A stretch of DNA of 64,000 nt, taken from positions 992,001 through 1,056,000 of the forward strand of contig NZ_CP045293.1 of the NCBI RefSeq assembly GCF_009363075.1, read 5' to 3'. The notes under the pieces were generated by a model. It worked only from the letters and a program-made list of their open reading frames with translations. It was not told the DNA's origin and made no database searches. The position numbers and the translations under genes were made by a program. This document shows positions 1 to 64,000 of this stretch, piece after piece. Positions within the stretch are counted from its first letter, which is position 1; each line of letters starts with the position of its first letter. Source of the DNA: Paenibacillus guangzhouensis (lineage in GTDB: Bacteria; Bacillota; Bacilli; Paenibacillales; Paenibacillaceae).

Positions 1-429
1 TTAGATCGTATTAGGATTACCGTAGAAGCGAATGACACGGATTATGAAGATACTTGTAATAAATTATATCAATATAATGTTCAGGCAACGAATGGATTAC
101 TTCAACAGCCAGGCAAGGATATCAATTTATATTTAAGAGATGAATCAGATAAAGTCATTGGCGGTCTATTCTGTGAAACTTGGTTATATGGCTTATATCT
201 GGATGTTTTTTGGATCGCTGATGAGTATAGACATCAAGGATATGGAAAAGTCATGATAGTCGAGGCTGAAAGATTGGGCAAAGAACTTGGATGTACATTT
301 GCTCATACTTGTACATTTTCATATCAATCGCCAGAATTTTATAAGAATATGGGTTATGAGGTTTTTGGCGTTAATGATGAATACCCAGACGGAATTAAAC
401 AATACTTTCTGAAAAAGAAATTGAAGTGA
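1..429 (+). CDS. GNAT-family N-acetyltransferase (5' end missing)
   Basis: The reading frame is open from the first base of the window to TGA at 427-429, so the start lies outside. The visible 142 residues are most of a GCN5-related acetyltransferase domain. A beta strand with DVFWIADEYR leads into the acetyl-CoA pyrophosphate-binding loop RHQGYGK at about residues 78-84, followed by a helix and the C-terminal FYKNMGYEVFGV strand typical of the fold. The acceptor substrate cannot be read from the sequence. It is the first of a same-strand run of small enzyme genes and lies 41 bases before the Nudix gene. Confidence 0.85.
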   Translation, partial: LDRIRITVEANDTDYEDTCNKLYQYNVQATNGLLQQPGKDINLYLRDESDKVIGGLFCETWLYGLYLDVFWIADEYRHQGYGKVMIVEAERLGKELGCTFAHTCTFSYQSPEFYKNMGYEVFGVNDEYPDGIKQYFLKKKLK

Positions 430-470
430 AGATTATCTAAGAGAGCGATTCCCGATCAGAGGTGAACATT

Positions 471-914
471 TTGAGTGATTATATTCGTGAACTGAGGACA
501 TTAGTAGGAACCAGGCCCCTTATTTTAGTCGGCTCAGTTGTAATCGTTATGAATGAAGACCAACAGATCCTTTTGCAACACAGACGTGATGGAGATTGGG
601 GGTTGCCGGGCGGATTAATGGAGCCTGGGGAATCACTAGAAGATACGGCAAGAAGAGAAGTGCGTGAAGAGACCGGTTTGGAGCTTAATAAGTTATCGTT
701 GCTAGATGTTTTTTCGGGGCCAGAATTGTATTTGAAATTAAAGAACGGTGACGAACTTTACTCCGTTACGACTTTATATCTCTGTAACGATTTTTCAGGT
801 GATTTAGTATCCGATCAAGTGGAATCATTGGACATCCGGTTTTTTAATATAAATGATCTCCCCAAGCTGAATCCAGCTAATCGGATTTATATGGATAAGT
901 TCTTAAATCAATAG
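471..914 (+). CDS. Nudix hydrolase
   Basis: A 147-residue Nudix hydrolase. The Nudix box runs from about residue 47 to 69: GG-LMEPGESL, then the RREVREETG helix, which supplies the metal-binding glutamates. Such enzymes cleave nucleoside diphosphates linked to another moiety; the exact substrate is unknown. TTG at 471 is chosen because AGAGGTG (458-464) sits 6 bases upstream and the protein then begins SDYIRELRTLVG, as usual for this subfamily. An in-frame GTG at 462 overlaps that ribosome binding site. No partner gene suggests a pathway. Confidence 0.87.
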   Translation: MSDYIRELRTLVGTRPLILVGSVVIVMNEDQQILLQHRRDGDWGLPGGLMEPGESLEDTARREVREETGLELNKLSLLDVFSGPELYLKLKNGDELYSVTTLYLCNDFSGDLVSDQVESLDIRFFNINDLPKLNPANRIYMDKFLNQ

Positions 915-977
915 ATTGAGCAAGTAAACTGGTCCGTAGATACAAGAACCGTTGTACGACAGAACGGAGATGAATCC

Positions 978-1508
978 ATGAACGTAACAATACATCTGAC
1001 AGACCCAGATACTAAATTTATCATCAACAATCTATACCCCTTATATTTGCATGATTTATCTGAAATATGGGAATGGAAACCTAATAAGTACGGGGTTTTT
1101 GAAGATGACGAGACAATGACATTGATTGAGCAAAATAAAGTATTTGATATATGGTGGTCGAAGCCATCCATACTATTTCCCTATTTGATAAAAGTAGAGG
1201 AAATTCCAGCAGGATTTGCTCTCGTGGCTACACCGCCCCACACACCTCATGGAAGTGAATTTTTTCTAAATGAGTTTTTTATTTTACGATCATTCCGTGG
1301 TCGAGGTGTGGCTGAAGCTGCGGCCGTTCAAGTGTTTGATAACCATCAAGGCACGTGGGAATTGCAAACGAACCCAGAAGAAACCAATAAGCGAGCACAG
1401 ACTTTTTGGCGAAGGACAATTCATCATTATACTATTGGAAATTATGAAGAGGAAACAACAGAAACCAAAAATGATGGTAAAAAGATGATTTTTAGATTTT
1501 CAAAGTAG
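978..1508 (+). CDS. GNAT-family acetyltransferase, predicted
   Basis: A 176-residue protein with the acetyl-CoA loop RSFRGRGVAEAAA at about residues 104-116, preceded by the strand FFLNEFFIL. This matches the small predicted acetyltransferase group in which the loop is R-x-x-R-G-x-G. The N-terminal half (DLSEIWEWKPNKYG) is the less conserved substrate side. ATG at 978 follows CGGAGATG (964-971) at a good distance. The gene stands alone between the Nudix gene and the toxin unit; substrate unknown. Confidence 0.8.
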   Translation: MNVTIHLTDPDTKFIINNLYPLYLHDLSEIWEWKPNKYGVFEDDETMTLIEQNKVFDIWWSKPSILFPYLIKVEEIPAGFALVATPPHTPHGSEFFLNEFFILRSFRGRGVAEAAAVQVFDNHQGTWELQTNPEETNKRAQTFWRRTIHHYTIGNYEEETTETKNDGKKMIFRFSK

Positions 1509-1520
1509 GAATATGGAGAT

Positions 1521-1559
1521 TTGAGAACACTTGTACGCAGATGTAAATAAAGGTAAAAT
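1521..1559 (+). promoter_or_regulatory. Probable promoter of the toxin gene
   Basis: TTGAGA (1521-1526) and TAAATA (1544-1549) are separated by 17 bases. A second possible pair is TTGTAC (1531-1536) and TAAAAT (1554-1559), also 17 bases apart. Either would give a leader of roughly 50-60 bases before the toxin ribosome binding site. Position and spacing are seen directly; activity is inferred. Confidence 0.4.
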
Positions 1560-1600
1560 ATAACTACAATTGAATCTTGGGTGGTCATGGTTTCCCTTCG

Positions 1601-1611
1601 AAAGGAGGTGA
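1601..1611 (+). promoter_or_regulatory. Exceptionally strong Shine-Dalgarno of the small toxin
   Basis: AAAGGAGGTGA is an 11-base match to the 3' end of 16S rRNA, placed 4 bases before ATG 1616. An over-long Shine-Dalgarno of this kind is a hallmark of type I toxins of the TxpA/BsrG/YonT kind in Bacilli. The preceding CCCTTCG could pair weakly with part of it, a possible way to limit translation. Confidence 0.7.
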
Positions 1612-1615
1612 GGCC

Positions 1616-1711
1616 ATGGAAGTGAAAGATGCATTAACGATAATGTTCCTATTTGGATCATTCATTCTTGCTCTTTTAACTTACATTAATAATAACAACA
1701 AGAAAAAGTAA
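1616..1711 (+). CDS. Putative holin-like type I toxin, 31 residues
   Basis: A 31-residue peptide beginning MEVKDALTIMFLFGSF: one hydrophobic membrane segment (about residues 8-24) followed by a polar tail INNNNKKK. Its start, length and lysine tail match the holin-like toxin family of Bacilli, normally silenced by an antisense RNA from the opposite strand near the 3' end. The very long ribosome binding site and a strong terminator directly behind the stop codon fit that family. The antitoxin RNA promoter could not be picked out with confidence. This is the best-supported gene here that is too short for ordinary gene calling. Confidence 0.8.
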   Translation: MEVKDALTIMFLFGSFILALLTYINNNNKKK

Positions 1712-1748
1712 AACCCACCCTAAGATTAGCAGCCGAAGGTGGGTTTTC
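1711..1748 (+). terminator. Terminator of the toxin unit
   Basis: AAACCCACC (1711-1719) pairs perfectly with GGTGGGTTT (1738-1746) around an 18-base loop; TTTTCG follows. The upstream A tract lets the hairpin work on the other strand too, as expected where a convergent antitoxin RNA overlaps the toxin mRNA. Confidence 0.75.
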
Positions 1749-1802
1749 GTTCGTTCTTAACTGACTAAGAAGGGGATAAACCATCCAAGCCAATTGTATG
1801 GG

Positions 1803-1830
1803 CCAAGTGTTAGCGCACTTGGTCTTTATT
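1803..1830 (+). terminator. Hairpin with weak U tract upstream of the cupin gene
   Basis: CCAAGTG (1803-1809) pairs with CACTTGG (1816-1822) around a 6-base loop and is followed by TCTTTATT. It could be a weak terminator or a leader hairpin of the cupin gene 80 bases downstream. The T tract is interrupted, so the role is uncertain. Confidence 0.4.
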
Positions 1831-1910
1831 ACTATATCATACCATATGTAAAAACATGTATCAAAGCAATTATGAAAAACGATACAAATGACAATAGAGG
1901 GGGATCGACG

Positions 1911-2411
1911 ATGAAACAGCTAGTAAGTGAAGCCGTAATGAAGTTAGCTGAACAAATCCAATTACCTGAGAGAGTTTTTCACATGGAAGATTTACCTTGG
2001 GTCCCTTTTGATGAAGGGGAAGTGAATTGTCATTTCAAACCATTGCGATTTGATCTAACGACAGGATCATGGACATATTTGTTTAAGATCAAGAGCAATA
2101 AAATATTAACTCGTCATAGACATACGGGCGGAAATGTTATTGGCTATAACCTTCAAGGACAATGGAGATATGAAGGTCGTGATTGGGTAGCTAGGCCTGG
2201 ATCATTTATTTTCGAACCCCCTGGAGACGTTCATACATTAATTACGGGCGATGAAGAAGTCATTACGTTGTTTATCCTTGGAGGCGCCCTACAATACTTT
2301 GACGAGAATAATATGATTATTGGTCAAGACGATGTCTATACCGTACTGAAGAAGTACAGAGATTATTGTGAAGAGAACAAGATAGATGTGATTGAGGAAC
2401 TTATTTATTAA
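1911..2411 (+). CDS. Cupin-fold protein, 2,4'-dihydroxyacetophenone dioxygenase-like
   Basis: A 166-residue single-domain cupin. Metal-ligand motif 1 is seen as TRHRHTGGNVIGYNLQGQWRY (about residues 65-85). Motif 2 is the PGSFIFEPPGDVHTL stretch (about 95-109). This pattern resembles the ChrR/dihydroxyacetophenone-dioxygenase branch, which binds Fe or Zn through these histidines and a glutamate. ATG 1911 is taken because AGAGGGGGA (1896-1904) lies just upstream; an in-frame upstream extension would run through the leader hairpin. No aromatic catabolism genes lie nearby, so the dioxygenase activity is only a family guess. Confidence 0.75.
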   Translation: MKQLVSEAVMKLAEQIQLPERVFHMEDLPWVPFDEGEVNCHFKPLRFDLTTGSWTYLFKIKSNKILTRHRHTGGNVIGYNLQGQWRYEGRDWVARPGSFIFEPPGDVHTLITGDEEVITLFILGGALQYFDENNMIIGQDDVYTVLKKYRDYCEENKIDVIEELIY

Positions 2412-2434
2412 ACATAAGGGACAGGTGACAGAAC

Positions 2435-2767
2435 ATTAAATTGCTTTTTATTTGTAGTCGCAATCAATGGCGTAGTTTGACGGCAGAGAAGATTTTTGAT
2501 GAAATTCATGGTTATGAAGTACGGTCAGCTGGAACGGAAGAAGGAGCAAGAATCAAGGTAACTGCAGGACTAATAGGTTGGTCTGATATGATTTTTGTAA
2601 TGGAGAAGAAGCATAGTAGAAGGTTAAGAGACAAGTTTGCTTATGCGATAGAGAATAAGCGACTGATATGTCTAGATATTCCGGACGATTACAGATTTAT
2701 GGATGAGGAATTAATAGAAATATTAAAGTCGAGCGTATCGGAATACATTGAAATGCCGGAATCATGA
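2435..2767 (+). CDS. Low-molecular-weight protein-tyrosine-phosphatase-like protein, possible ATT start
   Basis: A 110-residue protein with the phosphatase loop C-SRNQW-R-S (C-x5-R-S) at residues 6-13, where the cysteine is the nucleophile. It is shorter than classical low-molecular-weight phosphatases (about 150 residues) and belongs to a compact group. The ribosome binding site AGGTGA (2423-2428) ideally serves ATT 2435, giving KLLFICSRNQWRS. TTG 2441 is the alternative, 12 bases away. An in-frame TGA at 2426 rules out earlier starts. The stop overlaps the next gene in ATGA, so the two are probably translationally coupled. Confidence 0.7.
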   Translation: MKLLFICSRNQWRSLTAEKIFDEIHGYEVRSAGTEEGARIKVTAGLIGWSDMIFVMEKKHSRRLRDKFAYAIENKRLICLDIPDDYRFMDEELIEILKSSVSEYIEMPES

Positions 2768-3258
2768 TCTATCCATGTGAGAAGACAGAAGGCTTATATG
2801 AAAGCGACACTAGATCTGTTAAGGGTGTGGCGAATTGCTTTGACTTAGCGATATGGCTTATGGAGGAATTTAGAGAAAGTGGAATTTCCGCATATGCGAC
2901 CGGTCATGACTTACATACACCGCATGCTCATGTCGCCGTCGTGGCAATCAATGAAGAGGGGCACAAGTATTTTTGGGACTTGGGGGATCAATGGATTGAT
3001 CCAATACTAATCGAAAGAGATAACGAAGATTATTGTGAGGACGCGTTGGATGGGTTTGTAACCGAGGGAAAGATCCGTGTTGAGGCTTCGCCTAGTACCG
3101 TAAATTTCAACTATATTCGACCGAATGGAAAAGTGAGTCAGCAGAAATTTGATCTACAACCCATTCAGCGCGAGGAGCTTCTCATGTGGAGTGGGCGGAT
3201 CGAATTAGGGTCGTGGACAATTATTTCAATACGGGCGTCCGTGAACAGGAGTGGTTAG
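2764..3258 (+). CDS. Unrecognised protein with transglutaminase-like Cys-His-Asp arrangement; C-terminus altered
   Basis: A 164-residue protein starting in the ATGA overlap with the phosphatase gene. The order Cys25 (ANCFDLA), His56 (HAHVAVV) and Asp72 (FWDLGDQW) resembles the catalytic triad of papain/transglutaminase-fold enzymes, but I do not recognise the family. From about residue 140 (after LQPIQREELL) the frame runs into DNA that, in another frame, encodes the end of a methyltransferase. The last 24 residues therefore look like read-through past a deletion junction near 3183-3190 rather than a native C-terminus. Confidence 0.55.
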   Translation: MIYPCEKTEGLYESDTRSVKGVANCFDLAIWLMEEFRESGISAYATGHDLHTPHAHVAVVAINEEGHKYFWDLGDQWIDPILIERDNEDYCEDALDGFVTEGKIRVEASPSTVNFNYIRPNGKVSQQKFDLQPIQREELLMWSGRIELGSWTIISIRASVNRSG

Positions 3259-3440
3259 GGGGAAAGGCAATAAAATACCATAGAACCATCGAAGATTATT
3301 TTAATGCTCTCCAACAAGCTGGCTTTACTATCAAATCGCTTCGAGAGTCGAGGCCAAGGGAAGAGAATTTTGAGAACGTTGAGACCTATCACCGAAGAAT
3401 GAAAATACCCCTTTTTCTGTTTTTCGAGGCAAGAAAATAA
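3186..3440 (+). pseudogene. C-terminal remnant of a SAM-dependent methyltransferase
   Basis: In this frame 84 residues can be read, including DNYFNTGVREQEWLGG, KYHRTIEDYFNALQQAGF and a strand ending in LFLFFEARK. That is the usual C-terminal 75-80 residues of a class I methyltransferase, where a lid region and the last beta strand lie. The N-terminal SAM-binding part (the D/E-x-G-x-G-x-G loop) is absent upstream; the preceding DNA encodes the transglutaminase-like protein in another frame. The ATG at 3186 has no convincing ribosome binding site. I read this as a gene fragment left by a deletion. Confidence 0.7.
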
Positions 3441-3462
3441 CCATGTGAAGGAGGACGGGGCG

Positions 3463-3975
3463 ATGGATAAAGGGAAAATTATCTTTTTGAATGGCGTAAC
3501 CAGCTCGGGTAAAACTTCTATTGTCGATGCCTTGCAATCCTACTCCGAACCATTTTTTTATGTCGTTGCCAATGACCTGTTTGAACAAATGATAGGCGAA
3601 AAACATCTGCATGAAGATTATTGGCAGCATTTAAGTGAAGTCGTTATCATGATGTATCACACAGCAAGACTATTCTCAGATCACGGTAAGCATATTTTAA
3701 TTGATGGGATCCTTGTCGAAAGACCAGAGTTAAAGCCGCATTATAATAAAGTCAAAGCTATTTTTAAGGGATATCCGTTGGAGATCGTTGAGGTATTCTG
3801 TCCTTTGGATATATGTCGCAAACGCAATATTGAGCGCGGTGATAGAACAGCAGATCAGTCAGATCGGCAGAGTGAAATAATGGCTGAAAACATTCAATAT
3901 TGTTGCACGGTCGATACCAGTTTGAACACACCAGAAGAATGTGCAGAGATTATTATAAATACGTTGTTTAATTAA
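3463..3975 (+). CDS. Chloramphenicol phosphotransferase-like P-loop kinase
   Basis: A 170-residue P-loop protein beginning KGKIIFLNGVTSSGKTS, with Walker A G-V-T-S-S-G-K-T at about residues 10-17. ILIDGILVERP gives a Walker-B-like acidic centre near 80-90, and an RKRNIERGDR basic lid helix lies near 130. This layout is that of the chloramphenicol 3-O-phosphotransferase-like family, although members act on varied small molecules. GAAGGAGGA (3448-3456) precedes ATG 3463 by 6 bases; GTG 3445 is a less likely start. The next gene is an aminoglycoside-phosphotransferase-like kinase. Confidence 0.75.
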   Translation: MDKGKIIFLNGVTSSGKTSIVDALQSYSEPFFYVVANDLFEQMIGEKHLHEDYWQHLSEVVIMMYHTARLFSDHGKHILIDGILVERPELKPHYNKVKAIFKGYPLEIVEVFCPLDICRKRNIERGDRTADQSDRQSEIMAENIQYCCTVDTSLNTPEECAEIIINTLFN

Positions 3976-3994
3976 ATTGAATCATGGAGGAGAT

Positions 3995-4927
3995 ATGGCT
4001 TCAGATCTTAGGCGTACTATTCAAATGACCGTTGCTCGTTTCATTTCACCGCATGCTGAAATTTTGAGTATTAAAGATCACGATATAGCTCATGGCGTGT
4101 CCGCCGTTGCACTTAGAAGACATGAAATAGAGTTAAGGAACAATCATCATCACAGTAAGATTAATCTTATATCAAAGAAAGCTACTTGGAGAGAAAGACG
4201 TGTGATGTATCGACTCCAAGATCAGTTCGCTAATGTGCCTTTTAGTTATACGTACAATTTGGAGAGCAGCCATAGAGAATATCTTTGTATGCAGGATATA
4301 GATTATGAAACAGATTACAGCAATCTGGATATGGAACTGCTTCAAAACAAAGAACGGTTCGCACTGGCACACATCCACTCAGTCAATTTCAATAAAGCGC
4401 ATGAATTGAGTTGGCTTCCGCGTGTAAGCACGAAATACATTGAATCCGTTCTCCATGAGAAATGGAGACCTAGCTGGGACAATGCCCAAAATGATGCGGA
4501 TTTTAAACACCAATTCGGGCATTACATTTCGGAGATTAATAAATCCGTAGAGCATATCGTCGAAGATATGGAGCGGGTTCTCCGAGATGAAGGATCCCAT
4601 ACCCTTATTCATAATGATTTACATCCAGGGAACACATTAGTTTACAAGAACCAGGATGTTTTTTTTATTGATTGGGAAGAGGCACATTACGGTTCCTTAT
4701 ATTTAGATGCAGCACTTCGATTTAGAGAAATCACGCAAGCAGAGAATTATAGAGATGTATTAAATGAAGAGGGCTTAAATCTCTCAGAAGAAAAATTTAA
4801 ATTGCACTATACGATTGCTTCACGGTATTTGGGCTTCCGATATATGTCATGGTTCTTGAACACTTGGAAAGAAGATGAGAGATGGCGGGATGAATTGAAG
4901 AAGTACTTAAACATGGCACTATTGTAA
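3995..4927 (+). CDS. Aminoglycoside phosphotransferase (APH) family kinase
   Basis: A 310-residue protein kinase-like fold. The catalytic loop HNDLHPGNTLV (about residues 204-214) carries the aspartate and the metal-binding asparagine of the H-x-D-x-x-x-x-N motif; FFIDWEEAHYG (about 220-230) is the equivalent of the DFG loop. ATG 3995 follows GGAGGA (3986-3991). Substrates of the family include aminoglycosides, choline, homoserine and others, so resistance should not be assumed. It is the first of three APH-type kinases in the window. Confidence 0.78.
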   Translation: MASDLRRTIQMTVARFISPHAEILSIKDHDIAHGVSAVALRRHEIELRNNHHHSKINLISKKATWRERRVMYRLQDQFANVPFSYTYNLESSHREYLCMQDIDYETDYSNLDMELLQNKERFALAHIHSVNFNKAHELSWLPRVSTKYIESVLHEKWRPSWDNAQNDADFKHQFGHYISEINKSVEHIVEDMERVLRDEGSHTLIHNDLHPGNTLVYKNQDVFFIDWEEAHYGSLYLDAALRFREITQAENYRDVLNEEGLNLSEEKFKLHYTIASRYLGFRYMSWFLNTWKEDERWRDELKKYLNMALL

Positions 4928-4978
4928 AAAAGATGATGAATGAAAAATGAAACAAAATACTCAGGTGGGGAAATAACA

Positions 4979-5593
4979 ATGAAAATTTTTCTAGTAAGAC
5001 ACGGTCTGGATGAAGATGGTTTTCGCGGCGGTTGGAGTCATAGGGGATTAGTTGAACTAGGCATCCTTCAATCAAGGAAACTTGCAGCGTATCTACAAGA
5101 GCATTCTGACCAATATCGTATAAATACAATTCTGAGCAGCGATCTAGCACGCGCTGTTGAAACGACAAGAGAAATTGAACAAATCCTTAAAGTACAGGCC
5201 ACGTATACGGAAGCGTGGAGAGAAATGAATAACGGGGTACTTGCTGGGATGTCCCATAAAGAGGCCGAAGAAAATTATCCTGGGCTTTACTTTAACACGC
5301 TTCAGATGGAGACCCCTTTTCCAGGAGGCGAAACTCCATTACATTTTTATAACAGAATTAGGACAGCATTTGATAGCTTATGTACGATGCTAGAAACCCA
5401 AGAGAAAGACACGAATGTATTGTTAGTAACACATGGGGGTGTCATCAACGTCTTGTATTATGTTCTACTTGGAGAGGAATGGACCAATAAATCTTCTTTC
5501 TTCCCAATTGATAATACAAGTATACATACGGTTGAGAGGCGATTAAATACATGGGAAATTACAGAAAGGAATATAACTATACATTTATCGTGA
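4979..5593 (+). CDS. Histidine phosphatase family protein (first of two)
   Basis: A 204-residue branch-1 histidine phosphatase. The N-terminal RHG motif in FLVRHGLDEDG (about residues 4-14) provides the phospho-accepting histidine. SSDLARAVETT (about 59-69), a central EMNNGVLAG acid-bearing segment and VTHGGVINVL (about 158-167, second catalytic histidine) complete the fold. ATG 4979 has AGGTGGGG upstream. A second member lies at 6415, separated by an alpha/beta hydrolase. The physiological phosphoester is unknown. Confidence 0.82.
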   Translation: MKIFLVRHGLDEDGFRGGWSHRGLVELGILQSRKLAAYLQEHSDQYRINTILSSDLARAVETTREIEQILKVQATYTEAWREMNNGVLAGMSHKEAEENYPGLYFNTLQMETPFPGGETPLHFYNRIRTAFDSLCTMLETQEKDTNVLLVTHGGVINVLYYVLLGEEWTNKSSFFPIDNTSIHTVERRLNTWEITERNITIHLS

Positions 5594-5642
5594 TTTTTGA
5601 TTTAGGTTGGTGCTATAAAACTGATTTTAAGGGATGATTCAT

Positions 5643-6425
5643 TTGGAAGATCCGTTAATCTTTTGTTATAAGAAATCAGAGCCGTATCAAAATCTTAAAC
5701 TTTATATCACACGACCGAAGATACCAAGCATTCATTGTCCTGCAATAATATTCTTTCACGGTGCAGGCTTTACGAATAATAAGGTCACGCCAAGGCAGTT
5801 TCAACAACATGCTCTGCATTTTGCGTCGCTGGGGATGGTTACTATTCTTGCGGAATATCGGCCACTTGAGGTGGAGGGACGCTTCTCTCCAATGGATAGT
5901 ATTATGAATGCAAAGTCAGCCATTCGATGGACAAGGGAGAATGCAAGAGATCTTGGCGTTCACCCGAATAAGGTCGTCGCGGCCGGCGCCTCTGCCGGAG
6001 GGTATCTGTGCCTATGTGCTGCCATGATTGATCAATGTAATGATCCGGGCGATAATGAACGGATAAGCGCTCAACCGGATGCATTGATCATATTTAATGG
6101 CGGCGTAGATGCGAAGATGCTCATCGATCTTTTTCCTGCATTAGAGGAGCCTTTGTTAGCTGCGTCCCCGGTTACGAAAGTGAAGGCCAACTTGCCTCCG
6201 AGTTTGTTTTTTCATGGCACGGATGACGTGAATATACCTATTCAAGAAGTAATTGATTTTACTAGCAATATGGTCGACCACGGAAATCTATCAATTTTAG
6301 TTCCATTTGAAGGACTGGGGCATGGATTTTTTAATTATGGGAACATGGATAATCAGCCCTATCTGCAGACAATTCGAGAGATGGAAAAATTTTTGAAAGG
6401 AATGGATTTTTTAGATGAAGAATAA
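5643..6425 (+). CDS. Alpha/beta hydrolase (esterase/lipase, HSL-like)
   Basis: A 260-residue alpha/beta hydrolase. HGAGFTNN (about residues 38-45) is the oxyanion-hole loop, GASAGGYLC (about 115-123) carries the nucleophilic serine in G-x-S-A-G-G, HGTDDVNIP (about 197-205) the acid and GHGFFNYG near 225 the histidine. These are features of the hormone-sensitive-lipase-like/DUF-type carboxylesterases. AAGGGA (5629-5634) points to TTG 5643; ATG 5634 would sit directly on the binding site. The end overlaps the next start by 11 bases, so the two genes are co-transcribed. Confidence 0.8.
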   Translation: MEDPLIFCYKKSEPYQNLKLYITRPKIPSIHCPAIIFFHGAGFTNNKVTPRQFQQHALHFASLGMVTILAEYRPLEVEGRFSPMDSIMNAKSAIRWTRENARDLGVHPNKVVAAGASAGGYLCLCAAMIDQCNDPGDNERISAQPDALIIFNGGVDAKMLIDLFPALEEPLLAASPVTKVKANLPPSLFFHGTDDVNIPIQEVIDFTSNMVDHGNLSILVPFEGLGHGFFNYGNMDNQPYLQTIREMEKFLKGMDFLDEE

Positions 6426-7050
6426 GACTACAATTTTCTTAGTAAGGCATGGGCAAACAGAATGGAATGTACTGCATAAATTACAAGGACATCAAGATTC
6501 ACCATTAACTGAATTAGGGATCAAGCAGGCGCAATGGTTAGGGGAATCTCTTCAGAATGAGCCCATAGACGTTATTTATTCAAGTTCAAGTCCTAGAGCA
6601 CGCAAAACCGCTGAAATTATTAAAGGTACAAGAGAAATCGATATATATGAAAGCGATGATTTAAAAGAAATTCATTTGGGTGTGTGGGAAGGCAAACGCC
6701 AAGATGAAGTAAAGGGGTTATCTCCGGATCAATTTCAGAATTTTTGGCATGATCCCGCGGAGTTTCAAGTGCAGCATAGTGAAACGTTCAAAGACGTGTC
6801 TAATCGTGCATTACATCAATTACACGAAATGATTAATATGAACCAAGGAAGATCCATACTCATTGTAACCCATACCGTTGTTGTAAAATTGCTTATGGCC
6901 TATTTCGAGAATCGACCGATGAAGGATATTTGGAATCCACCGTATATCTATCCGGCCTGTCTATGTAAGATTGAGTTGGAGCTGAATCAATCAAAAATCC
7001 TGTTGCATGGCGATATTAGCCACTACAAAGAAAGTCCTGTTTTAGGTTAG
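6415..7050 (+). CDS. Histidine phosphatase family protein (second of two)
   Basis: A 211-residue branch-1 histidine phosphatase: FLVRHGQTEWN at residues 8-18, the SSSSPRARKTAEII helix, DLKEIHLGVWEGK for the acid/base region and VTHTVVVKLL with the second histidine. This is closer to the classical PhoE/CobC/GpmB type than the copy at 4979. It overlaps the alpha/beta hydrolase gene by 11 bases and is probably translated by coupling with it. Substrate unknown. Confidence 0.85.
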   Translation: MKNKTTIFLVRHGQTEWNVLHKLQGHQDSPLTELGIKQAQWLGESLQNEPIDVIYSSSSPRARKTAEIIKGTREIDIYESDDLKEIHLGVWEGKRQDEVKGLSPDQFQNFWHDPAEFQVQHSETFKDVSNRALHQLHEMINMNQGRSILIVTHTVVVKLLMAYFENRPMKDIWNPPYIYPACLCKIELELNQSKILLHGDISHYKESPVLG

Positions 7051-7071
7051 TTCGCGCAAGGGGGAACACTT

Positions 7072-8055
7072 GTGAACAGTAATGGAGTAAATATACGACT
7101 TGATCGTGTTCGTGCTCTTGTTGAAGAAATGATCATATCCATACAAAGTGCAGAACGAAGACAGGCAGCATATGTCCATCTGTACGGTGCATCTAACTGT
7201 GCCTCGTTACTCGCGAAGAAAAGGGGACTGAATCAGGAGATTGCAGCCGTTAGTGGCCTCCTCCACGATTATTATTTTTATAAAACAGGAGTGAGCGAGT
7301 TTCCCGGTCTTAACAGCGCAGATACGGTTCGGCCTTTGCTGAGAACTTTGAACATGTTTACTGATGAAGAGCTTACAATCATATTACAGGCTATTTTTTA
7401 TCGGGACGACCCATATCGTACTCGTGGCCCATACACAGATATCCTCAAGGATGCTTATGCCATGCAGTGTACGGGTGGGATGTTGACCCAGGAGAAAACA
7501 ATTCTTCAGGACGTGGATCGCCGCAGGAAGCTGGCTGATACTGCAGAGGCGCTGGCTCGTGAGAACATCATCGGTGTACCTGAGGATCAACGATATCGAG
7601 AAATCTGTAAATATTGGCCGGACGAGGATATTTATAATGTTCTTCAGCGCAGGTGGTGTGCTGCATTTGTATATTACTGTTGCATGCAAGTTGGATTTCT
7701 ACTACCGATTCGATATCCGAATGCTATGTATCGGCTTGCTGGCGTAGGAGCTTGGTTGGAATGGTCCCAATTACCTGAAACCGGATTTTTTCATATGGAT
7801 AAACATGATGGATTTGCTCCTCAACGCGGGGATATCGTAATTTATGAAAAGCTGCTATCTGCAGATTCTCATGATCACATCGGTATTATCCTAGCATGCA
7901 ACGACGATGAAATCGTAGTAGCCGAGGGGAATAAAGATAACCAGAATTATTCTAGCGTTTTGAGCAGGGATCGTTCGCATTGCATCTTGGGCTATATCCG
8001 TATAGACAATAGCTATCAATTTGATTACAACGATGACTATATTCCTATTCGTTAA
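7072..8055 (+). CDS. HD-domain and CHAP-like amidase fusion protein
   Basis: A 327-residue protein of two parts. Residues about 10-180 form an HD-type domain: YVHLYGASNCASLL provides the first histidine and SGLLHDYYF the His-Asp pair. Residues about 190-315 resemble a CHAP/NlpC-P60 fold: RRWCAAFVYYC with the candidate nucleophilic cysteine, the APQRGDIVIY strand, HDHIGIIL with the histidine and VVAEGN. There is no signal peptide, so it acts inside the cell. GTG 7072 follows AAGGGGG (7058-7064). A metal-dependent phosphohydrolase joined to a cysteine amidase is unusual; function unknown. Confidence 0.7.
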   Translation: MNSNGVNIRLDRVRALVEEMIISIQSAERRQAAYVHLYGASNCASLLAKKRGLNQEIAAVSGLLHDYYFYKTGVSEFPGLNSADTVRPLLRTLNMFTDEELTIILQAIFYRDDPYRTRGPYTDILKDAYAMQCTGGMLTQEKTILQDVDRRRKLADTAEALARENIIGVPEDQRYREICKYWPDEDIYNVLQRRWCAAFVYYCCMQVGFLLPIRYPNAMYRLAGVGAWLEWSQLPETGFFHMDKHDGFAPQRGDIVIYEKLLSADSHDHIGIILACNDDEIVVAEGNKDNQNYSSVLSRDRSHCILGYIRIDNSYQFDYNDDYIPIR

Positions 8056-8077
8056 GGGTGACGGTAAACAGAATAAG

Positions 8078-8115
8078 TAAAAAACATGCTGCCTATTCGG
8101 GCAGCATGTTCTGTT
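8078..8115. terminator. Bidirectional terminator between converging genes
   Basis: AACATGCTGCC (8083-8093) pairs perfectly with GGCAGCATGTT (8100-8110) around a 6-base loop. The A tract before it serves as the U tract for the leftward CAP gene. On the rightward strand it ends the HD-CHAP transcript less strongly, with CTGTTAT. Confidence 0.85.
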
Positions 8116-8875
8116 ATCCGGTAAATTCTTGGACCCACGCATTGTTGTAAAAGCCGATACCGATTTTGGTGAAGCTGCTGCCCAAGATATTGGCTCTGTG
8201 GCCTTCACTGTTCATCCAATCGTTCATGACTTGGCTTGGTGTCGTCTGACCTTTGGCAATGTTCTCGCCAGCTGAATTAAAAGTGATGCCGAATTTCTTC
8301 ATCATATCGAAGGGGGATCCATACGTTGGTGAATTGTGATCGAAATAGTTGTTCTGGATCATATCTTGCGCTTTCACGAGCGCCATTTTGGATAAATTCG
8401 CATCCATCGTTAGGGCATTTAATCCCGCGCTGGCGCGTTGTTCATTCACAAGCCGCAGAACCTCTTGATCGAACTGCTGAGAGTTGGATGGAGTCTGATT
8501 ATTTGGACTTTTGCTAGGATTTTGCGTTGGATTCTGAACTGGCGTTGTTGGCGTCGTTGGTGCTGTTGGGTTCTGTACTGGAGTTTGTACCGGATTTGGC
8601 GTCACAGGATACCGATTGGCTGGATACTGTGACGGCGATTCCCCGACAACGATCCATTTCATCGGTGCTCCAGGCGACTGTTGAATTCTAACCGGTTTCC
8701 GCGCGCCAGGAGTAGCTGTGGATGAAGCCTGTGTCTTCAGCGTTTTCGGAATTTTCGTGTGGGAGTGCGTCTCAATACGTGTTCCCGGTGCTACTTGCTT
8801 CGTCGACATATTTCCGTTCGGGGAAGTACATCCTGCCGCCAGCAATAATGCGGTTAAGGCAATATATTTCTTCAT
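8114..8875 (-). CDS. CAP-domain (SCP/YkwD) lipoprotein
   Basis: A 253-residue secreted lipoprotein. The signal peptide MKKYIALTALLLAAGC ends in lipobox LAAGC with lipidated Cys16. A proline/threonine/asparagine-rich linker runs from about 85 to 130. The CAP domain fills about residues 135-253, with VNEQRASAGL, DHNSPTYG, AGENIAKG and SEGHRANILG, the usual two histidines and glutamate of the fold. Such proteins are found on spores and cell walls of Bacilli; the activity is not settled. GAGGTG lies just before ATG. The gene ends in the shared terminator. Confidence 0.85.
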   Translation of the reverse strand: MKKYIALTALLLAAGCTSPNGNMSTKQVAPGTRIETHSHTKIPKTLKTQASSTATPGARKPVRIQQSPGAPMKWIVVGESPSQYPANRYPVTPNPVQTPVQNPTAPTTPTTPVQNPTQNPSKSPNNQTPSNSQQFDQEVLRLVNEQRASAGLNALTMDANLSKMALVKAQDMIQNNYFDHNSPTYGSPFDMMKKFGITFNSAGENIAKGQTTPSQVMNDWMNSEGHRANILGSSFTKIGIGFYNNAWVQEFTG

Positions 8876-8963
8876 GTGTCAACACCTCGATGCATTAGTA
8901 TGGTGATGTTCATCATGAATTATATTTTCCCGATCAGGATGGAATTATCCTGAGTTCCTGCAC

Positions 8964-9341
8964 TCACATCTCCATATCCAAATCCACATTCATGTATTCG
9001 CTCAAATAACGCTCAATCTCAGCCTTGATCAAGCTCCATAACATGGAGAACGTGTGATGGTATCCACGACATACATAGAGGACCTCGACGCCGGACTTCG
9101 TTCGTTTCTCTTCGTAGACCTTGAGGCCATGGGCGCGGAGCTGCTTCCGAATCCGTACGAGGTCTTCGTGCACTTGGCGTTGTACTTGCTGCAAATTGCG
9201 AACATAGATGGACGGCATCTTGAGCGGCGCCATTCCCAGGGTCTGCATATCTCGTTCCAATACATCGAGCACAATGGGGAGGAGAATATACTGCTTAACG
9301 AGTGTGAAATCAACCTCGGTCTGGAGGGGAACAGATTTCAT
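8964..9341 (-). CDS. Conserved small protein of unknown function, likely SOS-regulated
   Basis: A 125-residue predominantly helical protein without signal peptide or membrane segment, starting MKSVPLQTEVDF. It resembles the YhjD-like group of Bacilli proteins (a family name from memory, not searched). AGGAAG lies 8 bases before ATG 9341. Its promoter region holds TATAAT on the minus strand (9401-9396), with two LexA-like boxes, one over the start point and one over the -35 region. DNA-damage control is the clearest clue to its role. Confidence 0.7.
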   Translation of the reverse strand: MKSVPLQTEVDFTLVKQYILLPIVLDVLERDMQTLGMAPLKMPSIYVRNLQQVQRQVHEDLVRIRKQLRAHGLKVYEEKRTKSGVEVLYVCRGYHHTFSMLWSLIKAEIERYLSEYMNVDLDMEM

Positions 9342-9380
9342 CGCGAACACTTCCTATGCTTAGAATGTTAAAACCTATTT

Positions 9381-9394
9381 CGAACACCTGTTCT
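9381..9394. promoter_or_regulatory. LexA-like (SOS) box 1
   Basis: CGAACACCTGTTCT has the two half-sites CGAAC and GTTC with a 4-base centre; the Bacillus LexA/DinR box is CGAAC-N4-GTTCG. It lies over the expected transcription start of the leftward gene, whose -10 is at 9401-9396. Confidence 0.6.
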
Positions 9395-9411
9395 TATTAT
9401 ATTCATAATAG

Positions 9412-9425
9412 CGAACAAATATTCG
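9412..9425. promoter_or_regulatory. LexA-like (SOS) box 2
   Basis: CGAACAAATATTCG differs from the CGAAC-N4-GTTCG palindrome at one half-site base. It covers the -35 position of the same leftward promoter, 31 bases from box 1. Confidence 0.5.
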
Positions 9426-9504
9426 TATGACAACAACAATTTTTGGCAGCGGCAGGAAGCGGTTGCTGGCTAGCTTGTCATTGGTTATCATAAGGTGAGG
9501 GATA

Positions 9505-10026
9505 ATGAAAGTGGGAGAGAGCGGCATGATTGTACATAAAGGAGATATTTTGTTCCGACAAGGTGATTCGGGGGAACATTTGTATCATATTAAGAGCGGC
9601 ATTTTCAAAGTGACGCGTATTCATCCAAATGGGAATCAGGTGCTGTTCAACATCCTGTATCCAGGTGAAATTGTTCCGCATCATTCATTGATTACACCAA
9701 AGGATTTTCACGGAACCGCAACAGCGATCGTAACCAGCGAGGTGGAATTGATTTCGGCAGAGGCGTGGTATAAGGAGCTGGAAGAGAATCCGGACAAAGC
9801 TCTATCCATTGCCAAAATGCTGCAGGAGAAGCTGCGATTCATGCAACAGCGTATTGATCATCTGACGATTGGTACGCCAGGAGAACGACTGAAGCTGTTG
9901 GAAGAATGGATGTCCAGCTATGCCAAGAACGAGACGCTAACGGATTTGTTAACGCAGGAGGAGATCGGACAACTGATTGGCGTACGCCGTGAGACGATCA
10001 ACCGCTTACTGCGCAGTCAAGGATAA
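9505..10026 (+). CDS. Crp/Fnr-family transcriptional regulator
   Basis: A 173-residue regulator, shorter than Crp (about 210). The cyclic-nucleotide-binding beta roll spans about residues 5-90 (GDILFRQGDSGEHLYHI, GEIVPHHSLI). The dimer helix is at about 95-118. The C-terminal HTH ends in EEIGQLIGVRRETINRLL, the usual Crp-family recognition helix. No iron-sulfur cysteine cluster is visible, so it is not an Fnr of the 4Fe-4S kind. It faces hmp tail to tail, and a Crp/Fnr-type operator lies at the hmp promoter, so control of nitric oxide defence is a reasonable guess. Confidence 0.85.
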   Translation: MKVGESGMIVHKGDILFRQGDSGEHLYHIKSGIFKVTRIHPNGNQVLFNILYPGEIVPHHSLITPKDFHGTATAIVTSEVELISAEAWYKELEENPDKALSIAKMLQEKLRFMQQRIDHLTIGTPGERLKLLEEWMSSYAKNETLTDLLTQEEIGQLIGVRRETINRLLRSQG

Positions 10027-10061
10027 CCAAGACGCCTACGAACATAGGATGAACAACATTC

Positions 10062-10103
10062 AAGAGGCCTTATTGTCATGAAGACAACAAGGCCTCTTTC
10101 TTA
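10062..10103. terminator. Bidirectional terminator between the Crp-like gene and hmp
   Basis: AAGAGGCCTT (10062-10071) pairs with AAGGCCTCTT (10089-10098); an inner TTGTC/GACAA extends the stem with small bulges. TTTCTTAT follows on the plus strand. Confidence 0.8.
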
Positions 10104-10118
10104 TATCCATACAGATCT

Positions 10119-11345
10119 TTAGGCTTCCAAGCTGCCAGCAGGTCCGAAGAATTCATAATGAATGCGATCTGGACTCACGCCTAGCTGTTTCAATGCATGG
10201 TTAACAGCTTTCATGAATGGCGTCGGTCCGCAGAAGTAGAACTCGCCCGTATGGAGCGTCGCTGCTGGGAGGATCGATTGCAGCCATGCAGCATCGATCA
10301 GGCCTTCATGATCACAGCGGTCGCCCGCGATCGGTGAGGCGTAGCATACATAGGATGTCAACGGCGCAAGCTGTTCGGTTAGCGCCGTCACGTGGTCTCG
10401 CATCGCATGCAATTCGCTATTGATCGCAGCGTGAATATAGGTTACTGACCGGTCTGGCTGCTGCGCAGCGATCGTATTCAGCATACTCACCATCGGCGTG
10501 AGTCCAACGCCTCCGCTGATGAGCACGACAGGCGCATCGCTGCCATTCGCTGGGTCAATCGTGAAATCGCCAGCTGGCGCGCTAATGTCGAGTGCATCTC
10601 CCACATGGACTTGATCATGCAGATAGTTCGAGACGATGCCGGCAGGCTGCTGCGGTTCGGTTCCGGCTTCTCTTTTAACTGTGATACGGTAATAGCTTAG
10701 CCCAGGCGCATCCGATAAACTGTAGTGCCGCAGATGCGTGTTCGCACTGCCAGGTACGTTAGCACGAACGGTAATGTATTGTCCAGGCAAGAAGGAGGCG
10801 ATCGCCTGACCATCGGCAGGTCTGAGATAGAATGACGTAATCACGCTGCTCTCCTGCTCTTTGCGCGTTACGATGAACTTGCGGAAGCCGTCCCAGCCGC
10901 CGAGCTGTCCCGCTGCTTGCGCGTACATCTCTGCTTCGACGCCGATGAATGCGTCGGCGATTACGCCGTATGCTTCAGCCCAAGCGCCGATAATCTCATC
11001 GGTTGCAGCGTCGCCGAGCACATCTTTGATCGCGATTAATAGATGTTCGCCGACAATCGGATAATGTTCCGGCTTGATACCGAGCGCGCGGTGCTTATGT
11101 CCGATTTGCTTAACGACGGGAATGATCTGCTCGAGCCGATCAATGTTCGCTGCAGCCGCATAGACCGCATTGGCGAGTGCACCGGATTGTTTGCCTTGAC
11201 GTTGATTCGCATGATTGAAAATATTTAATAGTTCAGGATGATTCGTGAATAGCAGCTCGTAGAACCGTTTCGTAATGGCTGTCCCGTGAACCTCGAGGAC
11301 AGGAACAGTAGATTTAATGATGGCAATTGTCGATGGATTTAACAT
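10119..11345 (-). CDS. hmp: Flavohemoglobin (nitric oxide dioxygenase)
   Basis: A 408-residue flavohemoglobin, which oxidises nitric oxide to nitrate with O2 and NAD(P)H. The globin domain is about residues 1-137, with the proximal histidine in KQIGHKHRALG near 85. The FAD domain follows, about 150-255, with RHYSLSDA binding flavin. The NAD domain is about 265-408, with GGVGLTPMVSML and FYFCGPTPFM. AAGAGGTT lies 6 bases upstream of ATG 11345. A near-perfect Crp/Fnr palindrome sits 17-32 bases before the start, overlapping the early transcript. Length and motifs are complete. Confidence 0.95.
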   Translation of the reverse strand: MLNPSTIAIIKSTVPVLEVHGTAITKRFYELLFTNHPELLNIFNHANQRQGKQSGALANAVYAAAANIDRLEQIIPVVKQIGHKHRALGIKPEHYPIVGEHLLIAIKDVLGDAATDEIIGAWAEAYGVIADAFIGVEAEMYAQAAGQLGGWDGFRKFIVTRKEQESSVITSFYLRPADGQAIASFLPGQYITVRANVPGSANTHLRHYSLSDAPGLSYYRITVKREAGTEPQQPAGIVSNYLHDQVHVGDALDISAPAGDFTIDPANGSDAPVVLISGGVGLTPMVSMLNTIAAQQPDRSVTYIHAAINSELHAMRDHVTALTEQLAPLTSYVCYASPIAGDRCDHEGLIDAAWLQSILPAATLHTGEFYFCGPTPFMKAVNHALKQLGVSPDRIHYEFFGPAGSLEA

Positions 11346-11361
11346 GGTAACAACCTCTTTT

Positions 11362-11377
11362 CGTGATATATGTCACA
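11362..11377. promoter_or_regulatory. Crp/Fnr-type operator at the hmp promoter
   Basis: CGTGA-TATATG-TCACA matches the TGTGA-N6-TCACA palindrome at 9 of 10 defined bases. On the minus strand a TATACT -10 lies upstream, so the box would be near or just past the start of transcription, a repressor position. Confidence 0.6.
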
Positions 11378-11469
11378 CGTATTGTTCTAAGTATAGTTGG
11401 CACCTATACTAGCAAATGTGATTTCGCGCACACGAAAAATAGAACGTCTTGTGAACAAACAAGCTTCAG

Positions 11470-11484
11470 AATTGTCTGACAATT
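11470..11484. promoter_or_regulatory. CodY-like box
   Basis: AATTGTCTGACAATT is a perfect 15-base palindrome. It matches the CodY consensus AATTTTCWGAAAATT at 13 of 15 positions, with two symmetric differences. It lies about 30 bases upstream of the -10 of the yitT leader promoter. Confidence 0.55.
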
Positions 11485-11509
11485 TCGCCTTCCTGAAAAA
11501 ATGGATCTG

Positions 11510-11518
11510 TGGTATAAT
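11510..11518 (+). promoter_or_regulatory. Extended -10 promoter of the yitT leader RNA
   Basis: TGGTATAAT is a perfect TGn-TATAAT extended -10 element. The -35 region (about 11490-11495, TTCCTG) is poor, which extended -10 promoters tolerate. Transcription should begin near 11525, leaving a leader of about 268 bases before the coding region. Confidence 0.7.
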
Positions 11519-11524
11519 GATGGC

Positions 11525-11792
11525 AGATGAGCTTTAAAATCTAAATCAGAAAGGATCAGGATACCATGTGTCCCCGAAGGACGAATTCCCAAAGGACAGT
11601 CTGGAAACGTTATGATCTCTCCTACACTTAGCGTCATAGTTGGAAGTTTACACGTCGACAAGTTCGAATGACCAACCAACTATGAAAGAAGCGTGTAACG
11701 TATGATGGTGCGAAGGACGAAGCCTCAGGCGAGCTCCCTCATCGTTGGTTGGAAAGCTAAACCCAAACCAATGATGTTAAGAGGGAACGACA
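11525..11792 (+). ncRNA. Structured leader RNA of the yitT-family gene with two exclusive folds
   Basis: This 268-base leader has no credible gene. CATAGTTGG (11635-11643) pairs with CCAACTATG (11676-11684), and TTACACG (11648-11654) in its loop pairs with CGTGTAA (11692-11698), making an H-type pseudoknot. Downstream CATCGTTGGTT (11740-11750) pairs with AACCAATGATG (11766-11776), and CCCT (11736-11739) with AGGG (11782-11785) of the ribosome binding site. In competition, CCAACCAAC (11672-11680) is the perfect complement of GTTGGTTGG (11744-11752), which would break both stems and free the site. This is the layout of a translational riboswitch. I do not recognise its class. Confidence 0.6.
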
Positions 11793-12431
11793 ATGAGGAG
11801 AAAAGAAGAACGGATTCAACAGTTGCAACAAGTCGCTATGATGTTAGTCGGTACGTTTTTAATGGCATTTTGTTATTATCACATTAATTTTCAGAACAAT
11901 TTGGCGGAAGGCGGGTTCGTAGGTCTAGCGTTGCTGGGCAAGTACGCCTTTGACTGGTCGCCAGCCGTGACGATGCTGATGCTCGACATTCCAATTTTCA
12001 TCGTCGCCATGTTCGTGAAAGGGCGCAAGTTCTTACTGAATACAGTGATTGCGGCAGTTTCCCTTTCCGTGTTTTACGACATTTTTGAGCAGTTCTCACC
12101 ACTTGTAATTGACTTGAAGAATTATATGCTCGTCGCAGCGGTGCTTGCCGGGGTAATAACCGGATTCGGTGCCGGGATCGTTATTCGATTCGGCGGAGCA
12201 ACAGGCGGGGATGATATTCTCGCGTTATTCTTAAGTAAATGGTCAGGTTTTACGGTCGGAACCATGTTCTTTATATTGGATGCTGTCGTGCTATTATTAT
12301 CACTCGTATACTTACCAATTGCAGAGACGCTGTATACCATTTTGGCTGTGAGTATCGCAGGCAAGATGATTACATGGGTCGTCGGATTCGGATTCTCGAA
12401 GAATGCTGTATCCATTGCTGCAAGGAACTAA
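11793..12431 (+). CDS. YitT-family integral membrane protein
   Basis: A 212-residue membrane protein with about five or six hydrophobic segments (near 15-32, 38-52, 58-75, 80-98, 112-132 and 155-205). It contains the GGFVGLALLGKY and GFGAGIVIRFGGATGGDD motifs of the YitT/DUF161 family. Most relatives carry a C-terminal DUF2179 domain of about 55 residues; here the protein ends after the membrane part. Transport substrate unknown. GAGGG (11781-11785) precedes ATG 11793 and can be hidden by the leader RNA. Confidence 0.85.
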   Translation: MRRKEERIQQLQQVAMMLVGTFLMAFCYYHINFQNNLAEGGFVGLALLGKYAFDWSPAVTMLMLDIPIFIVAMFVKGRKFLLNTVIAAVSLSVFYDIFEQFSPLVIDLKNYMLVAAVLAGVITGFGAGIVIRFGGATGGDDILALFLSKWSGFTVGTMFFILDAVVLLLSLVYLPIAETLYTILAVSIAGKMITWVVGFGFSKNAVSIAARN

Positions 12432-12442
12432 CGTACATGACA

Positions 12443-12491
12443 ACCACCCTGTATCTCTCTTCTGAAGAGGGATGCACAGGGTGGTTTTTTT
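12443..12491 (+). terminator. Terminator of the yitT-family gene
   Basis: ACCACCCTGT (12443-12452) pairs with ACAGGGTGGT (12476-12485). The T tract runs through 12491. The loop holds a smaller CTCT/AGAG stem. Confidence 0.9.
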
Positions 12492-12519
12492 GTATTTACT
12501 TTTTTATGTGTGGATGTTG

Positions 12520-14130
12520 TTAAGAATCCGGGTGCAGCAGCTTCTCGTTCACTTCGCGGATCGCTTGCTGTAACCCCATTTGATTATAGGTCTTGACATT
12601 CTCCCGCCAAAGTTGGATAGGATCGTCCTTGCTCAGCACGACTTCCGTCAGATCTTCCAGCGGATTAATCGCAGCACTGAGGTCGTCTTTGTGCGGCGTT
12701 GATAGCGAGATGATCGAATATTTGAATGGGGTGGCCCTTGCATTGTTCAGCAGCCAGCGCATCTCCTCGAGACAAGCGAGAATATTCCGCTCTCCATAAT
12801 TGATTTTGTTCATTTCGTCGAGACGATAGGTTCGCTCCAGCCCCCATGAAGCAAGCGAATGCAAGGTATTGGTTGAAGGGTACAGCTTCTGAATGCTGAT
12901 CGGTTGTCCTGACGCTTCACGGGGCCGCGTAATCACAATCTGATCGTCGTTCTCTACATAATCTTTTCCTTCAATCCCGTACTGCATTAATTTTCTTCCT
13001 TCGGGTGAGAGGAGATAATCATAGAGCTGCATGATGCGATCCATTTTCTCATCGCTGATAGCGGAGCTGAAGTAACTCTCGGTCGCGTAGGTAGGTGCAA
13101 CATAGAAGTAGCGATTTCCATCATCCGCAGGCCACAAATGCAAGATTTTCACCGCATCATAGAAGTCCTGGTTCGGATTCGATTTGTTCCACAGTGCAAC
13201 CAGCTTGCTCATGCTCTCTGGCGTTCCCTTATAGGCGAGTGCTCCTGCTTTTCCTTGCGTGAACTTGGCGATCGCGTCATCTTCCTTCATGAGGAAGAAG
13301 TTCGGATCTAGCCCGCCGCTCTCATATAATTGACGGAATTGCGATGCAACCTGCTCCATTTTCTGCGAGGCGTAATATGGAATCCACCGATTATCCTCCT
13401 GCACCCACTGATTTGCGGCGAATTGCGGGAAGGTCGGACTGAATACCCAAGAGAGATAGTTCATGCTTGCGGCCGTCAGCCCCACGGTATCATGCAGGCC
13501 GTTGCCATCCGGATCATCTTTGGTGAACGATTCGAGCAGTGTTGCGAACTCTTCGAAATTGCGCGGATCGATGCGATGCAGTTGATCCATCCAGTCTTTA
13601 CGGACGAATACGACACGTTCCAGCATCCACAGATCATTGGTCGGATACGCGATGCGCGGCAGCATATATAATTTCTTATCACGGCGCAGCGCGAGCGTAT
13701 CGGGAATTTGCGCAACTTTATAGACATTGGGATATTTCGATAGATCGCTCGGCAGCGGCCGAATGAGATTTTGTTTGATCCAGTCGGCATAGATGCCGGG
13801 TGAGTTAATGACGAGGGAATGGGCGAATAAATCGGGGAAATTGCCTGAAGCGGCCCATACTTTGAATTTCTCCTCGTAGTCAGTCTGGCTCACTTGAATT
13901 GGCTTAAAAGTAATATTGAAGTCGTGTTCGAGCTTCTGCAGCACGGCATCTTTCTTCTCGAAGTCTCTGCCGATGTCCCAGAAGGAGATGGAGATGGTGA
14001 GGTGGTTGCCGATCCCGGATGCGGGCTCAGCTGACGGCGCCACGGCGTCTTCTGTCTCCTCGCATCCCGTAACCGTCATGATGAATAGGGCAGTGAGCAG
14101 CAGTATGACGTAATTTTTGATACGGACCAT
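12520..14130 (-). CDS. Extracellular solute-binding lipoprotein (LplA/YtcQ-like)
   Basis: A 536-residue lipoprotein. The signal peptide ends in lipobox TVTGC at about residues 19-23. The mature part is a family-1 solute-binding fold, and a DPDGNGLHD calcium-binding loop near 205-213 is typical of the long LplA/YtcQ type of sugar-binding protein. It lies divergent from the sensor kinase gene, sharing a 155-base promoter region. No permease is on its strand, so it may feed the transporters of the downstream locus or act as a sensing partner. GGGGTGATGGA precedes the ATG. Confidence 0.85.
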   Translation of the reverse strand: MVRIKNYVILLLTALFIMTVTGCEETEDAVAPSAEPASGIGNHLTISISFWDIGRDFEKKDAVLQKLEHDFNITFKPIQVSQTDYEEKFKVWAASGNFPDLFAHSLVINSPGIYADWIKQNLIRPLPSDLSKYPNVYKVAQIPDTLALRRDKKLYMLPRIAYPTNDLWMLERVVFVRKDWMDQLHRIDPRNFEEFATLLESFTKDDPDGNGLHDTVGLTAASMNYLSWVFSPTFPQFAANQWVQEDNRWIPYYASQKMEQVASQFRQLYESGGLDPNFFLMKEDDAIAKFTQGKAGALAYKGTPESMSKLVALWNKSNPNQDFYDAVKILHLWPADDGNRYFYVAPTYATESYFSSAISDEKMDRIMQLYDYLLSPEGRKLMQYGIEGKDYVENDDQIVITRPREASGQPISIQKLYPSTNTLHSLASWGLERTYRLDEMNKINYGERNILACLEEMRWLLNNARATPFKYSIISLSTPHKDDLSAAINPLEDLTEVVLSKDDPIQLWRENVKTYNQMGLQQAIREVNEKLLHPDS

Positions 14131-14285
14131 TCCATCACCCCTTAAATTTACGCTATTAAAAAAATAGTAATGGAAAAGTTTGAAGGAGTAAATAGTTTCG
14201 CCCCAACATATGGCAATATTTATGATAAGATATCAATAATAGATGCTACCAGATGCATTTCGTGTAACGCTTAGGGGGACAAGCG

Positions 14286-16088
14286 GTGGTCTTTTATCGT
14301 AAACTATCGATTCGTTCGCAGCTGCTGTTCATCGCACTGCTCATTACAGCGGTGTTGTTGTTCATCATTATGACGACGTATGTTCAAATGTCCAGCATTA
14401 TCAGTAGCAATAACGAACAGTATACGAAAGCGATGAGCGCGCAGATCAAAGAGACGGTGCATGCGAACCGGGATGTGATCGATCGGCTCATGACCAATAT
14501 TGCGTATAACCAAGACGTGCAGAATTTTCTGATTGAAGAGAACAAGGTGCAAGTCTACGGCTATTCCAAGCGGATGAACAGTCTGCTTATTAATATGACG
14601 ACGCTCAAGGAAGGCATTCTGGATATCGTGATTCATGGCGAGAATGGACGTTCGTATGATCTGTTCGGTGGGAAGCGGTGGACGGCGCCGTTTACGGATA
14701 GACTCTCTCCGAAGGACTCCATTCATTATTTTGGCTTGCAGCATTTTGAAGGGGCTTATCAAGTGGAGAACAGTCTGCTCGTCGGGATGAAGATCAAATC
14801 GTTTCAGTCAGGGGACAGGTTCACGTCGGTGATCGGGACGTTATTCTTCGTGATTGACCCCAAAGCGTTAATTGGTTCGTTCGGTTCGAATTCGAAGCAA
14901 TACGCGATGCAGTCGTATTTGGTGGATCGGGACAATAAAATTTTCTCCAGCAATGATCCGAATGAGGTCGGCAGTGTGCTGAATGCGATGATTACGAGCG
15001 AGGTACGGCCTGGAAAATCGGGAAGTGTTGAATTGAATGGGACCAAATATATTGTACAGACAGAAGATTTGCCGGAAATCAACAGCGCGATCATCAGCAT
15101 CATGCCCGAGGACGAGCTTCTGCGTGATATATCGACAATCCGAAGGCTGGAGCTGATTATTCTTATGATCGGGGCTGTGATGATGTTCATCTTGTTCAAG
15201 CTCGTCATCAGCAACATCTTGAACCCGCTGAAGAAGCTGATGGCCTTCATTAATAACATCAAACGAGGGGACCTCGATACGCTCAAAAATCGCATCCATT
15301 TGCAAGGCTATGCGGAAATTACGGTGATGTCGAACGGGCTGAACAATATGTTGGACGAAGTAGATACATTGACGCGGCAGCTCTTAGAGACGAATGCGAT
15401 GCTCTATGAAGCGGAGCTGGAGAAGAGGAAGTCGGAGCTGTCGTTCTTGCGCAGTCAGATCAATCCGCATTTTCTATATAATACGCTCGAAATGGTCAAA
15501 GGGATGGCAGCGGTGAAAGGCGCGCATGAAATTCGAGAGATCGCCAAAGCTTTAGGTCAGATTTTCAGGTACAGCATCAAAGGAGGAGACACGGTGTCGC
15601 TCAAGACGGAGATGGGCATCGTCGAGTCGTACATTCAGATTCAGCAAATTCGATTCGGGGATCGATTCCAGGTCCATTATGCGATCGCAGAGGACACATG
15701 GATGTGCCAGATTCCGAAGATGATTCTTCAGCCGCTGGTGGAGAATGCCGTATTTCACGGACTGGAGCTGAAAGAGGATCAAGGAAATTTGACGGTTCGA
15801 AGTGTTCTGAACGAGCGGCAGGAACTCGTCATAACAGTGGAAGATGATGGTCTAGGAATTGCACCCGGCCGACTGCGCCAGGTTCAGTGTGCGCTGAATC
15901 AATACGAGAATACGGAGCGAGATCCAGAGGAACCGCAAATTTCCAGTATCGGACTTGCCAATGTGAATAATCGAATTAAGCTGACGTATGGCCATCCCTA
16001 TGGACTGTCGATCGATAGCACTTATGGGGAAGGTACACAGATTCAATTACTGATGCCAACGAGGGGGAAGGAACATGGACAGATATAG
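14286..16088 (+). CDS. YesM-type sensor histidine kinase
   Basis: A 600-residue membrane sensor kinase. Transmembrane segments are at about 12-33 and 288-308, enclosing an extracellular Cache-like sensor. A HAMP segment follows (ILNPLKKLMAFINNIKRGD, about 310-330). The His_kinase domain has the phosphorylated histidine in SQINPHFLYNTLE (about 397-409). The ATPase has QPLVENAVFHGL as N box and EDDGLGIAPG as G1 box. GTG 14286 follows AGGGGGAC. It overlaps the regulator gene by 14 bases. Such pairs in Paenibacillus sense oligosaccharides or their binding proteins. Confidence 0.92.
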   Translation: MVFYRKLSIRSQLLFIALLITAVLLFIIMTTYVQMSSIISSNNEQYTKAMSAQIKETVHANRDVIDRLMTNIAYNQDVQNFLIEENKVQVYGYSKRMNSLLINMTTLKEGILDIVIHGENGRSYDLFGGKRWTAPFTDRLSPKDSIHYFGLQHFEGAYQVENSLLVGMKIKSFQSGDRFTSVIGTLFFVIDPKALIGSFGSNSKQYAMQSYLVDRDNKIFSSNDPNEVGSVLNAMITSEVRPGKSGSVELNGTKYIVQTEDLPEINSAIISIMPEDELLRDISTIRRLELIILMIGAVMMFILFKLVISNILNPLKKLMAFINNIKRGDLDTLKNRIHLQGYAEITVMSNGLNNMLDEVDTLTRQLLETNAMLYEAELEKRKSELSFLRSQINPHFLYNTLEMVKGMAAVKGAHEIREIAKALGQIFRYSIKGGDTVSLKTEMGIVESYIQIQQIRFGDRFQVHYAIAEDTWMCQIPKMILQPLVENAVFHGLELKEDQGNLTVRSVLNERQELVITVEDDGLGIAPGRLRQVQCALNQYENTERDPEEPQISSIGLANVNNRIKLTYGHPYGLSIDSTYGEGTQIQLLMPTRGKEHGQI

Positions 16089-17502
16089 CGTGTTCATCGT
16101 CGATGACGAGAGCTGGGTCGTAGAGAGTCTGAAGGTAAGCGTAGATTGGCAGCAGTACGGATTCGAGGTTGTAGGCGAGGCATACAACGGGCTGGAAGCA
16201 CTACAATGCATGCGGGACTTGAAGCCAGACGTCGTCTTTACCGATATTCGTATGCCGGGGATGAATGGACTTGAATTGATTAAGAAGGGGTCCGAGCTCC
16301 CCGTCCTCCCGAAATTCGTCGTTGTGAGTGGTTATGCGGAATTTGCTTATGCGCAGCGGGCTTTGAATTATGGCGCGACAGCGTATTGCCTTAAGCCTTA
16401 CGATGATGAGGAAATTGCGAACCTGCTCAAGAAACTAAGGAAGACGCTAAATATGGAGCGTGATCGTTCCGAGACGCTCATCCAGCTGCTGGCCGACAAC
16501 AATGAAGACAGCTTGGAGAAAATCAAGCTAGCGCTCGAGAGCCGCGGACTGCACATGGATAGGGGACAGGCGGCGGGACTGATGGTGTGTACGTGCGAAG
16601 GCGATCCTTTCGTCCATCTGGATGTGATTCGGATTCGTATCGGCAAATCCAAAATGCTGTACATGATGGCTCATGACCAGCTGGAGGCTGTCCTGTCAGA
16701 GCTGGAGACGCAGCTGCCGGAGGGTGTTCGGGGGATTGGTGTTAGCGGTATTATTGATGACTACGCGATCCTTAGCAAGGAGCTGGAGCATGCGACACTG
16801 CTCTCGAATCAATATTTTATGACAGGGCATGCGGGGGTATATCGGTGGAATCCGGCCTCGCGAGGTGTGCTGAAGGAGACGTTCAAGAAGATTGGCGCGG
16901 CGATCGCGAATCAAGACTACACGGCGTTAGGACAGCTCTCGGACGAGGTCAGTGGGTTACTGCAGCAAGAAGGGTATACGATCAAAGATGCGCTTCGCTT
17001 ATACAATGTCACGCTATCGTTCCTCTATATTTTAGATGAGGATCAGCAGGAGCAGATGGTCATGGGCTATGAGCAGCTTATGGATACATTCGAGAATGTA
17101 TCGGAAATGAATGTATATTTAAGATCGTTATCGATGAAATTGAGCCGTAGAAAGCCTGAATATGAGACAAAAGAGACGACGAACGAGACATTCATGTCGA
17201 TCCTGCAATATGTCCATGAGAATTATCGGAGCACGATTACGATTCAGAGCCTCACGCAAAAATACTACATCAACCCGAACTATTTAAGCCAGCTGTTCAA
17301 AAAAGAAGTCGGCGAGACGTTCACCTCTTATATGACAAGGCTCCGAATCAATAATGCATGCAATCTATTGGAGCAGACAAATTTGAGAGTGACGGAGATT
17401 GCCGAAAAAGTAGGGTACCAGGACTATTTTTATTTTACGCGGATGTTCAAAAAAATTACGGGTCACACCCCAACGCAATTTAGGGAGCATATGGCAAAGT
17501 AA
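16075..17502 (+). CDS. YesN-type response regulator with AraC output domain
   Basis: A 475-residue regulator. The receiver domain (1-120) has the acidic pair Asp10-Asp11, the phospho-acceptor Asp57 in FTDIRMPGMNG and Lys107 in CLKPYDD. A poorly conserved middle region follows. The C-terminal AraC domain (about 370-475) shows both HTHs, with NPNYLSQLFKKEVGE and VGYQDYFYFTRMFKKITG. Coupled to the kinase by a 14-base overlap. Probable targets are the transport operon starting at 17754 and perhaps the divergent lipoprotein. Confidence 0.93.
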   Translation: MDRYSVFIVDDESWVVESLKVSVDWQQYGFEVVGEAYNGLEALQCMRDLKPDVVFTDIRMPGMNGLELIKKGSELPVLPKFVVVSGYAEFAYAQRALNYGATAYCLKPYDDEEIANLLKKLRKTLNMERDRSETLIQLLADNNEDSLEKIKLALESRGLHMDRGQAAGLMVCTCEGDPFVHLDVIRIRIGKSKMLYMMAHDQLEAVLSELETQLPEGVRGIGVSGIIDDYAILSKELEHATLLSNQYFMTGHAGVYRWNPASRGVLKETFKKIGAAIANQDYTALGQLSDEVSGLLQQEGYTIKDALRLYNVTLSFLYILDEDQQEQMVMGYEQLMDTFENVSEMNVYLRSLSMKLSRRKPEYETKETTNETFMSILQYVHENYRSTITIQSLTQKYYINPNYLSQLFKKEVGETFTSYMTRLRINNACNLLEQTNLRVTEIAEKVGYQDYFYFTRMFKKITGHTPTQFREHMAK

Positions 17503-17582
17503 AAATAAGCTAATTTAGCTTAACGATTACTTAAGTATGCACAAATCTTAGAGTTACTATGGATAAAAATTAGATGTTGATG

Positions 17583-17610
17583 CAGGGAGAGTTGTTTTCC
17601 CTGTTTTTTT
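17583..17610 (+). terminator. Terminator of the two-component operon
   Basis: CAGGGA (17583-17588) pairs with TCCCTG (17598-17603), followed by seven T residues. It separates the regulator transcript from the transport operon, which therefore has its own promoter. Confidence 0.85.
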
Positions 17611-17691
17611 GTGGCTTCCTATGTATAAAAACAACGAGAATAAGTGAATACAACAACAGCTCAAATTGTTCTATAGTAAATACAAACAAAT

Positions 17692-17705
17692 TGTAAGCGA
17701 TTACA
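17692..17705. promoter_or_regulatory. Catabolite-responsive element (cre)
   Basis: TGTAAGCGATTACA fits every position of the cre consensus TGWAANCGNTNWCA. It lies 49 bases upstream of the TTG start of the first transport gene, in the leader or promoter, so CcpA repression by preferred sugars is expected. Confidence 0.75.
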
Positions 17706-17753
17706 AATTGTTAAGCTTTTGTAAAGCCAACATCAAAACGAGGGGGAAATGAA

Positions 17754-19100
17754 TTGTACAAATTAAAAGCATGGACCATGATACTCATTTTGACGATGAT
17801 CATCTCGATTGTCGGGTGCTCAAGCAATAACGGTGCGACGGAGAAACCTGCCGACGGGGCGAAACAGACAGAAGCTGCAGCAGGTACGACAGAACCGGCG
17901 ACTACGACAACCGAGCCAGCGAAAGAAGAGCCGAAGGAAGAAGAGAGCATGGATTTCGGCGGCAAGCCGCTTCGGATTGGCCAGTGGTGGGGGATGGACG
18001 CCTACTTGAACGATGAAGAGAAGGAAAGACAGAAGAAAGTAGAAGAGAAATACAATACAAAAATCGAGTACGTGACCGTAGAGGATACGAATGCGCGTCT
18101 AATCACCTCATCGGTAGCCGGCGAGCCATTTGCGGATATCGTCATGATCCCGCTTCGCGAAGCGTTCCCGAAATTGGTGATTGAGGGTTATGTGCAACCG
18201 ATCGACGACAAGATTGACTTGAATAACCCAGCGTTCGGCAAGAACCCGGTTACGCTATCGAACGGGAAATACCAAGGCAAGCAATACGGCGTGACGCTGC
18301 CATACACGGAAAGTCATGGCTTGTTTTACGATAAGACGATGTTGACGAAGATGGGCCTCCCTGATCCTTACGAGCTGCAAGAGAAGGGTGAATGGACATG
18401 GGATAAGTTCCTCGACATCCTGAAGAAAGTCAAAGCGAACGGCAAGAAGCCGCTCTACGTGGATAGCCCGCAGCTCCTAGCTTTCTCCTTGATCGCGACG
18501 AATGAAGGTCAAATCGAAGACGATACGACGAACAAAATTACGATGGATGAGCCAAATGCGATGGAAGCCATTCAGTTCTTCAGTGATTTGTATAATGTCC
18601 ATAAAGTTGTTGATTCCGAAGTCAACTTCGGCAGCGGCGAAGAAGCATTCGTGAACGGCTACCGCTGGGATAATCTCGGGTATGTCAAAGACAAACCGAA
18701 CGATATCGGCTATGTCTTCTTCCCGAAAGGTCCAAAGGCTACTTCCTATGTCACACCGTATGACAAGATGAACCTGTGGTATGTGCCATCCGGCGTGAAG
18801 AATGCGAAGGCCGTTCTGGCGGCATGGAGCGAGCTCTATGAGTTCGATGTCGAGAAGGGCAAGCAAATTCAGCTGCAAAAAGAAGAGCCGAACATGAAGA
18901 ACAAAGAATCGCTCGATACGATGAAGAAAATGTTCGACAGCACGTATAAAGTCATCAACTACAAAGCTTATGTTGGTCTCTCGGATGTCGTAGAAGAAGC
19001 ATTCAAGAATATTGCTAGCGGCAAGGAATCTCCTGCACAAGCCATTCAGCGCGTGAAACCGATGGCGCAAGCAGCGATGGATGTAACGACGAAGAAGTAA
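17754..19100 (+). CDS. Sugar ABC transporter solute-binding lipoprotein
   Basis: A 448-residue family-1 binding protein. The signal peptide ends at lipobox SIVGCS (Cys22), followed by an acidic low-complexity linker rich in Glu, Thr and Ala (about 25-65). The mature domain shows FADIVMIPLREAFPKLV, a GKQYGVTLPYTESHGLFYD strand and the EAFVNGYRWDN hinge. TTG 17754 is used because GAGGGGG (17740-17746) is 7 bases away; the nearby ATG 17749 opens only a four-codon frame. First gene of the transport operon, with a cre site upstream and a stabilising hairpin downstream. Confidence 0.9.
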   Translation: MYKLKAWTMILILTMIISIVGCSSNNGATEKPADGAKQTEAAAGTTEPATTTTEPAKEEPKEEESMDFGGKPLRIGQWWGMDAYLNDEEKERQKKVEEKYNTKIEYVTVEDTNARLITSSVAGEPFADIVMIPLREAFPKLVIEGYVQPIDDKIDLNNPAFGKNPVTLSNGKYQGKQYGVTLPYTESHGLFYDKTMLTKMGLPDPYELQEKGEWTWDKFLDILKKVKANGKKPLYVDSPQLLAFSLIATNEGQIEDDTTNKITMDEPNAMEAIQFFSDLYNVHKVVDSEVNFGSGEEAFVNGYRWDNLGYVKDKPNDIGYVFFPKGPKATSYVTPYDKMNLWYVPSGVKNAKAVLAAWSELYEFDVEKGKQIQLQKEEPNMKNKESLDTMKKMFDSTYKVINYKAYVGLSDVVEEAFKNIASGKESPAQAIQRVKPMAQAAMDVTTKK

Positions 19101-19116
19101 TACATTCTTGTAAATG

Positions 19117-19168
19117 ATGTAATCGAGTACCCCGAAGCAGCTCTCTGCTAGGGGTACTTCCATTACAT
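19117..19168 (+). promoter_or_regulatory. Intercistronic hairpin behind the binding-protein gene
   Basis: ATGTAAT (19117-19123) and AGTACCCC (19126-19133) pair with GGGGTACT (19151-19158) and ATTACAT (19162-19168), making a long stem with a small internal loop and no T tract. Such structures protect an abundant binding-protein mRNA from 3' decay or limit read-through into the operon. The ribosome binding site of the next gene starts at its foot. Confidence 0.7.
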
Positions 19169-19183
19169 AGGAGGGGAACCCTA

Positions 19184-22120
19184 TTGATGCGGAAGAATAA
19201 ATATCGAATGGCGATCATTGCCCTGCTCACTGCGATATGTATCGCTTCTCCGCAGACGTTACAGCTTGCGCCGGTGAATTATGCAGAGGGGAAATCAGCT
19301 GAAGTGGAATCGGAGATCCAGCTCGGATCTACCACGAAGGATGGCTATGACCAATACATTGCGAAGTATGCGAAGGTACAGAGACCAGAACGCGAGCTGA
19401 TCATCCGAGGTGAGTCTTATGCGAGAGCGGAGGGCATGAGTGTATCGGTCGTGGATGGTATTGAAGGTGCAACAGGAAAAGTGATTCAGACGGGTGAATC
19501 GGGGACTGTCTCCTGGGATATTGATGTGCCAGAGGAAGGTCTCTATCAAGTTGCGGTACGTTATCAAGCCATGGAAGGCAAAGGTTCGGATATGGATCGG
19601 GAGTTCATGATTGATGGCAAGCATCCGTTCGCAGAGAGCAAGAATCTCGTATTCCGCAGGCTATGGAAGGATGCAGGCGAGACCGTTCGTGATGAGAACG
19701 ACAACGACTTGTATACGACGCAAGTGGAAGTACCCGCTTGGCAAGAGGTGCTCATCGACAGCTCGGATGGGCGCTATGGTGAACCGTATTCGTTTTATTT
19801 TTCCAAAGGAAAACATGTCATATCGCTCGTCTCTGCGAAGGAGCCGATGATGATTGATTATATAAAGCTGCGCCAACCGGATCAGGTCCCATCCTACGAA
19901 GAAGTCACAGCGAGCTATAAGCAGAACGGCTACAAGGAAGCGAAAGACGCAATGATCAAAATCCAAGGAGAGAAGGCAGGTCTCAAATCCAGCTCGATGC
20001 TGGTTCCAATGATGGATCGCAGTCCGGCCAACGAGCCGTACAGCATGTCCAAGATCCGATTGAACACGATCGGTTCCTTCAACTGGTCGGAAGCGGGGCA
20101 GTGGATATCTTGGGATGTAGAAGCGCCTGAAGACGGATTATATAAGATTGGCGTGAAATATAACCAGAGCATGCAGCGCGGCGTGACGTCTTACCGGAAG
20201 CTGCGCATTGACGGCAAAGTGCCTTTTGCAGAAGTAGAGAATATGGCCTTCAACTTCTCGACGAATTGGGAGATGCAAGAGATCGGGGACGGTAAGACCC
20301 CTTACTTGTTTTACCTGACGAAGGGCAAGCATCAAATCCGGATGGACGTGACGCTCGGCGAAATGGCAATCTACTTGCGAACGATCGAATCGAGCGTTCT
20401 AGAGCTGAACACCTTGTATCGCCGAATCGTCATGATTACAGGCACCGTTCCGGACGAATACCGCGACTATCAGCTGGACAAGAAATTGCCTGAAATGATT
20501 GATTCTTTCCGTAAGCAAGCGAATATCATCAGTACGATTTCAAGTCAAATTGAACAATCAACAGGCGGCGGCAGCGACCGTACAGCGACGCTGAATCGGA
20601 TCGTGGTACAGCTGCGGGATATGGCGGAAAATCCGGGTACAGTCTCGCAAAGGCTGGAGACATTCAAATCGAATATCAGCTCCCTCGGTTCATGGATCTA
20701 TTCGATTAACTTCATGCCGCTATCGATAGATTATCTCGTCGTAGCCTCGCCGAACCAGAACATGCCGAGCCCGAGCGCGACCTTCTGGCAGAATATCAAG
20801 CATCAAGTCGGTACGTTCTCGCTCTCATTCTTCACGGACTACAACGAGCTCGGATCAACGCACGGGCAGGAAGGCAAGAAGATCAAAGTATGGATCACGT
20901 TGGGTCTGGATCAGGCCAAGGTTCTCAAGCGAATGATCGAAGAGACGTTCACGCCGGATACGGGCATTGGCGTCGATCTGCAAGTCGTGACGGAATCCGT
21001 ATTGCTGCAGGCGATGCTGGCAGGACGCGGGCCGGATGTGGCCTTCCAGGTATCGAACGAGAAGCCGCTGAACTATGCGCTTCGTGGCGGCGTTGAAGAT
21101 TTGTCGAAGTATCCGGGCTTTGATGAGGTGAAGAAGGAGTACAGTGAGAGCTCCTTCGTGCCTTTCGAATTCAATGGCGGGGTCTATGCGCTGCCGATGG
21201 ATGAATATTTCCCGGTTCTTTTCTACCGCAAAGATATATTGGATGAGCTGAATATGAAGGTGCCGCAGACATGGGATGACGTCTATGCGATGGTGCCTGA
21301 GCTGCAGAAGCACAATCTGATCTTCGGCTTCCCGATTCAAGTGCTCGTGAAGACCGGATCCAACGTACAGGAGAGCGGCAGCTTGCCAATCAACCCGACG
21401 TTCGGGATGATGCTGTATCAAGAAGGCGGCAGTCTCTATTCTGAGGATAAAAAGACGAGCGCACTGGATTCCGAAATCGCCATGAAAACATTCATGCAGT
21501 GGACGGAGCTCTATACGACTTACAAGCTGCCGTTGACCACGGATTTCACGAACCGCTTCCGCAGCGGTGAGATGCCGATCGGTATCGCCGATTATCCGAA
21601 GGTTAATCTCGTGAACGTGATCGCGCCGGAATTAAAAGGCTTATGGGATTTCACGCTCACGCCAGGCACGAAGATGCCGGACGGCACAATCCGCCGCGAT
21701 GTCCCTTCCGCAGGGAATGGCACGGTCATGCTGAAGAGCAGTGAACACAAGCAAGAAGCATGGCAATTTATGAAATGGTGGGCGAGCTCGGATACACAGG
21801 CATGGTACGGCAAACAGATGGAAGCGATGTTCGGCATCGCGGGACGTCTGCAGACGGCGAACAAAGTCGCAGTGGCACAGCTCCCATGGCAAGTGAAGGA
21901 CTATAAGACACTCATGGAGCAATGGAAGTGGACGAGAGGCGTTCCTGAAGTTCCGGGCGGTTACTTTACAGGCCGACATCTGGACAATGCCTTCCGCAGC
22001 GTCGTGATCTCCAATGATGATCCGCGGGAATCGCTCGACAATTATACACGCTTAATCAATGACGAAATGAAGAAAAAACAACGAGAGTTTGGGTTGTCGA
22101 ACGATGAGAAAGAGAGGTGA
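19184..22120 (+). CDS. Very large secreted solute-binding protein with lectin-like domains
   Basis: A 978-residue protein, about twice the size of ordinary binding proteins. A signal peptide (about 1-36, cleavage near NYAEG) has no lipobox cysteine. Two beta-sandwich repeats follow, about 60-230 and 250-405; each holds W-D/S-W-D-V-x-x-P-E-x-G-L-Y and ends in KGKHxI, a pattern of carbohydrate-binding modules. A helical region runs to about 560. The C-terminal 410 residues are a family-1 binding domain (GRGPDVAFQVSNE, KHNLIFGFPIQ, FMKWWASSDTQ). It probably docks polymeric glycan and hands it to the permeases. AGGAGGGG precedes TTG 19184/ATG 19187. Confidence 0.82.
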   Translation: MMRKNKYRMAIIALLTAICIASPQTLQLAPVNYAEGKSAEVESEIQLGSTTKDGYDQYIAKYAKVQRPERELIIRGESYARAEGMSVSVVDGIEGATGKVIQTGESGTVSWDIDVPEEGLYQVAVRYQAMEGKGSDMDREFMIDGKHPFAESKNLVFRRLWKDAGETVRDENDNDLYTTQVEVPAWQEVLIDSSDGRYGEPYSFYFSKGKHVISLVSAKEPMMIDYIKLRQPDQVPSYEEVTASYKQNGYKEAKDAMIKIQGEKAGLKSSSMLVPMMDRSPANEPYSMSKIRLNTIGSFNWSEAGQWISWDVEAPEDGLYKIGVKYNQSMQRGVTSYRKLRIDGKVPFAEVENMAFNFSTNWEMQEIGDGKTPYLFYLTKGKHQIRMDVTLGEMAIYLRTIESSVLELNTLYRRIVMITGTVPDEYRDYQLDKKLPEMIDSFRKQANIISTISSQIEQSTGGGSDRTATLNRIVVQLRDMAENPGTVSQRLETFKSNISSLGSWIYSINFMPLSIDYLVVASPNQNMPSPSATFWQNIKHQVGTFSLSFFTDYNELGSTHGQEGKKIKVWITLGLDQAKVLKRMIEETFTPDTGIGVDLQVVTESVLLQAMLAGRGPDVAFQVSNEKPLNYALRGGVEDLSKYPGFDEVKKEYSESSFVPFEFNGGVYALPMDEYFPVLFYRKDILDELNMKVPQTWDDVYAMVPELQKHNLIFGFPIQVLVKTGSNVQESGSLPINPTFGMMLYQEGGSLYSEDKKTSALDSEIAMKTFMQWTELYTTYKLPLTTDFTNRFRSGEMPIGIADYPKVNLVNVIAPELKGLWDFTLTPGTKMPDGTIRRDVPSAGNGTVMLKSSEHKQEAWQFMKWWASSDTQAWYGKQMEAMFGIAGRLQTANKVAVAQLPWQVKDYKTLMEQWKWTRGVPEVPGGYFTGRHLDNAFRSVVISNDDPRESLDNYTRLINDEMKKKQREFGLSNDEKER

Positions 22121-22125
22121 TCGAG

Positions 22126-23106
22126 GTGCCAAATCCGGTTGAAATGAACGCAAGTATACCAGAACCCGGACGCGTTGTTCCGTCGCCAGCTCCGAAGAGA
22201 CAGCCAGGCAAGTACGCAGAACTGTGGAAAACGATGAAACAGCAGAAGCAAGGGTATGTGCTGCTCGCGCCTTATTTTATCTTATTCTTCATCTTCACGG
22301 CGTTTCCCGTCGTGATGGCATTTGCCCTTAGCTTTACTTACTACAACGTGCTCGAATCGCCGAAATGGGTAGGCTGGGAGAATTATGCGACGTTGTTCCT
22401 GAAAGATGAGATTTTCCTCGTCGCGCTGAAGAATACATTGTTGTTCGCGCTCATCACGGGTCCGCTCAGCTATATTGCCTGCTTCATGCTGGCCTGGCTC
22501 ATCAATGAGCTGTCGCCGAAGATTCGCGCCGTCGTAACGCTGCTATTCTACGCACCCTCGATATCCGGGAATGTGTATTTGATCTGGCAGGTGGCGTTCT
22601 CTGGCGACTCCTTCGGGTACGTAAATGCCTTCCTCATGAAGTGGGGATTCATTCTCGAGCCGATTCAATGGCTGCAAGATCCAAAATACATGCTCATCAT
22701 CATCATGATCGTGCAGCTATGGCTTAGTCTGGGGACGGCCTTCCTGGCGTTCATCGCAGGACTGCAGAGCATGGACCGTACCTTGATTGAAGCGGGAGCC
22801 ATCGATGGGGTGAAGAACCGTTGGCAGGAGCTGTGGTATATTACCCTGCCTTCGATGCGCCCGCAATTGCTGTTCGGCGCCGTCATGCAAATCTCGAGCT
22901 CCTTCGCTGTCGCTGAAGTAGCGACGAGCATGGTTGGCTTCCCGAGTCCACAGTACGCTGCGCATACGATCGTCACGCATTTGAACGACTACGGTACGAT
23001 TCGATTCGAGATGGGCTACGCTTGTGCGATTGCGACGATTTTGTTCGTGATTATGTTAGGCTCGAACATGATTATTCAGAGGCTGCTCAGGAAGGTGGGT
23101 GAATAG
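22126..23106 (+). CDS. Sugar ABC transporter permease, UgpA/MsmF-like
   Basis: A 326-residue permease with a cytoplasmic N-terminal extension of about 45 residues and six membrane segments, the first at ILFFIFTAFPVVMAFAL. The ATPase-contact EAA loop reads EAGAIDGVKNRWQELWY-ITLP (about 222-243). GTG 22126 is favoured since AGAGAGG (22111-22117) is 8 bases before it; GTG 22117 would overlap the previous stop. It pairs with the following permease as the first membrane core of the locus. Confidence 0.9.
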   Translation: MPNPVEMNASIPEPGRVVPSPAPKRQPGKYAELWKTMKQQKQGYVLLAPYFILFFIFTAFPVVMAFALSFTYYNVLESPKWVGWENYATLFLKDEIFLVALKNTLLFALITGPLSYIACFMLAWLINELSPKIRAVVTLLFYAPSISGNVYLIWQVAFSGDSFGYVNAFLMKWGFILEPIQWLQDPKYMLIIIMIVQLWLSLGTAFLAFIAGLQSMDRTLIEAGAIDGVKNRWQELWYITLPSMRPQLLFGAVMQISSSFAVAEVATSMVGFPSPQYAAHTIVTHLNDYGTIRFEMGYACAIATILFVIMLGSNMIIQRLLRKVGE

Positions 23107-23111
23107 AGGCG

Positions 23112-23993
23112 ATGCAACTCCAATTTCGGTTACGGAGAGAGAAAAAAGTAAACCGTTCGATGCCGGTCGATATCGCGATTTTCGTGCTGCTGGCTGCAGC
23201 GGGTGCGTTCATGGCGGTTCCCTTTGTCTTCATGATTAGTACGGCGCTCAAGCCGCTAGACGAGATGTTTCTATTCCCGCCGACCTTTATCGTTCGTACG
23301 CCGACGCTGGATAACTTCTACGATCTGTTCCTGATCTTCGCGAACTCGTGGGTACCGTTATCCAGATATATCTTCAACACCTTTTTCGTCGCTTTCCTAG
23401 GGACGGCAGGCCATGTCATTCTCGCCTCGATGGCAGCGTATCCGCTCGCCAAGATGAACATTCCAGGCAAGAACTTCTTGTTCGGTCTTGTCGTGCTGTC
23501 GCTTATGTTCGCATCGCAGGTGACGTCGATACCAACGTATTTGACCATGACATGGGTCGGACTGCTGAATACGTATTGGTCGCTGATCTTCCCGGCTTTT
23601 GCGACATCGCTTGGACTCTTCCTCATGAAGCAGTTCATGGAGCAGATTCCCGATTCGCTGCTTGAAGCGGCGAAGATCGATGGGGCGAGCGAATATCGGA
23701 TTTTCTGGAAAATCGTGATGCCGATCGTGAAGCCCGCGTGGCTCACGCTCATTATTTTCTCGTTCAAAGGGTTATGGGGAACGGGTTCGGGGAGCCAAGG
23801 CGCCTCGTACATTTACAGCGAGCAGCTCAAGACGATGGACTATGCCTTTAGCCAGATCTTATCCGGCGGTTTCGTCCGCTCCGGTCCGATGGCAGCCGCT
23901 GCCCTTATCATGATGATCGTGCCCGTGGCGATATTTATATTCACGCAAAGCAATGTCATTCAGACGATGTCGACATCGGGGATGAAAGATTAA
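23112..23993 (+). CDS. Carbohydrate ABC transporter permease, UgpE/MsmG-like
   Basis: A 293-residue permease with six membrane segments. The start of the fold is VPFVFMISTALKPLDEMF and the EAA loop is EAAKIDGASEYRIFWK-IVMP (about 181-200). It begins 5 bases after the first permease gene, with AGAGG just ahead of ATG 23112. Together they form the channel served by one or both upstream binding proteins. Confidence 0.9.
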   Translation: MQLQFRLRREKKVNRSMPVDIAIFVLLAAAGAFMAVPFVFMISTALKPLDEMFLFPPTFIVRTPTLDNFYDLFLIFANSWVPLSRYIFNTFFVAFLGTAGHVILASMAAYPLAKMNIPGKNFLFGLVVLSLMFASQVTSIPTYLTMTWVGLLNTYWSLIFPAFATSLGLFLMKQFMEQIPDSLLEAAKIDGASEYRIFWKIVMPIVKPAWLTLIIFSFKGLWGTGSGSQGASYIYSEQLKTMDYAFSQILSGGFVRSGPMAAAALIMMIVPVAIFIFTQSNVIQTMSTSGMKD

Positions 23994-24014
23994 CGATGGA
24001 AGGGAGGAGCGCGC

Positions 24015-26102
24015 GTGGCGATCAGGAAGATAACGGTCTGGCTGTTCATTATCATGCTTCTTGCAGGGAGTACGCCGGCAGAAGCGGCTGTGCCGGATCA
24101 TGGTTATAACTATTCGTACTGGAGAGAAGCGGAGCCAGCGCCTTATCCATATATAAGCGAGATTGAAGTGTACGGATCGGAACTTGGGATCGGGGATTTC
24201 AATGATCCCCAAGATGTGTACGTGAGCGGACGGCATCATATCTATATTGCGGACACGAGCAACAATCGAATCGTGCATCTGGATGAGACCGGGAAGTTGG
24301 TACGCGTCATTGCATCATTCGATAACGCAGGCAAACAGGATACATTCAATAAGCCGAATGGCGTGTTCGTCGATCCGGATGACAATGTGTACATTGCGGA
24401 TACGCAGAACAGCCGGGTCGTTCAGCTGACGGATGAAGGGAAATTGCTGAAGGTGTTCGGGCCTCCGGTATCGAGCATCATCCCGAAGGAGTTCCAATAC
24501 TTCCCGCTTAAGCTATCGGTAGATAAGACGAATCGGCTGTACGTCGTGGCCCAGGGCGCTTTTGAGGGCATGATGGAGTTTGATACAGAAGGGAATTTCC
24601 GCGGTTACGTCGGGACGAACAAGGTGCGATTCAGCCCTGTCGATCTCTTCTGGAAGAGGTTCTCCACGAAGGAACAGAGTAGTCAAATGCAATTATTCCT
24701 CCCCGTGGAATTCTCCAATTTGGATCTGGATGACCGCGGCTTTATCTATGCCGTCTCGTCGGAGGCCAATGCGCCGGAGCCGATCAAGCGGATCAATCCG
24801 GGCGGCGAGGATATTCTACGGCGTGAAGGATACTTCGATCCGGTCGGGGATGTGTCCGCCATTCAAGTCGATGCAGCGAAGCAGACGACGATTCAGAATG
24901 CCGGAAGCTCGGTCTTCGTCGATGTCATCTATGATGAGAGCGGGATGTACAGTGCGCTGGACTCGAAGCGCAATCGGATTTTTACGTATAACAACGATGG
25001 CAATATGCTGTACCAATTCGGCGGCACGGGAACGAGCGTGGACCATTTTCAGAAGCCGACGGCGATGGATATGTTAGGCGATCGGATGATCGTGCTTGAC
25101 GGCGGGACGAACCGCTTGGTCATCTTCCGCCCAACCCGATATGGGTCGTTGATTCGCGAAGGTGTGAAGCTGCATTACAACGGCAAGGATGATCAAGCCG
25201 CGAAGAGCTGGGAAGAAGTGCTGAAGCTGAATGCGAACTTCGACATTGCCTATATCGGGATCGGGAAGGCGCTGCTCAAGAAGGGCGATAACAAGCAAGC
25301 GATGGAATATTTTAAGAATGGCAACAACCGCAAGTATTATTCCCAAGCCTTGAAGCGTTACCGGACGGAATATATGTGGAACAATTTCGGAACGATGATG
25401 ACTATTCTCTTCTTGGCTGTGGCTGCGATTGTGGCTGGAAGGCTGTATGTGCGCCGAAGGGTTGCGACGACTGCGCATTACATCGATACGGGCATTATCA
25501 AAATGCCGTTCCGAACGATGGTACGCCCATTCAGCAGCTTCTGGGAGTTGAAGTACGAGCAGAAAGGCAAAGTCTGGATCGCGCTAAGCATTCTGATCTT
25601 GGTCGTCTTGACGATGATCTTGAAGCGGCAATATGCCGGATTCATCGTCAACTTCAACAAGCTAGACGAGCTGAACAGCGTAGATGAACTGAAATTCATT
25701 GTGCTGCCGTTCCTCTTATTCTGTATTTCGAATTGGTCGCTCACGACCTTGATGGATGGCGAAGGCAAATTCAAAGATATCGTGATGGCCGTCGGGTATG
25801 CCACGCTTCCGCTCGTTATTATTTTCCTACCGCAAGTGCTATTCAGCAATGTCATTACGATCGATGAGACACCGTTCTATTATCTGCTCGACTCGGTCGC
25901 TTACTTATGGTTCGGGTGGTTGTTGTTCATCGGAACGATGACCGTACATCAATATACGATCGGCAAAACAATACTGACGTTAATTCTGACCGTACTGGTG
26001 ATGGCGTTTATCGTCTTCTTAGGTCTTCTCTGTTTCAGTTTAGTGCAGCAGATGATTACCTTCCTAGAGGCGTTATATCGCGAGATCATCGTGCGGTTGT
26101 AA
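24015..26102 (+). CDS. NHL-repeat / TPR / YIP1 membrane protein
   Basis: A 695-residue protein. The signal peptide ends near PAEAA (about 25). An NHL-type beta propeller fills about 45-370, with repeated DxxNxVYIADTxNxRV blades. A short TPR-like helix pair follows (AAKSWEEVLKLNANFDIAYIGIGKAL). One membrane helix near 455-475 leads to a YIP1-type membrane domain of five segments (about 515-690). The propeller should face outside, anchored beside the permeases. GTG 24015 follows GGGAGGA. It may scaffold the large binding protein or sense substrate; no enzymatic motif is seen. Confidence 0.8.
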   Translation: MAIRKITVWLFIIMLLAGSTPAEAAVPDHGYNYSYWREAEPAPYPYISEIEVYGSELGIGDFNDPQDVYVSGRHHIYIADTSNNRIVHLDETGKLVRVIASFDNAGKQDTFNKPNGVFVDPDDNVYIADTQNSRVVQLTDEGKLLKVFGPPVSSIIPKEFQYFPLKLSVDKTNRLYVVAQGAFEGMMEFDTEGNFRGYVGTNKVRFSPVDLFWKRFSTKEQSSQMQLFLPVEFSNLDLDDRGFIYAVSSEANAPEPIKRINPGGEDILRREGYFDPVGDVSAIQVDAAKQTTIQNAGSSVFVDVIYDESGMYSALDSKRNRIFTYNNDGNMLYQFGGTGTSVDHFQKPTAMDMLGDRMIVLDGGTNRLVIFRPTRYGSLIREGVKLHYNGKDDQAAKSWEEVLKLNANFDIAYIGIGKALLKKGDNKQAMEYFKNGNNRKYYSQALKRYRTEYMWNNFGTMMTILFLAVAAIVAGRLYVRRRVATTAHYIDTGIIKMPFRTMVRPFSSFWELKYEQKGKVWIALSILILVVLTMILKRQYAGFIVNFNKLDELNSVDELKFIVLPFLLFCISNWSLTTLMDGEGKFKDIVMAVGYATLPLVIIFLPQVLFSNVITIDETPFYYLLDSVAYLWFGWLLFIGTMTVHQYTIGKTILTLILTVLVMAFIVFLGLLCFSLVQQMITFLEALYREIIVRL

Positions 26103-26114
26103 GGGGGGATCGGT

Positions 26115-28673
26115 GTGAGACGGAAAACAGTAGGCTGGCTGGTGACCGGTGTGGCTCTGGTCCTTGTCGTCTTCGTTCTGGGGATTCGGATGATGAACCA
26201 GGCGGACGACTCCGAGCAGGCAGGTGCCCATGCGACGGACAACGCGGCGAACACAGAGAAATCTGCCGAACCTACCCCATTTGGCGCCAGCGGCGCGAGC
26301 GGACCTCAATTGGTGGCAGAGACGCAGGCGTTAGCGCTGTATATCGATCCGGCGACGACGGAGATTTCGGTGAAGGATAAGCGGAGCGGGCATACCTGGT
26401 ATTCGAATCCGCTCGATCGTGAGTCGGATAAGAAGGCGGAAGGCATTAACCGCGATAATCTATCTTCGCAGTTCTCGATCGCTTATAACAACGATAAAGG
26501 CCAGAACTTCTACGTGAACAATTTCGCTGAGGCAATCAAGCGCAATCAATTCGAAATTCTCAAGACCGAGAAGGGGGTCAAAATTGTCTACCAGCTCGGC
26601 AACTTCCAGAAAGGGATGGAGGCCATCCCGCAGATCATCAGCAAGCAGCGCATGAACGAGATGATCTTGAACAAACTTCCCGACGAAGGGAAGAAGTTCG
26701 AAATTGAGAAACGCTTCAAATTCGATGAAGTGAAACAGATCTATACCCGCAAAGAAATGCCGGAGTATGTCGTCAAAGACGTCGTTGCCATTCTAGATTC
26801 CATCGGCTATACGGCGGAAGAAGCGGCGAAGGATAACGCGCAGAATCAAGCGGGAAGTCAGAAGACGACGGCGGCGGCAAGGTTCACCGTGCCAATCGAA
26901 TATTATCTGGACGATGAGAACTTCATGGTAGAGGTTCCCGTACGAGAGATTAAAGATACGAAGGAGTTCCCGATTGACTCCATCCAAGTGCTCGAAATGT
27001 TCGGCGCAGCGGGGGTGGATCAGCAAGGATACATGTTCGTTCCTGACGGGTCGGGCGCATTGATTCATTTGAACAATGGAAAAATCTCGGTTCCGCAATA
27101 TGACATGCCGATTTATGGCAAGGATCAGTCGCTGCGAGACAAAGATGTCGTGAAGGAATTCAAGGAAGCTGCGAGACTGCCTGTATTCGGGATGAAGCAG
27201 AGCGATCAGGCCTTCTTTTGCATCATTGAAGAGGGAGACGCGATCGCGTCGGTGAATGCGGATGTCAGCGGCCGGGTCAATACGTATAACCGCGTCAGTG
27301 CTAAGTTCTTGCTCAAGCCGATGGAGTCGTTCACGTATCGCGCGGGGAGTGTGAAAAAAGATAGTCCAATGTTCCCGGTGATCTACCAAGGCGGAATTAA
27401 GCTGCGCTACGCGTTCCTGCCGAAGGAATCTGCAAGCTATGTCGGCATGGCGAAGTATTATCAAGACTATCTAGTGAAGAACAAGTCGCTCACCAAGCTG
27501 GATGCATCCGCGGAGACCCCGTTTGTACTGGATCTGGTCGGTTCGATCTCCGTTCGGGATACGTTCCTCGGCATTCCATATCAATCGGTGCAATCGCTAA
27601 CCAGCTTCGAGCAAGCAAAATCGGTGCTTGCGATGCTGAAGCAGCGCGGCGTGAAGCAGATTCAACTTCGTTATTCGGGATGGTTCAATGAGGGCATGAA
27701 TCATGATTACCCCGATGATGTCGATATCGATTCCGCCCTAGGCGGGAAATCGGGCCTTCAAGATTTAATCCGATATGCTCATGAGCAAGGCATCGAACTC
27801 TACCCGGATGTGTCCTTCTTACGGGTGTACACGACTGGACATGGGTTTAAGCCTAAGCGGGACGGAGTGAGCTTCTTGTTCCGGGAAGGCATTGCGCAGT
27901 ACAAGACGGATCTTGTGATGGGGGGCCGCGGAGAGCTGGATTATTATCTTCTCTCGCCGAAGAAGCTGCCAGACCTCGTGACGAAGTTCTTGAAGGACTA
28001 CGAACCTCTGCAAGTAGGAGGCCTGTCGCTGCGTGATCTGGGCGATCTGGTGATCTCAGATGTCACGTCGGGGAGAACCATCGATCGCGAGCAGAGTGCG
28101 GCGATGATCGCGGATAGCGTGAAGCTGCTGCAAGAGCGGGTAGGTAAGACGATGGTGAGCGGCGGCAATGCGAACGTACTGCCTTATACGAAGACGATCG
28201 TCGATGCGCCGTTGAAGAGCAGCAAGCTCAACATTGCGGATGAGGAAATCCCATTCTATCAATTGGTATTGCATGGCTATATGGATTACGCGGGAACTCC
28301 GATCAATATGAGTCCGGATCAGAGCTATAAATCGAATGTGCTGAAGACGCTCGAGACCGGCTCCAATGTGTACTATCAGTGGTTCTATGAGAAGCCTTCG
28401 GCTGTGCGCAATACGGCATTTAACGATTTGTATTCGGCGAGTTATACGAACTGGCTGGATGAAGCGGTTCAGTATTACCGGGAGACAAACGACGTGATGA
28501 GAGGGCTTCGCGCGCAGGCGATCATTAATCATGAGAAGCTCGCAGATCATGTGTATCGCACGACGTATGAGAACGGGACATCGATTACCGTGAACTATAA
28601 TCAGACGGACGTGATGGTGAACGGTACCAGCATCGCGGCGGAAGGTTACTTAGTAGGGGGTGCAGGGCGATGA
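26115..28673 (+). CDS. DUF5696 membrane-anchored protein, possible glycoside hydrolase
   Basis: An 852-residue protein with one N-terminal membrane anchor (about 6-26, GWLVTGVALVLVVFVLG) and the rest outside the cell. Residues about 60-440 are rich in beta structure (FVPDGSGALIHLNNGK near 310). Residues about 470-790 look like a TIM barrel: QIQLRYSGWFNEG, IELYPDVSFLRVYTTG, GLSLRDLGDLVISD and MVSGGNANVLP. This beta-sandwich plus barrel order recalls GH101/GH129-type glycosidases, but that link is my inference. GTG 26115 is preceded by AAGGGGGGA. Its last bases overlap the next gene in ATGA. Confidence 0.75.
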   Translation: MRRKTVGWLVTGVALVLVVFVLGIRMMNQADDSEQAGAHATDNAANTEKSAEPTPFGASGASGPQLVAETQALALYIDPATTEISVKDKRSGHTWYSNPLDRESDKKAEGINRDNLSSQFSIAYNNDKGQNFYVNNFAEAIKRNQFEILKTEKGVKIVYQLGNFQKGMEAIPQIISKQRMNEMILNKLPDEGKKFEIEKRFKFDEVKQIYTRKEMPEYVVKDVVAILDSIGYTAEEAAKDNAQNQAGSQKTTAAARFTVPIEYYLDDENFMVEVPVREIKDTKEFPIDSIQVLEMFGAAGVDQQGYMFVPDGSGALIHLNNGKISVPQYDMPIYGKDQSLRDKDVVKEFKEAARLPVFGMKQSDQAFFCIIEEGDAIASVNADVSGRVNTYNRVSAKFLLKPMESFTYRAGSVKKDSPMFPVIYQGGIKLRYAFLPKESASYVGMAKYYQDYLVKNKSLTKLDASAETPFVLDLVGSISVRDTFLGIPYQSVQSLTSFEQAKSVLAMLKQRGVKQIQLRYSGWFNEGMNHDYPDDVDIDSALGGKSGLQDLIRYAHEQGIELYPDVSFLRVYTTGHGFKPKRDGVSFLFREGIAQYKTDLVMGGRGELDYYLLSPKKLPDLVTKFLKDYEPLQVGGLSLRDLGDLVISDVTSGRTIDREQSAAMIADSVKLLQERVGKTMVSGGNANVLPYTKTIVDAPLKSSKLNIADEEIPFYQLVLHGYMDYAGTPINMSPDQSYKSNVLKTLETGSNVYYQWFYEKPSAVRNTAFNDLYSASYTNWLDEAVQYYRETNDVMRGLRAQAIINHEKLADHVYRTTYENGTSITVNYNQTDVMVNGTSIAAEGYLVGGAGR

Positions 28674-29557
28674 AGAAAGGGCTAACGATGTCGCAGAAAA
28701 AATCGTGGATCGGCGTCATGTTCGTCGCGCCATGGTTCATCGGGTTCGTATTCTTATTCGCGATTCCGCTATACGAATCGCTCGTGTACAGCTTCAATAA
28801 CCTTACGGTCGCATTAAATGGGTTCGATACGAAATTCGCAGGCTTGAAATTTTATCAAGAGATTTTCTACAAGCATCCTACCTTCAATCGTATTTTAATG
28901 GATTCGATCGTGAGCTTGCTTGTTAACATTCCATCGATCGTAATCTTCAGTTTGTTCGCTGCCTCTTTACTGAATCAGAAATTTCGCGGCAGGGTGCTGG
29001 CTCGGGCGATCTTCTTCCTCCCGGTATTGCTCGCGACGAATTTACTCTCCATTGAGCAGAGCAGCGATCTGGCCAGCGTGGCGCAGACGGTAACCGGCGG
29101 CGTGGATGGAACGGGGTTCACGAGTTCGGAGCTGGAGACCTTGATGCTGCAATCCGGCTTCGGCAGCGAGTTAACTTCATACATTACCGGTTCGGTGAAT
29201 CGGATTTATGAGATTATTAGTCATTCCGGTGTGCAAATTCTGGTCTTCCTGGCGGGTCTTCAGTCGGTATCCCCGTCCCTGTATGAGGCGGCGAAGATTG
29301 AAGGGGCAACAGGCTATGAAGCCTTCTGGAAAATTACGTTCCCTATGGTAAGTCCGCTCATTCTAACGAACATTGTCTATACGGTTATCGACTCGTATAA
29401 CTACAACAAGTTAAGCGTGTTGATTAACGAGACCGCCTTCAAGGCGCTGAACTTCAGTCTAAGTGCAGCGATGTCATGGGTGTATTTTATCGTCACATCC
29501 ATTATCCTGCTCATCTTGATCCGCGCGGTGTCGACCAAAGTGTTCTATCACGACTAG
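28670..29557 (+). CDS. Sugar ABC transporter permease, second pair, UgpA-like
   Basis: A 295-residue six-segment permease starting in an ATGA overlap with the DUF5696 gene, so probably coupled to it. The N-terminus is VMFVAPWFIGFVFLFAIPL and the EAA loop EAAKIEGATGYEAFWK-ITFP (about 205-224). A periplasmic insertion of about 50 residues, rich in Ser, Gly and Thr (near 120-165), distinguishes it from the permease at 22126. It belongs to the subgroup commonly found next to DUF5696 genes. Confidence 0.9.
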   Translation: MKKGLTMSQKKSWIGVMFVAPWFIGFVFLFAIPLYESLVYSFNNLTVALNGFDTKFAGLKFYQEIFYKHPTFNRILMDSIVSLLVNIPSIVIFSLFAASLLNQKFRGRVLARAIFFLPVLLATNLLSIEQSSDLASVAQTVTGGVDGTGFTSSELETLMLQSGFGSELTSYITGSVNRIYEIISHSGVQILVFLAGLQSVSPSLYEAAKIEGATGYEAFWKITFPMVSPLILTNIVYTVIDSYNYNKLSVLINETAFKALNFSLSAAMSWVYFIVTSIILLILIRAVSTKVFYHD

Positions 29558-29584
29558 AGCGGAAAAATTAAAGGGGGGATTGTT

Positions 29585-30547
29585 CTGAAACAAGTGGTTA
29601 TGAACAAGAGAGCAGCGTATGTCCGGTTAGCTCGTGAGAAGCAGCCGTTCCTTAAAATGCAGAACTGGGCTTGGATCCTCGTTCGTGCGATCCTCATCAT
29701 CGGGCTGTGCTTCGTCATTATTTACCCGCTGTTCTTCAAAATATCAATCGCCTTCAAGGATCGGGTGGATATGCTCGACCCGACGGTTCTCTGGCTGCCG
29801 AAACATTTTACGCTCGATAACTTCAAATTTGCGGCGAATACGTTGCATTATGCGGATACGTTTCTCAACTCGCTACTGATCTCGGTGATGACGACCGTAC
29901 TGCAAGTCATATCGTGTTCACTCGCTGCGTTTGGGTTTGCGAGGCTGAAATTCAAAGGAAGCGGGATTCTATTCGCGCTGGCGGTCTTCACGATTGTCGT
30001 GCCGTCCCAGACCCTAATGATCCCGACGTACTTGAACTATCGTTTCTTTGATTTGGGCGGCATAATCAGCTTGTTCGGCGGAGGAAACGGGATTAACCTG
30101 TTGGATAGCTATTGGCCGTTCATTCTGCAGTCTGCGATGGGGATGGGGATCAAGAGCGGATTGTTCATTTTCATCTTCCGCCAGTTCTTCCGCGGCATTC
30201 CGAAGGAGCTGGAGGAGGCGTCATACATGGATGGATGCGGCATTCTCCAGACCTTTTACCGGGTCATGCTTCCGAACGCGATTCCGGCAATCGTCACCGT
30301 CTCCTTGTTCTCCTTCGTCTGGATGTGGAACGACAATTACTACGTGTCCTTGCTCTTAACGCGGATCAAAGTCTTATCGACGATGCTGCCGACGATGTGG
30401 ACGGCAACGCAGTTCGAAGACGGATTATATGCGTATATGATTAAGAACACGGGCGAATTGCTGTTCATCGCACCGATTATCGTGCTCTATGTGATTCTAC
30501 AGCGTTATTTCGTGGAGAGTGTGGAGCGCACAGGGATTGTCGGGTAA
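29585..30547 (+). CDS. Carbohydrate ABC transporter permease, second pair, possible CTG start
   Basis: A permease of 320 residues with six membrane segments. The EAA loop reads EASYMDGCGILQTFYRVMLP (about 222-241). The ribosome binding site AAGGGGGG (29571-29578) is 6 bases from CTG 29585 (then KQVVMNKRAAY), but 15 and 21 from the in-frame GTG 29594 and ATG 29600. CTG is therefore preferred on spacing, without certainty. The gene closes the operon and is followed by a clear terminator. No ATPase gene is present. Confidence 0.88.
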   Translation: MKQVVMNKRAAYVRLAREKQPFLKMQNWAWILVRAILIIGLCFVIIYPLFFKISIAFKDRVDMLDPTVLWLPKHFTLDNFKFAANTLHYADTFLNSLLISVMTTVLQVISCSLAAFGFARLKFKGSGILFALAVFTIVVPSQTLMIPTYLNYRFFDLGGIISLFGGGNGINLLDSYWPFILQSAMGMGIKSGLFIFIFRQFFRGIPKELEEASYMDGCGILQTFYRVMLPNAIPAIVTVSLFSFVWMWNDNYYVSLLLTRIKVLSTMLPTMWTATQFEDGLYAYMIKNTGELLFIAPIIVLYVILQRYFVESVERTGIVG

Positions 30548-30588
30548 CGGCGATCTCATAGCGAATCTTACAATAATATCATGAAGAG

Positions 30589-30618
30589 CCCACCCAGCAT
30601 CTGCCGGGTGGGTTTTTA
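30589..30618 (+). terminator. Terminator of the sugar transport operon
   Basis: CCCACCC (30589-30595) pairs with GGGTGGG (30606-30612), followed by TTTTTATT. It ends a transcript of nearly 13 kb that starts before 17754. Confidence 0.9.
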
Positions 30619-30739
30619 TTAGGATGCGCACCATCGAAATCGAAATCGACTGGAAACGTATAACAGGGAAGAGACAAGTGTATTACTAGATAGCATAAAT
30701 GACCTGAACGTCACAGAAGCTCAAGGAGAATAAGGAATC

Positions 30740-31666
30740 GTGAAGGATACGAATATGTTACTGGATGTCGTGATTGTCGGGGGCGGGCCTGCCGGACTTA
30801 GTGCTGCACTCTTGTTAGGGCGTTCTTGTCGGCAAGTCGTCGTCATTGATGCAGGCAGAGCAAGGAATAACGTGACGCAGGCATCGCATGGTTATCTAAC
30901 GAGAGACGGGGTGAAGCCGTCTGAGATCAAGGCAATAGCCTTAGAACAAATGAAGGCGTACCCTAACGTACACGTCGCGCAAGATACTGTTGATCAAGTG
31001 AAGCATGATCAAGGCATATTTCACACGATAACCCGAAGTGGGCGTATCTACAGCTCCAAAAAAATCATTTTTGCGACAGGGATGCAAGATCATCTCCCGC
31101 CGATTCCAGGTTTAGCAGAAGTCTATGGCATTTCCATCTTTCCATGCCCCTATTGCGATGGATGGGAGCGCAGGAATGAACCCTTAGCCGTATTTGGGAA
31201 TGGAGAGAATCTTTATCACTACGTCCAGACGATATATAGCTGGAGTAAAGACTTGATCGTGATCACGAACGGACCTTCAACCATCACGAGTGAAGAACGA
31301 AATGAAATGGAAGCACGCCAGATCAGAATCATTGAGACGGAAATCACGTCTCTTACATCCCAAGAGGGCAAGCTCGATCAGATCGTGTTCCGTGACGGTC
31401 AATCGATTCGTCGAAAAGGCGGATTCCTGCTCGATACGGGTCCCGAACAAGCGACACGCATCCCGGCGGTCTTAGGCATCCCTCTAGATGAAGGGGGCGC
31501 TTATGCAACAACGAGTGATTACGGTCATACCGCTGTCGACGGTGTCTACATTATCGGGGATGCGAAGAATTCGTTCACGGGTGTCATTGGTGCCGCGCGC
31601 GAAGGCTATTACATAGGAGAATTGATCAATAAGGATTTGATTGAGAAAGATTGGAATACGTATTGA
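30740..31666 (+). CDS. Thioredoxin-reductase-like FAD/NAD(P) oxidoreductase
   Basis: A 308-residue flavoprotein of the thioredoxin-reductase fold. The FAD dinucleotide loop is VVIVGGGPAGLSAAL (about 9-23), the CPYC redox pair is in FPCPYCDGWE (about 133-142), the NAD(P) loop is the FGNGENLYHY segment (about 150-159) and the C-terminal FAD motif is VYIIGDAKNS (about 272-281). The NADPH loop is degenerate (GNGEN for GxGxxA), seen in relatives that use other partners. GTG 30740 follows AAGGAG. No thioredoxin or other partner gene is adjacent. Confidence 0.85.
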   Translation: MKDTNMLLDVVIVGGGPAGLSAALLLGRSCRQVVVIDAGRARNNVTQASHGYLTRDGVKPSEIKAIALEQMKAYPNVHVAQDTVDQVKHDQGIFHTITRSGRIYSSKKIIFATGMQDHLPPIPGLAEVYGISIFPCPYCDGWERRNEPLAVFGNGENLYHYVQTIYSWSKDLIVITNGPSTITSEERNEMEARQIRIIETEITSLTSQEGKLDQIVFRDGQSIRRKGGFLLDTGPEQATRIPAVLGIPLDEGGAYATTSDYGHTAVDGVYIIGDAKNSFTGVIGAAREGYYIGELINKDLIEKDWNTY

Positions 31667-31679
31667 ACGCACAGAAATC

Positions 31680-31720
31680 GCCACTCTGGTCTCTCGTATG
31701 AGATGCAGGGTGGCTTTCTT
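31680..31720 (+). terminator. Terminator of the flavoprotein gene
   Basis: GCCACTCTG (31680-31688) pairs with CAGGGTGGC (31706-31714) with one G-T wobble, followed by TTTCTT. It lies between two converging genes. Confidence 0.75.
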
Positions 31721-31733
31721 GTGGGTGCCGTCG

Positions 31734-32978
31734 TTAGGTAGAAGGCAGGTTCTTGCTGTTGCGATACTGCTTCGGCGTTACTTTCGTATACTTCTTGAAT
31801 ATTTTCGAGAAGTAGCTCTGGTCGTAGAAGTTAAGCCGCGCGCAGATATCCGAGAGCGAATATTCGCTGGAAGCGAGGAGTACCTTGGCTTCTTCGACGC
31901 GTTTGCGCTGGGTATATTCGCTTAGCGATATGCCGACTTCGCGTTTGAACAACTGAGATAGATAGCTCGGATGCAGGTCGGTCAATTCCGAGAGCTTCTG
32001 CAGAGAGATCTCCTCGTGCAAATGGTTGAAAATATAATGCTGGCACACGGTTACCGCTTTGCTATAGCTCTGCTCGTTGCAGGCTCGCACACGGTCGGTT
32101 AGCTCGAGGAAAGCATCTAGCTCCGTGTTCTTCAATTGCTTCAAATCTGTTAATTCTTCGATATGTTGGATGTAGATATCGCTCAGGGTAAAGGCAACCT
32201 CCGAATGAAGTCCTCCTTCAATCGCTGCACGCGTGGCGATCGCGATTCCGATAATGGAGAGATTCTTGCGGCTGCGCAAATGGCTTTTCTTCGATAGAAC
32301 GCCGAGCTGTTCTTCAGGCAGAGCAGCGAGACTCTTGAAGAGCGCTTCGCGATTGCCGTCTCGCACACTATTAAATACACTGCGTTCGATGGCAGGGTCG
32401 TGATGATAGTGGTTATTCTGGCGGCGATTCGAGACGTCAAGATCAATATTGTCGATCGTATCGTCGCCGATCTCGAGCTCATGATTCTGCTGCAGCACTT
32501 CGACGATATCGAGCTTCTGACGATAGATCAAGAAATAGAGCATTAGGCTTGCATTCAGCAGGTCCATCATATTCAAGATGGGCGCATGTTCGTAATATTG
32601 CACGATCGATTGTTTATGCTTATGGGGAAGTTGATAATCATGAATCAGTTTATCCAGCGTCTCCTTGCGCATCTCCTGATAGAGAGAAGGGCCTACAATG
32701 ATTGTACCGAACTGCTCGTCGTGCTCAATACGAACGGCGAAGAAATTCCCAAGGAAGCTCGTTGTTCGCAGGATCGGAAACCCCGCAGGATGCTCAGGAT
32801 CCGCAAGTTGACTATACAGCTCTTGGATGTGCTGGGTGAAGGGGTTGTCATGATAAGGATAAGTTAATTCATATGCGACGTCACCCGACGCATGGATATA
32901 GACGGTTGGCATTTTATAATTCTCGAACATGAGCTTGCAGATGTATTCGAGTTCTTCGAGTAATAATCTTGGCTCCAT
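31734..32978 (-). CDS. AraC-family transcriptional regulator
   Basis: A 414-residue regulator. The N-terminal 300 residues are an unclassified sensor region without a receiver aspartate. The C-terminal AraC domain (about 312-412) has LHPSYLSQLFKREVGIS in the first HTH and LNFYDQSYFSKIFKKYT in the second. It is divergent from the broken GPH-type sugar symporter at 33132, the usual arrangement for a sugar-responsive activator. With the symporter inactivated, this regulator may have lost its local target. Confidence 0.87.
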   Translation of the reverse strand: MEPRLLLEELEYICKLMFENYKMPTVYIHASGDVAYELTYPYHDNPFTQHIQELYSQLADPEHPAGFPILRTTSFLGNFFAVRIEHDEQFGTIIVGPSLYQEMRKETLDKLIHDYQLPHKHKQSIVQYYEHAPILNMMDLLNASLMLYFLIYRQKLDIVEVLQQNHELEIGDDTIDNIDLDVSNRRQNNHYHHDPAIERSVFNSVRDGNREALFKSLAALPEEQLGVLSKKSHLRSRKNLSIIGIAIATRAAIEGGLHSEVAFTLSDIYIQHIEELTDLKQLKNTELDAFLELTDRVRACNEQSYSKAVTVCQHYIFNHLHEEISLQKLSELTDLHPSYLSQLFKREVGISLSEYTQRKRVEEAKVLLASSEYSLSDICARLNFYDQSYFSKIFKKYTKVTPKQYRNSKNLPST

Positions 32979-33097
32979 GTTGCATGCACCTCTTAACCTT
33001 GAAATAATGACAAGGAATTTTGAAGGAAATACAAATAATATTGATAATGTACCATAAATAGCCGCTGGATTGCATTAAGATGATTTCACAGCACTGA

Positions 33098-33111
33098 TGT
33101 AAGCGCTTTAT
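33098..33111. promoter_or_regulatory. cre-like site before the symporter pseudogene
   Basis: TGTAAGCGCTTTAT matches the cre consensus TGWAANCGNTNWCA at all but the last two positions and holds the AAGCGCTT core. It lies 21 bases before the start codon, suggesting past CcpA control. Confidence 0.5.
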
Positions 33112-33131
33112 TTTATGAGGGGGATGAATCC

Positions 33132-34542
33132 ATGTCGGCAAAGCAAGTGGGTTGGAAAGAGCGTATCAGCTATGGGATTTCGGATACGGCATCGAATTTG
33201 ATTTTTCAGATGATCTCGATTTACTTGATGTATTTCTATACCGACGTCTATGGATTGAGTGCAGGAGCGGTAGCCACCTTGTTCTTAATTACACGGGTGC
33301 TCGATGCGTTCGCCGATCCGGTTATGGGGATTATTATTGACAAGACGAACAGCAAATGGGGGAAAAGTCGGCCGTATTTCTTGTGGCTCGGGATTCCATT
33401 CGCCGTCATTGCGATGCTGACTTTCTTGACGCCGGATTTCGGCGATACGGGGAAACTGGTCTATGCTTACATTACGTATACCCTGTTAGGTCTTGTCTAC
33501 TCCGGCATTAATATTCCGATTACGTCGATTCTTCCCAGCTTGACTAGCAATCCACAAGAGCGTACGGAGCTCGCCTCAGTTCGGATGTTCCTCGCCTTGG
33601 TCGGCATGATGGTCGTATCGATCGGAACATTGCCGATTGTTAATGCGCTTGGCGGCGGGAATCAGCAGTGAGGTTTTTTCTACACGATGGTGCTCTTCGG
33701 CATCATTGGCGGAATCTTCTTTTTAATTACGTTCTTAAATGTGAGAGAGCGGGTAACGACGGGGCATGAAAAACCGCTGCCGATCCGAGAATCAGCTCGT
33801 GCGATCCGAGGAAATTGGCCCGTGGGTGGTACTGCTCATCTCCGGGTTCCTGCAGATGGGGATTAATGCGATGCAGACGCAATCGGCGATTTATTTCTGG
33901 ACCTATAATATGAAGAAACCGGACATGGTCTCGCTCGTGATGGGCATTAATATGCTTGCGCTAGTGACCCTCGTCCTTTCCTCTTTCGTAGCGAAGCGGA
34001 TTGGCAAAAGGAATACGTCGATTCTCGGCTCTAGCTTGATGATCATCGGTTTTACCGTGGCTTTGATTGGCAGCTATCAATTATCCGAATTGCTGCTTCT
34101 GACAGGACTCGTGATTAACGCACTAGCGATAGGCTTTAGTATGAGCATGGGCTTCGCGATGATTGCGGATGCGGTTGATTATGGGGAGTGGAAATCTGGC
34201 GTCCGTGCGCAAGGCTTGTTGTCTGCGGCGACGAGCTTCGGAGCAAAGGTCGGAATGGGTGTTGGTGGGGCATTATCCGCTGCGCTCTTATCATGGGCGA
34301 ATTATGTGCCGAATGCGGCGCAGCAAGCAGAATCGGCGCTGAATGCCATTCGGATCAACTACTTGTGGGCACCGCTGATCTCCGCAGGGTTAGGTATTGG
34401 TCTGATGCTCTGCTACCAGCTCGATAAGAAGCTTGGCATCGTGACGAAGGATCTCGAGCTTCGAAGAGGGGCGAATAGGAAGACGAATGGGAGCGGCCCG
34501 AAGGGAAATCCAACGCACCCTGGAACGCCAGTGAGCAGCTAG
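33132..34542 (+). pseudogene. GPH-family (glycoside-cation) sugar symporter, inactivated by a stop and a frameshift
   Basis: Residues from MSAKQVGWKERISYG through ADPVMGIIIDKTNSKWGKSRPY are a textbook GPH symporter (MelB/XynB type, twelve membrane segments, about 460 residues). The frame is cut by TGA at 33669-33671 after GGGNQQ, where CGA (Arg) would restore QQRGFFYTM. Further on, CCC at 33819-33821 has one C too many, so the rest, starting at PWVVLLISGF, is in the +1 frame to 34542. Both halves are otherwise well conserved, so decay is recent unless these are sequencing errors. GAGGGGG precedes ATG 33132. Confidence 0.85.
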
Positions 34543-34550
34543 TTAAATCA

Positions 34551-34597
34551 AGCGACCTTAACGCGAAATGTCTCCGCGTGAATGGTCGCTTTTTTTG
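34551..34597 (+). terminator. Terminator after the symporter pseudogene
   Basis: AGCGACC (34551-34557) pairs with GGTCGCT (34584-34590), with an inner ACGCG/CGCGT stem, followed by seven Ts. Confidence 0.85.
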
Positions 34598-34724
34598 TTT
34601 TCACTCGACAACTCCGTCAACGGATCCACTTATGATAGATTTGTATTAAAATGGATATATCGGTAAAATGTTGATCGTGCTAGTCTATTAGGAAGAAGAT
34701 GACGTACGTAGAGAGGAGTTGCTT

Positions 34725-34958
34725 ATGCGTAGTGTCATAAGAGGAATGCTAGAGTTTATTAGGATGAGCGTGTTGATGATGCTATTTATCACGCTGGTTG
34801 GACAATTGGAGAGCTCCATCCTGAAGTCATTGGTCGGCGATGAAGGATTCGATAACTTTCGGCTCGGCGGGAATCTGATGTTCCTTATCGGCAATCTGTT
34901 GTTATTTATGGTTATATATCGGAACAAATTACAGAGGTTGGTATACGGAGCATGCTGA
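34725..34958 (+). CDS. Small membrane protein of unknown function, 77 residues
   Basis: A 77-residue protein with two hydrophobic segments (about 10-27 and 49-65: LMFLIGNLLLFMVIYR) separated by a short charged loop, LKSLVGDEGFDNF. GAGAGGAG (34711-34718) precedes ATG 34725; TTG 34719 is too close. I do not recognise a family. It stands alone between a terminator and the TIM-barrel gene and shares the strand of its neighbours. Confidence 0.55.
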   Translation: MRSVIRGMLEFIRMSVLMMLFITLVGQLESSILKSLVGDEGFDNFRLGGNLMFLIGNLLLFMVIYRNKLQRLVYGAC

Positions 34959-35066
34959 ACGTCTCCCGAAGCAGGTTGCTCGCATGATGTTAGGCTGCGC
35001 GTGGACGTGCATTCTATTGCCATTTCTGATTGCATTTTTACTATAGAAGATGAGAGGGATGAAATC

Positions 35067-35972
35067 ATGAATCGGTTCATGATCGGTCAATATGGTAGCT
35101 ATGACGAGGCGAAATATGAGCGAGATTTCAGAGCTGGGTTCTGGGGTGTGGAGGCTTGTCTATTCACAGACGATCAAGATCTGGAGAAGCTAGCGCAGCA
35201 AGCGGAGCTGCATAAGTTTAACATTGGCATTCATTTTCCGCTGCGGGCAGGCCGATCGAAGTTAAGAGATGCCCTGTTCTTGGCGCAAGACGATACATTA
35301 CGGGCAGAGGCATATCAGCTTGTGCAAGAAGAACTGGAGGCGGTGATGCAGTTGAGTCCGGCGTATGTGTTGTTCCATTACCCGAAGCCTGTTATTCTTG
35401 ATGACCGTGTGGACTGGACGCCATGGCGGTTCAGCGATCCGGCGGAATTCGTGATGCAGAGCGAATATGCACTGGAAGACCTCGTGGATAAGAGCGAAGT
35501 GTTGTTCCAGTGGCTGACCGATCGCGGTGAGACGTATCATTTTACCCCAGTCCTTGAATTTGATGCGCTATGTCCATATTTGCTTGAATCGGATTATCTC
35601 GTGAGCTTGCTTGAGCGATATCCGACGATTCGACTTTGTCTCGATATGGGTCGTCTGTTCCTGCAGGAACAGGTCGATCCAAATTTTAATGCCCGAGCCG
35701 TGATTCGGAAATATGCGAAATATGCGGACGTCATCCATTTATGGACACTTCAGTATCAGAATGGGGAAATCATTCACTATCACTATCCTGTGCTACCGGA
35801 GCAGAAGGAAGCAGAGGGCTGGGCACCGATCGCCGATTACTTGCGAATTGTTCGTGAAGCGCAGCCGCATGTCAACATTCAATTCGAGCATCAGTCGAAT
35901 CTGATCTCGGATGAAGATTTGTCGCGATGTTACGCGTGGGTGGAAGGTATGCTGCGGGGGGAAATAGCTTGA
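35067..35972 (+). CDS. Sugar phosphate isomerase/epimerase-like TIM-barrel protein
   Basis: A 301-residue TIM barrel of the xylose-isomerase-like/AP-endonuclease-2 superfamily. Candidate metal ligands lie at HFPLRAG (about 56-62), LFHYPKP (about 108-114), VLEFDALCP (about 165-173), LCLDMGRLF (about 195-203), HLWTLQ and FEHQSNL near the end. GAGAGGGA precedes ATG 35067. Metal-dependent isomerisation of a sugar or inositol is the family role. The neighbouring genes are kinase, Nudix and acetyltransferase genes and do not define a pathway. Confidence 0.7.
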   Translation: MNRFMIGQYGSYDEAKYERDFRAGFWGVEACLFTDDQDLEKLAQQAELHKFNIGIHFPLRAGRSKLRDALFLAQDDTLRAEAYQLVQEELEAVMQLSPAYVLFHYPKPVILDDRVDWTPWRFSDPAEFVMQSEYALEDLVDKSEVLFQWLTDRGETYHFTPVLEFDALCPYLLESDYLVSLLERYPTIRLCLDMGRLFLQEQVDPNFNARAVIRKYAKYADVIHLWTLQYQNGEIIHYHYPVLPEQKEAEGWAPIADYLRIVREAQPHVNIQFEHQSNLISDEDLSRCYAWVEGMLRGEIA

Positions 35973-36028
35973 TGTGCGAATCGATGATAGAGATGAAAAG
36001 AAATCGTTAGTACAAGGGAGACAGGATC

Positions 36029-36955
36029 ATGCAAAATCATCTAGATCAAATCAAGAATATCGAATCGTATATTCCGGTTCTTCAAGGATATCGGGAAGCT
36101 GTTCATATTGACAAAGGCTATTCACCTGATCAAAAATTCATGATACGTCGTGCGAATGGAGATCAGGTGTTGTTGAAGGTATTCCCGCTTCAGGACTATG
36201 CATGGAAGGAGAAGGAATATCAGACGCTCCAGCACATGGCAGACTATCAGGTTCGATGCTCTAGACCCATTACGATCGGCCAAATCCCTGAGCTAGGCTT
36301 AGGTTATATGATTGTATCTTATCTGGAGGGTGAGGATGGGGAAGTCGTTATTCCTAATCTCACGGAGGAAATACAAGTTCAGATCGGTTATCAAGCCGGG
36401 CAAGAACTGTTGAAAATCACGCAGATGCCAGCCCCCGCTTCCATGCCAAGCTGGTATGAACGCAAGCTGAAGAAGCATAGACGATATGTGGAGCAATACC
36501 GAACTTGCGGCTATAGAATGCGAAATGATGATAAAGTGTTGGCATTTATCGATGCGCATATTCATCTCATGATCGACCGCCCGAACCGCTTCCAGCATGA
36601 TGACTACCATCTGGGTAATCTTATCCTGCGAGATCAGCAGCTGCAGGGAGTTATTGATTTTAGCGCATTCGATTGGGGGGACCCTGTCCATGAATTTGTG
36701 AAGGTTGGCATTTTTTGCAGCGAGACGAGTGTTCCATTTTCAATCGGTCAGATTCGAGGGTACCACGATGGAGAAGAACCGGATGAGCTGTTCTGGAAGC
36801 TGTACGCATTATATCTAGCGATGACCTTGATATCCTCGGTGGTATGGGTGTTGAAGGTGAAGCCTGAGGAACTGGACATGATGATGGACAAAATATATCG
36901 CGTACTGGAGAATCATCACGATTTTGACGAAGTTAAACCCAATTGGTATGTGTAA
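36029..36955 (+). CDS. APH-family phosphotransferase
   Basis: A 308-residue kinase of the aminoglycoside/choline phosphotransferase fold. The invariant lysine is in QVLLKVFPLQ (about 48-54), the catalytic loop is the QHDDYHLGNLIL segment (about 189-200) and the metal loop is VIDFSAFDWGDP (about 207-218). GGGAGACAGG precedes ATG 36029. The clear DDxHxGN and IDF motifs indicate an active enzyme; its acceptor may be a sugar, fructosamine or drug. Confidence 0.8.
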   Translation: MQNHLDQIKNIESYIPVLQGYREAVHIDKGYSPDQKFMIRRANGDQVLLKVFPLQDYAWKEKEYQTLQHMADYQVRCSRPITIGQIPELGLGYMIVSYLEGEDGEVVIPNLTEEIQVQIGYQAGQELLKITQMPAPASMPSWYERKLKKHRRYVEQYRTCGYRMRNDDKVLAFIDAHIHLMIDRPNRFQHDDYHLGNLILRDQQLQGVIDFSAFDWGDPVHEFVKVGIFCSETSVPFSIGQIRGYHDGEEPDELFWKLYALYLAMTLISSVVWVLKVKPEELDMMMDKIYRVLENHHDFDEVKPNWYV

Positions 36956-36991
36956 GTACGAATATATTAAATCAAAGAGGAGCGATGTGAC

Positions 36992-37972
36992 ATGACTTAC
37001 CCGATTCGTGTTCGAGCTACAGCACTCGTGATAGAGAATGATTCGATCTTGCTCGTCGAGTATCGGGATGAGGAAGGTGTACATTATAATCTGCCTGGCG
37101 GCGGAGTGGAGCCTGGGGAATCAGTGACGGAGGGCGTACACCGCGAACTGATGGAAGAGACGATGCTCGAGGTGACGATTGGCCCGATCGCTTTCGTCTA
37201 TGAATATGCACCGCATTTAAACAGGCAAGATGCAGGATCTGATATTCATACACTGTATCTGGTGTTTGAATGTACTCCGATCGAAGGATCACGTCCGAGA
37301 TTTCCGGACCGTCCAGATGGCGATCAGTCTGGGGTCCGATGGATTTCGCTCACTGAACTGGACGACATCATTTTATATCCGAATATTAAATCACATATTA
37401 AGCAATTTGCGAGCAATCGGAGAACGATTGAACTGATCGAAGATCATCAACTGGAGCCTTATCCACCGCAGGTGGAGCTGCGAGAGCTTCAGTCGGAAGA
37501 GGATGACGCACTCTATGAAATGGTTCAAGAGATAGGCGAAGGTCAGAATGGCTTCATCAATAGTCTGTATGCGAGCGATCGGGAGGGGTTCCGAGCACGT
37601 CTATGTAGGAATGTTGAATATGCGCAGGGGCTGAACTTGCAGGAAGGCCATGTACCACAGACAATCTTTTGGTTCTACGTTCAAGGTCAACCCGTTGGGT
37701 ACGGGAAGCTGAGGCATCATCTCACAGACCAATTACGCGAGCATGGTGGGCATATCGGATATATCATCAGACCGTCTGCGAGAGGCAAAGGGTATGGGAA
37801 AATGGTGCTGCGTGAACTGCTAGTGGAAGCTCGAAGTCGAGGCATTCGTGACGTATTGCTCACTTGTGACGCATCGAATATAGCATCGCGTAAGGTGATT
37901 GAGGTGAACCAAGGGGTGCTGACCGAATCGACAGAAGACGCTTGTAAGTATTGGATTTCGTTATTCACATAA
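36992..37972 (+). CDS. Nudix hydrolase fused to GNAT acetyltransferase
   Basis: A 326-residue two-domain protein. The Nudix domain (about 1-150) has the box GGGVEPGESVTEG then HRELMEETM. The GNAT domain (about 165-326) starts VELRELQSEEDDALYEM and holds the acetyl-CoA loop RPSARGKGYGKMVL (about 262-275) and an AsnIleAlaSer-Arg-Lys helix. There is no stop between them and the reading frame is clean, so this is a true fusion. Nudix-GNAT pairing suggests two steps on one small metabolite, unknown. AGAGGA precedes ATG 36992. Confidence 0.82.
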   Translation: MTYPIRVRATALVIENDSILLVEYRDEEGVHYNLPGGGVEPGESVTEGVHRELMEETMLEVTIGPIAFVYEYAPHLNRQDAGSDIHTLYLVFECTPIEGSRPRFPDRPDGDQSGVRWISLTELDDIILYPNIKSHIKQFASNRRTIELIEDHQLEPYPPQVELRELQSEEDDALYEMVQEIGEGQNGFINSLYASDREGFRARLCRNVEYAQGLNLQEGHVPQTIFWFYVQGQPVGYGKLRHHLTDQLREHGGHIGYIIRPSARGKGYGKMVLRELLVEARSRGIRDVLLTCDASNIASRKVIEVNQGVLTESTEDACKYWISLFT

Positions 37973-38009
37973 TGCACACGCATCGATGACATTTTGTTAA
38001 TTGAAAGCG

Positions 38010-38039
38010 CCCGGTCTATGAGCAGATCGGGTGTTTTTG
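38010..38039 (+). terminator. Terminator of the Nudix-GNAT gene
   Basis: CCCGGTCT (38010-38017) pairs with AGATCGGG (38024-38031) with one G-T pair, followed by TGTTTTTGT. Confidence 0.75.
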
Positions 38040-38057
38040 TGTTAAGGAAAATAATGG

Positions 38058-38105
38058 TTGAAAAAACTAATGGTATTAGTTATGATAAAACTAATATTAT
38101 TAGTT
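38058..38105 (+). promoter_or_regulatory. TetR-gene promoter with twin palindromic operators
   Basis: TTGAAA (38058-38063), a 17-base spacer and TATGAT (38081-38086) make a good sigma-A promoter. Two 17-base palindromes of the same form, AACTAAT-N3-ATTAGTT, lie at 38065-38081 (spacer) and 38089-38105 (start point), 24 bases apart centre to centre. This is a typical autorepression layout for the TetR protein encoded at 38158. Confidence 0.8.
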
Positions 38106-38157
38106 TTTGCTTTGCACAGTGTGATGCAACCATCAAACATAGAACGGAGCAAACCAA

Positions 38158-38736
38158 ATGTCCCCAAGAATCGGAGCAGATCTGAACACAATCGTACAGA
38201 CGGCCGTTGAAATTGCAGATCAAGATGGGTTATATGAAGTTACATTGACTCGAGTGGCCCAAAAGTTAAATATTCGCCCGCCTTCCTTGTACAATCATAT
38301 CGATGGTTTGCATGAGTTGCGGAGGCAGATGGCGATTTACGGTTTGCATGAGCTGTATGCCGCATTATTAGAAGCGAATGCTAATGTTAAAGAACTGGAT
38401 CAAGGGCTGCATGCGATCGGCGAAGCCTATGTCGATTTTGCTCGTAGGCATCCGGGTCTATATGAAGCCACATTCCAAGCTCCCGATCCGAGAGACCCTG
38501 AGGTTGAACGTGCGGGAACAGAGATTGTGATGTTTGCAGTTCATTTCTTAAGCAGCTACGGGTTGGAAGGAGATGAAGTGATTCACGCAACACGCGGGTT
38601 ACGAAGTATCCTGCACGGATTTGCCTCCCTAGAACACAAGGGAGGGTTCCGAATGCATCTTGAACGAAATGAAAGTCTGCATGTGATTATTGATACGTTT
38701 ATCGCAGGAATTCGTAAAAGGGAGCGAGGAGAATGA
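38158..38736 (+). CDS. TetR/AcrR-family regulator (WHG-type C-terminal domain)
   Basis: A 192-residue repressor. The HTH occupies about residues 8-50, with LTRVAQKLNIRPPSLYNHI as helices 2-3. The C-terminal domain (about 85-185), with a GLYEATFQAPDPRDPE segment, fits the TetR subgroup with the WHG/TetR_C_33 domain. Twin ACTAAT-N3-ATTAGT operators cover its promoter, so it very likely represses itself and the co-transcribed membrane gene. Its stop overlaps the start of the 30-residue gene. ACGGAG precedes ATG 38158. The inducer is unknown. Confidence 0.87.
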   Translation: MSPRIGADLNTIVQTAVEIADQDGLYEVTLTRVAQKLNIRPPSLYNHIDGLHELRRQMAIYGLHELYAALLEANANVKELDQGLHAIGEAYVDFARRHPGLYEATFQAPDPRDPEVERAGTEIVMFAVHFLSSYGLEGDEVIHATRGLRSILHGFASLEHKGGFRMHLERNESLHVIIDTFIAGIRKRERGE

Positions 38737-38825
38737 ACTTTATTTTGTTTATGATTCTTTTTGTGGCAGGCTGCGGATATTTGGATACTCGTGCACGGCG
38801 GTTGCATGAAAAAGGAGGGAAGTAA
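38733..38825 (+). CDS. Small membrane peptide, 30 residues, coupled to the TetR gene
   Basis: ATG 38733 overlaps the TetR stop in ATGA and is preceded by GCGAGGAG. The peptide MNFILFMILFVAGCGYLD continues with a basic tail ending HEKGGK. One hydrophobic segment (2-13) is followed by a Cys in VAGC, a lipobox-like context. The end of the frame carries the ribosome binding site (AAGGAGGG) of the next gene, whose start follows one base after the stop. Tight packing in the operon argues for translation; function unknown. Confidence 0.55.
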   Translation: MNFILFMILFVAGCGYLDTRARRLHEKGGK

Positions 38826-38826
38826 C

Positions 38827-39411
38827 ATGTTTGCAGGTCATTTTGGTCTTGCTGCTGCCGTAAAAGCGAAGGCGCCACGGTTACCGTTATGGGCACTTAT
38901 GCTAAGTACACAATTATTAGACGTTGTCTTTATACCATTTCTTTTAACTGGGAAGGAAACGATTGAACCGATATCTGGAGAGACAGGGTATGGCGCAAAC
39001 GTGATTCATGCAGATTATACGCATTCGCTCATCGGAGCATTGTTTATAGCAATAATAGCTGGATGGGGGGCGTGGCGGTTGTGGGGCAGACGAGGCGGAG
39101 TTACCATTGGATCGATGGTATTTAGTCATTGGTGTCTCGATCTTCTCGTACATCGTTCGGATCTTCCCATACTCCCTGGAAATTTCGGCAATCTTCCTTT
39201 GCTTGGCTTCGGGTTATGGCAATATCCTGTTATGAGTATCGGACTCGAGTGTATCTTACTCATCAGCGGTATTATTCTATACTATCGATCATTCTCTAGA
39301 ATAAACGAACATCGTCGAGGTCGTCGCTGGGTTATTGCATCGACCTTTTTCATGAGCTTATTGTTCCTTTTGGCCATGGTTACAGACGCATTCAATCTTT
39401 CTTTAGATTGA
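38827..39411 (+). CDS. Integral membrane protein, possible metal-dependent membrane hydrolase family
   Basis: A 194-residue protein with about five membrane segments (near 18-38, 60-80, 85-105, 125-145 and 165-185). Polar residues fall in conserved-looking places: FAGHFGLAAAVK at the start, LLDVVF, HADYTHSLIGAL and SHWCLDLLVHR. The GHF, TQLLD, DYTHS and HWxLD pattern resembles membrane-bound metal-dependent hydrolases of the YbcI/YdjM type, but the match is partial. It is the likely target of the TetR repressor, in one operon with the 30-residue peptide. AAGGAGGG lies 6 bases upstream. Confidence 0.65.
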   Translation: MFAGHFGLAAAVKAKAPRLPLWALMLSTQLLDVVFIPFLLTGKETIEPISGETGYGANVIHADYTHSLIGALFIAIIAGWGAWRLWGRRGGVTIGSMVFSHWCLDLLVHRSDLPILPGNFGNLPLLGFGLWQYPVMSIGLECILLISGIILYYRSFSRINEHRRGRRWVIASTFFMSLLFLLAMVTDAFNLSLD

Positions 39412-39456
39412 ACCAAGCGATAACTCTTCAAGGTGAATAATCGCGAGATACAAGGA

Positions 39457-39496
39457 TGCCGTGGAATGAAGCAGTTCATTTCACGGTGTTTTGTTA
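39457..39496 (+). terminator. Terminator of the TetR operon
   Basis: CCGTGGAATGAA (39459-39470) pairs with TTCATTTCACGG (39475-39486) with one mismatch around a GCAG loop, followed by TGTTTTGTT. Confidence 0.7.
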
Positions 39497-39590
39497 TGGG
39501 TTCTATGTATGAATGATGGTACAATGAAGTTTGATAGAGGTAGAACGAGGAAATATATCTATTATTTTGGTGATGAAAGGATGGAAGTTC

Positions 39591-39794
39591 GTGTACGAGA
39601 AATGGGAATACAGAACGTTGAAATTCAAAACCGGTGGGTTCATGGGCGGCAAAATTGATGAGGAGGAGTTCCAAGAAGAGTTGAATCGTCATGGTGACGA
39701 GGGATGGGAGCTCGTCTCTTGCTTCGATACGAGCCAATCTTCGGGGAGTTCCAGGGATATCGTCGTCGTGTTTAAGCGAAAAAAGAACATGTAG
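39591..39794 (+). CDS. DUF4177-like small protein
   Basis: A 67-residue protein whose core YEKWEYRTLKF, EFQEELNRHGDEGWELVS and DIVVVFKRKK form the beta-alpha-beta pattern of the DUF4177 family. These are small soluble proteins of unknown role common in Bacilli. GTG 39591 is chosen because AAAGGA (39576-39581) lies at suitable distance and the family begins with this MYEKWEY motif. An upstream extension to 39531 would add 20 unsupported residues. Confidence 0.75.
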   Translation: MYEKWEYRTLKFKTGGFMGGKIDEEEFQEELNRHGDEGWELVSCFDTSQSSGSSRDIVVVFKRKKNM

Positions 39795-39877
39795 TTAATT
39801 AGGTGTAAGAGATATGAGGTATGCATCGGTGCTTAGTGAAGGATAACGAACAGGATGCAGCATCGACATTCATGGGA

Positions 39878-39883
39878 TATAAT
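39878..39883 (+). promoter_or_regulatory. -10 element of the cat promoter
   Basis: TATAAT is perfect; the matching -35 region (about 39855-39860) is poor. Transcription would begin near 39890, about 49 bases before the attenuator leader peptide. Confidence 0.5.
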
Positions 39884-39938
39884 AGAAATAAGCTGCGATT
39901 GCAGTTAAATAATCCATTTATAGGATAGTGATAAGGAC

Positions 39939-39968
39939 ATGAAGAAATCCGTCGATGTACCCTCCTAG
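39939..39968 (+). CDS. Chloramphenicol-attenuator leader peptide, 9 residues
   Basis: The frame ATG to TAG encodes MKKSVDVPS. The well-known leader of the staphylococcal pC194-type cat gene is MKKSEDYSS; five of nine residues agree, including Lys2, Lys3, Ser4, Asp6 and the final Ser. Stop codon and last codons lie in the 5' arm of the hairpin that hides the cat ribosome binding site. Drug-stalled ribosomes on this peptide would open the hairpin. Its own ribosome binding site is poorly spaced (AAGGA one base before ATG). Confidence 0.8.
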   Translation: MKKSVDVPS

Positions 39969-39995
39969 AACGATCAATTCATCATCCTAGGAGGG
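39960..39995 (+). promoter_or_regulatory. Translational attenuator hairpin of cat
   Basis: CCCTCCTAG (39960-39968) pairs perfectly with CTAGGAGGG (39987-39995). The 3' arm is the cat ribosome binding site, 8 bases before ATG 40004. Together with the leader peptide this is the classical inducible cat attenuator. Confidence 0.85.
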
Positions 39996-40003
39996 ATTTA
40001 TTC

Positions 40004-40663
40004 ATGCATTTTCATGTAATTGATAGGAATCACTGGCACCGTAAACCTTATTTCGAACATTATTGGCATCATTCGAGATGTACGTTCAGTATGACGGCGA
40101 ATCTGGATATAACTACAATAAGGCTAGAAGTAAAGCGTCAGAATATGAAGTTGTACCCCGTGCTTCTGTATATGTTGTCCACCGTGGTTAACCGTCATCG
40201 CGAATTTCGAACATGTATGGACTCGGAAGGCAGATTAGGCTATTGGGATTGGATGTCGCCGAGCTACACCATTTTTCATGAGGACGATACGACCTTCTCC
40301 TCCATTTGGACGTTATATAGCGAGGAGTTTCACATGTTCTATCGTCGATATCTCGATGATTTGGACCGATATGGCAGTATCAAAGGCCTGATGACCAAAG
40401 AGAACGAACCGCCGAATACGTTCCCGGTTTCCAGCATTCCATGGGTCAACTTCTCAAGCTTCAACTTGAATATCTATAACGAAGGCACGTATTTACTGCC
40501 TATTTTTACAATGGGTAGATATAAGGAACGAGATGGTCGAACCTTATTGCCCTTGGCTGGACAATTCCACCATGCGGTATGCGATGGGTATCATGCCGGA
40601 CTAGTGTACAATGAACTTCAAGGGTTAGCAGATACGTGTGAGCATTGGCTGACTCACTATTAA
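40004..40663 (+). CDS. cat: Chloramphenicol acetyltransferase, type A
   Basis: A 219-residue type A acetyltransferase, the usual size. It transfers acetyl from acetyl-CoA to chloramphenicol. The catalytic motif is QFHHAVCDGYHAG near the C-terminus (His-His-x-x-x-Asp-Gly). FNLNIYNEGTYLLPIFTMGRY and WVNFSSFN match the conserved trimer-core strands. Translation is controlled by the 9-residue leader and hairpin directly upstream, which confirms a role in drug response. A terminator follows, so this is a single-gene unit. No mobile element is visible around it. Confidence 0.9.
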   Translation: MHFHVIDRNHWHRKPYFEHYWHHSRCTFSMTANLDITTIRLEVKRQNMKLYPVLLYMLSTVVNRHREFRTCMDSEGRLGYWDWMSPSYTIFHEDDTTFSSIWTLYSEEFHMFYRRYLDDLDRYGSIKGLMTKENEPPNTFPVSSIPWVNFSSFNLNIYNEGTYLLPIFTMGRYKERDGRTLLPLAGQFHHAVCDGYHAGLVYNELQGLADTCEHWLTHY

Positions 40664-40670
40664 TCAAGTG

Positions 40671-40706
40671 AACGGGCGTGTTGTGGCAGCAACAGCCCGT
40701 TTCTTA
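40671..40706 (+). terminator. Terminator of cat
   Basis: AACGGGC (40671-40677) and TGTTG (40679-40683) pair with CAACA (40690-40694) and GCCCGTT (40695-40701) with one bulged base, followed by TTCTTA. Confidence 0.75.
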
Positions 40707-40751
40707 TGTGCGCATAAACCTACAGATTTCTTCATTGATTGGAGGATTCCT

Positions 40752-41573
40752 ATGAAGCCCAAAGTGAGATCGAAGCTTCGATTGCGGTTAGGTCGGTTGT
40801 ATTTTACGGCGAAGCGTTATGCGGAATGGTACTTCGGATCGGTGAGGTTCGCGACCAAGCGGATAGGCGATGAGTTAGATTATGCTGTGATGAAGCATCA
40901 GACCCCGCTATTAAGGCAGTTGAAAGATGTAGATATGTGGCTGCAGCACAACAAAATCACGAATTTGAAGATTGCAATGAAGCGAATTCATCGGATTGTG
41001 ATCCATCCTGGGGAGACATTCTCCTACTGGAAGACGATAGGCCAGCCGAACCGGCGAAAAGGATACGTCGAAGGGATGGTCCTATTCTATGGTAGTTTCA
41101 AACCCGGGGTAGGCGGGGGCTTGTGTCAGCTGTCGAACCTCATCTACTGGATAACCTTACATACGCCGCTCGAGGTGACGGAGAGGCATCGGCATAGCTA
41201 TGATGTTTTTCCGGATGCGAATCGTACGCAGCCATTCGGAAGCGGGGCGACTTGCGCCTATAATTACCTGGATCTTCGAATTTATAATCCAACCGATCAA
41301 CCTTATCAACTATGCCTTCATATTGATGAAGAATATTTGTACGGAGAGTGGCGGACGACCGCTGTACCGGTGCACACCTACGAAGTGTACGAGAAAGAAC
41401 ATCGGATCACTCAAGAATACTGGGGAGGTTACGCGAGACACAACTCGCTTTATCGCAAAACATACAATCTTCTAGGCGAGCTGCTTGCCGATGAATACAT
41501 TACCGAAAATCATGCGCTGATGATGTATCAACCTTTTCTAACGTCGCAGGCAGAGGATGTAGTGAAATGTTGA
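40752..41573 (+). CDS. VanW-family protein
   Basis: A 273-residue protein with a VanW domain at about 75-215: IHPGETFSYWKTIGQPN, a GGGLCQLSNLIYW segment with the conserved glycines and Cys, and RHRHSYDVFPDANR. VanW accompanies vanB-type glycopeptide resistance, but stand-alone family members are common in Bacilli and the biochemical role is unknown. No ligase or dehydrogenase genes of a van operon are nearby, so resistance is not implied. GGAGGA precedes ATG 40752; no signal peptide is evident. Confidence 0.82.
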   Translation: MKPKVRSKLRLRLGRLYFTAKRYAEWYFGSVRFATKRIGDELDYAVMKHQTPLLRQLKDVDMWLQHNKITNLKIAMKRIHRIVIHPGETFSYWKTIGQPNRRKGYVEGMVLFYGSFKPGVGGGLCQLSNLIYWITLHTPLEVTERHRHSYDVFPDANRTQPFGSGATCAYNYLDLRIYNPTDQPYQLCLHIDEEYLYGEWRTTAVPVHTYEVYEKEHRITQEYWGGYARHNSLYRKTYNLLGELLADEYITENHALMMYQPFLTSQAEDVVKC

Positions 41574-41686
41574 GGAAAGGACTCAAGATCATGGGCATCA
41601 TCGCCGTTGGCATCATTGGATTATTCTTCGTCATTCAGTTTTTGGTTATGGTCGTGGTCCTCATGGGTGGATTTCATCCAAGTTGA
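41567..41686 (+). CDS. Small single-span membrane protein, 39 residues
   Basis: The frame opens at ATG 41567, overlapping the end of the VanW gene (…AAATGTTGA), and encodes a short basic N-terminus MLRKGLK, a hydrophobic span of about 25 residues and a GGFHPS tail. The basic-then-hydrophobic order suits an inner-membrane peptide translated by coupling with VanW. No family is recognised and only context supports it. Confidence 0.45.
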   Translation: MLRKGLKIMGIIAVGIIGLFFVIQFLVMVVVLMGGFHPS

Positions 41687-41708
41687 TCGATGAGGGAGGA
41701 AGGGTTCT

Positions 41709-42209
41709 ATCAAAATACGAATTATAGGTTCATGCGGAAGCGGCAAGTCAACCGTAGCAAGGGAAATATCAAAACAATACAAAATACCTTCCTATGAGTT
41801 GGACAATTTAGTATGGAACAATCATCAGCGATATTCGGATATTGAACGTGATTCAAAACTTGCAGAGATTCTTCAGCGTAAGGATTGGATCATTGAAGGC
41901 GTACACTATAAATGGGTCCTTGATAGCTTCCGGGATGCAGACTTGATCATCGTGATGATTCCGAATAGATTAATCAGAGATTTTTGGCTCATTCGAAGAT
42001 TTATTAGAACCCGTATCGGATTGGAAATTTGGAATTATAAACAGTCTGTTCGTAATTTGATTGAGATGATCAAATGGAATAAGAAATATGACAGAGAGCA
42101 TATTCATCATATTCTGGCTTTAACCGATAGCTATTCGAATAAGAGAATGGTAGTTAGAAATCAGGATGAAATTCTATCTCATGTTGCCAAGTGGCTGAGA
42201 AAGCGATAG
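41709..42209 (+). CDS. P-loop kinase, adenylate-kinase/topology-modulation-like, apparently with an ATC start
   Basis: A 166-residue NMP-kinase-like protein. The Walker A loop G-S-C-G-S-G-K-S-T is at about residues 7-15, the ELDNLVW substrate segment near 30-36, WIIEGVHYKW near 59-68 and a basic lid (RRFIRTRIGLE) near 97-107. In-frame TGA at 41691 and the absence of any ATG, GTG, TTG or CTG before the P-loop leave ATC 41709 as the natural start, 5 bases after AGGAAGG; it gives IKIRIIGSCGSGKS, as in relatives with MKIRIIG. ATG 41799 would remove the whole nucleotide-binding loop. Confidence 0.72.
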   Translation: MKIRIIGSCGSGKSTVAREISKQYKIPSYELDNLVWNNHQRYSDIERDSKLAEILQRKDWIIEGVHYKWVLDSFRDADLIIVMIPNRLIRDFWLIRRFIRTRIGLEIWNYKQSVRNLIEMIKWNKKYDREHIHHILALTDSYSNKRMVVRNQDEILSHVAKWLRKR

Positions 42210-42237
42210 CAGTGTACGAAAGCGAGGAGCAGATAGC

Positions 42238-42393
42238 ATGCCTGTAGAATCACGACTTCATGATTATTTTTCCTTGAAAGCATCGAAATTAGAATTTAGT
42301 GGTTCGGTATTGATTGCAAGTAAGGGCAGGATTATCATGAGCGCAGCGTTTGGGCTAGCGAATCGAGAGCATGCTGAATGGGGAAATTGTTAG
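42238..42393 (+). pseudogene. N-terminal fragment of a serine beta-lactamase-like hydrolase
   Basis: ATG 42238 is preceded by GCGAGGAGC. It opens 51 codons containing LHDYFSLKASKLEFSGSVL, IASKGRIIMSAAFG and LANREH, the usual first 45 residues of class C beta-lactamase-like serine hydrolases (FSGxVLxAxxGxIxxxxxFGxANRE). The catalytic S-x-x-K and all later parts are missing. The frame ends at TAG 42391 inside the start of the following methyltransferase gene. It looks like a fragment left by recombination. Confidence 0.65.
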
Positions 42394-44534
42394 TGGGAAG
42401 TAAAGAATTGCCACGATTCGTTGATTTATTCATGGCAAGCATTTGGGAGGATCACATCACGATGTTGAAATCACTTCAAGCGATCATTGATTATCGTACT
42501 GATAATAAAGAAGTTCAGGATAGACCGCAGTGGCTGCAATATTTAATCTCAGCTGAGGAACGTGTCGTAAATATCGAACGGATTCATTCTTTACAAGAGC
42601 TGGCACAGGCGAATCATATCTTGGATTATGTCGAGCGAAGCTTGCGGCTGTTGGATCGGATGAAGCTCTCCTTCTGGATGAAGGAAGTATTGGAAGAGGT
42701 GCTGTGCTGGGCCGAGGTAGCGAAAGGCGGAACGGTTCGTGATCGAATTGCGTGGCAGCGACGAGGAATCAATTATAATGTGCATAATCATGGATCCGCA
42801 GCGTTATTCCTAGAACATGCCGAAGATCCGCAAGGTGCGCGTACCCTGGTCGTTCATCGGTTGATCGAAGGGCACGGGCTGATCGGTCAGCAAATTCGCG
42901 GTGAAGTCCCTTTTTCAGAAAGCATTGTGTTATCGGACCTGGTCGCGGAGCGATGGATGACTTCCGTAGAACTAGAGTCACTGCTCCTTGCACTTAATCA
43001 ATGCGTGATTGGAGCGGTTGATGAGAATTTATGGCTTGCCGTTCAATCTGAAGTGGAGGAACGAAGCCGGTATATCTCGAGCCATACGACATTCTCGAAC
43101 GAGCCGACCAAGGAGCGTATTCGTAGACTCCGTGCAGCTTCCATTCGCCGAGGAGAAGATTTTGATGCGGCGTATGATACATTAGCACGAACATATGCGC
43201 TGGAAGAACAAATTGAGCCGATTCAATCAGTAACGTTATGGTATGTCGAAGCAGCGATGCAGCATTTTTCGTTGGAACAATTTCTGAAAATGATCACGTT
43301 GACTGTACAGCAGAAGATGCAAGGCGATACGCTGAATCATATCAGCTTCGAGAAACTGATGAATACGATGTACTACGACTATAAAGGGTCGAAGAAGATC
43401 AACGTCTACAAACAACGGATCATTGAAAAATATCTGGGTGAACTGACTTGGGATGCGATCGAATCGGGAACAATGACGGACCATAATCCTCATCTGACCC
43501 ATTTGGTAGAACAAATGAATCCTATTCCGGATACCGTGTTCTTCGAGTTCAAGTTCTCACCAGCTGCGGAGAAGCTCATCGAATTCTGTGTTGAAGCCGA
43601 AAAGTCTTCCTTATATGATCGGGCAGTTTTGATGTTATTTGATCTGTTCGAGCTGCGACGGGATGCCTATGATCGGTTCCATAACGAAGAAGAATATTTA
43701 GCGGATATGAACCAGACAGCAGATTATAAGAAGGTAATCCTTGATTATATCGTCGGCACATCGGTGCTGGATATCGGACCAGGTGGCGGGGTGCTTCTTG
43801 ATCTTATTGAAGAGCGGATGCCTCAGGTCACGCCGATCGGTATCGATATCTCGACGAACGTCGTTGAAGCGTTGAACCGGAAGAAGCAGTTAGAGGGCAG
43901 GCGCTGGGACGTGATGCAAGGAGACGCGCTGAACCTGAAAGATGATATTCCTGTGGGCAGCGTGGATACCGTTATTTTCTCGTCCATCATTCATGAACTC
44001 TATTCTTATATTCCATTTCAAGGCCGTAAATTTAATTTCGATACCATAGGCGCAGCACTCAAGAGTGCATTTGATGTACTGGCACATGGGGGGCGCATCA
44101 TTATACGTGATGGCATCATGACACATCCGAAGGATCAATGCCGTAGGGTTCGATTCTTGCAGCAAGACGGAATGATGTGGCTGGAACGGTATTGCAAAGA
44201 CTTTGCGGGTCGGCAGATCGAAATGGAGCGTGTGAGCGATAACGAGGTGATGATGCCTGTCAATGATGCAATGGAATTCCTCTATACATACACTTGGGGT
44301 GAAGAGGCCTATATCCATGAGGTACAAGAGCAGTTCGGATATTTCACACTGCCTGATTACTTAGCATTCATTCATGCGACGTTAGGGACGGAGGCTCATA
44401 TCGTGACGAGCCGAGCCTATCTTCAAGCAGGGTATACGGAAGCACTCCAAGATAAAGTCGTGATTACAGACGAAGCCGGACGAGAAGTTCCTTTACCGGA
44501 TAGCACTTGCTTCATCGTTATCGAAAAACGATAG
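42378..44534 (+). CDS. Large class I SAM-dependent methyltransferase-domain protein, 718 residues
   Basis: The methyltransferase core lies near residues 440-620: VLDIGPGGGVLLDLI is motif I, PIGIDISTNVVEAL motif II, GSVDTVIFSSIIHEL motif IV and GGRIIIRDG motif VI. The first 430 residues are a helical region of unknown function; the last 100 are also unassigned. The gene begins within the broken serine-hydrolase fragment, so the first residues (MGKLLVGSK) may not be original. ATG 42378 has only GAGAG upstream. Substrate unknown. Confidence 0.72.
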   Translation: MGKLLVGSKELPRFVDLFMASIWEDHITMLKSLQAIIDYRTDNKEVQDRPQWLQYLISAEERVVNIERIHSLQELAQANHILDYVERSLRLLDRMKLSFWMKEVLEEVLCWAEVAKGGTVRDRIAWQRRGINYNVHNHGSAALFLEHAEDPQGARTLVVHRLIEGHGLIGQQIRGEVPFSESIVLSDLVAERWMTSVELESLLLALNQCVIGAVDENLWLAVQSEVEERSRYISSHTTFSNEPTKERIRRLRAASIRRGEDFDAAYDTLARTYALEEQIEPIQSVTLWYVEAAMQHFSLEQFLKMITLTVQQKMQGDTLNHISFEKLMNTMYYDYKGSKKINVYKQRIIEKYLGELTWDAIESGTMTDHNPHLTHLVEQMNPIPDTVFFEFKFSPAAEKLIEFCVEAEKSSLYDRAVLMLFDLFELRRDAYDRFHNEEEYLADMNQTADYKKVILDYIVGTSVLDIGPGGGVLLDLIEERMPQVTPIGIDISTNVVEALNRKKQLEGRRWDVMQGDALNLKDDIPVGSVDTVIFSSIIHELYSYIPFQGRKFNFDTIGAALKSAFDVLAHGGRIIIRDGIMTHPKDQCRRVRFLQQDGMMWLERYCKDFAGRQIEMERVSDNEVMMPVNDAMEFLYTYTWGEEAYIHEVQEQFGYFTLPDYLAFIHATLGTEAHIVTSRAYLQAGYTEALQDKVVITDEAGREVPLPDSTCFIVIEKR

Positions 44535-44592
44535 ATTTCCATTGGGAAAATCAGTAAAATGGTAGAATCTGAGTGGAAGGGGTAATAATAAC

Positions 44593-45303
44593 ATGTCAAT
44601 TATCGAAGTACTGGATAAAGGGTATGTCCGATTGGTTAATCATATGGGATCGGATCTGACGGTCGCGAATGCGGCGCGTGTATCTTATGCGAAGGAGTCC
44701 AATGAACTAAATGAAAAAGACATTCGGTTGATTAAGTTCCTGGCACGCGAAGGGCACACATCGCCATTTCGGCATGTCATTTTGCAATATGAGATTTATG
44801 CACCGCTTATGGTAGCAAGGCAGTGGTGGAAATACGTAATCGGTTCGGCGCATGCGGAAGGAACAGGCGATAGTCTGGAGGCGTGGAACGAATCAAGCCG
44901 CAGATATATTACCGAGGAGCCGACATTCTATATCCCCGCATCCGATCAATGGCGTAGTAAGCCGGAGAATTCCAAGCAAGGCAGCGGTGACATCTTGAAC
45001 GAGGAAGTTGGGATGAAGTTAACCCAAGAATTGCTAGAATATATCGAACTTGGCGTTCAGAAATACGAAGCTGCCTTAGCAGATGCCGTATGTGCGGAGC
45101 AAGCGAGACTCTTCCTGCCTTCCTATGGCATGTATGTACGTTGGTATTGGACGGCATCTCTGCAATCCGTATGCCATTTCCTCAATCAGAGACTGGAACA
45201 TGACGCGCAGAAAGAAATTCAAGATTTCGCCAAAGCGATTCTCGAATTAAGCAAGCCGTTATATCCCGTATCTGTTCAAGAGATGATGGCAACAACCGAA
45301 TAG
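44593..45303 (+). CDS. thyX: FAD-dependent thymidylate synthase
   Basis: A 236-residue ThyX, which methylates dUMP to dTMP using methylenetetrahydrofolate, FAD and NADPH. It shows RHVILQYEIYAPLMVARQWW, a substrate-binding segment with NESSRRY (ThyX signature end), YIPASDQWR, and ARLFLPSYGMYVRWYWTASLQS near the C-terminus. The classical RHRxxSxNExSxRY signature is modified to an RQWWK…WNESSRRY form, as in many Firmicute ThyX proteins. GGAAGGGG precedes ATG 44593. It is independent of ThyA and dihydrofolate reductase recycling. Confidence 0.92.
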   Translation: MSIIEVLDKGYVRLVNHMGSDLTVANAARVSYAKESNELNEKDIRLIKFLAREGHTSPFRHVILQYEIYAPLMVARQWWKYVIGSAHAEGTGDSLEAWNESSRRYITEEPTFYIPASDQWRSKPENSKQGSGDILNEEVGMKLTQELLEYIELGVQKYEAALADAVCAEQARLFLPSYGMYVRWYWTASLQSVCHFLNQRLEHDAQKEIQDFAKAILELSKPLYPVSVQEMMATTE

Positions 45304-45364
45304 TGAATGCAAATAGCGGCGATCCTTTGTTAAAAATACGAATAGGAAAGTAGAGAACCAATAG

Positions 45365-46240
45365 ATGTCAGAATACATTTGGGATCAACAGATCGATTAT
45401 TTACAGAACACGCGTTGGCTCTATTATAATGATGACTATTTGAAATTTTTAGTTCGGGATGTATGGCACATTGATCGTCCGGTGAAGTTAGTAGATTTCG
45501 GCTGTGGCTTTGGCTATCTTGGGTTGAAGCTGCTCCCATTGTTACCGGTGGGATCGAGCTACACGGGACTTGAGAAGGGCACGGAATTGATTAAGCGTGC
45601 CGAGGATATATTCACTAACTTGCCGTATGACGTAGAGTTTATAAATTGCGATATCGAGACGATAGAGATAGAGTCCCAATATGATATCGCGCTGAGTCAT
45701 GCTTTTCTATTGCATATGACGGATCCGCAGCTCATTCTCCAGAAAATGATTGATAGCGTATGTGACAAGGGGCGAATCATCTGTTTCGAACCGCATTGGA
45801 TCGGTAACGCATCCAATTTTGCAATGCATGGCGTAGATCAATCCAGCGTGCTTCGGCTTGGTGTCTTGCAGAAGTTGTATGAGCAAGATGCAGGACGGAG
45901 CGGGAAGAATGGGAATATCGGTATGCTGCTGCCTATACTATTCAGTCAATTGGGGCTCAAGAACGTCGAATGCAGGGTCAGCGACCGCGTCAATTTCCTG
46001 GATCAGAACATGGATGAGGGGAAAAAGGACGTACTATTTCGATCCCTACGTGAAGAAGGATTTGGCTACTCGCCTGAGGACTCGGATGAATCGATCCTGC
46101 GTCTCGTCGGACGGGGCTTATCCGTTGAAGAAGCACGGGAACAGATTGCAGCAGAGCGGCGATTCGCGGCAGAGTTCACGGAACAAACGTGGCTCACCTA
46201 TGCACCTAATATGAAAATTACAAGTGGAACGAGGCAATGA
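45365..46240 (+). CDS. Class I SAM-dependent methyltransferase
   Basis: A 291-residue methyltransferase. Motif I is VDFGCGFGYLGLKLL (about 41-55), the acidic end of strand 2 is TGLEKGTELI, motif IV is ALSHAFLLHM and motif VI is GRIICFEPHW. The C-terminal third (about 190-285) is helical. ATG 45365 is weakly supported by GTAGAGAA upstream. The stop lies past the probable ribosome binding site of the following acetyltransferase gene. Substrate unknown. Confidence 0.8.
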   Translation: MSEYIWDQQIDYLQNTRWLYYNDDYLKFLVRDVWHIDRPVKLVDFGCGFGYLGLKLLPLLPVGSSYTGLEKGTELIKRAEDIFTNLPYDVEFINCDIETIEIESQYDIALSHAFLLHMTDPQLILQKMIDSVCDKGRIICFEPHWIGNASNFAMHGVDQSSVLRLGVLQKLYEQDAGRSGKNGNIGMLLPILFSQLGLKNVECRVSDRVNFLDQNMDEGKKDVLFRSLREEGFGYSPEDSDESILRLVGRGLSVEEAREQIAAERRFAAEFTEQTWLTYAPNMKITSGTRQ

Positions 46241-46241
46241 C

Positions 46242-46769
46242 ATGATTCAATATCACGTATTAAGGGAAGATCAAGTTCATCAATTGCAACAAATCGATCG
46301 TTCGGAATTCATTGACTTCATCTATGAAATGCATGACGGGCAATTAACGGAAGTTAAGGCAGGACATGAATGCTCGACTTGGGATGCAGATGTTCTTAAT
46401 GAAATTCAGGAACGTTTTGTGTACGAGATACGCCATGGCGGGCTGGCTCTCGGAGCTTTCGATGGCGAAACATTAGTCGGATTCGGTGTGCTGGCGCATC
46501 AGTTTCGCGGCGAGTATAAAGATCGGCTGCAGATTGATTTGATGTATGTATCCAGAAATTATCGGAGACAAGGGATTGGCACACATATTATGAATGAATT
46601 GAGCGATGAAGCGAGACGGCGCGGTGCGAAGTCGCTGTATATTTCTTCCACAGAGACAGAGTCGGCAGTGTCCTTCTACCAGAGTCAAGGCGGTCGAATC
46701 ACGGATACCGTAGATCCCGAATTGTATAGCAAAGAACCATTGGATATTCACATGACGAAAAAATTATAA
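46242..46769 (+). CDS. GNAT-family N-acetyltransferase
   Basis: A 175-residue acetyltransferase. The acetyl-CoA loop RNYRRQGIGTHIM is at about 104-116, preceded by the strand LQIDLMYVS and followed by SAVSFYQSQGG. ATG 46242 lies 2 bases after the upstream methyltransferase stop; GAGGC is the nearest binding site and translation is probably coupled. An in-frame GTG at 46224 would overlap the previous gene. Confidence 0.82.
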   Translation: MIQYHVLREDQVHQLQQIDRSEFIDFIYEMHDGQLTEVKAGHECSTWDADVLNEIQERFVYEIRHGGLALGAFDGETLVGFGVLAHQFRGEYKDRLQIDLMYVSRNYRRQGIGTHIMNELSDEARRRGAKSLYISSTETESAVSFYQSQGGRITDTVDPELYSKEPLDIHMTKKL

Positions 46770-46793
46770 TGTAAATCAACATCGGGTTGTTAT

Positions 46794-46833
46794 GGAGCTG
46801 TTCCTGGCGGTGGTCGCTGGGGCAGCTTTTTTA
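46794..46833 (+). terminator. Terminator of the methyltransferase-GNAT unit
   Basis: AGCTGTTCC (46796-46804) pairs imperfectly with GGGGCAGCT (46819-46827), followed by a T tract to 46832. Confidence 0.65.
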
Positions 46834-46903
46834 CATGAATTCAAGATAGATAAAAATCTTCTGATTTGGTAAGATGTGTAATAAAATGCGGGAGGTGCTT
46901 CGG

Positions 46904-47479
46904 ATGAAACTACCGATCTTATTAGATTTTCCAGATCGATTCGAGACGGAACGTCTATTGGTTCGATCGCCGCAGCCTGGGGATGGGAGAGCTGTCTATG
47001 AAGCGATCGTCGCATCCTTAGAAGATTTGAAGCCGTGGCTTGGTTTTGCCTATAACGAACAATCGGAAGAACAATCAGAGGCAAATCTACGCGAGGCGCA
47101 TGCGAAATTTATGCAGCGAGAGGATTTAAGATTGCTTATTTTCCACAAAGAGACACAGGAATTCATCGGCTCTTCTGGACTACATAATGCCAATTGGAAC
47201 ATCCCGAAATTCGAGATTGGTTATTGGATCGACTCGCGACATGCAGGCAAAGGCTATATGACCGAAGCGGTACAAGGGATTGCCGCATTCGCATTCGACA
47301 TGCTAAAGGCGAAGCGCGTAGAAATTCGTTGTGATCGATTGAATGCGAGAAGCCGCGCCGTTGCGGAACGAGCGGGTTTTGAGCTTGAGGGCACGCTGCG
47401 GAATAACAATCTGTCCACGGATGGGCAGGAACTGAGGGATCAACTTGTTTTCTCGAAGATCAGAGCAGACAAAGCCTGA
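46904..47479 (+). CDS. RimJ/RimL-type GNAT acetyltransferase
   Basis: A 191-residue ribosomal-protein-type acetyltransferase: FETERLLVRSPQPGDG at the start, FEIGYWIDSRHAGKGYMTEAV with the acetyl-CoA loop (about 109-128), and VEIRCDRLNARSRAVAERAGF. This is the RimJ/RimL layout, which acetylates N-termini or small molecules. GGGAGGTG (46890-46897) precedes ATG 46904 by 6 bases. The gene is monocistronic by its surroundings. Confidence 0.87.
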   Translation: MKLPILLDFPDRFETERLLVRSPQPGDGRAVYEAIVASLEDLKPWLGFAYNEQSEEQSEANLREAHAKFMQREDLRLLIFHKETQEFIGSSGLHNANWNIPKFEIGYWIDSRHAGKGYMTEAVQGIAAFAFDMLKAKRVEIRCDRLNARSRAVAERAGFELEGTLRNNNLSTDGQELRDQLVFSKIRADKA

Positions 47480-47551
47480 TACAAGATAATCAACATTTGG
47501 ATACAGACATCAGTGATAGATTTCATTCGAAGCGAAAGGAATGATTCACAC

Positions 47552-47938
47552 ATGATGAAATCACCCGGAGGTTCCATTTTTCCATACCCTTATAAGGGCG
47601 GTGAAATTCACTGTCTGAAGTATGGGAGTAAATATACAAATGAGGCAGCTCTGTTTACAGTTATGCAGCAGGAAGAAGCGTTCATCCTCCAGATGAATCG
47701 AAAGCTCAAGATTTGGGTGGACCTCTATCATACGACGATCACAGCGAGGGTGCTGTCTGAACTCGTGAATCATCTGAGAAATTTGGAGGAACGCATCGTG
47801 AAGGTGTCCTTTGTAGGTGTAACGGGAATTAATCGATGGCGGCTGCAGCGGCAATTGAAGCGATCAGGCGTTCATTTGATTTTTTCTTTTTATGCAGATC
47901 CTGAGGAAGCGAAAACTTGGTTGGTGAATGAGCATTAG
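47552..47938 (+). CDS. Conserved protein of unknown function, 128 residues
   Basis: A 128-residue protein with alternating helices and strands and no signal peptide or membrane segment. Segments KLKIWVDLYHTTITARVLSE and KVSFVGVTGINRWRLQRQL give a beta-alpha pattern a little like STAS-type domains, but no family is certain. ATG 47552 is chosen with AAAGGA 11 bases upstream; GTG 47513 has no binding site. Its end lies 16 bases before pheA, so the two may be co-transcribed. Confidence 0.6.
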   Translation: MMKSPGGSIFPYPYKGGEIHCLKYGSKYTNEAALFTVMQQEEAFILQMNRKLKIWVDLYHTTITARVLSELVNHLRNLEERIVKVSFVGVTGINRWRLQRQLKRSGVHLIFSFYADPEEAKTWLVNEH

Positions 47939-47954
47939 GAGGAAGAAAGAATCG

Positions 47955-48779
47955 ATGAAAGTTGCATATCTTGGACCTCAGGGTACATTTTCGGAAGAAG
48001 CTGCTTACCGATATTTTGAAGGAGAGCATGTCCAGTTTGTTCGATGCGATTCTATCCCTGAAGTCATCGAAGCGGTTGGAGAACACCGGGTCGATAAAGG
48101 GATTGCACCTTTGGAAAATATGATGGAAGGCACGATCAATATGACCATCGATAGCCTGCTCTCTTACAAAAATGTGCTTATTGAAGGAGAATTCTTGTTA
48201 CCCGTCTCTTTGCATCTTCTCGCGAATGAAAATACCGCACGATCCACGATTCAAGAAGTATGGTCCATACCGCCGATATTCACACAAAGTCGTCAATACA
48301 TTCGAAGATTAGGCGCGAGATGCGTCAATTATGATAGCTCTGCCTCAGCGGCTTCGCAGGTCAAGAGAAGTGGTCGGACCGATGTTGCGGCGATTGGACC
48401 CGCATTGCTTGCTGAATTATATGATCTGCACATCCTAGAATCAAATGTTGAAGATCATCCTGATAATGAGACCAGATTCATTGTTATGAGTAGAGAGGAA
48501 GTTAATGAACAGCAGTGCGAAAAGGCGATGTTTGTCATTACGCCAAATGAAGAGTATCCTGGGGTCCTTTCTGCTATTTTGAACATATTTAGTGCGCTGT
48601 CTATCAATCTATCTTGGATTGAATCTCGACCTACAGCAAGGAAGTTAGGTACGTATCGGTTCATTTTGGAATCGGATCGTAATTGCGATTTTGAGACATT
48701 GAACAAAGCAATCACGATATTAACTACACTTGGCCATGAGATAAGGTTGTTAGGAAGATATGATTCGAGGCAGAAGTGA
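47955..48779 (+). CDS. pheA: Prephenate dehydratase
   Basis: A 274-residue prephenate dehydratase, converting prephenate to phenylpyruvate in phenylalanine synthesis. The catalytic domain (about 1-180) starts AYLGPQGTFSEEA and ends in DNETRFIVMS with the catalytic Thr-Arg-Phe. The ACT regulatory domain (about 190-272) has the ESRPTARKLGTYRF phenylalanine-binding segment. GAGGAAGAAAG precedes ATG 47955. No other aromatic pathway gene lies in the window, so this is a solitary copy. Confidence 0.93.
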   Translation: MKVAYLGPQGTFSEEAAYRYFEGEHVQFVRCDSIPEVIEAVGEHRVDKGIAPLENMMEGTINMTIDSLLSYKNVLIEGEFLLPVSLHLLANENTARSTIQEVWSIPPIFTQSRQYIRRLGARCVNYDSSASAASQVKRSGRTDVAAIGPALLAELYDLHILESNVEDHPDNETRFIVMSREEVNEQQCEKAMFVITPNEEYPGVLSAILNIFSALSINLSWIESRPTARKLGTYRFILESDRNCDFETLNKAITILTTLGHEIRLLGRYDSRQK

Positions 48780-48800
48780 GAACCGACGGGAGTTCTGAAA

Positions 48801-49430
48801 ATGAGAATCAAACAACTCAAGTTAAGAACAACGAAGCTCCATGAAATGAGAGAGTTTTATTTAACTTTTTTACAAATGCCGTTGTTAGAGCAGACCACCA
48901 CTTCATTTACGGTCCGAGCTGGAAATACGATGCTTACTTTTGAACAAGGTACAGAGGATCCTTTCTACCACTATGCCTTTATTGTGAATGCAGCTAATTT
49001 TGATGAGTTGCTCGGGCGGATCCCAACATTTACACCACTTCTAGTAGACAATGAAGGGGAAACATTATTCTTTTCAGGGCTTTGGCAGCGTAGTCAGGCC
49101 TATTTCAAAGACCCGCAAGGCAACATTCTTGAGATTTTACCCAGTACAGAGATGTATCCCCCCGATCAGACGTGGATCAAAGTTCAAGAAATAGGTGTGG
49201 TCGTTGCCGACATTAATGATTTGATCACCGTCATTCAAAATGTGAAGAATATATATATGAACACCTCTGATAGAATGGCATTCTATGGAGACGAAGAAGG
49301 TGTGTTTGTACTTGTAAAAGCGGGAAGGCATTGGTTTCCAACGAATGAACCGGCTATTTCCTCTCCTATAGAGGTGCTTATTGATGAAGATCTTGTTGAG
49401 GGGAAGGTACTCGGTATTGTATTTGGATGA
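48801..49430 (+). CDS. VOC/glyoxalase-fold protein
   Basis: A 209-residue protein with one clear vicinal-oxygen-chelate module (about 1-115: KLHEMREFYLTFLQMPLLE, then AYFKDPQGNILEILP with the family DPxGN turn) and a less conserved C-terminal half that may be a second, degenerate module. Enzymatic role (lyase, dioxygenase or resistance) is not readable. It begins 21 bases after pheA and may share its transcript. GACGGGAG lies upstream of ATG 48801. Confidence 0.72.
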   Translation: MRIKQLKLRTTKLHEMREFYLTFLQMPLLEQTTTSFTVRAGNTMLTFEQGTEDPFYHYAFIVNAANFDELLGRIPTFTPLLVDNEGETLFFSGLWQRSQAYFKDPQGNILEILPSTEMYPPDQTWIKVQEIGVVVADINDLITVIQNVKNIYMNTSDRMAFYGDEEGVFVLVKAGRHWFPTNEPAISSPIEVLIDEDLVEGKVLGIVFG

Positions 49431-49508
49431 GTATGATCCCTTTTGTTGTAGGGGCGTTCGTAATCGATTAACATTGTCCTTAAGAAGTGAATAGATAGGA
49501 GAGAGACT

Positions 49509-50480
49509 ATGAGAGCACGTAAACTACAACCAGGTGATGAGATTCGCATCATCTCTCCATCCCGGAGCATGGCGATGATCGCAGAGGATCAACGGGAGCT
49601 GGCGAAGAGAAGAATTGAAGCGCTTGGATTTACCGTCACGTTCGGGCAGCACTACCTTGAAGTGGATGATTTCATCTCGTCACCGATCGCGGCGAGAGTT
49701 CATGATCTGCATCAAGCTTTTCTAGATCCGAACGTAGCGGGGATATTGACGACGATTGGCGGTTATAACTCGAACCAGCTGCTTAGCGAGATCGATTTCT
49801 CCATCGTTCAAGCGAACCCGAAGCGACTGTGCGGCTATTCCGATATTACAGCGCTCGGCAATGCCATCTATGCTAGAACAGGATTAATCACTTATTCTGG
49901 CCCGCATTTCTCGACGTTTGGGATGCTGCATGGACTCACTTATACGATAGACCATTTCCGAAACATGATGATGGAGGACGAAGCGATCACTGTTCTTCCT
50001 TCGGATACATGGAGCGATGACCCGTGGTATCTGGATCAAGAGAGCCGTGAGTTTATCCCGAATGGCGGATCTTATGTCATCCAAGCAGGAGAAGCAGAAG
50101 GTATAATCATCGGCGGCAATCTCTGCACGTTGAACCTCCTGCAAGGCACGGACTTCATGCCGAGTCTCGCGAACGCGATCCTATTCATTGAGGATGATCT
50201 AGAATCCTCTCCGCAGACCTTCGATCGAGATTTACAATCCCTGATTCACCAGCCGGGATTCGATGGTGTGCAGGCGATTGTCATCGGTAGATTCCAGAAG
50301 GCATCAGGAATGACGCAAGATTTGCTTCGTCAGATCATAACATCTAAAAAAGCGTTAGCCCACCTTCCGGTCATTGCCGACGTGAACTTCGGGCATACCA
50401 CGCCGCAGCTAACTTTCCCGATTGGCGGACGTGCTCGCGTCATTGCAGGCGAGGAGATCGAGTTGATCATTTCTGAGTGA
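49509..50480 (+). CDS. S66-family peptidase (LD-carboxypeptidase / MccF-like)
   Basis: A 323-residue serine peptidase of family S66. The N-terminal LQPGDEIRIISPS opens the fold. GGYNSNQLL (about 80-88) and GYSDITALGNAIY (about 108-120, catalytic serine) lead to GGNLCTLNLLQGT (about 200-212), the FIEDDLE acid near 222 and NFGHTTPQLTFPIGG near the end (His). Family members trim muropeptides or give self-immunity to microcin C-like toxins. The MccF-like length and motifs favour the immunity/peptidase type. AGGAGAGAG precedes ATG 49509. Confidence 0.85.
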   Translation: MRARKLQPGDEIRIISPSRSMAMIAEDQRELAKRRIEALGFTVTFGQHYLEVDDFISSPIAARVHDLHQAFLDPNVAGILTTIGGYNSNQLLSEIDFSIVQANPKRLCGYSDITALGNAIYARTGLITYSGPHFSTFGMLHGLTYTIDHFRNMMMEDEAITVLPSDTWSDDPWYLDQESREFIPNGGSYVIQAGEAEGIIIGGNLCTLNLLQGTDFMPSLANAILFIEDDLESSPQTFDRDLQSLIHQPGFDGVQAIVIGRFQKASGMTQDLLRQIITSKKALAHLPVIADVNFGHTTPQLTFPIGGRARVIAGEEIELIISE

Positions 50481-50597
50481 ACGAATTCCTTGGTACCGAT
50501 ATCGTATGCAATGCCAGTTCGTGCAGAATGGCATTCATGAATCCGCATTAAAGCAAGGGATTGAACGAGCGTACGCTAATAAGGAGGTAAAATAGAC

Positions 50598-51245
50598 ATG
50601 GACAGATTTCGTGAACAGTTATCTTCCTTTGAAGATTTAGAACTATTTCGACAGACGATCGGTTACCCTGGGACGATGGCTGCGAATAAAATAAGAACTT
50701 CATTGGATGACGGGGCCAGAGCCTTTATCGCGCAGACGCCATTCATTGTGATATCGACCTCAGATGCAGATGGATCCTGCGACAGTTCACCTCGTGGTGA
50801 TGCACCGGGTTTCGTATATGTGCTGGACGATACGCATCTATTTATCCCGGAACGGCCAGGCAATCGCATCTTAGACTCGGTTCGCAATATTTTATCCAAT
50901 CCTTCGATTGGTATTTTATTTATGATCCCAGGCCTTGAAGAGACGTTTCGTATTAACGGGAGGGCCTGTGTCACGCGGGATCCCGAGTTGCTGCGATTAA
51001 CTGCTGTGAGAGGGAAGGAGCCGCTCATGGGCATTGGTGTCGAGATTGAAGAATGTTATATGCACTGTGGTAAGTCGCTGAAACGCTCTGGACTATGGGA
51101 TCAAGAGACATGGCTGTCACCTGAAGCGCGTGTGTCGGCTTCGAAGCTGTTAGCCGCGCATATTTCGGCGAACACGCAGACTTCAATTTCAGTAGACGAG
51201 GTAGATAAGTCGCTGCAAGAGAGCTACACGAAACGGTTATATTAA
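50598..51245 (+). CDS. Pyridoxamine-5'-phosphate-oxidase-fold flavoprotein
   Basis: A 215-residue FMN-binding split-barrel protein. IRTSLDDGARAFIAQTPFIVISTSDADG, with the SSPRGDAPGF loop following, is the family core; RPGNRILDSVRNIL and IGILFMIPG complete the barrel. The form is that of the MSMEG_1061-like group, which is not true PdxH (which makes pyridoxal phosphate). It probably binds FMN or another flavin. AAGGAGG precedes ATG 50598. Confidence 0.82.
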   Translation: MDRFREQLSSFEDLELFRQTIGYPGTMAANKIRTSLDDGARAFIAQTPFIVISTSDADGSCDSSPRGDAPGFVYVLDDTHLFIPERPGNRILDSVRNILSNPSIGILFMIPGLEETFRINGRACVTRDPELLRLTAVRGKEPLMGIGVEIEECYMHCGKSLKRSGLWDQETWLSPEARVSASKLLAAHISANTQTSISVDEVDKSLQESYTKRLY

Positions 51246-51311
51246 CCAAGAATTCCATTGTTGAAAAATACATCAATCGAAGCTTTACACAACATCCGAG
51301 GTGATAGCATC

Positions 51312-52352
51312 ATGGCACAAAAGAAGCGAATTCTGTTCACGGGCGGCGGTTCTGCTGGACATGTGACAGTGAATTTGGCACTCATCCCGAAGTTGCAAGC
51401 GATGGGCTGGGATATTCAATACATGGGCTCCAAGCTGGGGATTGAATCGCAACTCATTCATCATCTGCCGGAAGTGCAGTACCACAGCATTTCAACAGGC
51501 AAGCTGCGTCGGTATATAGCAATCGAGAATTTCAAAGATCCGTTCCGCGTCATTCACGGGGTCTACGAGGCATACCGGAAAATTCGCACGATAAAGCCCG
51601 ATATCGTCTTTTCCAAGGGTGGATTTGTCTCTGTTCCTGTCGTATTGGGCGCATGGCTCAATAAGGTTCCGGTCATTATCCATGAGTCAGATATGACGCC
51701 AGGGCTTGCGAATAAGATTGCATTGCCATTTGCGAATAAGATTTGCCTTACTTTTAAAGAGACCGGTGATCATATGCGGAGTACCAAAGCGATGCATGTG
51801 GGGGCGGTTATTCGCGAAGAGATATTCCTAGGGAATGCGGAGCGGGGCAGGTCGCGGGTTCGTTTTGACAAGAAAACGCCAGTCCTCCTTATCATGGGCG
51901 GAAGCCTTGGTGCGCATGTACTGACGAAGACGTTCCAAATTGTGCATATCTGCGGCAAAGGTCAAGTGGATCGTGCGACTCGTCATCCAAGATATGTGCA
52001 GTACGAATATATCCATGAAGAGCTTGCGGATGTGCTCGCAATGACAGATATGGTCATTACCCGAGCAGGATCGAACTCTATCTTCGAATTTCTTGCGCTT
52101 AACAAGCCCATGCTGCTCATACCCTTATCACGCGCGTCCAGTAGAGGCGATCAGATTCTGAATGCGGAGTCCTTCCACCAGCAGGGATATAGCGAGCTGC
52201 TCATGGAAGAAGATCTAACGGATGCTTCGTTTCTTGCAAGCATAGAGAAGCTGTATACGCGTAGGGAAGAGATTGCATCCAATATGCGAGCATACAAGCG
52301 TCATGAGGCTGTGGATCGTGTGTTAGAGCTGATTGGGAAAGTCGCAAAATGA
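51312..52352 (+). CDS. MurG-like N-acetylglucosaminyltransferase, with an internal deletion
   Basis: A 346-residue GT28 enzyme related to MurG, which adds GlcNAc to lipid I. It shows GGGSAGHVTVNLALIPKL at the start, SKGGFVSVPVV, HESDMTPGLANKI, a MGGSLGAH phosphate loop, TRAGSNSIFEF and PLSRASSRGDQ. Between GGSLGAHVLT and KTFQIVHICGKG about 12-15 residues seen in relatives are missing in frame, removing a helix next to the donor-binding loop. Activity may be affected. The essential MurG is presumably elsewhere. GAGGTGAT precedes ATG 51312. Confidence 0.82.
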   Translation: MAQKKRILFTGGGSAGHVTVNLALIPKLQAMGWDIQYMGSKLGIESQLIHHLPEVQYHSISTGKLRRYIAIENFKDPFRVIHGVYEAYRKIRTIKPDIVFSKGGFVSVPVVLGAWLNKVPVIIHESDMTPGLANKIALPFANKICLTFKETGDHMRSTKAMHVGAVIREEIFLGNAERGRSRVRFDKKTPVLLIMGGSLGAHVLTKTFQIVHICGKGQVDRATRHPRYVQYEYIHEELADVLAMTDMVITRAGSNSIFEFLALNKPMLLIPLSRASSRGDQILNAESFHQQGYSELLMEEDLTDASFLASIEKLYTRREEIASNMRAYKRHEAVDRVLELIGKVAK

Positions 52353-52369
52353 TGGATATGTAGATGGAA

Positions 52370-52411
52370 AAAAGTCCTCCCCAAGCATACCCGCTTCGAA
52401 GGAGGACTTTG
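52370..52411. terminator. Bidirectional terminator between converging genes
   Basis: AAAGTCCTCC (52371-52380) pairs perfectly with GGAGGACTTT (52401-52410). An A tract on the left provides the leftward U tract. Confidence 0.85.
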
Positions 52412-52421
52412 TCTTATTCGG

Positions 52422-52676
52422 TTAGAAGCAGCATCTTCTTCGTTCACTAATAAGAACAATGGCTAGCAAGTCGAAGAGTACGAGAGGGATGATGAAAGGG
52501 AACCACGAGATGTGTACTTTCTTGTTGGGGTCTCTTGGTTGATCCATTTGGAGATAGACTTTATCACTGCTGACCCTGACGATTTTGCCGCGGTACGTGA
52601 TCCCTTGTCTTGTTGTGATTTGTACGCATTTATTTTGATACATTTTACTTTTCATATAGACATCCGAAGTATTCAA
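52422..52676 (-). CDS. Small SH3/Sm-like protein with hydrophobic tail (paralogue of 56117 gene)
   Basis: An 84-residue protein: a small beta domain NKCVQITTRQGITYRGKIV then RVSSDKVYLQ, and a hydrophobic C-terminus with LFDLLAIVLIS and a cysteine-rich RRRCCF end. TTG 52676 is chosen because AAAGGGGG lies 8 bases upstream. The same plan recurs in the 75-residue protein at 56117. The beta part looks like a tiny barrel for nucleic-acid or protein contact; no function is known. Confidence 0.65.
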   Translation of the reverse strand: MNTSDVYMKSKMYQNKCVQITTRQGITYRGKIVRVSSDKVYLQMDQPRDPNKKVHISWFPFIIPLVLFDLLAIVLISERRRCCF

Positions 52677-52784
52677 ATAGGGCGCCCCCTTTCATGTCTT
52701 GAGGATACTATAGGATATGAATGGGATATCGAAAGGGTGTGGGTCGTCCCTGAGAATATACTTATCGGAAAAGAGGCAACAGAC

Positions 52785-53627
52785 ATGCAAATGGAAGAAA
52801 TCATGCTCGAACTGCAAGAACAGGGAGTCATTCCCTATCAGATGAATACGTGGAAAGTGCTCAGCGGCGGGACGGTTAGTTCTGTCTATGCGCTTCTTTT
52901 AGAAGATAGACCAGAGCTCGTGGTGAAATGGAATGATCCGAAATCTATCCAGGCTGAATCTGCGTATTTAAGAACCTATGACGGTAATCCGCTATTCTCC
53001 CAAGTGATCTATGTGGATGCTCAGCATCGCTACTATGTCTACACCTATCAGCCTGGCGAGAACCAATATCCAAGCATACAAAAAGCAGAAATGCTGGTGA
53101 CATTGGTCACGATGGTTATCAATCATGTTCATGTTGTGGGAGATTCCGATGGGTATGGATATGTGGACGAACCTTCGACATCTTGGAAGGATTTCTTGCT
53201 ATCCCGATATCAATGGGCTCAGCAGACCATTGCTGAACGGTTCACACCTACAGAACATGAATACGTCGAACAACTGATCCAGACGACGTACAGCCAAGCT
53301 ATGCCATGCTTGCTCCACGGTGATTTTGGCGTACATAATTTTCTATTCCAACAGGGGGAATTAACAGGTGTCATTGATCCCATTCCTACGATCGGTGAAC
53401 CTCTATACGATTTGATCTATGCGTTTTGCTCATCGCCTGACCAATTGGATACGGATACGATTCAGCTGGCAGTTGAACGGATGGATCCAAAGTTTATACT
53501 TGGACGCGATCTGAAGAGTGAAGTAATCATTGGGCTGTACTTCCGGATCGCGACCTGTATTTTGCACCATCCGCAAGATTTCGAAGTGTATATTGAAGCA
53601 TGGGAATATTGGAATAAACGAAAATAA
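52785..53627 (+). CDS. APH-family phosphotransferase
   Basis: A 280-residue kinase. GGTVSSVYALLL (about 26-37) with VVKWNDP (Lys) forms the nucleotide site, LHGDFGVHNFLF (about 180-191) the catalytic loop and GVIDPIPTIGEPLYDL (about 197-212) the metal loop. AAGAGGC precedes ATG 52785. An in-frame extension upstream overlaps the promoter side of the leftward small gene and is rejected. Third APH-type kinase of the window; acceptor unknown. Confidence 0.8.
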   Translation: MQMEEIMLELQEQGVIPYQMNTWKVLSGGTVSSVYALLLEDRPELVVKWNDPKSIQAESAYLRTYDGNPLFSQVIYVDAQHRYYVYTYQPGENQYPSIQKAEMLVTLVTMVINHVHVVGDSDGYGYVDEPSTSWKDFLLSRYQWAQQTIAERFTPTEHEYVEQLIQTTYSQAMPCLLHGDFGVHNFLFQQGELTGVIDPIPTIGEPLYDLIYAFCSSPDQLDTDTIQLAVERMDPKFILGRDLKSEVIIGLYFRIATCILHHPQDFEVYIEAWEYWNKRK

Positions 53628-53695
53628 ACAAGTCACGATTCACTTCACTCCAACATAAGATGCTGGGTAAATGTCTATATGTAGGAGGAATCCAG

Positions 53696-54415
53696 ATGTA
53701 TCGAGTTCCGTATCAACCCTATTATGTTCAGCCTGTTCCACAACTATATTCATATCCTTATCCATGTCCTTATCCATATCCTGTTGCACCGACGTTCTAT
53801 CATCCCTATATGAGTACTCCTGAAGACATGCGCTGGTCTAACAAAAAAGCTACCAAACCAGCCGACTGCTGGAACAGAGCCGAAGTTGAACTGAACAATC
53901 TCTGGCGGTTGGTCTGGGAGCAGCATGGCGCTTGGACGCGTATGGCGATTATGTCCATTGCAGCTGGAACGCCGGATGAGACGGCTACGGTGAATCGTCT
54001 GCTTCGTAATCCAGGGGACACAGCAGCTGTACTCGAACCGTATTATGGTGAGGCGGCTGCGAACCGGTTTAAGCAACTGTTAACGGATCACTTCGAGCTT
54101 GCGGTGGATTTGGTGAAGGCGGCCAAAGCAGGTGAAGCGACAAAAGCAGCGGATATCGAAGCGAAATGGTATAAAAATGCGGATGAGATTGCTGCATTTC
54201 TAAGCTCGATCAATCCATACTGGAATGAAGCAGCGTTTAGAAAGATGTTGCACGACCATTTAGGCTTTGTGAAGGATGAAGCAGTTCAACAATTGAACCA
54301 ACAATATGAACAAAGTATTGCCACGTATGATAAAATGGAACAACAGATACTGGACATGGCAGATCACTTTACACGAGGTATGACCCAGCAGTTTCCGGCG
54401 AAGTTCGGCTGTTAG
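53696..54415 (+). CDS. Tyr/Pro-rich-headed protein of unknown function (possible spore or surface protein)
   Basis: A 239-residue protein. The first 45 residues are a Tyr-Pro repeat (Y-x-P-Y-P-C-P-Y-P) like those of spore coat or exosporium proteins. The rest is helical, with NRAEVELNNLWRLVWEQH, a helix-rich middle and DHFTRGMTQQF near the end. It has no signal peptide. AGGAGG precedes ATG 53696. I recognise no enzyme motif; similar proteins are sometimes labelled acetylglutamate kinase in error, but no kinase fold is visible. Confidence 0.7.
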   Translation: MYRVPYQPYYVQPVPQLYSYPYPCPYPYPVAPTFYHPYMSTPEDMRWSNKKATKPADCWNRAEVELNNLWRLVWEQHGAWTRMAIMSIAAGTPDETATVNRLLRNPGDTAAVLEPYYGEAAANRFKQLLTDHFELAVDLVKAAKAGEATKAADIEAKWYKNADEIAAFLSSINPYWNEAAFRKMLHDHLGFVKDEAVQQLNQQYEQSIATYDKMEQQILDMADHFTRGMTQQFPAKFGC

Positions 54416-54488
54416 AATATTTTAACGTCTCCCGTAAGGGAATCTTAGGCGAAAAGCAAATGAGGAAGTTAACGGAGGTGAGCCATCC

Positions 54489-54887
54489 ATGGGATACGAA
54501 CATCAACAGCTGACGTCAGAGGATGCGATTCAAGCATTGCAGCATGTTAGGGACATTTGCAGCATTTTTCCACTCGTAGAAGAACACGTCGATGGGTTCG
54601 GGCACACCTCCCTTCGTGTGAAGGACAAGCCCTTCATTATCATGGGGGAAGATCAGGAAGGCGTCTCGCTCTCCATTCGGACAAGTCTATCAACGCAAGA
54701 AATTCTCCTGAGTCAGGTGGACAGTCCGTTTTATAAGACGCCATATATTGGCCAACACGGGTGGGTGACGCAGCAGATCACGTCTTCAACGGATTGGGAT
54801 GCAATCGTAGATTTCATACGAGAGGCTTATTTACGGACGGTGCCGAAGAAGCTTGCTGCGCTTGTGCAGTCTCAGGAAGAAGATTAA
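54489..54887 (+). CDS. MmcQ/YjbR-family protein
   Basis: A 132-residue protein with the YjbR layout: GFGHTSLRVKDKPFIIMGE, a SLSIRTSLSTQEIL strand-helix, HGWVTQQITSSTDWDAI and a final helix starting with REAYLRTVPKKLA. These small DNA-binding-like proteins (similar fold to double-wing motifs) have no settled role. GGAGGTGAGCC precedes ATG 54489. Single-gene unit with its own terminator. Confidence 0.8.
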   Translation: MGYEHQQLTSEDAIQALQHVRDICSIFPLVEEHVDGFGHTSLRVKDKPFIIMGEDQEGVSLSIRTSLSTQEILLSQVDSPFYKTPYIGQHGWVTQQITSSTDWDAIVDFIREAYLRTVPKKLAALVQSQEED

Positions 54888-54894
54888 ATGGACA

Positions 54895-54929
54895 AGAAAG
54901 AAGCCCAGGGTAACCTGAGCTTCTTTCTC
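54895..54929 (+). terminator. Terminator of the YjbR-family gene
   Basis: AAAGAAGC (54897-54904) pairs with GCTTCTTT (54919-54926), inner AGG/CCT pairs, followed by a short T/C run. It may also work leftward. Confidence 0.7.
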
Positions 54930-55070
54930 GTAGCAATCTATATAAATGTTGTTGGGGGGCGTTACTGATGTTCTTGCTCTCTTGCTATGTACTTAGTATA
55001 GAAGCGAAAGATGAATAGAAGATGAGACGAACCTTAAAATAAGATAAAAAAAGAGGAGTTTTGCATCAAA

Positions 55071-56021
55071 ATGATTAAAAATATGGTCGTTGGCGATGAA
55101 GTTATTAATTTTTTTCTATTAAAAGAAGCCGAAGTGAAGCAGACACGCACGACACCTGCCAAAGATTATTTCGATATGGTCCTCTCGGATCAGAGCGGCG
55201 ATATTCCTGCGAAATTCTGGGATGCGACGCAGACGGATAAAGAAACCTTCTTCCCAAGGCAACTCGTCAAAGTGAAAGGCATTGTCCAGAGCTATAATGA
55301 CCGCTTGCAGTTCAAAATCGAGAAAATCAGGCTAGCAAATGACGATGACGGTGTGCAGTTGACGGATTTTATTCGAGCTGCACCAGTGCCGGCTGAACAA
55401 TTGGTAGAGACCATTAAGCGTGTGACTGCGAGTATCGAGCAGGATACGGTTCGGCGAATCGTTGAATTCTGCGTATCGAAGACGGAGGATAAGCTTCCGC
55501 ATTATCCAGCTGCGAAGTCCAACCATCATGCTTATTTTGCAGGGCTTGTCTATCATATTAACCGTATGCTAGAACTAGGTGAATTTATATGTCAGCAGCG
55601 GCCTTATCTGCGCTCGGATCTTGTCAAAGCGGGGATTATCCTGCATGACATTGCGAAGCCCGAAGAGATGATCGCGGAGCTTGGGATTGTCTCGGATTAT
55701 AGCGTATCAGGCAAATTGTTAGGACATCTGGCGATTGCCTATGGCTGGATTACGGAAGCGGCCATTCATCTTCAGATTCCGCTGACCGATGAGATCGTCA
55801 TCGCACTTCAGCATATGGTGCTCTCTCACCATAATCTAGGGGAGTGGGGAAGCCCGGTACAGCCGCAACTCCCTGAAGCTGTCGCTCTTCATTATATTGA
55901 CCAGCTCGATGCGAAACTTCAAGCGGTCGAAGACGCGCTGGCCACGACACCAGCAACAGAGCCTTGGACCAAACCGATCCGGGTGATTGAGAATAAGCCG
56001 ATCTATCGCTTGAATTGGTAG
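55071..56021 (+). CDS. yhaM: YhaM-like 3'-5' exoribonuclease (OB-fold plus HD domain)
   Basis: A 316-residue protein. The N-terminal OB-type domain (about 10-90) starts GDEVINFFLLKEAEVKQT and includes SGDIPAKFWD and QLVKVKGIVQSYNDRLQFKI. The HD hydrolase domain (about 145-290) includes SNHHAYFAGLVYHINRM, GIILHDIAKPEE, HLAIAYGWI and MVLSHHNLGEWG, with the four metal-binding positions. This is the YhaM/CBF1 exonuclease, acting on single-stranded RNA and DNA 3' ends. GAGGAG lies 12 bases before ATG 55071. Confidence 0.9.
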   Translation: MIKNMVVGDEVINFFLLKEAEVKQTRTTPAKDYFDMVLSDQSGDIPAKFWDATQTDKETFFPRQLVKVKGIVQSYNDRLQFKIEKIRLANDDDGVQLTDFIRAAPVPAEQLVETIKRVTASIEQDTVRRIVEFCVSKTEDKLPHYPAAKSNHHAYFAGLVYHINRMLELGEFICQQRPYLRSDLVKAGIILHDIAKPEEMIAELGIVSDYSVSGKLLGHLAIAYGWITEAAIHLQIPLTDEIVIALQHMVLSHHNLGEWGSPVQPQLPEAVALHYIDQLDAKLQAVEDALATTPATEPWTKPIRVIENKPIYRLNW

Positions 56022-56116
56022 GAAAGAAGGCCAATCCACCCTATCAACTCGCCGTTACGGCTCCTATCCTATCTTCATATGATGCCACTGTAGGAAATAG
56101 GAAGGAGTGGCTAAGG

Positions 56117-56344
56117 ATGGAGGCTTATTACGGTTGTGTTCGTTGTATGAATAGACGCGTGCGTCTGTATACATCGGATGGGAGAAGTCATGAAGGAACG
56201 ATCGTCAAAGTCGATCGCAACAATGTGTATCTGAAGCAAGAAGGAAAAGGTGCACGGACATCGGGATTTGGATTTGGTTTTGGCTTCAATGATGATATTC
56301 TAACGCTAAGCTTATTTACATTACTTGCGATTGCACTGATTTGA
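56117..56344 (+). CDS. Small SH3/Sm-like protein with hydrophobic tail (paralogue of 52422 gene)
   Basis: A 75-residue protein: cysteine-containing start YYGCVRCMNRRV, a beta segment RLYTSDGRSHEGTIV then KVDRNNVYLK, a short Gly-Phe repeat (GFGFGFGF) and a hydrophobic end LFTLLAIALI. Beta core and tail match the protein at 52422 on the other strand (V-x-[IL]-x-T-x-x-G, G-x-I-V-x-V, VYL, LFxLLAI). AAGGAG precedes ATG 56117. Unknown function. Confidence 0.65.
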   Translation: MEAYYGCVRCMNRRVRLYTSDGRSHEGTIVKVDRNNVYLKQEGKGARTSGFGFGFGFNDDILTLSLFTLLAIALI

Positions 56345-56352
56345 GTCGTTGC

Positions 56353-56390
56353 AAAGCTCTTCTCGATCGAGGGGAGCTTTTATTATTTTG
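56353..56390 (+). terminator. Terminator 1 in the gap before rsmD
   Basis: AAAGCTC (56353-56359) pairs with GAGCTTT (56374-56380), inner CTCG/CGAG, followed by TATTATTTT. Confidence 0.7.
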
Positions 56391-56395
56391 ATACA

Positions 56396-56438
56396 GAAAA
56401 AAACCTTCGTGAACATCATGCTCACAAAGGCTTTTTTC
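56396..56438. terminator. Terminator 2 in the gap before rsmD (bidirectional)
   Basis: CCTTCGTGA (56404-56412) pairs with TCACAAAGG (56422-56430) with one mismatch; an A tract precedes and six Ts follow. Confidence 0.65.
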
Positions 56439-56439
56439 T

Positions 56440-56773
56440 GGAGCCCTCTTTCGAGAGCTCCATCATGGGAGAGGAGAAACCGGACGAAGAGCTTATGGGG
56501 AAACGTAAGTCTTCTCCGCGGTTGTCTACGACATTCGATGATGTCGATAACTTAAGGATTGCCCGTCTGAGGAGATTTATACATCCTTTTTTGAAAAAAG
56601 AATTTTCGCGGTATGGCGACAAAGAAAACAGGTTTATTTTTCAACATGGCGGAAAATGTGGTACGATGAGAAAAACTTCTACCGAGGTCGATTCAAGTGG
56701 AGTGATCGATTGCGATTAGAGGTCGTTTATCGTGTAAAGACAGTAAGGATATGTAGAATGGGTGAGACTTACA
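56440..56773 (+). other. Gap before rsmD: third hairpin, otherwise no supported gene
   Basis: GGAGCCCTC (56440-56448) pairs with GAGAGCTCC (56453-56461), each arm carrying one unpaired base, the third hairpin in a row. From 56465 an 84-codon frame with a basic middle (LRIARLRRFIHPFLKKEF) can be read, but it has no good ribosome binding site and no known relative, so it is not called. AAGGAT/ATCCTT with six Ts near 56556-56596 may be another weak terminator. A promoter for rsmD could lie near TACGAT (about 56662-56667, preceded by TGG), without a clear -35. Confidence 0.4.
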
Positions 56774-57340
56774 GTGAGAGTGATTTCTGGATCGGCAAGA
56801 GGCCGTTCATTAAAAGCAGTACCCGGCATGGGGACAAGACCGACGACAGATAAAGTAAAAGAAGCGATATTCAGCATGATCGGCCCCTATTTTGATGGCG
56901 GGTATGTGCTCGATTTGTTCGCTGGAACGGGCGGACTTGGCATTGAAGCGCTCAGCCGAGGCGCAGAGCGTGCGATATTCGTGGATATGGATCCGAAGAG
57001 CATTGACGTGATTAAGCAGAACTTGAAGACGGCGAAGCTTGAGAACCAAGCGGAAGTCTACCGCAATGATGCGATGCGGGCGATTAAGGCACTGGAGAAA
57101 CGGGCCAAGGGATTTGATCTGATTTTCCTCGACCCGCCTTACAAAATGACGAATGCCGACGAGATGATGCTCGATTTAGCGCAGCGGGGTCTCGTGCAGG
57201 AGGATGCTACCGTCATGGTTGAACATGATGCAGGTCATGTTTATCCCGAACAAGTCGGTGAATTTCGTCAGACACGGGTATCGAATTATGGTGAGACTAC
57301 AGTGAGCATCTATCGGTATGAGAAGGAGGAACAAGTATGA
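56774..57340 (+). CDS. rsmD: 16S rRNA (guanine966-N2)-methyltransferase
   Basis: A 188-residue RsmD, which methylates G966 of 16S rRNA. MRVISGSARGR is the standard start. The RPTTDKVKEAIFSM helix, the VLDLFAGTGGLGIEALSRGA SAM loop (about 46-65), IFLDPPYKM (the catalytic D-P-P-Y, about 117-125) and the final strand complete the family. GTG 56774 is supported by GGTGAG 7 bases upstream and by this conserved N-terminus; GTG 56762 is less likely. It overlaps coaD in ATGA, the usual Bacilli arrangement. Confidence 0.93.
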   Translation: MRVISGSARGRSLKAVPGMGTRPTTDKVKEAIFSMIGPYFDGGYVLDLFAGTGGLGIEALSRGAERAIFVDMDPKSIDVIKQNLKTAKLENQAEVYRNDAMRAIKALEKRAKGFDLIFLDPPYKMTNADEMMLDLAQRGLVQEDATVMVEHDAGHVYPEQVGEFRQTRVSNYGETTVSIYRYEKEEQV

Positions 57341-57843
57341 GTGAACACAACGCACGAGCGCCGAGAGTCGCTGTCTATCCAGGCAGCTTCGATCCCATTA
57401 CCCAAGGGCATATGGATATTATTGAGCGCGCAGCGAAGCAGTTCGACACGTTAATCGTAGGTGTGCTGAACAATTTAAGTAAAAATCCGTTATTTACGGT
57501 ACAAGAACGTATGGATATGATTCGTGAAGCGACGCAGCATCTGCCGAATGTCGAAGTAGACAGCTTCCGGGATTTGACGGTGAACTTTGTGAAGTCGCGT
57601 CAAGCGGATGTGATTGTACGCGGTATTCGTTCTGTGACGGATTTTGAATATGAGCTTCAGATGGCTTCGACGAATAACAAGCTGGATTCATCAATCGAGA
57701 CGATCTTCATGATGACTAACCCGAAATATTCGTATCTTAGTTCCAGTATTGTTAAAGAAATTGCTCGCTTCCAAGGTTCGGTAAATGATCTGGTCAGTCC
57801 GGAAGTGGAGCAAGCGCTGAAGTTGAAGTATCGTGATATGTAA
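57337..57843 (+). CDS. coaD: Phosphopantetheine adenylyltransferase
   Basis: A 168-residue CoaD, which transfers AMP to 4'-phosphopantetheine in coenzyme A synthesis. AVYPGSFDPITQGHMDIIER has the nucleotidyltransferase T/Q-x-G-H motif (about 11-30). NPLFTVQERMDMI, VRGIRSVTDFEYELQMAS and YSYLSSSIVKEIA (substrate and ATP sites) complete it. It starts in the ATGA overlap with rsmD (preceded by AAGGAGGA). Essential gene. Confidence 0.95.
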   Translation: MSEHNARAPRVAVYPGSFDPITQGHMDIIERAAKQFDTLIVGVLNNLSKNPLFTVQERMDMIREATQHLPNVEVDSFRDLTVNFVKSRQADVIVRGIRSVTDFEYELQMASTNNKLDSSIETIFMMTNPKYSYLSSSIVKEIARFQGSVNDLVSPEVEQALKLKYRDM

Positions 57844-57852
57844 GTTGTTGTC

Positions 57853-59154
57853 TCAGGGCAAAGTTCGATGACGGTGACGTAAGAAGGTCATCAGTCCCGA
57901 AATCAGCATGATGATAGCGAGAATGCTAATGAATACAATAGGAAGTACATACCAGGCGTTAACATGATTCATAAGCGCGAACCAATCCAGCTGCTGATTC
58001 TTGTCTTGAGCACCCCAAGCAGGTAGGAAGCTCGGGGCAATTTGGCCCAAGAGCAGCTGTAACGGATTCCAGCAGGCTAAGGTGATTAGTACAGCTAAGA
58101 TACAATGCAGCATACGAGAGAGAAGGAAATAGAGATAACTCATGTCTGTGGATTGCGTTTTGCTGCGGATTTGCAAGTGTGCACTGATACCGCTCCAAGC
58201 CAGAATTCCGCTTAGAATGGCCATTTGTATCAGGTTAGAAGCTATATCTGCTGTACTGATCCCATAAGTGCCGAGATGCAGTTCCAAGAATCCTTGGACC
58301 CAATAAGGCGCGATATGCATTGGGAATAGTAGCTGCACGATTTGTGCGATGATGGAGAAAATCATCATATAGCCGCCGACCATCATCAGGGTCTGCACGG
58401 CTGAAGAGACTGCATCGCCTAGCAACCTTCCGAAGGTGCGTCCATCGGCCTGATGCGCTTGTTCCATGGCTTCGAGAATCCGCTGCCAACGCCGCTTAGG
58501 TGCGTGGCTATTTGGGGATGCTAAGTTGGAGTTATGCTGCTCCGCGCCATCCTCTTGGGTAGCGAAGAGCGGATCATGACCCTCCGTGGCAGACTCTGAT
58601 TGTGCAATTGGTTGGCTGCGTCTCGGCGAGATTCCATAAAGGATGAATCCAGTTAAGATCGCGGAGGCCCAGTGAAATATTGCGAGCGCGAGACCCGCGT
58701 GCGGCTGTTGAAGAAATCCAACGCCGATGACAACGATGATCAGGATCGGATTGCTGACATGCGATAAGGCAAGAAGCCGATTCGCCTCATGTTTCTGCAG
58801 GACTTGCATCTTGCGCAGCGTGGCTGTTGCTTCCGCTCCAGCGGGAAAGCCTGCCGTCCAGCCGAGTGCGAGTGCCCATCCGCCAACGCCAGGTATCCCG
58901 AACACTCTTCGCATGACAGGATCAAGCAGCACACCAAGCCCATGAGCGAACCCATAAGCAATCATGATTTCAGATAAGACCAGGAATGGGAGCAGAGCAG
59001 GGAAGATCAGCTTCCACCATACAGAAAGACCTTGAAGAGAAGCCTTGAAGGCTTGATCCGGATAAAGTACGATGCAGAATACCAGGAGAATTGCCCCGAA
59101 GCTGAACAGCAGCGTCATCCAAGGACTTGTACGAATATTTTGACCATACAACAT
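57853..59154 (-). CDS. ylbJ: Sporulation integral membrane protein YlbJ
   Basis: A 433-residue polytopic membrane protein with about eight segments. GWTAGFPAGAEATA, SNPILIIVVIGVGFL and the paired halves around them are typical of the nucleoside-recognition/YlbJ fold (Gate domains). YlbJ is needed for spore cortex formation and is made in the mother cell in Bacilli. ATG 59154 is chosen since GGAGAGGTGG lies 5 bases upstream. It is divergent from ylbL, matching the Bacillus order, except that ylbK is absent. Confidence 0.92.
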   Translation of the reverse strand: MLYGQNIRTSPWMTLLFSFGAILLVFCIVLYPDQAFKASLQGLSVWWKLIFPALLPFLVLSEIMIAYGFAHGLGVLLDPVMRRVFGIPGVGGWALALGWTAGFPAGAEATATLRKMQVLQKHEANRLLALSHVSNPILIIVVIGVGFLQQPHAGLALAIFHWASAILTGFILYGISPRRSQPIAQSESATEGHDPLFATQEDGAEQHNSNLASPNSHAPKRRWQRILEAMEQAHQADGRTFGRLLGDAVSSAVQTLMMVGGYMMIFSIIAQIVQLLFPMHIAPYWVQGFLELHLGTYGISTADIASNLIQMAILSGILAWSGISAHLQIRSKTQSTDMSYLYFLLSRMLHCILAVLITLACWNPLQLLLGQIAPSFLPAWGAQDKNQQLDWFALMNHVNAWYVLPIVFISILAIIMLISGLMTFLRHRHRTLP

Positions 59155-59249
59155 AAGTTCCACCTCTCCACGCATAAACAAAGAATAGTACATGTCTACG
59201 CGAAGAGACGAGCATTTAGACTAGAAGAGCGATGGGAAGGACGAGTGAA

Positions 59250-60296
59250 ATGGATTCAAATCGACGATCAACCAGAAGCAGTAACGTAAAGTTTATTACT
59301 TATTTTTTTGCATTGATTGTGGCAGTATATGTGCTGGTCTACATGCCGACGCCTTATGTCATATATGAGCCGGGCAGCGCGGATGAGATTAAGCCGCTGG
59401 TGACAGTGAAGAACGGTGATAAGGAAGAAAAAGGGACATTCATGCTCACGACCGTTCTCCGCAAAAAAGCGAATGTCGCCTTAATGCTGGCAAGCGTTTT
59501 TGATAAAAATGAGCAGCTTGCGAAAGAAAATTTAGGTGGCAGAACGCAGCAAGAGTATACGACTGAGCAATTGTTCAATATGAGCAATTCGCAGACCAAT
59601 GCCATGGCAGCTGCATATCTACATGCGAAGATTCCGTTCGATGTCATCATGGATAAATTAGTTATTATCTATAATAATCCTCAGCTAGAGACGAAAAATG
59701 ATTTTCAGACCGGAGACCAGCTCATAAGTCTCGACGGCGTAAAGTTCAAACAATATGATGAACTCATTAATCTGATTCAATCCAAGAAGGTCGGCGATGT
59801 CTTGAAGGGGAAAGTGCTTCGAAATAATAAAGAGACTGATGTGATGGTCGAACTTATCGAATTGAAGGATGTCAAGGGCAATACGCGTCCCGGCATGGGC
59901 GTGAACTTCGGCATTGAGCAGAAAGTCGTTCCTCGAGGCAGCGATAAGGAAATTCAATTCAAAGTGGAGAATATCGGGGGTCCGTCCGCAGGTCTTATGT
60001 TCACGTTGGAGCTTGTAAACCAATTGACGGCTGGAGATTTGACTAAAGGCTACCGAATAGCAGGGACAGGAACGGTAAGTCCTGACGGCCTCGTAGGTCC
60101 GATTGGCGGGATTCCACATAAAATTGTAGCCGCTGATCGCGAACACGCGGATATTTTCTTCGCTCCTGCCCAAAATTATGATGAGGCGAAGAAAAAATAC
60201 GATACCATCAAAACGAACATGAAGCTCGTGAAAGTAAATACGGTCGATGACGCGCTGGATTATCTGAAGTCGTTGCCGGAAAAAACAACAAAATAA
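59250..60296 (+). CDS. ylbL: YlbL/SepM-like PDZ and Lon-type serine protease
   Basis: A 348-residue membrane protease. One N-terminal membrane segment (about 15-33, FITYFFALIVAVYVLVYM) is followed by a PDZ domain (about 135-215, LISLDGVKFKQYDEL). The Lon-like S16 domain (about 230-340) has the catalytic serine in IGGPSAGLMFTL and the lysine in GIPHKIVAADRE. In Bacillus this protease acts in DNA-damage checkpoint recovery; in streptococci SepM processes a peptide pheromone. GGGAAGG precedes ATG 59250; ATG 59232 is an alternative. Confidence 0.92.
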   Translation: MDSNRRSTRSSNVKFITYFFALIVAVYVLVYMPTPYVIYEPGSADEIKPLVTVKNGDKEEKGTFMLTTVLRKKANVALMLASVFDKNEQLAKENLGGRTQQEYTTEQLFNMSNSQTNAMAAAYLHAKIPFDVIMDKLVIIYNNPQLETKNDFQTGDQLISLDGVKFKQYDELINLIQSKKVGDVLKGKVLRNNKETDVMVELIELKDVKGNTRPGMGVNFGIEQKVVPRGSDKEIQFKVENIGGPSAGLMFTLELVNQLTAGDLTKGYRIAGTGTVSPDGLVGPIGGIPHKIVAADREHADIFFAPAQNYDEAKKKYDTIKTNMKLVKVNTVDDALDYLKSLPEKTTK

Positions 60297-60307
60297 GGCG
60301 CTAGTAT

Positions 60308-60354
60308 AAAAAAAGAACCACCCACGCTTATCGAGGAAAGCGGATGGGTGGTTC
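60308..60354 (-). terminator. Terminator of tmcAL overlapping its last codons
   Basis: On the leftward transcript the arm 60354-60340 (the final tmcAL codons) pairs with 60327-60315: ten perfect pairs GAACCACCCA/TGGGTGGTTC plus three more past a bulge. The stop codon (60330-60328) is in the loop, and the A tract 60314-60308 gives the U tail. Confidence 0.8.
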
Positions 60355-61623
60355 GTAATAATCACGGAAAAGCATACGTGACGCATTCGTCTGGTCGCGG
60401 AAGGCGGACGCATAGATGCTCGTCGCTCGAATGTCCAAGGCGAGGAATGGATGCAAGTTCTTTCCCGTATCCGGTACATTCGTGATGATCGGCAGCTTGG
60501 CGTACTTCTTCATTCGCTTGAGTAGGGCTTGTCCTTGCGTAGAGAAGCCGAGGACACGGATATAGGACAACCCGTGGCGGAGTTGTTCCGGCGCAAGCTG
60601 CTTCTTCGCATGATTCAGGAGCAGGTGCGTAAGCATTCGCTGCAGCTTCGTCCGCGTATAGCGCTTGGTCTTGAGCTGTTCGAGCAGCGCTTCGACGGTG
60701 AGTGAAGGAAGAACGGGCAGCGCCTGCCGAATGCGCTGTTCGAGCCCTTCAGTCACCTCGTGATGTGCGGCGAGAGCTGCAGCGTCCTGCTGCAGCAAAG
60801 TGTGGAACAAGGGAGTAGCGAATGCCTCCCATGTGATGGGACCGCGCCCGGCGAGCCATTCGCGCTGCAGGATCTCCAGCGTGGATGGCGGGACATAGGG
60901 CGCGAGCGGCGCAAGGTCGCCGCGGCCCTCCGCGATCAGACGGCGCAAGGCCGTCGCGCTCGCGATATGCGCATCTGTGATGCGCGGCTCGTGGTAGCCC
61001 GCTGCGCGGCGGGCGACCGTCAAGGGCTCGATCGGGCTCTGCAGGCGCAGCAGAGCCATGAGATAATGCAGCCCGAGCGAATTGTTGGGCTGCTTCAAGA
61101 TTGCGGCGAGCGCCTCTGCATCGCAGTCCGCTGCGATGGCGCCCGCACCGCCGCCCGCGAGCGCAGCGGCGGCGCTCTTCCCGGCCGCTGCCGCGAACGC
61201 GGCCGGGTAGCTCGCGCCTTGGCGCAGCTCGGCGCGCAGCGCGCCTGCGAGCCCCGCGGGCTCGCGATGCAGCAGCTGCGCCAGCTGCATGAGCAGCGGC
61301 AGCTCGCCGTGCTCGCTGCCGAAGCATAAGGCATCGCTGACGCCTGTCGCATCGAGCAGGCCGACTGCGCCGTAGGCGAACCATTCGGCGGGCTGCACCG
61401 CATACGCCGCCGGCAGCTCGATGACGATATCGACGCCCATGGCGAGCGCCATTTCGGCACGCGCCCATTTGTCGACAATCGCCGGTTCGCCTCGCTGTAA
61501 ATAATGTCCGCTCATGACGGCGATGACCGCGTCCGCCCCCGCTTTTAATTTGGATTGCTCCAAATGATAGAGATGGCCGTTATGCATTGGATTATATTCT
61601 ACGATGATGCCGACAGTTTTCAC
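60328..61623 (-). CDS. tmcAL: tRNA(Met) cytidine acetate ligase
   Basis: A 431-residue TmcAL (YlbM), which forms acetyl-adenylate and acetylates C34 of elongator tRNA(Met). The nucleotidyltransferase N-terminus has GIIVEYNPMHNGHLYHL (His-x-x-His type, about 6-22), VIAVMSGHYLQRGEPAI and CFGSEHGEL. The C-terminal TPR/HIGH-like region contains KRYTRTKLQRMLTH and LLGFSTQGQ-type segments. Residues about 100-270 are very alanine- and arginine-rich and their DNA far more GC-rich than the surroundings. The end of the gene forms its own terminator. Confidence 0.92.
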   Translation of the reverse strand: MKTVGIIVEYNPMHNGHLYHLEQSKLKAGADAVIAVMSGHYLQRGEPAIVDKWARAEMALAMGVDIVIELPAAYAVQPAEWFAYGAVGLLDATGVSDALCFGSEHGELPLLMQLAQLLHREPAGLAGALRAELRQGASYPAAFAAAAGKSAAAALAGGGAGAIAADCDAEALAAILKQPNNSLGLHYLMALLRLQSPIEPLTVARRAAGYHEPRITDAHIASATALRRLIAEGRGDLAPLAPYVPPSTLEILQREWLAGRGPITWEAFATPLFHTLLQQDAAALAAHHEVTEGLEQRIRQALPVLPSLTVEALLEQLKTKRYTRTKLQRMLTHLLLNHAKKQLAPEQLRHGLSYIRVLGFSTQGQALLKRMKKYAKLPIITNVPDTGKNLHPFLALDIRATSIYASAFRDQTNASRMLFRDYYEPPIRFPR

Positions 61624-61745
61624 CTGTTTTCATCCTTTCGAATCCATGATATAGTTTCATGAAGAAACCTGATAAAATCGCTGGAAATCCCGCTTTTAAC
61701 AGGCGATAGATTCCTTTCGAATAAGGTTTATCTCACTATAACATG

Positions 61746-61775
61746 TTGACAAATCCCTAGTAAAATCGATATAAT
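61746..61775 (+). promoter_or_regulatory. Sigma-A promoter of yceD-rpmF
   Basis: TTGACA (61746-61751) and TATAAT (61770-61775) both fit the consensus perfectly, 18 bases apart; transcription starts near 61782. It is the strongest consensus promoter in the window, as expected for a ribosomal protein operon. Confidence 0.88.
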
Positions 61776-61802
61776 AATTTTTGTCTGTTTGGAGTGATGT
61801 AT

Positions 61803-62315
61803 ATGTACTTTAATATTCGTGAGCTCATGTCAAAAGATACGACAATAACCTTTGATCAATCCATCGATATGAACCGCGTCATCGAAGGGCGACCTGATAT
61901 TACATATATCAGCCCGGTGAAGGTTGAACTTACGGTCCGGCCTGAGATGGGCGGCGTGATTGATGTACGAGGGGAGCTAAGCGCAGAGCTGAAATTGCAA
62001 TGTTCACGTTGCCTTACTCCGTTCGCGAAGAGCTACGTCATTCCGTTTCATGAGCGGTTCAAGCTAGCGGAATCTCCAGAGGAAGCCGAAGAGGATGAAG
62101 ATTTCGAATTCGTCTCCGAGGAGAGAGTTGATCTCGCACCGTATATGGAAGAAGAAATGTATATGAATCTTCCGTATGCTCCGTTATGCGATGAAGATTG
62201 CCAAGGCTTATGTCCAACTTGTGGGACGAATCGTAATGAGCGTCCTTGCAGTTGTTCAAATGAAAAGATTGATCCGCGGCTCGCTGCGCTCCAAGATTTC
62301 TTCAAGAAGGAGTAA
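61803..62315 (+). CDS. yceD: YceD-family protein (DUF177)
   Basis: A 170-residue protein of the YceD/DUF177 family, co-transcribed with rpmF in most bacteria and linked to 23S rRNA accumulation or L32 supply. It has a CSRCLTPF zinc-type cysteine pair in the middle and [15 protein letters not shown] plus CSC near the C-terminus, the usual second cysteine set. GGAG (61791-61794) sits 8 bases before ATG 61803; the earlier GTG and ATG codons overlap it. Confidence 0.9.
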
Positions 62316-62380
62316 TTGTAGAGCGCACACTTAGCTACGGAAGACACAGCAGTGTAATTATGGTAAGGAGGTGGGAACAC

Positions 62381-62554
62381 ATGGCAGTACCTCAAAGAAG
62401 AACGTCCAAAACACGTCGTGACAAACGTCGTACTCACTTTAAATTGGCAGTACCTGGAATGGTAAAATGTGAACAATGTGGAGAGTTGAAACTTGCTCAC
62501 CGCGTTTGCAAAGTTTGCGGAACTTACAAAGCAAGAGAAATCATCAAGCAATAA
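62381..62554 (+). CDS. rpmF: 50S ribosomal protein L32
   Basis: A 57-residue zinc-binding L32: [19 protein letters not shown] start and two cysteine pairs CEQC and CKVC with the family KAREIIKQ end. AAGGAGGTGGG precedes ATG 62381. The presence of all four cysteines makes this the zinc form rather than the zinc-independent paralogue. Strong terminator follows. Confidence 0.97.
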
Positions 62555-62569
62555 CATAAGTTTCCGGTC

Positions 62570-62608
62570 AATAGTGCTTCATCTCAGGATGAAGTGCTAT
62601 TTTTTTTG
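62570..62608 (+). terminator. Terminator of the yceD-rpmF operon
   Basis: AATAGTGCTTCATC (62570-62583) pairs perfectly with GATGAAGTGCTATT (62588-62601) around a TCAG loop, with an eight-T run. Confidence 0.95.
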
Positions 62609-62651
62609 CTCAAAAGCTTTCTTTTTGAGCGCTGATTCACTATACTATATC

Positions 62652-62668
62652 CTAGTACCTGGTTCTAA
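62652..62668. promoter_or_regulatory. FapR operator
   Basis: CTAGTACCTGGTTCTAA agrees with the FapR box TTAGTACCTGRTACTAA at 15 of 17 positions. It overlaps or follows TATACT (62641-62646), so FapR represses its own fapR-plsX operon, with malonyl-CoA as the releasing signal (known in Bacillus). Confidence 0.85.
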
Positions 62669-62703
62669 GAAAAACGGAATCAGTATGAAAGGCGGTAAGA
62701 CCT

Positions 62704-63297
62704 ATCGAACGATTACCCAAAAGACAGCGGCAACAGATGCTAGTGAAAATCATCGAAGAGAATCCGTTCGTGACGGATCAAGAGCTAACCCGCCAGCTGA
62801 AAGTTAGTATACAGACGATTCGCTTGGATCGGATGGAACTCGCCATTCCAGAGCTTCGGGAACGACTCAAGATGATGGCGGAACGTTCCTATGACCAAGT
62901 CCGCTCCTTGCCTTTGCATGAGGTGATTGGGGATATCGTGGACTTGCAGCTCGACCGCAGCGGTATCTCGATCTTCGAGATACGCCCAGAGCACGTCTTC
63001 TCTCGGACGAAGATTGCCCGGGGACATCATATTTTTGCGCAAGCGAATTCCCTGGCCGTTGCCGTCATTAATGATGAGATCGCGTTGACGGCATCCGCAG
63101 ATATTCGATTTATCCGTTCGGTGCATCTGGAGGAGAAATGTATTGCGAAGGCGTACGTTCGCTCTATATCCGGTCAGAAGGGCAAAGCAAAGGTTGAAGT
63201 GTTCTCTTACGTAGGTGAAGAAATGGTGTTTCAAGGGAACTTTATCATATATCGAACCAAAACTGAGTCGAACATCGAAGGAGGGAACGAGGAATGA
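62704..63297 (+). CDS. fapR: Fatty acid and phospholipid synthesis repressor FapR, apparent ATC start
   Basis: A 197-residue FapR. The N-terminal HTH (LPKRQRQQMLVKIIEEN then QLKVSIQTIRLDRMELAI) is followed by a linker helix and the hotdog effector domain binding malonyl-CoA (VFSRTKIARGHHIFAQANSL near 100-120, EIALTASADIRF). AAAGGCGG (62688-62695) is 8 bases before ATC 62704, and this start restores the basic first helix seen in relatives (MERLPKRQRQQ). ATG 62737 is 41 bases from that site and would cut the HTH. In-frame TGA at 62686 excludes anything longer. Confidence 0.9.
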   Translation: MERLPKRQRQQMLVKIIEENPFVTDQELTRQLKVSIQTIRLDRMELAIPELRERLKMMAERSYDQVRSLPLHEVIGDIVDLQLDRSGISIFEIRPEHVFSRTKIARGHHIFAQANSLAVAVINDEIALTASADIRFIRSVHLEEKCIAKAYVRSISGQKGKAKVEVFSYVGEEMVFQGNFIIYRTKTESNIEGGNEE

Positions 63298-64000
63298 AGA
63301 TCGCCATTGATGCGATGGGTGGGGATCATGCTCCTGCTTCGAATGTGGAGGGTGCTGTTGCGGCAGCGCAAATGTGGAGTGATATTGATGTGATTCTCGT
63401 TGGAGATGCAGCGATCATCGAACCGCTCCTCAAGGAAAGACCGAGCAATCTACATATACATCATTGCACGGAAGTGATTGGACCCGAAGATGAACCTGTG
63501 AAGGCGGTACGCCGCAAGAAGGATTCATCGATGGTCGTTGCTGGACGCCTGGTGAAGGAAGGACAGGCAGACGCCATGATATCGGCAGGGAATACAGGCG
63601 CGCTGATGACGACGGGATTACTCGTTGTCGGACGTATGGATGGCATTGAACGTCCAGCTCTGGCTCCGATGCTGCCTACAATGGATGAAGTCGGCGTATT
63701 GGCGCTGGATTTAGGTGCGAACATGGATGCGAAGCCGGAACATTTGGTACAATATGCGGTGATGGCGAGCATTTATCGAACAAAAGTGCATGGGATGGCC
63801 AAGCCGCGTGTAGGTCTCTTGAACGTTGGAACAGAAGCGATGAAGGGGAACGAGTTGACGAAGGCGACGTATCCGCTTCTTGAAGAAGCTCCGATCCAAT
63901 TCGTCGGCAATGTTGAGTCGCGCGATGTTTTAGAGCGCAATTGCGATGTCCTTGTATGCGACGGCTTTGTTGGCAATATTTTGCTCAAGACGATGGAAGG
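63294..64000 (+). CDS. plsX: Phosphate acyltransferase PlsX (3' end beyond the window)
   Basis: The first 235 residues of PlsX, which makes acyl-phosphate from acyl-ACP for phosphatidic acid synthesis at the membrane. The start is KIAIDAMGGDHAP. Further motifs are EVIGPEDEPVKAVRRKKDSS, SAGNTGALM, LDLGANMDAKPEHLVQYA, GLLNVGTEAMKG and VCDGFVGNILLK. ATG 63294 overlaps the fapR stop in ATGA, with GAGGGAACGAGGA upstream. Under FapR control as second gene of the operon; truncated by the window edge. Confidence 0.95.
   Translation, partial: MKIAIDAMGGDHAPASNVEGAVAAAQMWSDIDVILVGDAAIIEPLLKERPSNLHIHHCTEVIGPEDEPVKAVRRKKDSSMVVAGRLVKEGQADAMISAGNTGALMTTGLLVVGRMDGIERPALAPMLPTMDEVGVLALDLGANMDAKPEHLVQYAVMASIYRTKVHGMAKPRVGLLNVGTEAMKGNELTKATYPLLEEAPIQFVGNVESRDVLERNCDVLVCDGFVGNILLKTME

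Follow-up and report, generated by a model that had tools for sequence, protein, structure and literature searches.

The locus analyzed here raises the question of what reads the long, structured leader in front of a YitT-family gene: a small molecule bound by the RNA, or the ribosome. The window, a stretch of 64,000 nucleotides from Paenibacillus guangzhouensis, carries this gene on its forward strand (11793..12431). An earlier note on the sequence had assigned it to the YitT family, and this is borne out by a match of the 212-residue product to YitT_membrane (PF02588, E=7e-44), the sole family reported by Pfam; no DUF2179 match was returned, and the protein is of the short form. The same note had read the leader as a riboswitch candidate built around an H-type pseudoknot. 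Our findings support another answer: in place of a small-molecule riboswitch, the leader probably forms a switch driven by ribosomes that pause on a leader peptide. From sequence comparison, we regard as very likely a translational attenuation of the ermC/ermB kind, in which arrest at the stop codon of a short upstream open reading frame (uORF) would free the yitT ribosome-binding site (RBS). A regulatory RNA does lie here, as had been claimed; its conserved core, the uORF, had been overlooked.

The uORF (11566..11631, forward strand) runs for 21 codons from the ATG at 11566 to the TAG at 11629-11631 and encodes MCPRRTNSQRTVWKRYDLSYT, as read from the sequence and its relatives. Upstream lies an extended -10-like promoter element, TGGTATAAT (11510..11518, forward strand), recognized by consensus only, from which a transcript start at about 11525 is expected; in 66/115 loci a similar element, again a consensus match only, is found no more than 75 nt before the uORF. 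The Shine-Dalgarno (SD)-like sequence of the uORF, AGAAAGGA (11548..11555, forward strand), which we take to match the 16S 3′ end, sits inside the block GAAAGGATCAGGATACC (11549-11565), which precedes the start codon and is without variation in 55 distinct sequences from the window's family. The CCCGAAGGA stretch (11572-11583, codons 3-5) is also nearly invariant in that family. Both are conserved beyond the needs of the SD and of coding, and an extra role in the RNA is possible.

The distribution of the leader follows its coding part. When the leader was compared by blastn with 98 genomes of relatives, 25 matches were obtained; in most other genera the match was restricted to about 11508-11635 (80-91% identity), and in one genus (L004) more of the leader was matched, at 77% identity. 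A degenerate pattern for codons 10-18, searched in 296 genomes of the order, matched 139, with one site per genome among the matches listed, and its reversed control matched none. From the window's family, 115 loci were read, which come from part of the 139 genomes, some twice, and hold 102 distinct leaders and 44 distinct uORFs; without exception these loci contain the ORF of 21 codons and, after it, yitT. As in ermC-type attenuators, a small ORF preceded by an SD-like sequence stands immediately 5′ of the regulatory hairpins, in 115/115 loci and beyond. In the phylum sample (398 genomes) the core pattern was present in seven, every one from the window's family. A sequence-only model (R1) reached further, matching 88/398 Bacilli genomes: 37 in the window's family, 33 at E<=1.3e-4 in four other families (f32, f27, f38, and f21), and 18 at E 0.001-0.1 that are probably chance. 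All 33 strong matches in the four other families lie 136-158 nt 5′ of the start of a same-strand YitT tblastn alignment, and all 37 in the window's family lie 141-214 nt 5′ of one. A scan of named contigs, partly the same genomes as the other sets, gave 33 labelled Paenibacillus, Brevibacillus, Aneurinibacillus, Ectobacillus, and, once, Anoxybacillus; yitT comes next in 31, and the other two are cut at the end of the locus.

This linkage concerns one branch of a larger family, the window's genome alone holding nine YitT-family matches. Among 59 relatives, a short-form orthologue (at least 218 bits) is present in 14 genomes, and the uORF accompanies it in 14/14, against 0/45 of the genomes that lack it; the 45 have YitT matches of at most 127 bits, and since the absence of the uORF was judged by blastn, a diverged one could escape. 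In the class sample, a YitT match above 180 bits was found in 107 genomes; the R1 uORF is present in 70 of these, and the other 37 belong to family f26, so that outside f26 the uORF goes with 70/70 orthologues. In f26, all 16 loci fetched from the 37 genomes hold a different uORF of 15 codons, MDTER[TI]..LF.LPDF, before the yitT orthologue, its stop context likewise being TAG-C. The first helix (arm 1) includes the last uORF codons in 7/7 folded leaders of f26, and in these seven the yitT SD is hidden by a second hairpin; the alternative pairing of arms 2 and 3 (GGGGAGAG against CCTCTCC) was seen by eye only, the fold having ended inside arm 3.

Is the uORF translated into something that matters? 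Since the loci of the pattern search were chosen by codon pattern, the coding test was run on loci picked by nucleotide similarity (blastn). Across codons 10-21 of 16 distinct uORFs, 11/15 distinct substitutions are synonymous (expected 0.21, P=2.3e-5); the signature is confined to frame 0, the other two frames of the same uORFs showing none, and codons 2-9 give 4/14 synonymous changes, which is not significant. In the other families, 20 loci fetched through R1 show 15/28 synonymous changes in the last 11 codons (P=1.7e-4). Judged by these substitutions, the 3′ half of the uORF is under selection as a peptide, in which W13 and D17 are invariant. The conservation extends into the stop: TAG followed by C occurs in 115/115 loci of the window's family, found by a search that left the stop free, and in 164/164 entries of a wider table, in 49 of which the TAG, though not the C, belonged to the search pattern. 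By comparison, just 9/44 long ORFs of the window end in TAG. Conservation at the end of the nascent chain nearest the peptidyl transferase center, extending to the bases around the stop, suggests arrest at termination; a chain conserved up to the stop and an invariant UAG-C were both observed, and from these we infer the arrest itself.

Beyond the stop codon lie four arms, all on the forward strand, the helix of arm 1 starting 2-3 nt after the stop. Arm 1 (11634..11643) forms, in the minimum free energy (MFE) fold, a helix with 11676-11685, its CATAGTTGG (11635-11643) being complementary to CCAACTATG (11676-11684). Arm 2 (11672..11685) can pair with arm 1 or arm 3; arm 3 (11736..11752) with arm 2 in the on-fold or arm 4 in the off-fold; and arm 4 (11766..11785) contains the yitT SD, AGAGGG (11780-11785), hidden in helix 3:4. 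As described in the earlier note, CATCGTTGGTT (11740-11750) and AACCAATGATG (11766-11776) form an 11-bp hairpin continued by CCCT (11736-11739) and AGGG, and the MFE fold of 11525-11792 contains this hairpin, with the SD closed, together with the 11635 helix. The exact complementarity of CCAACCAAC (11672-11680) and GTTGGTTGG (11744-11752) also stands, and with a swap test it bears out the claim that mutually exclusive folds precede the gene. In this test, native arms were compared with arms exchanged between species, using 19 representatives that are less than 75% identical and not phylogenetically independent. Native pairing was better for 1:2 (P=3.6e-5), 2:3 (P=1.9e-6), and 3:4 (P=9.5e-6), whereas the same-sense controls 1:3 and 2:4 did not differ in these 19 (P=0.45 and 0.46); arms 1 and 4 pair too (P=0.002). 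Helices of at least 8 bp are possible for 1:2, 2:3, and 3:4 in 19/19 representatives, and in 3,800 shuffles (19 spacers, 200 shuffles each) none matched all three native arm energies together, while a simpler criterion of fixed thresholds was non-discriminating (18/19 leaders vs. 68% of shuffles). The expectation of covariation held in part: complementarity is kept across species for 1:2, 2:3, and 3:4, but column covariation within clades is thin, the cells changed on both sides numbering 20 against 201 broken for 1:2, 19 against 281 for 2:3, and 9 against 199 for 3:4 over six clades. The off-fold is not uniform, since full MFE folds give 1:2 with 3:4 in 11/19 and 2:3 nested in 1:4 in 8/19. 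Overall, four arms that form either 1:2 with 3:4 or 2:3, arm 1 lying within ribosome reach, reproduce the ermC-type layout; as this is the layout of a classical stalling attenuator, a ribosome stalled over arm 1 is a likelier trigger than a ligand of the pseudoknot.

On the mechanism we propose, the transcript from one promoter would begin with a leader in which the 21-codon ORF is translated and the four complementary arms come after it. When the leader is finished normally, 1:2 and 3:4 (in some species 2:3 nested in 1:4) would form, burying the yitT RBS and keeping the gene off. Under some condition a ribosome would come to a halt on reaching the leader's end; its tunnel would then most likely contain the conserved nascent ...W-K-R-x-D-L-S-Y-T/I, and its A site UAG. 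Such a ribosome would cover arm 1 (presumably some 8-9 nt of it, from the footprint of a ribosome on the stop codon), and arm 2 would be available to arm 3 before the synthesis of arm 4 is complete; arm 4 would be left open and yitT translated. The stop-codon site, an inducer, and this direction of regulation are, like the arrest, what we infer from the arrangement. Folding gives evidence on both sides. To approximate a ribosome on the stop codon, the 11 nt past the stop were kept single-stranded; opening the SD arm then costs less in 19/19 leaders, in a comparison confined to native sequences, and in the window the cost falls from 14.4 to 7.7 kcal/mol. Even so, the masked leader at equilibrium still favors a closed SD, opening costing 2.5-10.9 kcal/mol in 19/19. 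Deleting the 11 nt after the stop raised SD accessibility in 5/19 and lowered it in three (P=0.26), with no change in the window leader; deleting 3 or 6 nt more gave six up and three down (P=0.07 and 0.04). Equilibrium folding by itself thus leaves the yitT RBS closed, and the switch would need co-transcriptional kinetics. A further point against the proposal is that in transcripts ending before arm 4, 2:3 often beats 1:2 even unmasked (mean 19.7 vs. 7.3 bp). The full ermB leader, according to one report, likewise folds in RNAfold into the start-hiding hairpin alone unless its 3′ end is cut (PMC11264731); given the same closed equilibrium fold there, the closed SD here is not decisive.

Could the same RNA switch be thrown by something simpler than a peptide-specific arrest? 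Slow decoding, with a shortage of charged tRNA for Arg, Trp, or Tyr codons stalling ribosomes on the leader, is an unlikely alternative, though one with some evidence in its favor: the CGA-AGG of codons 4-5 and the AGG of codon 10 are nucleotide-invariant in the 44 distinct uORFs, and among Arg codons AGG is the rarest in the ORFs of the window (9% of 780). Yet the leader has no run of a single amino acid, the Arg-Arg pair is absent from most of the 15-16-residue leaders of other families, and a stall at codons 4-10 would leave arm 1 uncovered. Nor would slow decoding call for an invariant UAG-C, or for constraint on the last 12 residues with synonymous change left free. The latter, together with the SD-like sequence, might also suggest that the uORF product is a functional small protein co-regulated with YitT, the hairpins merely hiding the RBS or stabilizing the mRNA. 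We hold this very unlikely, as the conservation is mainly C-terminal and runs up to the invariant stop, a different peptide stands at the same place in f26, and an alternation of arms 1-3 would be needless for a plain RBS hairpin.

The ligand riboswitch, in which a metabolite would stabilize or break the H-type pseudoknot and so hide or free the RBS, now appears highly improbable. The exclusive helices and the hidden RBS on which it was founded are real, as are 5′ nucleotides invariant past coding needs, and both pseudoknot helices are complementary where the earlier note had placed them (the second joining TTACACG, 11648-11654, to CGTGTAA, 11692-11698). In the window leader this loop-to-flank helix has 8 bp when G-U is counted, for which shuffles give a chance of 0.064, and it is retained in L003. 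Relatives nonetheless lend it no support: it is down to 5 bp in L002, whose leader is 97% identical, and in L004, and the longest such helix in the 19 representatives averages 5.79 bp, against 5.79 in shuffles. In the conserved block, 0/17 predicted pairs show change on both sides, and coding selection acts on the block's 3′ half; no conserved aptamer with covariation independent of coding was found in the leader. The note's statement that the leader fits no known riboswitch class agrees with Rfam 15, in which a search of 10000-14000 gave nothing at E<=5; in the loci of 15 relatives the matches were limited to tRNAs and a single c-di-AMP riboswitch at other places in these loci. Control by a ligand is thus unsupported, the most conserved part of the leader being a short coding sequence that ends just before arm 1. 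The window's sole Rfam match above threshold is a ylbH leader (RF00516, 56395-56521, 68.8 bits). CsrA, whose specificity is for GGA motifs, has equally little to recommend it: binding of a protein of this type to the leader's several conserved AGGA/CGAAGGA motifs, including one that falls between arm 2 and arm 3, with the uORF secondary, is barely credible, because the motifs overlap the SD-like sequence and codons and neither the C-terminal synonymous variation nor the arm alternation would be explained. In many of the 25 aligned relatives, the interval from arm 2 to arm 3 contains a motif like GCGAAGGAYGAAGTCCTC (11709-11727), which repeats the CGAAGGA of the leader ORF.

Attenuation by an arrested ribosome, the reading we prefer, has well-described counterparts. 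Like ErmCL and ErmBL of ermC and ermB, the leader combines a short uORF with alternating hairpins, the arrest and RBS exposure being proposed for our case; we know of no relationship between its peptide and these two. In the erm attenuators, arrest in a short uORF is reported to be the event that exposes the RBS or start of the next gene (PMC11264731, PMC10219788). The target here is a PF02588 membrane protein rather than a 23S rRNA methyltransferase, and the locus is not an erm operon. Moreover, unlike in ermC/ermB, conservation reaches the stop codon, suggesting arrest at termination over arrest at an internal codon. Termination arrest with a conserved nascent chain is known for TnaC and SpeFL of Escherichia coli, and W12 and D16 matter in TnaC (PMC8429421). 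W13 and D17 here share this W-x3-D spacing, perhaps by coincidence, but from the Trp to the last residue there are 8 residues against 12 in TnaC. TnaC further uses a UGA stop and controls Rho-dependent transcription termination, whereas UAG-C before an RBS-hiding hairpin leads us to expect translational control. Among Gram-positive bacteria, MifM-yidC2 of Bacillus subtilis offers another leader peptide whose stalling controls a membrane-protein-related gene, stalling being a proposal in our case. MifM monitors membrane insertion and has a longer chain; a leader peptide of 15-21 residues should, unlike MifM, stay within the tunnel.

Characterized arrest peptides are relatively few, and several of them revealed how the ribosome senses small molecules. 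The candidate cores described here are W-K-[RQ]-x-D-L-S-Y-[TI]-UAG-C and, in f26, LF.LPDF-UAG-C. We tentatively suggest, as a serious possibility that falls somewhat short of a likelihood, that they belong to a new family of termination-arrest peptides, which would respond, within the exit tunnel, to a small molecule or a state of the ribosome and turn on a dedicated YitT of the short form by translational attenuation; on that joint reading, YitT would import, export, or otherwise handle the signal. What makes the system notable is the short conserved C-terminus, the invariant stop context, the occurrence in several families of Bacilli, and a different counterpart before the same gene elsewhere. 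Among the matches listed in a search confined to open-access literature, subscription papers and preprints lying outside its scope, this leader is unreported, and in the papers found no function is given for this YitT branch. The identity of the inducer would give a first handle on that function and would also test whether termination arrest can drive RBS-opening attenuation in Gram-positive bacteria.

The surroundings of the gene and the variants of its leader add some detail. A terminator-like hairpin, ACCACCCTGT/ACAGGGTGGT followed by T6 (12443..12491, forward strand), was read from the sequence downstream of yitT; it is absent from the terminator scan, which permits loops of 3-8 only. The gene looks monocistronic. 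Upstream (9505-11345) lie a divergent flavohaemoprotein gene (NF009805) and one for a Crp/Fnr-type regulator; ORFs with a start similar to that of the flavohaemoprotein adjoin yitT in several relatives, whereas the four Brevibacillus loci listed show none. In the other families the leader ORF is shortened to 15-16 codons and the C-terminal end is kept, as in MRPHRTIWKRYDLSYI, MLPRRTIWKRYDLSYT, MGPYKTIWKRYDLSYI, and MLPSRQIWKRFDLSYT, each running to its stop; variants have WKQ in four loci and DLSDT in one (L148). In Ectobacillus funiculus (L193) the peptide of the yitT leader ends in MVARRSIWKRQDLSYT before the stop, and an apparent second short ORF, with the end TATATATAGC, lies between it and yitT, which is 218 nt downstream. 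Another locus (L153, reverse strand, 981-1134) carries two leader ORFs in tandem, MFPQSIWKRQDLSYT and MFPHFIWKRHDLSYT, each with its stop, before a single yitT.
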